From a virus, in IMG/VR virus record IMGVR_UViG_3300006916_000333, positions 1-25,921 of that record: a DNA stretch of 25,921 bases. One strand, given 5' to 3'. Under the pieces are notes generated by a model that saw only the letters and a list, made by a program, of their open reading frames with translations, searched no databases and was not told the origin of the DNA. Position numbers and translations under genes: made by a program. Below, in pieces: positions 1 through 25,921 of this stretch (position 1 is the first letter of the stretch; each line of letters begins with the position of its first letter).

Positions 1-1
1 A

Positions 2-406
2 GGTTCATCATTTGGCAGATTACAAGCAGAAATGGTAACTCCAGTTTTACAAAGAGTAATACATATTTTAAAGAAACAAGGAAGAATAAGTATACCTACT
101 GTAAATGGAAGAGAAATAAAAGTGCAATCAACTTCACCATTAGCACAAGCACAAGCTAATCAAGATATAAATGGATTTAATAGATTTCTAGAATTAGTGC
201 AAGCTAGATTCGGTCCACAACTTGTAAATTTATTAGTAGATAGTAATGAAGCTACTAAATATCTAGCAGAAAAATTTGGTATACCAGAAAAATTAACAAG
301 AAGTAAAGAAGAAATGCAACAAGCTATGATGCAAATGCAACAAGCTATGCAACAACAACAACAAATGGCACAACAAAATGAACAAGAAAACACTCCCCCA
401 GGTTAG
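2..406 (+). CDS. Portal (head-tail connector) protein, C-terminal part
   Basis: This is the 3' end of an open frame that runs in from before the window; about 134 residues are visible. The stretch GSSFGRLQAEMVTPVLQRV, followed by a Lys/Arg-rich helix, the sequence SPLAQAQ and a Gln/Met-rich tail, is typical of the C-terminal region of T7 gp8-like head-tail connecting proteins (Pfam Head-tail_con). Such portals form the dodecameric ring at the capsid vertex through which DNA passes and on which the tail is built. The last 40 residues are low complexity (AMQQQQQMAQQ), a usual portal tail. The following gene starts inside its last 29 bases, and scaffold and capsid genes follow, as in other podoviruses. 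The true start and most of the protein are outside the window. An ATG at 32 opens the same frame but is almost certainly internal. Confidence 0.85.
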   Translation, partial: GSSFGRLQAEMVTPVLQRVIHILKKQGRISIPTVNGREIKVQSTSPLAQAQANQDINGFNRFLELVQARFGPQLVNLLVDSNEATKYLAEKFGIPEKLTRSKEEMQQAMMQMQQAMQQQQQMAQQNEQENTPPG

Positions 407-671
407 TATAGACGGATATACAAGATCACAAGCAAATGAAGATAAGTTAAATACAACAGTATTAGCTTGTTTTCTAACAGATGCTGGAGTAGAAACACTT
501 AAATACTTACGTAGTATTACAATAGAAAGTGTAGCTGGATTTAACATATCAGATCAAGAACTAAGACAAAGAGAGGGTATGAGATTTCTAGTTGGTATTA
601 TTGAACAACGAATAAAGGAAGGTAAAAATGTCAGAGCAAGAGAGTCTAATAAACGCAGAACAGGAAACTAA
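378..671 (+). CDS. Bbp19-like small phage protein
   Basis: A 97-residue protein between portal and scaffold. The central part (TTVLACFLTDAGVETLKYLRS, then ELRQREGMRFLVGIIEQRI) resembles the Bbp19-like domain found in this exact position in BPP-1-like and many marine podoviruses. It is a short helical protein with an alternating hydrophobic C-terminal helix. Its function is not established; association with head assembly is inferred from position only. The start at 378 overlaps the portal gene by 29 bases, and the 3' end overlaps the scaffold start (628) by 44 bases. No good Shine-Dalgarno sequence precedes 378, so translation is probably coupled to the portal gene. No other ATG or GTG before the conserved part would serve as a start. 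Confidence 0.6.
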   Translation: MNKKTLPQVSIDGYTRSQANEDKLNTTVLACFLTDAGVETLKYLRSITIESVAGFNISDQELRQREGMRFLVGIIEQRIKEGKNVRARESNKRRTGN

Positions 672-1350
672 AGACGAAGTAGGAGAGGTAGCTGAAAGAC
701 CAGAATGGTTGCCAGAAAAGTTTTTTAAAGATGGTGTAGCAGATTATGAAGGATTAGCAAAATCTTATACTGAAGCAGAATCTTACATAGGTAAAAAGAA
801 AGAAGATATTACTGCGGAGATAAAAACACAAATGGAAGAAGAACTTACTAAGTCTTTACCAGAAGCACCAGATAAATATACATTGCCAGAAATACCAGAG
901 CAGTATAATACAGATACTCCTTTAATGGAAGGTTGGAAAAAATACTGTCACGAAAATAAACTTGGTCAAGAAGCATTTGATAAAGGTATAGATTTATTCA
1001 TTCAATCACAACCACAAATAGATATTGAAGCAGAAAAACAAAAACTTGGTGAAAATGCAAGCCAAAGAATAGAAGCTGTTTCTTTATGGGTAAATAAAAA
1101 CTTTGATGAAGCACAAAGACCTATGCTTGAAATGATGTGTAGCACTTCAACAGGTGTAGAAGCAGTAGAAAAGATTATGAGTATGCTTCAAAATAGTATG
1201 AGCCAAGCACCAGAATCTACAGTAACTACTGGTAAAACTAGAGAAGATTTACAAGAAATGATGAAAGATAGAAGATACTGGCATCCTTCAAGTAGAGATG
1301 AAAACTATGTAAAACAAATAGATTCGGCTTTTGAAAAACTATACAAATGA
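628..1350 (+). CDS. Capsid assembly (scaffolding) protein
   Basis: A 240-residue, Glu/Lys-rich, largely helical protein. The N-terminal motif RPEWLPEKFFKDGVADYEGL followed by AKSYTEAE is characteristic of T7 gp9-like podoviral scaffolds, which are incorporated into procapsids, guide polymerisation of the major capsid protein and leave before maturation. It is shorter than T7 gp9 (about 300 residues). The C-terminal segment has the basic/aromatic pattern (RRYWHPSSRDENYVKQIDSA) seen in scaffold tails that contact the capsid protein. A GGAAGG ribosome binding site lies just before 628. It shares an ATGA overlap with the next gene. Placement directly after portal and Bbp19-like genes supports the call. 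Confidence 0.85.
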   Translation: MSEQESLINAEQETKDEVGEVAERPEWLPEKFFKDGVADYEGLAKSYTEAESYIGKKKEDITAEIKTQMEEELTKSLPEAPDKYTLPEIPEQYNTDTPLMEGWKKYCHENKLGQEAFDKGIDLFIQSQPQIDIEAEKQKLGENASQRIEAVSLWVNKNFDEAQRPMLEMMCSTSTGVEAVEKIMSMLQNSMSQAPESTVTTGKTREDLQEMMKDRRYWHPSSRDENYVKQIDSAFEKLYK

Positions 1351-1811
1351 TAAGTATACAACCTTCAACTGAGAAGGATGCAGTAAAACTTGCTAGAAAT
1401 ATGAGAAAGCAAGATATTATGGAAGTAGAAGCCTGTGGTACAGATCCTATATCTGCTTTGTTGTATCCAATAAGAGCAGAAAATGCACAGACTTTTACAT
1501 TATTTTATGACAAAGAACCTGTTTTAATGGGTGGAACTGTAGGAGAAAGTATAGGATTAGCTAGAGTTTGGCTACTCGCTAGTGATAAAGCATTTACAAA
1601 ACCTATGAAAATAGCACTTTTAAGTAGAAAATGGGTAGATTTAATACACAAACCATATGAAATTTTATACAATTATGTGTGGGTTGATAATATAAAAGCT
1701 GTAAAATTACTAAAACATTTAGATTGTCGCTTTGATAATGAAGTTGTAAAAAGAAAAAATCTTGACTTTGTAAAATTTTCTCGTTGCAAAAATAAACATT
1801 TATCGTTATAG
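1347..1811 (+). CDS. gp13-like internal virion protein A (GNAT-fold family)
   Basis: A 154-residue protein whose pattern (ARVWLLASD, a run of Arg/Trp in SRKWVDLI, ILYNYVWVDNIKAVKLLKHL, and a C-terminal FVKFSRC) matches the phage T7 gp13 / DUF2833 family, related in fold to GNAT acetyltransferases. T7 gp13 is needed for correct internal core assembly; acetyltransferase activity has not been demonstrated for this family as far as I know. The ATG overlaps the scaffold stop (ATGA), so translation is probably coupled. The odd point is position: in T7 gene 13 directly precedes genes 14-16, whereas here it sits between scaffold and capsid, as in some other marine podoviruses. Confidence 0.75.
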   Translation: MISIQPSTEKDAVKLARNMRKQDIMEVEACGTDPISALLYPIRAENAQTFTLFYDKEPVLMGGTVGESIGLARVWLLASDKAFTKPMKIALLSRKWVDLIHKPYEILYNYVWVDNIKAVKLLKHLDCRFDNEVVKRKNLDFVKFSRCKNKHLSL

Positions 1812-1918
1812 ATGTATTAGTAGTCCTAGAATATTAGAGTATTGCCCTTCTGGATAACTATACAAAGATACGCTAGATAAACTCGGTGAAACTTTTTTTA
1901 ACTTTATAAGGAGGACTT
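1812..1918 (+). promoter_or_regulatory. Leader of the major capsid gene with strong RBS
   Basis: This 107-base non-coding gap is one of the few in the late arm. It ends in a strong AAGGAGG Shine-Dalgarno sequence (about 1908-1914) next to the capsid ATG at 1919, as expected for the most abundantly made protein. A TTGCCC at about 1850 and AT-rich sequence after it could belong to a promoter, but I find no well-spaced -10 box. A phage-polymerase promoter of unknown consensus remains possible. Confidence 0.4.
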
Positions 1919-2740
1919 ATGTCTGTAGGAATAAGCACTGCTTTTATAAAACAGTTTGAGAGTGACGTTCATATGGCTTATCAGCGAATGGGATCTAAAC
2001 TCAAGGACACCATTAGACAAAAACCAAATGTCAATGGAAATCAAACAGTTTTTCAAAAAGTAGGAAAAGGCTCTGCTGTCCAAAAATCTCGTCATGGACA
2101 AGTGCCTATAATGAATATTGATCATACCAACGTAACAGCGACACTATCGGATTACTTTAGTGCTGACTATGTTGATAGATTAGACGAGTTAAAAACAAAC
2201 ATTGATGAAAGAATGGTAGTTGCACAAAGTGCCGCTGGTGCGTTAGGAAGAAAAACTGACGAACTAATTACTACTGCTCTTGATGGTACATCAAACACAA
2301 CAACAGAATCAGGATCTGCTGGTTTAACCCTAGCAAAGATACAATCAGTTTTTGCTTCAATGGGTGAAAACGATATTCCTGATGATGGTGATAGATACTT
2401 TATAGTATCACCTGATGGTTGGGTTGATCTACTTGACATCAATGCTTTTGCAGATGCCGACTTTATTGGTCAAGACGAACTACCATATAAAGGTGGTATG
2501 GTTGCAAAGAGATGGCTTGGCTTTATGTGGATGGTGCATAGTGGTTTACCAACTACATCAAGTAAAAGACAATGCTTTGCATATCACAGAACTGGTTTGG
2601 GTGTAGCTATGGGTGCTGACGTAACAACCGAAATTAACTACATTCCAGAAAGAGTGTCTAACTTAATAACTGCATATATGAGTTTGGGTGTTGTCTTAAT
2701 TGACGATAACGCAGTCTTTGAAGTGCAGATAGCTGAATAG
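1919..2740 (+). CDS. Major capsid protein
   Basis: A 273-residue protein with the features of the phage capsid family common in BPP-1-like and marine podoviruses: an N-terminal helix with FIKQFESDVHMAYQR, then TVFQKVGKG, HTNVTATLSDYFSADYVD, a central Asp/Gly-rich segment, and a C-terminal domain ending TAYMSLGVVLIDDNAVFEVQ. It is expected to adopt the HK97 fold and build the icosahedral shell; that is family knowledge, not visible directly. Length fits. It has the strongest ribosome binding site in the window (AAGGAGG), follows the scaffold and gp13-like genes, and is followed nine bases later by a small capsid-associated gene. Its base composition is less AT-rich than the internal virion genes, which fits a highly expressed gene. 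Confidence 0.85.
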   Translation: MSVGISTAFIKQFESDVHMAYQRMGSKLKDTIRQKPNVNGNQTVFQKVGKGSAVQKSRHGQVPIMNIDHTNVTATLSDYFSADYVDRLDELKTNIDERMVVAQSAAGALGRKTDELITTALDGTSNTTTESGSAGLTLAKIQSVFASMGENDIPDDGDRYFIVSPDGWVDLLDINAFADADFIGQDELPYKGGMVAKRWLGFMWMVHSGLPTTSSKRQCFAYHRTGLGVAMGADVTTEINYIPERVSNLITAYMSLGVVLIDDNAVFEVQIAE

Positions 2741-2749
2741 GAGGTACAA

Positions 2750-2998
2750 ATGGCTTTAGATGCAACAAATTTATTTAAGGTTGGTGGTGCTAATCCTGGA
2801 ATGTGGATATATAAATCTACAGATGCAATAGCAGACATTGACAATTCTGGTTACTTTAATGATGTAACTAATGAATTAAAACAATTTGATGTAATAGTTA
2901 TCGTAGGATCAACTGGAGGTTCACCCCCAACGATTGATATGGCAACTGTAACATCAGCAACTGGTGCTACCACAGTAACAGTAGCATTACTTGCTTAA
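2750..2998 (+). CDS. Small capsid-associated protein, possibly decoration protein
   Basis: An 82-residue protein starting nine bases after the capsid stop with an AGGAGG ribosome binding site. It contains MWIYKSTDAIADIDNSGYF and then a hydrophobic beta-rich half (FDVIVIVGS, TVTSATGATTVTVAL). The pattern W-x-Y-x-(S/T)-x-D-A ... GYF ... D-x-I recurs in small proteins encoded next to capsid genes of many phages and is often annotated as a structural or decoration protein. No enzymatic motif is visible. Function as a head decoration or stabilising protein is inferred from position, size and beta character. Alternatives are a head-fibre base or an unrelated small virion protein. Confidence 0.55.
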   Translation: MALDATNLFKVGGANPGMWIYKSTDAIADIDNSGYFNDVTNELKQFDVIVIVGSTGGSPPTIDMATVTSATGATTVTVALLA

Positions 2999-3006
2999 CG
3001 GAGTAT

Positions 3007-3024
3007 GGGGGAGGTAACTCCCCC
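3007..3024 (+). promoter_or_regulatory. GC-rich hairpin with GTAA tetraloop after the capsid genes
   Basis: GGGGGAG (3007-3013), loop GTAA (3014-3017) and CTCCCCC (3018-3024) form a perfect 7-bp stem closed by a GNRA-type tetraloop, exceptional in this AT-rich genome. No U-run follows (TAACAACAT comes next), so a classical rho-independent terminator is not supported. It holds the only GGAGG near the tail-tube start at 3034. It lies where T7 has its Tphi terminator, between the capsid gene and gene 11. Confidence 0.65.
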
Positions 3025-3033
3025 TAACAACAT

Positions 3034-3657
3034 ATGGCAACAACAAAAATAGATATATGTGCAAGAGCACTCGTAATGATAGGAGCAAGTCCTATTACTT
3101 CTTTTACAGACGGAACAACAGAAAGTACAGTAGCTAGTAACCTTTATGAAGATACAATAAAGAATATGTTATCTAGTTATCGTTGGAGATTTGCTAGTAA
3201 ACAAGCACAACTTTCAAGATTAACAGATGCACCAGATCACAAATGGGATTCAGCTTACCAATTACCAGCAGAATTAGTAGGTCTGCATGGAGTATTTGTA
3301 AATGATATGCCTATTAAGTTTGAAAGATATGGTGATATGGTTTACAATGATGCAGTATCTACTGATAAAGTATACGCAGATTATACATATTACGATACAA
3401 CTGCTTCAAATCCAGAAGCATTTTTTCCACCATATTTTGTATTTACTGCTGAATTATCACTAGCTTCTATATTTGCATATGCAGTAGCACAAAATACAGA
3501 CTTATCAAATGCACTTGAAGTTAAGGCAAATAGACAAATGGCAATAGCAAAAAACATAGATGCACAACAAAGAACATCTAGTAGACTTCGAGTTACTAGA
3601 TTTAATAATACTCGTAATTCTACAGGAGCTTCTAACATAGAAGGGATTGTAGAGTAG
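3034..3657 (+). CDS. Tail tubular protein A (gp11-like adaptor)
   Basis: A 207-residue protein. The N-terminus (IDICARALVMIGASPITSF, then SNLYEDTIKNMLSSYRWRFA) is a strong match to the tail tubular A / adaptor family, in which this helical part docks on the portal and the loops seat the nozzle. Length is close to T7 gp11 (196 residues). YQLPAELVGLHGVFVND and YADYTYYDT are also typical. It is followed one base later by tail tubular protein B, the usual order. There is no free Shine-Dalgarno sequence immediately upstream: the only GGAGG is 18 bases away and inside the preceding hairpin, so translation may depend on reinitiation or on the hairpin state. Confidence 0.85.
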   Translation: MATTKIDICARALVMIGASPITSFTDGTTESTVASNLYEDTIKNMLSSYRWRFASKQAQLSRLTDAPDHKWDSAYQLPAELVGLHGVFVNDMPIKFERYGDMVYNDAVSTDKVYADYTYYDTTASNPEAFFPPYFVFTAELSLASIFAYAVAQNTDLSNALEVKANRQMAIAKNIDAQQRTSSRLRVTRFNNTRNSTGASNIEGIVE

Positions 3658-3658
3658 A

Positions 3659-5845
3659 GTGGCAAGATCAAGAAATATTTTACGACAAATAAAAACTACC
3701 TTTCAAGCTGGTGAGTTAGATCCTCTTATGAATATGAGAAGTGATGTTGCAGCTTATGCAAATGGAGCAAAGCAAATGCAGAATGTAGCTTTGTTTTCAC
3801 AAGGTGGTTTTAAAAGACGTAATGGTACAAAAAGATACGCAAGTTTAACTGGTAATGCTAGATTAGTTGGTTTTGATTTTGATGATAATGAACAATATAT
3901 TATGGCATTTGGTAATCAAAGAGTAGATATATATTACTTAGAAACCAATGCACTAGCACAATCAATTACAAGTTGTCCTTGGACTACAAGTATATTATTT
4001 GATATGCAGTTTAGTCAAGCTGGCGATACTATGATTATTACACATCCAAGTATGGCAACACAAAAAATATTAAGAACAGGATTAACTTCATTTACAAGAT
4101 CAGCATTTACATTTGATGAAGATAGTGAAAATGTGTACCAACCATACTATAAATTTGCTGATGCTGGTGTTACATTAAGTGCAAATGGCACTTCAGGATC
4201 TGTTACTATAACATCAAGTGCAGATCACTTTAATGCAAATTATGTAGGAACATATTTAAGAATAGAAGATACTACTTTAGAAATAACTGCATTTACTAGT
4301 GCTACACAAGTTACAGCTACAGTAGAAGGTACGTTAAGAAAAAAACTTATAAATGATCCTTTTACAACAGAAAATGGTACTAAAACTATTACAGTTAACG
4401 ATCCTTTGCATGGCTTATCAAATGGAGCAACTGTTACATTTAGTGGTTCTAATAGTATAGAAGGTATTAATGCTACAGATATAAATGGATCTAAAACAAT
4501 ATCAGTACAAAACGAAGATACATATACTTTTACTGCTGGTGGAAGCACAAATGCTTCTAATACTGCCGCTGGTGGTGGAACAGCAGTATTTATTACAAGT
4601 AGTGGTCAAGCAAACTCAAGATGGGAAGAACAAGTATTTAGTGCAGTAAGAGGTTATCCAGCATCTTCTACATTTCACGATGGTAGATTATGGTTTGGTG
4701 GATCATCAAGTTTACCAGATTGGGTATGGGCATCAAAGGTAGATGAGTATTTCAATTTTGATGTAGGTGAAGGAGATGATGCAGATAGTATACAATCAAG
4801 TATAGGAGCATCACAAGTTGCTGATATTAGACATCTTACCAGTAATAGACATTTACTTATTTTTACTGCTAATGGTGAATTTTATGCACCACAAGGAGAT
4901 CAATCAGTATTAACACCATCTAACTTTACAGCAAGGCGACAGACAACGCATGGGTGCAGTACAGTAAATGTAAAGACATTAGAAGGTGGTGTTTTGTTTG
5001 TTCAAAAACATGGGCGAGCAGTAAGAGAATTATTATTTACAGATTTAGAATTATCATACTCTGCTACAAATTTAAGTGTATTAGCAAGTCATCTAATACA
5101 AACTCCAGTTGATATGGCTATATTACAAGGTACTTCTGAAAGACCAGAATCGTATGCTATTTTTATAAATGCAGATGGTACTGCTGGTATATTTCACGCA
5201 GTACGTGCTGAAAAACTTGCTGGTTGGACAGAATGGAAAACTACATCTGGTGCAAGTTTTAAAAGTGTAGAAACTGTAGGTAATAGATTGTTCTTTACTG
5301 TATACAGAGATAGTAATTATTATATAGAAGAAATGGGAACAGAAACAAATACATTAGATCATTCTACAACTTTTACTATTGGAAGTGCTGGTACAACATT
5401 TACAGGATTGTCAAACTATGCTAGTAAGACAGTAAAGGTAAGAAGTGGTGATTTTTATATGGGTGAGTTTGCAGTATCAAGTGGTGGTGTTTTAGAGTTA
5501 TCATCTGGTTTTGATACAACTACTATTACAGTAGGTTATGACTATGATGTAGAAGTAGAAACTATGCCTGTAGAAACTGTTTTAGCAAGTGGTACTTTAC
5601 AAGGTAGACCAAAAAGAATAAGTAAAGTAGTAATGGGATTAAACTCTACATTAGCAACAACTGTTTCTGGTACTAGATTGATATTAAGACAAGTAACAGA
5701 TGATTTGTCTTTATCACCTACAGCAGTAACAGGTAAAAGAGATTTTTATTTATTAGGTTACAATAAAGATGCAACAGTAACTTTAACACAAAGTGATCCG
5801 TTACCATTACGAGTAACAGGATTAGTAATGGAGTATATGTATTAA
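3659..5845 (+). CDS. Tail tubular protein B (gp12-like nozzle)
   Basis: A 728-residue protein starting at GTG one base after the previous stop. The N-terminal FQAGELDPLMNMRSDVAAYA, QNVALFSQGGFKRRNGT and the central GYPASSTFHDGRLWFGG (residues 332-348) are signatures of podoviral tail nozzle proteins, which form the hexameric distal tube to which fibres attach. T7 gp12 is of similar size (794). Residues about 235-313 form a beta-rich insert (VNDPLHGLSNGATVTFSG ... DTYTFTAGG) of a small domain repeatedly inserted in phage tail tubes, baseplates and fibres. Directly coupled to tail A upstream and to internal protein B downstream (TAATG overlap), it belongs to the late operon. Confidence 0.85.
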   Translation: MARSRNILRQIKTTFQAGELDPLMNMRSDVAAYANGAKQMQNVALFSQGGFKRRNGTKRYASLTGNARLVGFDFDDNEQYIMAFGNQRVDIYYLETNALAQSITSCPWTTSILFDMQFSQAGDTMIITHPSMATQKILRTGLTSFTRSAFTFDEDSENVYQPYYKFADAGVTLSANGTSGSVTITSSADHFNANYVGTYLRIEDTTLEITAFTSATQVTATVEGTLRKKLINDPFTTENGTKTITVNDPLHGLSNGATVTFSGSNSIEGINATDINGSKTISVQNEDTYTFTAGGSTNASNTAAGGGTAVFITSSGQANSRWEEQVFSAVRGYPASSTFHDGRLWFGGSSSLPDWVWASKVDEYFNFDVGEGDDADSIQSSIGASQVADIRHLTSNRHLLIFTANGEFYAPQGDQSVLTPSNFTARRQTTHGCSTVNVKTLEGGVLFVQKHGRAVRELLFTDLELSYSATNLSVLASHLIQTPVDMAILQGTSERPESYAIFINADGTAGIFHAVRAEKLAGWTEWKTTSGASFKSVETVGNRLFFTVYRDSNYYIEEMGTETNTLDHSTTFTIGSAGTTFTGLSNYASKTVKVRSGDFYMGEFAVSSGGVLELSSGFDTTTITVGYDYDVEVETMPVETVLASGTLQGRPKRISKVVMGLNSTLATTVSGTRLILRQVTDDLSLSPTAVTGKRDFYLLGYNKDATVTLTQSDPLPLRVTGLVMEYMY

Positions 5846-6447
5846 TGTGTGGTGTAGCAGAAGCGGCAATAGTAGCATCAGTAGTAAGTGCTATTGGTAC
5901 TGTTCAACAAGGTAGAATACAAAAAAGAAATCTGCAAAATCAAGAAGCAGTAGCTAGATATACAGCTGAATCACAAATAACTGAATTAAAAGAACAAAAA
6001 GAATTAAATAAAATACGAGCAAGAGAAGAAGAAATACAAAGAAGAAGATTATTAGAAGCAGATATGTCAGCTATTACAGCTTATAATAGAGGTTTAGAAA
6101 GCACTAGCAAACAAAATATAAAAGATACTTCTGCTGAATTATTTGGTGCAGATGTAGCAACTAACAGATTTAATTTAGCAGTAGCACAAAGATCAGCAGA
6201 TAGACAAATAGGAGTTCTTAATGTACAAGCTAATATGCCAAGCCAAGCATCAGGTATTATGACAGCTTCTTACATAAGTGCTATGTCAACAGTAACATCT
6301 GCATATGGTAATTATAGACAAACTAGAGTTCCAAATACTGGACCAACAACAACTACTGCACCAACAGTTACTAGCAGTTATACTCCTGGAGGAACTACAA
6401 ATAAAACTACTGGTTTTGCTAATAAAGGATATACATTTACAGGATAG
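5845..6447 (+). CDS. Internal virion protein B (gp14-like)
   Basis: A 200-residue protein. It starts with an Ala/Val/Ser-rich hydrophobic helix (AEAAIVASVVSAIGTVQQG), followed by a long charged coiled-coil-like helix (residues about 25-75, rich in Gln, Glu, Arg), a mixed region, and a Thr/Pro/Gly-rich disordered tail. Size (T7 gp14 is 196) and position between nozzle B and the large internal proteins match gp14, which is ejected first and forms the outer-membrane channel in T7. Sequence similarity is low as usual for this family, so the call rests on architecture and gene order. The ATG shares one base with the upstream stop. Confidence 0.65.
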   Translation: MCGVAEAAIVASVVSAIGTVQQGRIQKRNLQNQEAVARYTAESQITELKEQKELNKIRAREEEIQRRRLLEADMSAITAYNRGLESTSKQNIKDTSAELFGADVATNRFNLAVAQRSADRQIGVLNVQANMPSQASGIMTASYISAMSTVTSAYGNYRQTRVPNTGPTTTTAPTVTSSYTPGGTTNKTTGFANKGYTFTG

Positions 6448-6449
6448 AT

Positions 6450-9400
6450 ATGGTTAGAAGATATAAAGATTTAGGAAGAATAACAACAGCACCAGCACAA
6501 AGAACAAATTATAATATTAATGTGCCAAGAAATATAGGAGCAGAAGCTAGAATAAATGCTATAAAACAAGCTGGTGCAGAAATAAGTAGTACTCTATTTA
6601 ATATTGCAAAAGACAAAGCAGTGATACAAGCAGAAGAAGATAGTTCTAAAGCACAAATACAATATATAAATGGTGTTCCGCAGTTTAGTCCTATGGAGTT
6701 AGGAGGTACTATTTATAATAAAGCCTACAATGATGCCGCTAAACTACAATATAAAAATGCTTTAGAAAATTCTATTAATAAAAAAATTACAGAAGCAAAA
6801 AATGAGTATTTTAATAATCCTGAATTAAGAAATAATACAGATAATCTTAGAGCATTATTAGAAGAAAAAATTAATCCTATGAGAGAAAATGTTGCTAATG
6901 AATTTAAAAATGTGTTTGATGTAATAGCACAAGATAAAATACAACCAGCTATACAAACAGATCTTAAAGAAAATGCTAATAGATCTAGAACTAATAAAAT
7001 AAAAGCACTTAATGGTGAATTAGGCATATTGCAAAATCAATATACGCAATCAGATTCTGAAGAAGAAAAAGAAGAAATAAAAAAAACAATACAAGATTTA
7101 TGGGCAAATGGTAGAGCTATAATACCTGAATTGTATACAGAACAATTTTTAGACGAACAAATGCTTAATCTTAAAAAGTTAGATAGCTATAAAAGTTTTA
7201 GAAGTTCTTTATTTAAAAAAGATGAAAATGGTGAATTTGATATACCAGTAGAAGCAATACAAAATTTTAAAGATGCTTTAAACTCAGGAGCAGATACATA
7301 TAATTTTAATGGTAAAGAAATTAATATAAAAGATTTTTATAACTCTGACGAACAAAGAACAGCTATTGATAATGAATTAACAAAATATATCAATGAAAGA
7401 AATAAAAATGATATATCAGATATTCTTATTAAAAATAATATACTTGATATTACAACAAAGTTTACAACTGAGTTAAATGAAAAACAACTTACTACAGATG
7501 AATTAACTAATTTAGTAGATAATTATAATGAACAGTTAGATGCTATTGATTTAGGTACTGGAGCAAAATCTATAGCAGAAAATACATTAGCTGTAAAAAG
7601 TGCAAAACTAAATATAACACAACAAGTATCTACTAGAATAAATCAAATTAATAAAAATAATATTACTGATTTAACTAACAATGCAAAATCATCTGTATCA
7701 AATAACATTGGTAATTTTAATGCACTAAGTGATGCAATCTCAAAAGCAGAACCTATTTTAAAACTAGATGCTGATTTTATAAATTTAAAAAAATGGAATA
7801 CAGAAGCTAATAATAAAAACTGGTTACAAGTAAAAGAAATGTTAATGAACTCAAGTAAAGAAAAAGTTATAGAATTTGTTAATGCTTTTGAAAATGGTAA
7901 TGTTGATACAAATGAAATGTTTGGTGATAGAAAACTTATAGATGTTATAAATGAATTAAGACCTATACAAGATTATATATTACCAGGTCTAAAAGATATG
8001 AATACTGCTATTGGTACATTATCAGAAAAAGATATTAATTTAGATAAAATACAAGCAAACTTAAGAGCTGCCTTAATAGGCAAAACATTACCACATCAAT
8101 ATCACAATCTAAAAGCATCAGAAAGTGAAGTTACAGATTTTATATATGATGTTATCTTAGAAGGAGATTTTAATACCTTTTCAGAAGAAAAAGGTCAAGC
8201 AATTATGAAACTACTAGATTTAGGTTATAAATCTAAATTTGTGGGTGATATAATAGAAGAAACAGCTAGAACAGGTAATGTTGATTTATTTAATAATTTT
8301 ACTGCTACATTAGTAAGATACATAAGAGATAATAATACAACTCTTGAAAGTGTAGGATTAGATAAAGAAACATACGGTATAATGAAAACTTTACTAGCAA
8401 GAAGAACAACTTCTTTACAATCAGAAGAAGAAGTAAAAAAAGTATTTACTTTTATAAATCAAAAAAACAGTCCTATAGTAAAAGAAGCTCAAGCAACATT
8501 TTTACAAAAAATAGGTGGTAGTATTAACAAGTCTGATATAAATGAAGATAATTATTATAGTGAATTACTTAATAGAGCAAATGATATATTAGCTGGTAAA
8601 GTAAAAGGGCAAGGATTAAGAAAATATGAACAAGCAGTTGAGTATCAAATAAATTCAGAGATGATAAATTATATGATGACTGGTAGATTTTTAAGTGAAG
8701 GTAAAAAAGATTTTAGAGATAACGTAATAGATACAATAGAAACTTTATCTAAAGATGATATACCATTAGGTAAAGATGTTGTGATTGGTACTTCTACATA
8801 TGCAGAAGATTTTACTGCATCTACAAATCAACTTAAAGACTTACACCCAGAAAATCCTTATAGAGAAGTATATGAGTTATATAAAGATTTTTCAGATGAG
8901 TTTGGTTTAGAACATATACATACTGGTGTATTAACACAAATAAATGTTATAGAACAAATTAAACAACAAGGTGGTGTTTATACTAACGAACAAAAATTAC
9001 CATTTAATCAAATAAACTGGAACGCTGAAAAATTATTATTTAAAGGTATTAGTGATGGTAAAAAGGAAATACCTTCAATAGACTTTTTACGTAAAAAATA
9101 TTCATATAAAACTATTGCAGGAGATTTTATTAACAATACACAAGAAGGTAATTTAATTGATACTTTTTCTTTAGATACAAATGATGGACAAAAAGTACCA
9201 GCTTTAATGGGAAAAAATATTAAGTTATTTCAAAATGATAATTTGTTACCAAATCAATATCATGTAATATATAATAATGTAGCTGATGGAGTAAACCATA
9301 AACAAGTAATAAGAGATAAAGATAATAATCCAGTTATAATTACTGCTCCAGAAGATTATACAGATATATTAGCAAATGCAAATAATCAGTTAATATATAA

Positions 9401-9866
9401 ATCAGCAAGAGAACAACCAGTATTACCAGGACTTACTACAAGAGCAAGAGCAGTAAGAGAAGGGCAAGACATACGACCAGGTTCTATTTTTAGTAGAGAT
9501 CCTACACCTTCAATAACAAGTAAACTACCATCTTTATCAGAATCATTTTCTGATGCAGAAAAAAATATTATTAATTATGATAGAGGTAAATATGCTTTTG
9601 GTTTAAATATTTCTATACCATATAGAGATGTTATTGATAATTATATAGTAGAAAAAGATAACAAATTTTATTTATTGCCTTCTACTGTATATGCAGAAAG
9701 AGAAGATAATACATTTGGTATAGTGCCTATAAGTAAAGAACAGGCTTTTGCAAGATTTAGCAATACAAAAAATGTAGCAATTTATAATACTTTAGCAAGT
9801 GCTCAAAGAGCTAGAGATAAAATAAGAGAAGTAGAAGAAAATGATTATAAGGTGATGAATGAGTAA
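6450..9866 (+). CDS. Internal virion protein C (gp15-like)
   Basis: A 1138-residue, very Asn/Lys/Glu/Ile-rich, predominantly helical protein. No enzymatic motif, signal peptide or membrane segment is visible. Position between the gp14-like and the giant gp16-like genes makes it the counterpart of T7 gp15 (747 residues), which with gp16 spans the periplasm during genome ejection; it is about 50% longer. The N-terminus (TTAPAQRTNYNINVPRN, then INAIKQAGAEISSTLFNIA) resembles N-termini of internal virion proteins of other marine podoviruses. The coding strand is extremely A-rich. The last 8 bases overlap the next gene. The function is inferred from synteny; I do not recognise individual domains. 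Confidence 0.65.
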   Translation: MVRRYKDLGRITTAPAQRTNYNINVPRNIGAEARINAIKQAGAEISSTLFNIAKDKAVIQAEEDSSKAQIQYINGVPQFSPMELGGTIYNKAYNDAAKLQYKNALENSINKKITEAKNEYFNNPELRNNTDNLRALLEEKINPMRENVANEFKNVFDVIAQDKIQPAIQTDLKENANRSRTNKIKALNGELGILQNQYTQSDSEEEKEEIKKTIQDLWANGRAIIPELYTEQFLDEQMLNLKKLDSYKSFRSSLFKKDENGEFDIPVEAIQNFKDALNSGADTYNFNGKEINIKDFYNSDEQRTAIDNELTKYINERNKNDISDILIKNNILDITTKFTTELNEKQLTTDELTNLVDNYNEQLDAIDLGTGAKSIAENTLAVKSAKLNITQQVSTRINQINKNNITDLTNNAKSSVSNNIGNFNALSDAISKAEPILKLDADFINLKKWNTEANNKNWLQVKEMLMNSSKEKVIEFVNAFENGNVDTNEMFGDRKLIDVINELRPIQDYILPGLKDMNTAIGTLSEKDINLDKIQANLRAALIGKTLPHQYHNLKASESEVTDFIYDVILEGDFNTFSEEKGQAIMKLLDLGYKSKFVGDIIEETARTGNVDLFNNFTATLVRYIRDNNTTLESVGLDKETYGIMKTLLARRTTSLQSEEEVKKVFTFINQKNSPIVKEAQATFLQKIGGSINKSDINEDNYYSELLNRANDILAGKVKGQGLRKYEQAVEYQINSEMINYMMTGRFLSEGKKDFRDNVIDTIETLSKDDIPLGKDVVIGTSTYAEDFTASTNQLKDLHPENPYREVYELYKDFSDEFGLEHIHTGVLTQINVIEQIKQQGGVYTNEQKLPFNQINWNAEKLLFKGISDGKKEIPSIDFLRKKYSYKTIAGDFINNTQEGNLIDTFSLDTNDGQKVPALMGKNIKLFQNDNLLPNQYHVIYNNVADGVNHKQVIRDKDNNPVIITAPEDYTDILANANNQLIYKSAREQPVLPGLTTRARAVREGQDIRPGSIFSRDPTPSITSKLPSLSESFSDAEKNIINYDRGKYAFGLNISIPYRDVIDNYIVEKDNKFYLLPSTVYAEREDNTFGIVPISKEQAFARFSNTKNVAIYNTLASAQRARDKIREVEENDYKVMNE

Positions 9867-12800
9867 AGATTTACCTTTTGCTCCTAAAGAACAATTTTTA
9901 CCTTCTGTATCAGAAGTAGAACCTAGCTTTTGGCAAAATGTAGCTAACACATATAGATTTAGTTATACACCAATTATATCAGCAACAAAACAAGCTATGT
10001 TTGGAGCAGAAGATGATCCTAACTTTTTTGTTACAGATAGTATGTTAGCTAACCAACCACTTGAATTAGTTGATGAATTAATAAATTCAAAGAGTCAACA
10101 AGAATTTGATTATCACGTAGGTTTGCATAGTCGTATGTCTAGAATTAAAGAACAACTTTCAGACAATGCTGGTTTAGGTTCTGCTTTATTTGCTGGTTTG
10201 TTTGATCCTATTAACTTAATACCAATACCAACAGCAGTAGGTATGGGATTTGTAAAAGGAGCGGCAAGAGTAGGTGCTGGATCTGCTGTTTTAACAAGTG
10301 GCTTTGAAGGTATAAGAGCTCCATTAGACCCTACATACGATCCTATAGAAACTGTTTTTGCAGTAGGTGGATCTGCTTTTTTTGGTGGCTTGTTAGGTGG
10401 AGGTATAGGAGCAATAACAGCTAGTAGAGCTGGTAAAGATTTTGCAAATGCTACTGCTTTTGATGAAGGTGCAAAAGCTGATACAGTTGATGTAGATGTA
10501 AAAGGTATTGATAAAAATGATACTATGCGACAAAAAATGAAAACAGCTAAGATTGATACTGATACTACAAAAACTTTAAAAGAAGAAGGTATAACACCAG
10601 TAGAAGAAGATCCAAATTTAAATATGCAAGAAATAGATACACAACTTAAAAAAACTGGTTTTGGTTATGAAACAACAGCTAATGCAACAGCTTTTGGAAG
10701 ACTATTATCAAGATTTAAAAGTAATAAAATGGGTGATTGGATTACTAATGTATTTGCTGACGGTGGCACTATGAATAATAGAACAAATGAAGGTGGTGTT
10801 GCATTTACAAAATCTCCTGTAAATTTATTAAAAGGACAATGGTTTGGTGAAGCTATAAACTATTTAGATGAAACAAGAAATTTATGGTTAAAATCTAAAG
10901 GCATACAAAAACCTAAAAAATTATTAACTCAAAATGTTGCTTATACTTTTGAAAACATAAAATCTAAGTTTAATAAAACTATGACTTATGGTGAATTTAT
11001 GAAGAGAGTTACTATGGCAAACGTGAAAGCATCTTATTTAGGAGATGATGCTGTAAAAGAAATACCAGAAGTTATGGAAGCAGTAAAGGTAACAAGAAAA
11101 TTAAATGATAGAGCAAGAAAAGAAGGTGTAGATGCTCGTATGTTTAATACAGCTGATAACTTAAATTATAAAATGGATATATATGGTGACTTTGCTAGTA
11201 AAAGAATAGCAAATATAACTAAGCTAAAAAAAGAATTACCTAATTCTAAAAGACCAAAAATGATAGAAGCTATGATAAGAAATGATGAAATGTTTTTAGA
11301 TAAAGCATTGTATGATTTACATTCATTAGAAAGATTTGCGTTTTCATTAATAAAAAAAGAACAAGGTATCTATAGTAAAATAGATGAAATATTAGAAGAT
11401 CTAGATATAAAAGAAATGAAAAGAAGATCTTATCAAGAAACTATGAATGATATGGTTTATAAGTCTGGTAATAGAGCAAAAAAATTAAAAGAGCTATCAG
11501 ATAAAATTAGAGAAGGTCATATAAATAGACATAATGCAGATCTTAAAATGTTTTTAGAATTAAACGCACAATATCATAAAACTGGTCTTACTGATAAACA
11601 ACTTACGTGGATGGAATTATTAGGAGAAAGAATACAAAATCACAAATATTCAGCAAAACAACAAAAAGTTTTTGATGAGTTTGAGAAATTTCAAAAAGGT
11701 GCAAGAGGAGGTTTTACACAAAAACAAGAAGCATTTTATAAAAAGATGGAAAAGGAATTAGCAGAGCCATTAGAGTATGATGCAGATTTTGCTATAAATA
11801 ATTTAAAAAGATCTATTAGAAGTATAAACAAGGACTTTATAGCACCAGCAGGCGAAAAACATTATACTATGCGAAAGTATCTTGTAGATGTAATTACAGA
11901 CAAAAGAGATGATTTTCAAAATAAAGTAATACTTCCATATATAAAAAACAATCCTTCAGGTAGATTAGCAGCTCTAATAAAAGCACAAAAAGATGATGAA
12001 GCTATTATTATAGCAGATGATGATATATTAGCAGAAGCAGAATTTAAAGAACCTATGCCTAAAGAATATTTTAAAAGAATAGGCACAGATGATGAAGCTG
12101 TAGATAGAGTTGAAGATATAGTAAAAAGAAATAATAAAAATTTATATATACTAGAAGATGGTCGTTTTTATGAATATAGAGAAGCAGACTTTGGTGATAT
12201 AAATACTAGATTTAAAGAAAAAGGTAAAACCTTTACAACTACACCACACATTGTAAAAAGTGCTTTTACAAAGATAACTATTAATGGTAAGCAGTATGAT
12301 GCTGTTAATATCAAAGGGCTTGATTTTTCAGATGAAGTAAGTGCAGATCAGTTTCAAACTATAATAAGACAAATAAGATTTATAGAAAAAAAATATAAAG
12401 GAAAAGTAGATGATAAAACTTTTCAAAAACTTATAATAGCAAAGAAGAATACAAGTGATTGGGAATCATACGATAGTCTTTTAGATACATATTATAATAA
12501 ATATAAAAATGAGTTTAAAAGTAAAAAAGAAGCATCAGAATTTGTATCAGAACTTGATGATGATGTTGATGGTTTGATTACAGGTACAGATGGTGCAACT
12601 AGAGAACAAGCACCAAGAAAACCTAAAGTAAAAAGAGGTTCTTTTAAAGATGAAAATTATTTAGCAGATGATTTAATTAAAATAGCAAACTTTTTTAGTA
12701 CACCTATAGCAAGTAAATTTAGTAAAGGCTTAAAAAAACCAAGACAAATACCAAAAAATATAAGAGAAGAACTTAACTTTCCTTTACAAATTACAAAAAA

Positions 12801-14616
12801 ATCTGATTCAGGTCTTACATTCGAAGATGGTAGTTTAAGAAAAGCTAAAGTAACTGATGAGATGATTGAAAAACAAGCTCAATATCAAGCAACTAAAATA
12901 GTAAATAGAATAATAGGTGAAAGTGATGCACAAGATTTTGATGGTATTGCTGGTAGAGGATTACAAAAATTTGTAATGCATAGAAATTTTGATATACCAA
13001 GTTATTTACTTACAAAAGAAAGTAATGGTATAGCAGATTTTATAGAACTTGATGGTGCAGATATAATGAGAACTTATATGAATAAATTTGGACCAGCAGT
13101 AGAAATGTCAAGAATGTTTAATGGTGATCGTTTTGGAGATATGGAATTTTATGAAGCTATTAATGATGTTTTTATTAGACACGCAGATGAATTAGAACAA
13201 AATCCAGAAAAGTTTATTGAAAATGTTTTTAATCAAATAGGAGATAAAGATATTTTACTTGATGCTGTTTTAAATAGAGCTCCATTAGGTATGGAAGTAG
13301 GATCTGCAACTAATAGATTAGTTAAAGCTGGGCAACAAATGGGTCAGTTAACTATGATGGGAATGACAACTATTGCTAGTTTAGCTGATACAGGAAAAGT
13401 AATATTATCACGTGGTTTAAAAGAATCTTTTGGTAGATATTTTAAGACTTGGATTACAGACGTTGCTGAGAATGATTTAAAAAATGCTTCTATAAAACAT
13501 ATGATTAGATTTATTGGAGAAGGTAATGAAACTATATCAAATGCTGGATCATCAAGAGTTGCAGAACAAAGCACAGGTATAGGTGAAGTAAATAATAGAG
13601 TATTAGGTAAAGTAGGAGATAAAGTATTTGAAGCATTAGATAAAATGGTAGGAAGTTTTTACAATGTAAATTTACTTAATCATTGGACTGCAATAAATAA
13701 ACGAATGGTTATTCCTATGTCTGTTGATAGAATTATTAGAACAGGAGCTATGCTATCGAATGATTATAAAGGTGATAAAGCACTTAAACAATATATGGAC
13801 ACAGATGTAAAAATATTAGCATCACATGGATTATCAAAAGATGATTTAAAAATGATATATAAACTTTGGAAAACAAATGGAGCAAAAAGAGGTAAAGAAA
13901 TTTACTATAGTAATGCAGATAGATGGATGGAAGATAATCCAGTTTTATTTAGGAAATATATTGCCGCAGTAAGATCGGATGTACTAATGACTATAATTAC
14001 ACCAACAGAAGCAGACAAACCATTATTGTCTTATGGTGTTTTTAAAGCATCAAGATACAATCAAAAAATGAAAGATAGACAACATAATATATTTAAAATA
14101 CCTATTCAGTTTATGTCCTGGTCTTTAGCGGCTAATAACAAAATAGTTTTATCTACATTACAAGGTAGACATAAAGGAGTAGCATCAGGAATGATTGCTA
14201 TGTTTGCTCTTGGTATGTTATCAGATTATGCAAGAAATCCTGATTGGTGGAAATATAAATCTTTTGATGAAAAGATGATAAAAGCAGTTGAGTATAGTGG
14301 TTTAACTAGTTATTTATTAGATGTAAATTCTTTCGCAGAAATAGTATCTAATAACTATGTAGGTATTAGACCAATGTTAGGAAGTGAAAATCCTTTTACT
14401 GGCACTTTACCAGATCAAATATCTGAAGTTGGTGGACCAGTAGGAAGTATGGTTACAGATGTGTTTAAACTATTTTTAGATGATAGTATAGAATTTAAAG
14501 ATAAAGCAAATATGGTTAAAAGATTGATACCATACAACAATTTGTTTTATGCTAAGTTTATTTTTAATGGATTAAAGAATAGTATAGTAGATGATAAAGT
14601 ATCTTTTAATTATTAA
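9859..14616 (+). CDS. Internal virion protein D (gp16-like)
   Basis: The largest gene of the window, 1585 residues. The N-terminal fifth holds Gly/Ala-rich hydrophobic segments (residues about 103-145 and 160-182, for example GGSAFFGGLLGGGIGAITA), which may insert in membrane. A long charged helical middle follows, and the C-terminal third (from about residue 1150) contains conserved-looking amphipathic helices and PIQFMSWSLAANNKIVLSTL. This fits the gp16-like ejection proteins by size (T7 gp16 is 1318) and order. The N-terminal lytic transglycosylase domain of T7 gp16 (Glu-Ser-Ser/Gly-rich SLT motif) is not visible here. The ATG lies inside the last codons of the gp15-like gene (8-base overlap, AAGGTG upstream). 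Confidence 0.7.
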   Translation: MSKDLPFAPKEQFLPSVSEVEPSFWQNVANTYRFSYTPIISATKQAMFGAEDDPNFFVTDSMLANQPLELVDELINSKSQQEFDYHVGLHSRMSRIKEQLSDNAGLGSALFAGLFDPINLIPIPTAVGMGFVKGAARVGAGSAVLTSGFEGIRAPLDPTYDPIETVFAVGGSAFFGGLLGGGIGAITASRAGKDFANATAFDEGAKADTVDVDVKGIDKNDTMRQKMKTAKIDTDTTKTLKEEGITPVEEDPNLNMQEIDTQLKKTGFGYETTANATAFGRLLSRFKSNKMGDWITNVFADGGTMNNRTNEGGVAFTKSPVNLLKGQWFGEAINYLDETRNLWLKSKGIQKPKKLLTQNVAYTFENIKSKFNKTMTYGEFMKRVTMANVKASYLGDDAVKEIPEVMEAVKVTRKLNDRARKEGVDARMFNTADNLNYKMDIYGDFASKRIANITKLKKELPNSKRPKMIEAMIRNDEMFLDKALYDLHSLERFAFSLIKKEQGIYSKIDEILEDLDIKEMKRRSYQETMNDMVYKSGNRAKKLKELSDKIREGHINRHNADLKMFLELNAQYHKTGLTDKQLTWMELLGERIQNHKYSAKQQKVFDEFEKFQKGARGGFTQKQEAFYKKMEKELAEPLEYDADFAINNLKRSIRSINKDFIAPAGEKHYTMRKYLVDVITDKRDDFQNKVILPYIKNNPSGRLAALIKAQKDDEAIIIADDDILAEAEFKEPMPKEYFKRIGTDDEAVDRVEDIVKRNNKNLYILEDGRFYEYREADFGDINTRFKEKGKTFTTTPHIVKSAFTKITINGKQYDAVNIKGLDFSDEVSADQFQTIIRQIRFIEKKYKGKVDDKTFQKLIIAKKNTSDWESYDSLLDTYYNKYKNEFKSKKEASEFVSELDDDVDGLITGTDGATREQAPRKPKVKRGSFKDENYLADDLIKIANFFSTPIASKFSKGLKKPRQIPKNIREELNFPLQITKKSDSGLTFEDGSLRKAKVTDEMIEKQAQYQATKIVNRIIGESDAQDFDGIAGRGLQKFVMHRNFDIPSYLLTKESNGIADFIELDGADIMRTYMNKFGPAVEMSRMFNGDRFGDMEFYEAINDVFIRHADELEQNPEKFIENVFNQIGDKDILLDAVLNRAPLGMEVGSATNRLVKAGQQMGQLTMMGMTTIASLADTGKVILSRGLKESFGRYFKTWITDVAENDLKNASIKHMIRFIGEGNETISNAGSSRVAEQSTGIGEVNNRVLGKVGDKVFEALDKMVGSFYNVNLLNHWTAINKRMVIPMSVDRIIRTGAMLSNDYKGDKALKQYMDTDVKILASHGLSKDDLKMIYKLWKTNGAKRGKEIYYSNADRWMEDNPVLFRKYIAAVRSDVLMTIITPTEADKPLLSYGVFKASRYNQKMKDRQHNIFKIPIQFMSWSLAANNKIVLSTLQGRHKGVASGMIAMFALGMLSDYARNPDWWKYKSFDEKMIKAVEYSGLTSYLLDVNSFAEIVSNNYVGIRPMLGSENPFTGTLPDQISEVGGPVGSMVTDVFKLFLDDSIEFKDKANMVKRLIPYNNLFYAKFIFNGLKNSIVDDKVSFNY

Positions 14617-14641
14617 ATAATTATGTTACAAGGATAATATT

Positions 14642-16717
14642 ATGCCGATAGTCGTAAATGATACAACACCAAGAAACCAGTACACAGCTACGTCTACACA
14701 GACTACGTTCACTTACTCCTTTGAAATATTTGAAGTTACTGATATAAAAGTATTTCAAGGTTCTACACTCCTAACATATGCAAGTAGTCCTTCAGACAAA
14801 ACTGAGTACAGGGTTACTGGTGCTGGTACATCAGGTGGTGGCACTATCGTATTAGGTGGTGGTGCTACTGCTGGAGATGTTTATACACTAGTAAGAGATA
14901 TACCTGTTGCAAGAACAACAGACTTTCCTACATCTGGTCCGTTTGTAATAGATAGTTTAAATACAGATTTAGATAAGATGGTTGCTATGATGGGTGAAAG
15001 AGAAGATGAGATAGCAAGGTCAATAAGACTAACTGATGATGATGCTTCTGCAACATTAACATTACCACTAAAAGCAAGTAGAGCAAATAAAGTATTAACA
15101 TTTAGTAGTACAGGTAATGTAGAAACTTCTATTGCAGCAACAGATGTAAGTACAGTTGCTGGTATTTCAAGTAATATAACAACAGTAAGTGGTATTGCCA
15201 GTAATGTTACAACAGTAGCTGGCATAAGTAGTAATGTAACTACAGTTGCTGGTAAAACATCAGAAATAACTTCTGTTGCGGCAGTTGCTAGTTTAATAAC
15301 TTCTGACTTTGTGTCAGATCTAAACACATTAGCAGTAACAGACGTAGTAAATGATATTAATACATTAGCTACTTCTGATATTGTAAGTGATCTTAATACA
15401 CTAGCAACATCAGATATTGTTAGTGATTTAAATACTTTGGCAACAAGTGACATTGTTTCTGATATAAACACTCTTGCTACAAGTGATATAGTAAGTGATT
15501 TAAATACACTAGCTACTAGTGATTTTGTATCAGATTTAAATACAATAGCTACTTCAACAAACGTAAATAATATTGCAACAGTTGCTGGTAATAACTCAAA
15601 CATAAATACAGTAGCTGGCAACAATTCTAATATTTCTACTGTAGCTGGAATATCAAGTAATGTAACTACTGTTGCTGGTATTTCAAGTAATATTGCTACA
15701 GTCGCTGGTATATCAGCGAATATAACTACAGTTGCTGGTAACAATACAAACATAACAACATTAGCTGGTATTAGTACAGACATAACATCTCTAGCTACTG
15801 CACTTGCATCTACTACAAATTATACTGTTACAGTTGCAAGTGGTACATTATATGGTGGTGGTACTGGTAATGTATTTTATTTAGATGGTACTGGTAATCC
15901 AACAATTACTTTAATAAGAGGTAATACATATGTATTTGATCAAAGTGATTCTAGTAATGCTTCACATCCAATAGCATTTAGAACAAGTGCAGATGCAAGT
16001 TATACAACAGGTGTTACTTCTACTGGTACTCCTGGAAATGCTGGAGCAAAAACTACTTTTGTTGTACCTTCAGATGCACCAACTTCGTTAAAGTATTACT
16101 GTACTACGCATGGAAATGGTATGGGTAATCTTATTACTGTAGACACATCTAACATAAATGTTGTTGCTAGTAATATAGGAGAGGTAAATAGTTTTGCACA
16201 AAGGTATAGAGTAGCAAGTAGTGATCCTACATCATCATTAGATGAAGGTGATCTAGTTTATAATAGTACAGCAAATGCTCTTAAATATTATAACGGATCT
16301 TCTTGGGTAACTATTGTTGCTGGTTCTTTAACAGATATAGTACAGGATGGTAGTCCACAATTAGGTGGTAATCTTGATGTTCAAACTAATTCAATAGTAT
16401 CTACATCAAACAGAGATATAAATATTACACCAGATGGATCTGGTAATGTAGTTTTAGATGGATTAAGTTACCCTTCTAGTGATGGCACAGCAGATCAAGT
16501 GCTTAAAACTGATGGATCAGGAACACTTAGTTTTGGTACAGTACAAGCAAGTGAGTTGACAACAGTCGGAAATTACTTTAGTAATTATAATAGTATAAGT
16601 AGTAATACTACTTCTACAACAGCCAGCACAAAGAATGCTTTTCTCTTTGGACCGATAACTGTAAGTGGTAGTGCTACTTGGACAATAAGTGGCGATGGCA
16701 GTTTAGAAATTTTTTAA
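14642..16717 (+). CDS. Tail fibre with gp17-type N-terminus and cupredoxin-like domain
   Basis: A 691-residue fibre. Residues 1-150 (NQYTATSTQTTFTYSFEIF ... TLVRDIPVARTTDF ... LDKMVAMMGEREDEIARSI) match the T7 gp17 N-terminal domain that anchors fibres to the tail nozzle. Residues about 167-220 are decapeptide repeats (TVAGISSNVT type), 222-305 are seven 12-residue repeats (DIVSDLNTLATS type), and 306-385 return to decapeptides, forming a rod. Residues about 394-502 are a beta domain with His442, Cys487, His490 and Met494 placed like plastocyanin copper ligands. A GGNLDV/DGSGNVV module (about 573-631) shared with the next gene follows, then an end typical of marine phage fibres (GPITVSGSATWTISG). 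It recognises the host surface. An AAGGAT motif precedes the ATG. Confidence 0.85.
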   Translation: MPIVVNDTTPRNQYTATSTQTTFTYSFEIFEVTDIKVFQGSTLLTYASSPSDKTEYRVTGAGTSGGGTIVLGGGATAGDVYTLVRDIPVARTTDFPTSGPFVIDSLNTDLDKMVAMMGEREDEIARSIRLTDDDASATLTLPLKASRANKVLTFSSTGNVETSIAATDVSTVAGISSNITTVSGIASNVTTVAGISSNVTTVAGKTSEITSVAAVASLITSDFVSDLNTLAVTDVVNDINTLATSDIVSDLNTLATSDIVSDLNTLATSDIVSDINTLATSDIVSDLNTLATSDFVSDLNTIATSTNVNNIATVAGNNSNINTVAGNNSNISTVAGISSNVTTVAGISSNIATVAGISANITTVAGNNTNITTLAGISTDITSLATALASTTNYTVTVASGTLYGGGTGNVFYLDGTGNPTITLIRGNTYVFDQSDSSNASHPIAFRTSADASYTTGVTSTGTPGNAGAKTTFVVPSDAPTSLKYYCTTHGNGMGNLITVDTSNINVVASNIGEVNSFAQRYRVASSDPTSSLDEGDLVYNSTANALKYYNGSSWVTIVAGSLTDIVQDGSPQLGGNLDVQTNSIVSTSNRDINITPDGSGNVVLDGLSYPSSDGTADQVLKTDGSGTLSFGTVQASELTTVGNYFSNYNSISSNTTSTTASTKNAFLFGPITVSGSATWTISGDGSLEIF
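15140..15790 (+). repeat. Tandem 30- and 36-base coding repeats of the tail fibre rod
   Basis: Within the fibre gene, blocks of a 10-codon unit (Val-Ala-Gly-x-x-x-Asn-x-x-Thr) flank a central block of seven copies of a 12-codon unit (Asp-x-Val-Ser-Asp-Leu-Asn-Thr-Leu-Ala-Thr-Ser) at 15305-15556. Copies are conserved in protein but vary at synonymous positions, so selection has kept the peptide repeats and not only recent DNA duplication. They probably form a trimeric fibrous stalk; copy number sets its length. Confidence 0.8.
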
Positions 16718-16726
16718 GGAGCTAAT

Positions 16727-17842
16727 ATGGCAAGTACAATTAAAGTAGATAATTTAAGAGGTTCTGCTGGCACAGAAGTAAAGTTAGGTGGTAACTTAGA
16801 TGTTAATGGAAATAGTATAGTATCTGCATCTAATGGTGATATAGCTATAACACCTAATGGTTCAGGTAAAGTAATAGTTGATGGACTATCACTACCTACA
16901 GCTGATGGAACAGCAGATCAAATACTAAAAACAGATGGTTCTGCAAATATAGCATTTACAACATTAGATATATCAAAAGATCCTACACCTGAACTTGGTG
17001 GAGATTTAAGTGTAGCTGGTAATAATATAGTATCAGCTTCAAATGGAGATATAAATCTTATACCTAATGGTACAGGAGATGTAAATTTAGGTGCTGATAC
17101 AGTAATGGTCGGTGATAACAACGCTGATGCAACAATTACTACACAAGGTACAGGTGATCTTACACTTAGTACAAACTCAGGTACAAACTCAGGTACAATA
17201 GCTATAGCAGATGGAGCAAATGGTAACATATCAATAACACCTAATGGATCTGGTAATGTAGTTCTTGATGGTTTAACTTTTCCTAACGCTGATGGTTCTG
17301 CTAATCAATCATTAGTAACAAATGGGTCTGGTACTTTAAGTTTTGCTGATGCTGGAGGTGGTAAAGTTTTACAAGTAGTTACTGCTTCAAAAAATGATTC
17401 TTTTAGTACATCAAGTAATTCATTTGTATTAATTACAGATTTAAGCGTAAATATTACTCCAAGTGCTACATCAAGTAAGATATTAATTATGGCGGCAGTT
17501 AGTGCTCAGCCTGGTACTAATGAATCTAATACAACTCAACTTACCATTTTTGAAGGTAGTACAAACTTAATAGATTCATTAAAAGATTCTGGTAGTTCTG
17601 GTAGTAGGACTGGTATGATAATGTCAATGGGACCGAACCAAACTGGAACAGCTAGTGGATTCAATACATTTAATTATCATCTTTTAAGATCACCTAACAC
17701 TACTTCGCAGTTAACTTATTCAGTTCGAGGTCTTGGTTATAGTTCTGCAACTCTTAATATAAATAGAGTTAATAACCCAGATAATATAACACTTAGACCA
17801 TTTGGTGTATCATCTATAACAGTAATGGAAATAGGAGCATAA
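16727..17842 (+). CDS. Second tail fibre / receptor-binding-like protein
   Basis: A 371-residue protein with AAGGAG just before its ATG and ten bases after the first fibre gene. Residues 20-79, 90-123 and 164-209 are three variants of a beta-rich module (GGNLDVNGNSIVSASNGDI ... PNGSGKVIVDGL ... DGTADQILKTDGS). A fourth copy lies near the C-terminus of the preceding fibre. Residues about 213-371 form a distinct C-terminal domain starting KVLQVVTASKNDSFSTSSNS and containing VNITPSATSSKILIM and SQLTYSVRGLG, a type often found at the distal end of marine phage fibres. It lacks the gp17 anchor, so it probably attaches through the first fibre or trimerises with it. The receptor cannot be told from sequence. 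Confidence 0.7.
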   Translation: MASTIKVDNLRGSAGTEVKLGGNLDVNGNSIVSASNGDIAITPNGSGKVIVDGLSLPTADGTADQILKTDGSANIAFTTLDISKDPTPELGGDLSVAGNNIVSASNGDINLIPNGTGDVNLGADTVMVGDNNADATITTQGTGDLTLSTNSGTNSGTIAIADGANGNISITPNGSGNVVLDGLTFPNADGSANQSLVTNGSGTLSFADAGGGKVLQVVTASKNDSFSTSSNSFVLITDLSVNITPSATSSKILIMAAVSAQPGTNESNTTQLTIFEGSTNLIDSLKDSGSSGSRTGMIMSMGPNQTGTASGFNTFNYHLLRSPNTTSQLTYSVRGLGYSSATLNINRVNNPDNITLRPFGVSSITVMEIGA

Positions 17843-17844
17843 TA

Positions 17845-18174
17845 ATGATAGATAGAGCAATATTAAAAATAAATCCTAATGCACAATTTAGTATAAATGG
17901 TGATGATATAAATCAAATTACTTGGCTTAATGGAACAACTCCAATATCAAAAGAAGATATTGAAGCACAGTATCCAGCGGTAGAATTAGATGCGGCATTA
18001 GCTAGTGTTAGAATAAAAAGAGATAGATTACTAATAGAAACAGATCATCTTGCTTTATCAGATAATACTTTATCTACGGATATGGCTACTTATAGACAAA
18101 AGCTAAGAGATATAACTGAGGGGTTAAATACAGTAGATAAAGCAAAGGCAGTAAAGTTTCCTACTAAACCATAG
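17845..18174 (+). CDS. Tail fibre assembly chaperone-like protein
   Basis: A 109-residue protein. The C-terminal half (residues about 54-109) has IKRDRLLIETDHLALSDNT, then YRQKLRDITEG and a terminal KFPTKP. This is the pattern of the phage tail assembly chaperone family (Phage_tail_APC): Arg-Asp-x-Leu-Leu, Asp, Leu-x-Asp, Tyr-Arg-x-x-Leu-Arg-Asp, Phe-Pro-x-x-Pro. The N-terminal half (FSINGDDINQITWLNGTTP) is the usual short beta part. Such genes sit after fibre genes and are thought to help fibre folding or attachment. The ATG follows the previous stop by two bases and the ribosome binding site (GGAG) is inside the end of the fibre gene, indicating co-translation. Confidence 0.65.
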   Translation: MIDRAILKINPNAQFSINGDDINQITWLNGTTPISKEDIEAQYPAVELDAALASVRIKRDRLLIETDHLALSDNTLSTDMATYRQKLRDITEGLNTVDKAKAVKFPTKP

Positions 18175-18179
18175 AGTTT

Positions 18180-18281
18180 ATGAAAATAAAAATATATTTA
18201 CAAAATATTCTTAACAAAATTAAAAATTTATTTAAGAAAAAGAAAAAGAGAGGTAGACCTCCAAAGACAAGGGCATTCTAA
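18180..18281 (+). CDS. 33-residue basic peptide with AT-hook-like motif
   Basis: A microgene between the chaperone-like gene and the first membrane protein gene. It encodes an amphipathic first half (KIYLQNILNKIKNLF) and a strongly basic end (KKKKKRGRPPKTRAF). The RGRP core with flanking basic residues fits the AT-hook motif, which binds the minor groove of AT-rich DNA; this genome is AT-rich. Its stop shares one base with the next start (TAATG), a sign of translational coupling and a reason to believe it is expressed. The Shine-Dalgarno sequence is poor. Alternatives are a membrane-active basic peptide or a chance frame. Binding function is inferred from the motif alone. Confidence 0.55.
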   Translation: MKIKIYLQNILNKIKNLFKKKKKRGRPPKTRAF

Positions 18282-18520
18282 TGACAGTTGATCCTTTTTT
18301 GGTATGGAACATAGTTCTATCTTTTATTGTTGTTCCTTTTGGTTGGGCATTTGGCAAAATGTTTTCTGAAGTCAAGAGGTTACAGTTACATCTTAATGAT
18401 ACACGTGAAACATATGCCACCAAATCTGAGTTAAATAACGAAGCAAAAGAAACTAAAGAAGCTATAATAAGACTTGAACAGAAACTAGATAGGATGGCAG
18501 ATAGATGGTCGAGCCAGTAA
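18281..18520 (+). CDS. Small membrane protein with coiled coil (lysis-region protein)
   Basis: A 79-residue protein. Residues about 6-27 (PFLVWNIVLSFIVVPFGWAF) are one transmembrane segment near the N-terminus, followed by an amphipathic helix likely to form a coiled coil (residues 28-75, LQLHLNDTRETYATKSEL and onward). It lies among lysis-type genes, overlaps the next gene by 16 bases, and resembles conserved small membrane proteins that marine podoviruses carry just before the holin. The single N-terminal membrane helix plus coiled coil would also fit an inner-membrane spanin subunit or an accessory holin. No lipobox partner is seen nearby, so a spanin role is not supported. Function unknown. 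Confidence 0.6.
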   Translation: MTVDPFLVWNIVLSFIVVPFGWAFGKMFSEVKRLQLHLNDTRETYATKSELNNEAKETKEAIIRLEQKLDRMADRWSSQ

Positions 18521-19137
18521 CAGCAGTCCTTACTGGTATAGCACTAGTAAAACAAGCAACCTCATTCATAAAAGAAAATATTAATACAGTAAATGATATA
18601 TCTGGTGTAGCTAAACAGATAGATCAAATGTTTACTGGACAACAAGAAATAAATAAAGAACGCACCAAGGCGGCAAATAGCACAGCTAATGAGTTAGGTT
18701 TATCAAATGTCACACAAAGTATAATTGATGCCAAGTTAGCAAATGAGCAAATGCAAGAAGTAAAGAATATGATAAATCTTAGATTCGGACCTAACACTTG
18801 GGATCAGATCTTAATGGAACGTAAACGTAGGATAGAAGCAGTAAAGCAACAGAAGTTATTAATTAAAAAAAGAAAGTTAGAAAAACAAAAAGAAATGATG
18901 GATGTTGCAAAGCAAGCAACGATAGGTATCAGTATAGTAATATTAATACTAGTATTAAGTATAATAGCTTACGTTGCCTTTGCTTCTGAAGAAGAAGAAT
19001 GTATGGAGTTTTATCCAAAGTATTATCTCGTATGTCTAAACGAAGGTAAAGAGATAGCTTTGACTGAACAATATTTAGATCGTCTTAAATACAGACAACA
19101 AAATACTTGTTGTTTATTACAAAATGAAAAGGAGTAA
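18505..19137 (+). CDS. Conserved membrane protein with Cys-containing C-terminal tail
   Basis: A 210-residue protein. The N-terminus (MVEPVTAVLTGIALVKQATS) and the segment SIIDAKLANEQMQEVKNMI followed by NLRFGPNTWDQIL belong to a conserved family I recall from many marine T7-like phages, of unknown function. Residues about 105-137 are highly basic, then residues 139-160 form a transmembrane helix (ISIVILILVLSIIAYVAFA). By the positive-inside rule the N-terminal part is cytoplasmic and the last 50 residues are periplasmic; these contain Cys166, Cys177, Cys202 and Cys203, which could form disulfides. It overlaps the upstream gene by 16 bases and the holin follows after two bases, so a lysis or superinfection-related role is possible. 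Confidence 0.6.
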   Translation: MVEPVTAVLTGIALVKQATSFIKENINTVNDISGVAKQIDQMFTGQQEINKERTKAANSTANELGLSNVTQSIIDAKLANEQMQEVKNMINLRFGPNTWDQILMERKRRIEAVKQQKLLIKKRKLEKQKEMMDVAKQATIGISIVILILVLSIIAYVAFASEEEECMEFYPKYYLVCLNEGKEIALTEQYLDRLKYRQQNTCCLLQNEKE

Positions 19138-19139
19138 CT

Positions 19140-19529
19140 ATGGCACTAACAGCATTAATCGGACCAGCAACTAAACTTATTAGTAAGTTTGTAAGAGATA
19201 AAGATAAACAGGCACAACTGGCACACGAGATTTCAACTATGGCAGAGAAGCATAGTCAACAACTTATGCTTCAACAAATAGAAATTAATAAAGCTGAAGC
19301 AAAAGGTAACTGGTTTCAATCTTCGTGGCGACCTCTCGTAGGTTGGGTCTGTAGTATATCCTTAATGGTTAACTATATGATCTCACCAATTTGTGCTGGA
19401 TTTGGTATAACAATACCACAAGCTGATATGTCAGTTATGATGCCATTACTTTTAGGTTTGCTTGGTCTTGGTGGTTTACGTTCTTTTGATAAACTTAAAA
19501 AAACAGATACCAAAATTCTTAAAAAATAG
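19140..19529 (+). CDS. Holin, 3TM GTA-type superfamily
   Basis: A 129-residue protein. A charged helical N-terminal half (residues 15-55) leads to KGNWFQSSWRPLVGWVCS, the Ser-x-Trp-Arg-Pro motif diagnostic of the GTA_holin_3TM family, then a membrane segment (about 65-87) and a second one (about 98-115, MSVMMPLLLGLLGLGGLR), ending in a basic tail (KLKKTDTKILKK). Holins of this family open the inner membrane to release endolysin at the end of the cycle. A GGAG ribosome binding site precedes the ATG. The endolysin is not adjacent: it is encoded on the opposite strand at 20317-20760, past the oxygenase gene. Confidence 0.8.
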   Translation: MALTALIGPATKLISKFVRDKDKQAQLAHEISTMAEKHSQQLMLQQIEINKAEAKGNWFQSSWRPLVGWVCSISLMVNYMISPICAGFGITIPQADMSVMMPLLLGLLGLGGLRSFDKLKKTDTKILKK

Positions 19530-19558
19530 TTATAATAAATTTATTCAAAGGTGGCACG

Positions 19559-20110
19559 ATGAAAGAATGGATTGGATATTACGAAAACGTTTTACCAGAA
19601 ACGTTATCAAAAAATATAATGGATATTAAAGATGGTTGGAAACCATCTGGTTTCTCTAGTCACGAAGGTAGGCTTGACGATAAAAGCAGTAAAGAACGTG
19701 TCGTAATGGATGAGGTATACATTACACAATACACACCATATTATGATGATTTATTTCAGGCTACTCTGAAAGTAGTAAGAGCTTACAAGTTACTACATCC
19801 TTATACAAAGTATATGTCATCAGTAAGATGTACTAACTTTAGAGTAAATAAATATCAAGAAGGTGGTTTTATGTCTGAACACGCAGATGCAATTCATCAT
19901 AGTCATGGACAGCAATACGGATTTCCAGAAGTATCTATACTATTCTTTTTAAATACAGACTATGATGGTGGAGAGTTAGTAGTATCAAACTATACATATA
20001 AACCAAAAAAGAATTCTGCTATTATTTTTCCTGCAAACTTTATGTTTCCTCACTATGTAAAAAAAATTACCAAAGGAACAAGGTATAGCATTATAACTTG
20101 GTTGATGTAG
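19559..20110 (+). CDS. 2-oxoglutarate/Fe(II)-dependent oxygenase, prolyl 4-hydroxylase-like
   Basis: A 183-residue single-domain protein. It shows the full active-site set of the P4H-like double-stranded beta-helix oxygenases: His108-x-Asp110 (SEHADAIHH) and distal His165 (MFPHYVKKI) as iron ligands, and Arg175 (KGTRYSIITWL), ten residues later, to bind 2-oxoglutarate. The Tyr99 in NKYQEGGFMSEH and the strand VSILFFLNTDYDGGELV are also typical. Such genes are common in marine phages, where the substrate (protein prolyl or other residue, or nucleic acid) is generally unknown. It is the last gene of the late arm, 29 bases after the holin with AAAGGTGG upstream, so it is probably made late. Its substrate cannot be inferred. 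Confidence 0.85.
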   Translation: MKEWIGYYENVLPETLSKNIMDIKDGWKPSGFSSHEGRLDDKSSKERVVMDEVYITQYTPYYDDLFQATLKVVRAYKLLHPYTKYMSSVRCTNFRVNKYQEGGFMSEHADAIHHSHGQQYGFPEVSILFFLNTDYDGGELVVSNYTYKPKKNSAIIFPANFMFPHYVKKITKGTRYSIITWLM

Positions 20111-20316
20111 ATTAAAACCAAGGTAGAATCATAAGCAAAACTTTTTTACCTACACTCAGTGCTCATTTAAATGGATCGAAAAATCCCTGATTTCTGGGCT
20201 TTGTGACTAGGGATACCAACCACAACATATAGTAATATATCCACAACAATTTATTAATATTGTGTTTGTTTTTTAAAATCCCTAGTACAAATAATATATA
20301 TACTTATAGAATCCAA
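20111..20316. other. Convergent intergenic region with short direct and inverted repeats
   Basis: This 206-base gap separates the ends of the plus and minus arms. It holds CCACAACA twice in direct orientation (20220-20227 and 20241-20248, 21 bases apart, with an AT-rich near-palindrome between). AAAATCCCT occurs twice (20180-20188 and 20275-20283), and ACTAGGGAT (20206-20214) is the inverse of ATCCCTAGT (20278-20286). AGGGAT can also pair with ATCCCT at 20183-20188. No GC-rich hairpin with a U-run is seen for either strand, so the terminators expected here are not evident. No tRNA gene or credible ORF is present. It may be a bidirectional termination, origin or attachment region; none is proven. 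Confidence 0.45.
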
Positions 20317-20760
20317 TCAAGAAAAATGTTTTTCAGAACATTCACTTATTGTTTTTACTATACGTTCTGCTCTTGCACCTACTTGATTATACCATTGACT
20401 GTCTTGTGCTTCTTTACCAGCAGTAACATAATCACCAACCTCGAGAGCTGCAATCATTTTTCTAAACTTACTTAGTCTAGTTATTCCCAAATTAAAAGCC
20501 ATGTTGTAGAAACATAGCTTTATTGGGAGCGGAGAAATTTTTATGAATGGATAGTTATTATCCACTTCCTTAATAACATCAAGTATTCTTTGTCGCAACA
20601 ACATTCTTGCTTCATCTTCTGATAACCCATGTTCTTCAACTTCGATTCCATATCCTACAGTATACTTACCAGCTGGACACTTATAAACTATATGTCTGCC
20701 ATTATCATTCTTTACTGTACCTTCATCTTCTGCTAATTGATTTATTAGTTCTTCTATCAT
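20317..20760 (-). CDS. Endolysin, T4-type lysozyme (GH24)
   Basis: A 147-residue muramidase that cleaves the glycan backbone of peptidoglycan. Residues 11-38 hold the family signature: Glu13 (EDEG) as catalytic acid, then YKCPAGKYTVGYG with Cys28-x5-Thr34-x-Gly-Tyr-Gly, as in Glu-...-(Asp/Cys)-x5-Thr endolysins. The Glu to Cys distance is longer than the usual eight residues because of an inserted NDNGRHI-type loop. Later segments LCFYNMAFNLGITRLSKF and SQWYNQVGARAERI match the C-terminal lobe. No signal peptide is seen, so export needs the holin. The ATG lies one base after the zinc-ribbon stop, with GAGGTGAT as ribosome binding site. It is the last gene of the minus-strand unit and so is separated from the holin. 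Confidence 0.85.
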   Translation of the reverse strand: MIEELINQLAEDEGTVKNDNGRHIVYKCPAGKYTVGYGIEVEEHGLSEDEARMLLRQRILDVIKEVDNNYPFIKISPLPIKLCFYNMAFNLGITRLSKFRKMIAALEVGDYVTAGKEAQDSQWYNQVGARAERIVKTISECSEKHFS

Positions 20761-20761
20761 A

Positions 20762-21019
20762 TCACCTCACTACTTTATATTTATCTATTGTTATCTTTCT
20801 TGTTTTTTTTCTACTAACCTTAACTTTAGAATTTTCAGATCCCCCTTTTTTTTGTGGAGGGGGTTCCGAAAATTCTAATCTCATTCCTTTTACCACTGCC
20901 TTATCATAGCAATCCTTACAGTAAAACGTACCACCTTTCCATTTTACTGCGTTCTTGGTGCAATACTTACACCTCTTTTTCATACACGCTTTTCTCCAAG
21001 CATCATCAAATATACCCAC
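20762..21019 (-). CDS. Zinc-ribbon protein with in-frame palindrome
   Basis: An 85-residue basic protein starting at GTG, chosen because a perfect AGGAGG lies five bases upstream. Cys17-x2-Cys20 (CKYC) and Cys34-x2-Cys37 (CKDC) with an aromatic and basic residues between (KWKGGTFYC) form a four-cysteine zinc ribbon, suggesting nucleic-acid or protein binding. The C-terminal half (residues 48-85) is Pro/Lys/Ser-rich and probably disordered; residues 48-65 are encoded by a large imperfect palindrome (20826-20878). The stop is one base before the endolysin start. Specific function is not recognisable; a role as transcription or replication accessory factor is a guess from the operon. Confidence 0.6.
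   Translation of the reverse strand: MGIFDDAWRKACMKKRCKYCTKNAVKWKGGTFYCKDCYDKAVVKGMRLEFSEPPPQKKGGSENSKVKVSRKKTRKITIDKYKVVR
20826..20878. repeat. 53-base imperfect palindrome inside the zinc-ribbon gene
   Basis: Outer arms TTAGAATTTTC (20826-20836) and GAAAATTCTAA (20868-20878) pair perfectly over 11 bp. In exact register, two further pairs and the inner arms CCCCC (20841-20845) and GGGGG (20859-20863) follow, giving 18 of 20 possible pairs around a 13-base loop that contains eight consecutive T. It keeps the reading frame open on the minus strand. Confidence 0.85.
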
Positions 21020-21028
21020 CTATACCTC

Positions 21029-21054
21029 CTAAAGGTATACTACATTACCTTTAG
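21029..21054 (-). promoter_or_regulatory. Hairpin abutting the zinc-ribbon gene ribosome binding site
   Basis: CTAAAGGTA and TACCTTTAG form a perfect 9-bp stem with an 8-base loop at the end of the regulator gene on the transcript. The AG that ends the downstream arm is also the first two bases of AGGAGG, the ribosome binding site of the GTG-started zinc-ribbon gene. Folding would partly mask that site, so translation of the downstream gene may be tuned or coupled to ribosomes finishing the regulator gene. Confidence 0.5.
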
Positions 21055-21256
21055 TATTGTGTGCAAGATTTACTTTTATACCATAGCAAGTCGATAGCAG
21101 TTTGATAGTTCTTGGACTAGGTATCTTTCTTTCTGCATTTACAATAGTAGATATAGATAAGCCAGTCAGATTGGCTACGTCTAAATAGGTGTAGCCACAA
21201 TCTGATCTAGCCTTTCGGAGAACCTTACTAATGTTAGAAGGGAGGTGCATCGTCAT
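21029..21256 (-). CDS. XRE/Cro-C1-type DNA-binding regulator
   Basis: A 75-residue helix-turn-helix protein. Residues 10-45 (SKVLRKARSDCGYTYLDVA, then NLTGLSISTIVNAERKI) fit the Cro/C1 HTH pattern, with recognition helix SISTIVNAE, then the family's typical P-x-x-x-x-I-x-x-L-x-x-x-Y-G-I helix (PRTIKLLSTCYGI). The ATG at 21256 is preferred over an upstream in-frame GTG at 21286, which would add ten residues of low similarity. An ATG at 21250 is also possible. It overlaps the SSB gene by about 23 bases. It is a candidate for binding the palindromic site in the promoter of its own operon (23512-23527), but that is only inference. Its stop codon is part of a 9-bp hairpin. Confidence 0.7.
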   Translation of the reverse strand: MTMHLPSNISKVLRKARSDCGYTYLDVANLTGLSISTIVNAERKIPSPRTIKLLSTCYGIKVNLAHNTKGNVVYL

Positions 21257-21584
21257 CTTTGACACCAGCACTATCTTTCTTCTCACATAATTCTATTCTG
21301 CTATCAAACCTACCACACACAATACTTGTGTAGTAAGTGCCATCTTCTAGTTTAGAATATTGTAGTTCGCCCTGGACAAATACAATCATACCTTTCTTAA
21401 TATACTGCATAACAAAGTTTGTTTTGTATGGATCGAACACACTTATCTTATGATGATGTGCTTTACGATTCTCTTTACTTCCAGAGTTTGTAGTTACAAC
21501 TAACTTACAATACTCATCATTCTTCATAGCTTCTGGATCTGTAGCACAATGTCCTAAGATCGTTACTTGATTAACTGTCTGCAT
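21234..21584 (-). CDS. ssb: Single-stranded DNA-binding protein
   Basis: A 116-residue OB-fold protein. It starts with NQVTILGHCATDPEAM, continues with KLVVTTNSGSKENRKAHHHKISVF, IKKGMIVFVQGELQYSKLEDG and YYTSIVCGRFD, the ordered strands of bacterial-type SSB, and ends in an acidic tail DDDAPPF, close to the conserved DDxxPF tip that recruits partner proteins. It is shorter than host SSB because the disordered linker is nearly absent. It coats ssDNA made during replication and by the exonuclease encoded in the same unit. It overlaps the ERF gene end by 14 bases, so both are co-translated; GGAAAGAG serves as ribosome binding site. Confidence 0.9.
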   Translation of the reverse strand: MQTVNQVTILGHCATDPEAMKNDEYCKLVVTTNSGSKENRKAHHHKISVFDPYKTNFVMQYIKKGMIVFVQGELQYSKLEDGTYYTSIVCGRFDSRIELCEKKDSAGVKDDDAPPF

Positions 21585-22191
21585 TTTTCTCTTTCCTTTC
21601 CTTGATTATTTTTACTTGCTCGGTATATCTAAGTCTAAACTTTTCTTTAGTCTTATCATCCAACGCATCTATTTCTTCTTTGTAAGTTTTGAATACACCT
21701 TGCAACATTTCTTGATCAGAACATTCTGATAAATTAGAAGTAAATTCATTATACAATCTACCAATAGCTTTTATATCTGGCTCACTTGCAAGGTTGGCAT
21801 CATCATCATCATCACCAACAATACCAAGTAATGCACACATACCATATCTTCTAGCATATGTAATAGATCCACCAAGTTTCTGCGGATCATTAGCATCTTT
21901 AGATACAAGAGGTATACCACCATCACAAACTACCTTACCAGATATATGTATAATATTAGTTTGCAATATAGATCCACCAGATTCTAGTTGCTTTACTACT
22001 TGTTGTAATGCAAAGTTATTAGATTGCAAAGCTGGTTTGATTGTTTTCAAACAACTAGCAAGACCAGCAAACTTACTTTTGAAGTGAGGATTCTCATCAC
22101 CTTTGAATGGATTTTTTACGTCGTGCAATAGGTTGAATAGATCTCTATCAAAGTCTGGTTTATTCTTTGTCTTTTGTTCTGGCATTGTCAT
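21571..22191 (-). CDS. ERF-family single-strand annealing recombinase
   Basis: A 206-residue protein. NPHFKSKFAGLASCLKTIKPAL, cut here to its core FKSKFAGL, then ALQQVV, ILQTNIIHISGK, and above all GSITYARRY (residues 108-116) followed by LLGIVGDDDDDAN are the hallmarks of the ERF family, which anneals complementary single strands and mediates phage recombination and genome circularisation. The Asp cluster at 127-131 is conserved in the family. The C-terminal 65 residues are charged and helical. It works with the YqaJ-type exonuclease and SSB encoded next to it, as Red-beta works with Red-alpha. It begins inside the 3' end of a 46-residue gene (32-base overlap). Confidence 0.9.
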   Translation of the reverse strand: MTMPEQKTKNKPDFDRDLFNLLHDVKNPFKGDENPHFKSKFAGLASCLKTIKPALQSNNFALQQVVKQLESGGSILQTNIIHISGKVVCDGGIPLVSKDANDPQKLGGSITYARRYGMCALLGIVGDDDDDANLASEPDIKAIGRLYNEFTSNLSECSDQEMLQGVFKTYKEEIDALDDKTKEKFRLRYTEQVKIIKERKEKNADS

Positions 22192-22300
22192 ACTCCACTA
22201 TTAGGTTGTTGATAAATCCTGGGTGTTTGCCTACAAGATTCTCGTTGTAAGTTTTTGCCCACATATCTATTAGTTCTTTCAATGTAAACTTCATCTTCAT
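22160..22300 (-). CDS. 46-residue protein between exonuclease and ERF genes
   Basis: A small gene that reads MKMKFTLKELIDMWAKTYNE, then a basic/hydrophobic stretch (HPGFINNLIVEYDNA) and ends RTKDKE. Its ATG overlaps the exonuclease stop (ATGA at 22297-22300) and is preceded by AAAAGGAGA, a strong ribosome binding site that ends inside the exonuclease gene. It overlaps the ERF gene start by 32 bases in another frame. The spacing, start signal and helical, amphipathic composition argue that it is real. I do not recognise a family; a small accessory factor for recombination is only a guess from position. Confidence 0.6.
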   Translation of the reverse strand: MKMKFTLKELIDMWAKTYNENLVGKHPGFINNLIVEYDNARTKDKE

Positions 22301-23103
22301 TCTCCTTTTGTTTTTACAACAAGTGTACCTTTCTTGTTGCGTGTTATTACATAGTTACTGTTAGGAAACTCACATCTTCTAGCATCCTTAGGTACAAGTA
22401 ACTTTATCTTCTTCTTCGCATCTTCGAAGCTGGACACAGCACCTTGATACTGATTCATCATACCATCAAGGCTTCTGTATAATTCATTATCAAACTCAAG
22501 ATAGTCTTTCATACCATCTACAAGTACTTGTTTTTCTGCTTTGACATCACTACCATTCTTGCCATATGATTCTGGTGGTTGCTTGTTATTCTCTACGAAC
22601 AACCAAAACCTTTTCATCTTTGCAATTAGTCTGTCATAGAACTCTTGATTCCAATCTACTCTTACTACTTTGGGCTCATCATTACCAAGTATGACAGATA
22701 GGTAACACCAATCTTGATTAAACACTTTCATATAATGATGTAACTGTGGTGCATAGTATCTAGCTTTTTGTTCAACAGTTGCTCTGGCATTACTGTGTTT
22801 ACATTCTAGAATTTGTCCATCAACAGTAGCATCTAAATGTGCATACATTGGCACGTTATAAAACTTAACTTGTTTTACTCTATTAGGAACAGATACTAGT
22901 TTATTAGAAAACTCTGTCTTTGATAACCATTCAATGTGGAATGATTCTGTATGTACTCCAAGTTGTACACGAAATACATTAGACAAATCTTCTTCCATAT
23001 CTCTTTTAGTTTTTACTTTCCATAGTTGTATTAGGTTTTGGTTGTGCCATATTCTGTTAGCATCACTACCACCTAGTCCAACTGTTCTATCAAAATCTTT
23101 CAT
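22297..23103 (-). CDS. YqaJ/lambda-type exonuclease (PD-(D/E)xK)
   Basis: A 268-residue nuclease. GLGGSDANRIW (residues 9-19) and LW-x-x-K, then QLGVHTES (Glu53), the core HLDATVDGQILECKHS with Asp91, Glu100 and Lys102 as the PD-(D/E)xK metal-binding triad, and YYAPQLHHYMKVF (Gln120, His-rich) define the YqaJ-like viral recombinase/lambda exonuclease family. It degrades one strand of linear duplex DNA to give the ssDNA used by the annealing protein. The last 70 residues (helical, then FPNSNYVITRNKKGTLVVK) match the family's C-terminal extension. GGAGG with seven bases spacing precedes the ATG and lies in the end of the upstream gene; start is 1 base after its stop. Confidence 0.85.
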   Translation of the reverse strand: MKDFDRTVGLGGSDANRIWHNQNLIQLWKVKTKRDMEEDLSNVFRVQLGVHTESFHIEWLSKTEFSNKLVSVPNRVKQVKFYNVPMYAHLDATVDGQILECKHSNARATVEQKARYYAPQLHHYMKVFNQDWCYLSVILGNDEPKVVRVDWNQEFYDRLIAKMKRFWLFVENNKQPPESYGKNGSDVKAEKQVLVDGMKDYLEFDNELYRSLDGMMNQYQGAVSSFEDAKKKIKLLVPKDARRCEFPNSNYVITRNKKGTLVVKTKGE

Positions 23104-23104
23104 A

Positions 23105-23479
23105 TTATACCTCCGCTTCTATTGAACAAGATCCGTTTTCTTTTACTTGCTTATACATCTTTCTCCCAAGTTCTAATCTTGCATACCATTCCATTAGATA
23201 GTGAGCTGTGGCTTCATCTATATCTAACCACTCTTGTAAAGTTTGAGCATGTTTAGGATCGTTTATTATTATTGAGTAAAACTTGTCTACTTCATTATAA
23301 TATTTGCCAAGTTTATTTTTACACGTATCTATACCAGCGGCAATCTTTTCTAGATCTTCTGTATAAAAACTTATGTAATCACGTGGTTCTTCTTCTGCTC
23401 CAAAAAATGCTGGATCGTCACTTGGTTGTATACCAAACCAAAACTTACCTTCTATATCTCCATGATAATATCTTCCCAT
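23105..23479 (-). CDS. Conserved phage protein of unknown function
   Basis: A 124-residue acidic protein, first gene of the second minus-strand unit. It begins MGRYYHGDIEGKFWFGIQ and has SDDPAFFG, then YISFYTEDLEKIAAGIDTC, a Lys/Tyr-rich helix, and WLDIDEATAHYLMEWYARLE near the C-terminus. I recall the GRYY-GDIEGKFWFG start from hypothetical proteins of other marine phages, so it is probably conserved, but no function is known to me. The ATG is preceded by AAAGGAG eight bases upstream and lies about 21 bases after the predicted transcription start. Being first behind a strong host-type promoter, it is likely among the early, abundant products. Confidence 0.6.
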   Translation of the reverse strand: MGRYYHGDIEGKFWFGIQPSDDPAFFGAEEEPRDYISFYTEDLEKIAAGIDTCKNKLGKYYNEVDKFYSIIINDPKHAQTLQEWLDIDEATAHYLMEWYARLELGRKMYKQVKENGSCSIEAEV

Positions 23480-23506
23480 AGTTATTCTCCTTTATTTGTT
23501 AATAAA

Positions 23507-23535
23507 ATTATAATGCATTTCTGCATTGTAATCAA
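23507..23535 (-). promoter_or_regulatory. Sigma70-type promoter of the recombination unit
   Basis: On the minus strand TTGATT (plus 23530-23535) and a perfect TATAAT (plus 23507-23512) are separated by exactly 17 bases. Predicted start is near 23500, giving a leader of about 20 bases with AAAGGAG before the ATG at 23479. It lies just after the terminator of the preceding unit and points at the exonuclease-ERF-SSB operon. Confidence 0.8.
23512..23527. promoter_or_regulatory. Operator-like inverted repeat in the promoter spacer
   Basis: AATGCA-TTTC-TGCATT is a 16-base inverted repeat with 6-base arms lying between the -35 and -10 boxes and touching the -10. A protein bound here would block RNA polymerase. 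Two Cro/C1-like proteins are encoded in the same arm and are the natural candidates. Confidence 0.6.
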
Positions 23536-23539
23536 GCAT

Positions 23540-23572
23540 AAAAAAAGCCTTGCAAAATTAATTACAAGGCTT
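23540..23572 (-). terminator. Rho-independent terminator of the first minus-strand unit
   Basis: On the minus strand AAGCCTTG (plus 23565-23572), a 12-base loop and CAAGGCTT (plus 23545-23552) form a perfect 8-bp stem followed by a T-run (plus A-run 23540-23546). It starts 20 bases after the stop of the gene at 23593 and ends before the next promoter, cleanly dividing two transcription units. Confidence 0.85.
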
Positions 23573-23592
23573 GGAACAAATTGAAGAATGAA

Positions 23593-24183
23593 CTAGGTGA
23601 ATGTTGTGAGTCTGTGTAAGACAGATCTACACCATCCAAGAAAACTTTGACAGAAATTTATCTTGTTGTCAACAGGTTCTCGTATGGTAGCTGGTAATGG
23701 AAACGTATTGTACTTGTGTGTTTTCATTACAGATACGATAGCATCCTTCAAGAATATAGCTGGTATATCTTTGATTGCTTCTATGTAATACTTCAAACCT
23801 TCACGTTGTGGTAGTTCCGTTTGAAATGTATTGCCCAGCACTTGCAAACTTTTTACAATAGTTTCGTTCGGAGCTGGTTGCATTTGTACTTCAAGGTTAT
23901 GTATCACACCATCAAGTTTCTTCTTGAGTGGTGCTAGATCTTTATGATCTTTTAGTTCTAGTAATGCTTCTGACGTTGCTCTCGCTATTGTATCTATCAA
24001 GATAATCTCCGACTGCGTTAGCATTACTGGCAGAAACTCTGGCTGGTTTAGAATCGTGCCTGGCTTTCTGTGTTTTGTTACCCAACTTGAAAGAGCACCG
24101 ACACCAAAATCTGAAGGCGGCATCCCAGTTGTTTTTTCTGTTACCTTTTGCGAGGTAGTAGTCGACAAATTGTTCGTGTTCAT
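23593..24183 (-). CDS. Replication helicase-loader-like protein (tentative)
   Basis: A 196-residue protein, last gene of its unit. After a Ser/Thr-rich start, residues 54-75 (MLTQSEIILIDTIARATSEAL) and 126-170 (YYIEAIKDIPAIFLKDAI, then YNTFPLPATIREP) follow the pattern of phage replication proteins in which a helical domain 'D-(I/L)-P-x-x-x-L-x-x-A ... F-P-x-P-A-x-(I/L)-R' occurs, often annotated as replication or loader proteins. The start at 24183 has GGAGGA eight bases upstream and is well supported. It overlaps the preceding gene by 242 bases in another frame, which is unusual. An internal ATG at 24024 would shorten the overlap but has no good ribosome binding site. The function is inferred from pattern and neighbours only. 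Confidence 0.5.
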   Translation of the reverse strand: MNTNNLSTTTSQKVTEKTTGMPPSDFGVGALSSWVTKHRKPGTILNQPEFLPVMLTQSEIILIDTIARATSEALLELKDHKDLAPLKKKLDGVIHNLEVQMQPAPNETIVKSLQVLGNTFQTELPQREGLKYYIEAIKDIPAIFLKDAIVSVMKTHKYNTFPLPATIREPVDNKINFCQSFLGWCRSVLHRLTTFT

Positions 24184-24295
24184 AATTCAAATCCTCCATT
24201 GTTGCTTGCTTAAATTTATCAAAGAACCAAGACTGCAACGTAGTACTTGGCTCCCAATCTTCTGCTATTGGTTTAGAGGTATAATCTCTTTCCAT
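23942..24295 (-). CDS. Replication-initiator-like protein (tentative)
   Basis: A 117-residue protein. Residues 42-66 (QFVDYYLAKGNRKNNWDAAF followed by RFWCR) match the C-terminal motif of many phage replication initiation and DnaT-like proteins, F-x-x-Y-(W/Y)-x-A-x-G-x-x-x-x-x-W-x-A-(A/T)-(F/W)-R-x-W. The protein is short and has no winged-helix N-terminal domain; one may be supplied by another gene or be lost. The remaining C-terminus is polar and basic. AAAGGAG eight bases before 24295 supports the start, which lies within the end of the DUF1064 gene (31-base overlap). Its 3' 242 bases are shared out of frame with the next gene. Confidence 0.55.
   Translation of the reverse strand: MERDYTSKPIAEDWEPSTTLQSWFFDKFKQATMEDLNYEHEQFVDYYLAKGNRKNNWDAAFRFWCRCSFKLGNKTQKARHDSKPARVSASNANAVGDYLDRYNSESNVRSITRTKRS
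24192..24197 (-). promoter_or_regulatory. Ribosome binding site fixing the 24183 start
   Basis: GGAGGA on the minus strand, eight bases before the ATG at 24183 and inside the coding region of the overlapping upstream gene. It argues that the long overlap is real. Confidence 0.65.
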
Positions 24296-24666
24296 TCTTC
24301 AATCTCCTTTGCTGGTATTGTATGAATCTTTATACCATATGTTACTTCAGCTAGTTTTTTCTTTAGCTTGTACGTATCTGTAGTTGCACCAACAACAGAT
24401 TCTATTACTGCATATCCTCTATGATTGTTAGGCTCAAGCGTAACATACCTAAAGTCTGCAACATAATCTGCTATACGCACATTGTTTACAACAACAGGTA
24501 GCTGTGGATTGAGTTCAAGATCTGTTATAAGTTTATCACTTACAAACTGGACTAACTGTAAGTATCTATCTGCCTTTGCAGTAGAGTTGAAGTATACCAT
24601 ATTACCTTGGTATGCTTCGTATCTACCACTAGATTTCTTTACGGATTTTTTCGTAGTGCGTTTCAT
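24265..24666 (-). CDS. DUF1064 family nuclease-like protein
   Basis: A 133-residue protein. GRYEAYQ, VYFNSTAKADRYLQLV, ITDLELNPQLPVVVN, ADYVADFRYV and YKLKKKLAEVTYGI reproduce the ordered motifs of DUF1064, a phage family with a PD-(D/E)xK-like nuclease fold proposed to act in recombination. Asp71 (VADF) is present, but the usual E-D-V-K segment reads E-S-V-V (Glu89, Ser90, Val92), so the catalytic Asp/Lys pair is missing. ATG 24666 is preferred to an in-frame GTG at 24717 because the family begins here with a basic stretch (KRTTKKSVKKSSGRY), GGAA lies upstream, and the overlap with the HTH gene shrinks to 38 bases. Confidence 0.7.
   Translation of the reverse strand: MKRTTKKSVKKSSGRYEAYQGNMVYFNSTAKADRYLQLVQFVSDKLITDLELNPQLPVVVNNVRIADYVADFRYVTLEPNNHRGYAVIESVVGATTDTYKLKKKLAEVTYGIKIHTIPAKEIEEWKEIIPLNQ
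24304..24307 (-). promoter_or_regulatory. Ribosome binding site fixing the 24295 start
   Basis: GGAG, within AAAGGAGA on the minus strand, lies eight bases before the ATG at 24295 and inside the end of the DUF1064 gene. It supports the start of the initiator-like gene independently of the downstream site. Confidence 0.65.
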
Positions 24667-24841
24667 ATATATAATTCCATACTGTTTGTGCAGTTGATTC
24701 ACGTAAACAAAACTCACCTGTCTTTATTCTATGATAGGTACTATCTTGAATACCAGACTTTCTAAAAGCTTCACGTAAGTTGATACCTTTTTTGTCAGCT
24801 AGTTTTTGTAACTGATTCATATAAGTATTAAGTTCATTCAT
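24629..24841 (-). CDS. Small Cro/C1-like helix-turn-helix regulator
   Basis: A 70-residue protein. Residues about 9-42 (NQLQKLADKKGINLREAFRK, then SGIQDSTYHRIKTGE) show the Cro/C1 helix-turn-helix pattern with recognition helix DSTYHRIK, and the C-terminal helix (STAQTVWNYIYETHYEKIR) fits the dimerising part of small phage repressors. The ATG is preceded only by a weak AGG. A 12-base inverted repeat has one arm in the leader directly before the ATG and the other within codons for the recognition helix, which suggests control of its own expression. Likely a transcription regulator of the early region; the operator and partner are unknown. Confidence 0.65.
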   Translation of the reverse strand: MNELNTYMNQLQKLADKKGINLREAFRKSGIQDSTYHRIKTGEFCLRESTAQTVWNYIYETHYEKIRKEI

Positions 24842-24859
24842 AAATAATACCTATCATAG
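24729..24859 (-). promoter_or_regulatory. 12-base inverted repeat pair around the HTH gene start
   Basis: CTATGATAGGTA (plus 24729-24740, in the coding region) and TACCTATCATAG (plus 24848-24859, in the leader) are perfect inverse copies 107 bases apart. On the transcript they can pair and cover the weak AGG that serves as ribosome binding site. On DNA they could be two operator sites for loop formation. Confidence 0.55.
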
Positions 24860-24877
24860 TTAGTGCATAAATGCAAG
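24842..24877 (-). promoter_or_regulatory. Leader of the HTH gene with TGCAT palindrome
   Basis: This 36-base gap holds the leader arm of the 12-base repeat and TGCAT-AA-ATGCA (plus 24864-24875). The TGCAT half-sites recur, in the opposite arrangement, in the operator-like site at 23512-23527. TTGCAT could be a -35 box, but no -10 at proper spacing is seen. Confidence 0.35.
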
Positions 24878-25141
24878 TTATATATTGGCTTCTGCTTCCA
24901 TCTCTAGTTCTTCTAACTTGTATCTTGCATCATACCAGTTATCGAATACCCAGTATTGTTTTTCGTGTAGCCAACCTTTGTTCAGACACTTGATCATTTG
25001 ATAGTAATCTTTACCTACAAGATCAAAGCCAGCACTAGTTTCTTCTACAATCCAAAACATATCTTTGCCACTCAGTATCTTTGCTCTTGTACTTGAACAA
25101 GCTCTGTTAAACATCTTCTCTCTTACTGATCCTATATACAT
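24878..25141 (-). CDS. Small early protein of unknown function
   Basis: An 87-residue protein rich in Tyr, Trp, Lys and Glu. It reads MYIGSVREKMFNRACSSTRA at the start, has DMFWIVEETSAGFDLVGKDY in the middle and an acidic end (LEELEMEAEANI). It looks like a compact soluble alpha/beta protein; there is no signal peptide, membrane segment or metal motif. I do not recognise a family. The ATG shares one base with the upstream stop (TAATG) and AAAGGAGAG lies upstream, so it is certainly translated with the winged-helix gene before it. Small early phage proteins in such positions often act on host targets, but nothing here shows that. Confidence 0.6.
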   Translation of the reverse strand: MYIGSVREKMFNRACSSTRAKILSGKDMFWIVEETSAGFDLVGKDYYQMIKCLNKGWLHEKQYWVFDNWYDARYKLEELEMEAEANI

Positions 25142-25476
25142 TACTTACTCTCCTTTATTTTTAGATATAATACTTTACCTTTTTCTGTTGCAAACCAAAC
25201 TCTTTGGTACTTGCCATGCTTTGATTTGCGTTGTCCAACTGCACCAATGTAGTGTTGTCTTTCCAACCATACTCTAGCAGTACGATACTTACTAGTGATC
25301 ACACCATCGTGAAAAGATATTTCTTCATCAGTCATACCAGATGTACCACCAATATCTATGATGATCTCCAGCACTCTGTCTTTTGCTCGTTTTGTTCTTT
25401 GTACTTCTTGTTTAGCGGCAGTCTTACTAGTTTCAGGATCTGTTCGCCTTACCATATTGTACCATTCTTCACTCAT
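25141..25476 (-). CDS. Winged-helix DNA-binding-like phage protein
   Basis: A 111-residue basic protein. It starts with RRTDPETSKTAAKQ, then a helix RAKDRVLEIIIDIGG, GMTDEEIS as turn and second helix, a recognition-helix-like YRTARVWLERQHYIGAVG and a wing GQRKSKHGKYQRVWFATEKG. This order (DPETSKxAA leader plus winged helix) is common in phage proteins of unknown role and is related to MarR/ArsR-type winged helices in layout. It probably binds DNA, as a regulator or replication accessory. The ribosome binding site AGAGGAGA is strong and sits inside the preceding 46-residue gene, whose end it overlaps by 8 bases. Confidence 0.65.
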   Translation of the reverse strand: MSEEWYNMVRRTDPETSKTAAKQEVQRTKRAKDRVLEIIIDIGGTSGMTDEEISFHDGVITSKYRTARVWLERQHYIGAVGQRKSKHGKYQRVWFATEKGKVLYLKIKESK

Positions 25477-25609
25477 TATTATTCTCCTCTAAATATACGT
25501 CATCATATCCTTCTTCAACCATACTGTTAGCATAACGTCTGGCTTCAGTATGAGTTCTAAAATATTCAGGTACTCCACCTACCCAAACTATCCATTTATC
25601 TTCAGTCAT
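25469..25609 (-). CDS. 46-residue acidic protein
   Basis: A small gene reading MTEDKWIVWVGGVPEYFRTH, then TEARRYANSMVEEGYDDVYL and an acidic end. The layout, a short beta strand (WIVWVGG), a helix with A-x-x-x-A-x-x-x-x-x-x-G and a last strand (DDVYLE), resembles tiny conserved phage proteins with the GYDDV-x-(I/L) ending. The ATG at 25609 is chosen because AGGAG stands seven bases before it; the ATG at 25615 is too close to that site. It overlaps the next gene by 8 bases. No function is known to me. Confidence 0.65.
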   Translation of the reverse strand: MTEDKWIVWVGGVPEYFRTHTEARRYANSMVEEGYDDVYLEENNNE

Positions 25610-25619
25610 ATTCATTCTC

Positions 25620-25691
25620 CTATATTGTTAACAAATAAATATATGCCCAGACTATAACATTAGTTACTGTAATTATATAGACTGCAATCAT
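25620..25691 (-). CDS. 23-residue hydrophobic membrane peptide
   Basis: A microgene of 24 codons directly after the ArdC-like gene, with which it shares an ATGA overlap (25688-25691). It encodes a peptide that is almost entirely one hydrophobic helix (MIAVYIITVTNVIVWAYI followed by YLLTI), without charges. AGGTGA, inside the end of the upstream gene, stands six bases before the ATG, so a terminating ribosome could restart here. Length and composition fit a single-pass membrane microprotein. A chance frame is possible because the DNA is AT-rich. Function unknown. Confidence 0.45.
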   Translation of the reverse strand: MIAVYIITVTNVIVWAYIYLLTI

Positions 25692-25921
25692 ACATCACCT
25701 ACTGCTTTATCGCTAGCAATCACTTCTGCTTTCTCACGTACAAAGAAGAAGGATTGACTAGCGTACTTACAAGCAGAACGTAGTGAGTCTGGCTTATCTC
25801 TAAGAGCCTTAGCCCACGACTTCAAGTAATGCACGTGGTCACTTCTTGTTTCGTGCAACAAGTTATAGTGAGCCATATGAAAACTTGCACCAAGTTCTGC
25901 TATAAGTTCCTCGAAGGCATA
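25688..25921 (-). CDS. ArdC-type antirestriction / zincin-like protein, C-terminal part
   Basis: The frame is open to the window edge, so the start lies outside; 77 residues are visible. The sequence begins YAFEELIAELGASFHMAHYN and continues DHVHYLKSWAKALRDKPDSL, then ACKYASQSFFF. This matches the C-terminal half of ArdC/DUF1738 proteins (MPTase-PolyVal), where E-E-L-x-A-E-L-G-A follows the HExxH of a zincin-like domain and H-x-x-Y-(I/L)-x-x-W is conserved. In plasmids ArdC binds ssDNA and protects entering DNA from type I restriction; phage members probably do likewise during early infection. The catalytic HExxH would lie just outside the window. An in-frame ATG at 25876 is internal. It is co-translated with the 23-residue microgene. 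Confidence 0.75.
   Translation of the reverse strand, partial: YAFEELIAELGASFHMAHYNLLHETRSDHVHYLKSWAKALRDKPDSLRSACKYASQSFFFVREKAEVIASDKAVGDV

Follow-up and report, generated by a model that had tools for sequence, protein, structure and literature searches.

The fibre gene and its surroundings

The window analysed here (the whole stretch of viral DNA, 25,921 nucleotides) contains a T7-like tail module around a fibre gene, comprising tail tube proteins, internal virion proteins, the fibre and a holin. For the tail tubular protein, Pelagibacter phages are among the nearest cultured relatives, and Hodr comes closest, at 42%. The fibre protein as a whole (691 aa) matches several tail-fibre PHROGs, and its N-terminal region, aa 5-115, matches the 'tail protein' family phrog_1640 (E 2.7e-18). 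The first-pass annotation had called the fibre T7-type; its gene lies in a podovirus tail module, and the PHROG assignment of the N-terminus is to a tail protein family. The T7 fibre N-terminal family PF03906 did not match the fibre, but the controls were unmatched too, and the fibre has no Pfam match. The features of the gene are collected in Table 1. Beside the holin gene, a 183-aa protein (window 19559-20110) matches 2OG-Fe(II) oxygenase and ferrochelatase PHROGs.

Table 1. Features of the tail fibre gene, with positions in the window.
Feature	Position	Strand	Basis
Tail fibre gene, 691 aa	14642..16717	+	Open reading frame
Fibre N-terminal domain, aa 5-115	14654..14986	+	phrog_1640; kept whether or not the fibre has the cassette
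Repetitive stalk, aa 150-388	15089..15805	+	TVAGISSNI/NTLATSDIVSDL-type repeats; sequence; aligned with cassette-free relatives
Cupredoxin-like cassette, aa 389-502 (114 aa)	15806..16147	+	AlphaFold2 model and PDB matches; L361, L372 and L373 lack the whole block
His442, predicted first copper ligand	CAT 15965..15967	+	Invariant in 49-sequence alignment; 171/171 relatives
Cys487, predicted thiolate ligand, sole Cys of the fibre	TGT 16100..16102	+	Invariant in 49-sequence alignment; 171/171 relatives
His490, predicted second His ligand	CAT 16109..16111	+	Invariant in 49-sequence alignment; 171/171 relatives
Met494, predicted axial ligand	ATG 16121..16123	+	Invariant in 49-sequence alignment; 171/171 relatives
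Fibre C-terminal part, aa 503-691, past the cassette	16148..16714	+	Identical to L361 at 165/183 positions aligned from aa 509 onwards

A predicted copper site

The first-pass annotation had placed a complete set of type-1 copper ligands in a domain of the fibre extending from about residue 394 to 502. The ligand set held, with frame, coordinates and residues all correct; the extent is given here as aa 389-502, the block that is absent from cassette-free relatives. Only three Cys or His residues occur in the whole fibre (one Cys, two His), and each is a predicted ligand. When one Cys and two His were placed randomly, such a pattern arose in 16 of 200,000 draws. Because every Cys and His of the fibre is a ligand, and because so few random placements match, the four-residue pattern is not due to chance.

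The metal loop formed by Cys487, His490 and Met494 reads Cys-x2-His-x3-Met. In known proteins the spacing after the loop His is x2 in amicyanin and x4 in plastocyanin; the His...Cys-x2-His-x3/4-Met order given by the annotation held, with a loop one residue shorter after the His than that of plastocyanin. The domain probably binds copper. This was an inference when first proposed and remains one, as there is no direct evidence of a metal and there are no ligand distances, and it is possible that the site holds another metal or is empty.

Predicted fold

Sequence searches of the PDB, with either the single protein or a profile, gave matches at the level of chance only (antibodies, SUMO and, weakly, a plastocyanin at E 0.29), and a fold search was therefore needed. 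An AlphaFold2 model of the window domain, built from the 49-sequence alignment, had a mean pLDDT of 92.7 and a pTM of 0.85. When the model was compared with the PDB by Foldseek, all 50 of the listed matches were nitrite reductases, multicopper oxidases or other cupredoxin-fold copper proteins, and the viral models that matched it were, where named, tail or structural proteins of marine phages. A second branch of the family, the C-terminal domain of gp9 in T4-like cyanophages, was modelled with a pLDDT of 94.7, and its top Foldseek matches were rusticyanin, AcoP, a pseudoazurin with an engineered amicyanin loop, and amicyanin. By query length, the TM-scores of the Foldseek matches in the PDB were modest (about 0.40-0.54).

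The best structural alignment of both models was to the N-terminal cupredoxin domain of 2dv6, a nitrite reductase of Hyphomicrobium denitrificans (Z 9.2, rmsd 5.2 over 110 residues for the window domain; Z 10.2, rmsd 2.1 A over 92 residues for the gp9-type domain). The identity to 2dv6 is 21%, however, and the 2dv6 domain is part of an enzyme rather than a fibre. Both branches are thus predicted by the models to have a Greek-key cupredoxin fold, for which there is no solved structure, and this outcome favours the fold originally proposed.

One alternative is that zinc or some other metal is bound structurally in place of copper, and it is known that Cys-His2-Met cupredoxin sites can bind Zn in vitro. 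We consider this very unlikely, because type-1 copper proteins have this set of ligands, this order and this fold, and zinc proteins are absent from the listed PDB matches.

Relation to cellular cupredoxins

Neither Pfam nor NCBIfam has a model for the window domain. The curated cut-off of PF00127 (Copper-bind) was not met: the window domain had no match, and 6 of 49 relatives matched, with a best E of 0.11. For PF25489 (At5g54830-like, cut-off 27 bits), weak similarity was found in several relatives (best E 7.8e-5), the best reaching 23.1 bits, and the window protein did not match. By hhalign, the phage profile was compared with an alignment of cupredoxins that PF00127 had picked out of Rhodobacterales genomes. 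In local mode, the phage profile matched the amicyanin-like set with P 1.1e-5 and a score of 35.9, where 20 column shuffles scored no more than 14.6, and the Cys-His-Met loops of the phage and cellular profiles were in register. The value is a pairwise P and not a database E-value, and the ligand loop is the best-scoring part of the alignment. Against pseudoazurins alone, global mode gave a weak result; it was local mode with more sequences that gave the match.

The small blue copper proteins (rusticyanin, amicyanin, pseudoazurin and plastocyanin) share with the phage domain the predicted Greek-key fold and the His...Cys-x2-His-x2/3-Met order. The phage domain differs from them in being built into virion proteins, in having Pro rather than Asn after the first His, and in failing to reach PF00127.

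Distribution among phages and conservation of the ligands

At E 1e-3 the domain is matched by 326 of 50,697 phage records, whose listed names or hosts are marine and which are mostly of phages of Synechococcus, Prochlorococcus, Pelagibacter and Methylophilales. Its annotated homes are tail fibres, the gp9 baseplate connector and virion structural proteins. The H-P...Y-Y-C-x-x-H segments that the first-pass annotation had noted in other marine phages are real, and its suggestion of a recurring module of marine phage structural proteins held. The gp9 C-terminal domain (phrog_677) is of the same domain family and shares the same four ligands and a location in the virion tail; its loop, however, is C-x2-H-x2-M, and by annotation it lies in a myovirus connector between baseplate wedge and fibre rather than in a podovirus fibre.

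The 171 domains first collected all keep the four ligands. Scans with a motif located upstream of the ligands recovered all four in 70 of 70 distinct copies, and in 53 of 56 in a second such scan. In a pool of 371 distinct copies, which includes the window's own and the gp9- and gp10-type copies, four ligands are kept in 321, three in 1, two in 0, one in 5 and none in 44; at 70% redundancy the corresponding numbers are 88, 1, 0, 4 and 18. Ligand loss is therefore all-or-none, as a metal site would predict, although the counts are not independent events, given shared ancestry. Of the two loop forms, C-x2-H-x3-M occurs in 130 copies and C-x2-H-x2-M in 191, and the residue following the first His is mostly Pro, unlike the Asn of plastocyanin. 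Retention of His, Cys and Met in close and distant homologues is a second outcome in favour of the original proposal.

The ligand-less copies are the gp10-like second copies of cyanophages, L270, L275 and L277. They have lost His, Cys and His together, in at least two lineages by inspection, and retain several fold positions. In the gp10-like proteins L160, L162 and L165-L167 (e.g. L160:5005-5406), the second copy keeps the start motif of the cupredoxin and has lost all or nearly all of the ligands, while the adjoining first copy retains them; the second copies have apparently decayed following duplication. A 775-aa ORF of L326 has a domain copy with His, Cys and His and no aligned Met, followed by a segment that we take to resemble the YHYH family.

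Ligand-less copies that retain fold residues could suggest that the domain is an inert beta-sandwich spacer, in which the cupredoxin fold is kept and the metal is irrelevant, as in Ig-like decoration domains. Against this are the presence of four ligands in 321 of the 371 copies, the all-or-none pattern of loss, the upstream-motif scans and the absence of any other His or Cys from the fibre, and we regard a spacer as very unlikely.

Two further readings were rejected. A chance motif or misread frame is incompatible with the retention of the ligands in 171 relatives and with the fact that all His and Cys residues of the fibre are ligands. A disulfide or other single-residue role for the lone Cys does not account for His, His and Met being kept and lost along with it.

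The domain is an accessory cassette

Fibres were sampled irrespective of the domain by searching with the fibre N-terminus alone; of those found, 12 carry the domain and 11 complete ones lack it. The near-identical cassette-free fibres are 583 aa in length, and some have no Cys or His at all. In L361, 143 of 150 N-terminal residues and 165 of 183 C-terminal residues are identical to the window fibre, the 114-aa block is missing, and there are zero Cys and zero His. Because such near-identical fibres exist, the domain is an accessory cassette, inserted between the stalk and the C-terminal part, and L361-like fibres show that a fibre can be built without it. A fibre-stabilising role, one of those first suggested, is weakened by the same fibres. 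In L363, L364 and L367, fibres of 657 aa, the same N-terminus is followed by another C-terminal half, and thus the distal part has been swapped there, not the cassette alone.

Possible roles of the domain

Although copper binding, ligand geometry and function are all inferred, the explanation that we favour, with moderate confidence, is that the domain is a type-1 (blue) copper cupredoxin cassette that acts in contact with the host surface. The contact role is suggested because of the accessory position of the domain, its cassette behaviour and the strict retention of its ligands. Even if a metal is bound, that role rests on analogy and accessory status only, and is slightly more likely to prove wrong than right. 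Under the favoured scenario, a domain that probably derived from a secreted bacterial family would have been inserted into the fibre as a cassette, copper would be acquired at assembly or from sea water, and the copper-loaded domain would be displayed on the fibre as an accessory surface-contact domain. Copper may then hold the His490-Met494 loop in a shape that docks to a partner on the host surface. The accessory role proposed for the cassette resembles that of Ig-like domains and sugar-binding domains in other phages.

A different possibility is a redox or electron-transfer function, in which Cu(II)/Cu(I) cycling, on a host redox partner or at low envelope potential, would trigger or gate a rearrangement of the fibre or baseplate. 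There are points in its favour: the closest folds of the gp9-type relative are the electron carriers rusticyanin, AcoP and amicyanin; conservation is among the highest in the loop that surrounds the His predicted to be exposed; and the cyanophage domain lies in gp9, annotated as a baseplate-fibre connector, a position in which a switch would be plausible. However, near-relative fibres work without the domain, neither a redox partner nor a second centre was seen, and there is no sequence sign of electron transfer, so that this function seems unlikely. A bolder form of the idea gives many marine phages a redox-active blue copper centre on each fibre or baseplate chain, and supposes that the redox state or exchange of the copper serves to sense or engage the host envelope at adsorption; we consider this improbable as well.

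Metal sites in phage fibres have a precedent, and the closest published idea concerns iron. Iron-binding HxH motifs occur in T4 gp37 and in alterophage fibres, and an ecological role has been proposed for them under the Ferrojan horse hypothesis (PMC11705849). These are likewise metal sites in a phage fibre, but they are octahedral iron sites of paired His residues, whereas the site in the window fibre is a single-chain Cys-His2-Met. A copper counterpart of the Ferrojan horse can be envisaged, with fibres and baseplates serving as copper ligands by which virions bring copper into metal-poor marine hosts or take it from them, and it is consistent with the idea advanced for the HxH motifs in marine phage fibres (PMC11705849) and with the marine origin and oligotrophic hosts of the matched isolates. 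On the other hand, one site per chain would give few atoms per particle, the presence of the cassette differs among close relatives, and type-1 sites usually hold copper tightly. We therefore doubt that metal carriage is the function.

Returning to the copper cassette in host-surface contact, what is known is that phage tails hold iron in His-rich sites; what would be new is a copper site in a virion tail protein. No report of a cupredoxin domain or copper site in a virion was found in the open-access literature, a search that did not extend to subscription papers or preprints. Should the domain bind copper, phages that infect major marine bacteria (Synechococcus, Prochlorococcus, Pelagibacter and Methylophilales) would bear copper proteins on their tails, adsorption would be tied to trace-metal chemistry, and sea water would gain a particulate copper ligand. 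The natural pairs of fibres with and without the cassette make its role directly testable.

Finally, we note that the family is not confined to phages. We read it as a secreted cupredoxin family common to phages and bacteria, with the direction of transfer undetermined. The domain is rare in bacteria, being present in 1 of 150 genomes from Rhodobacterales and 2 of 398 from Pseudomonadota, and a consensus scan of genome contigs gave one cellular locus. PF25489 had no match in 299 Pseudomonadota genomes, in which the controls were unmatched too. A Rhodobacteraceae MAG encodes an RTX-like secreted protein with an N-terminal copy of the domain (L152:4854-6593); the protein also has a metalloprotease-like HExxH segment. 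In a pseudomonadotal genome, two adjacent single-domain relatives (L384:930-1508 and 1477-2031, minus strand) have apparent signal peptides and four ligands in both, and it is possible that they represent a new family of periplasmic blue copper proteins. A glutathione-peroxidase-like gene adjoins the pair.
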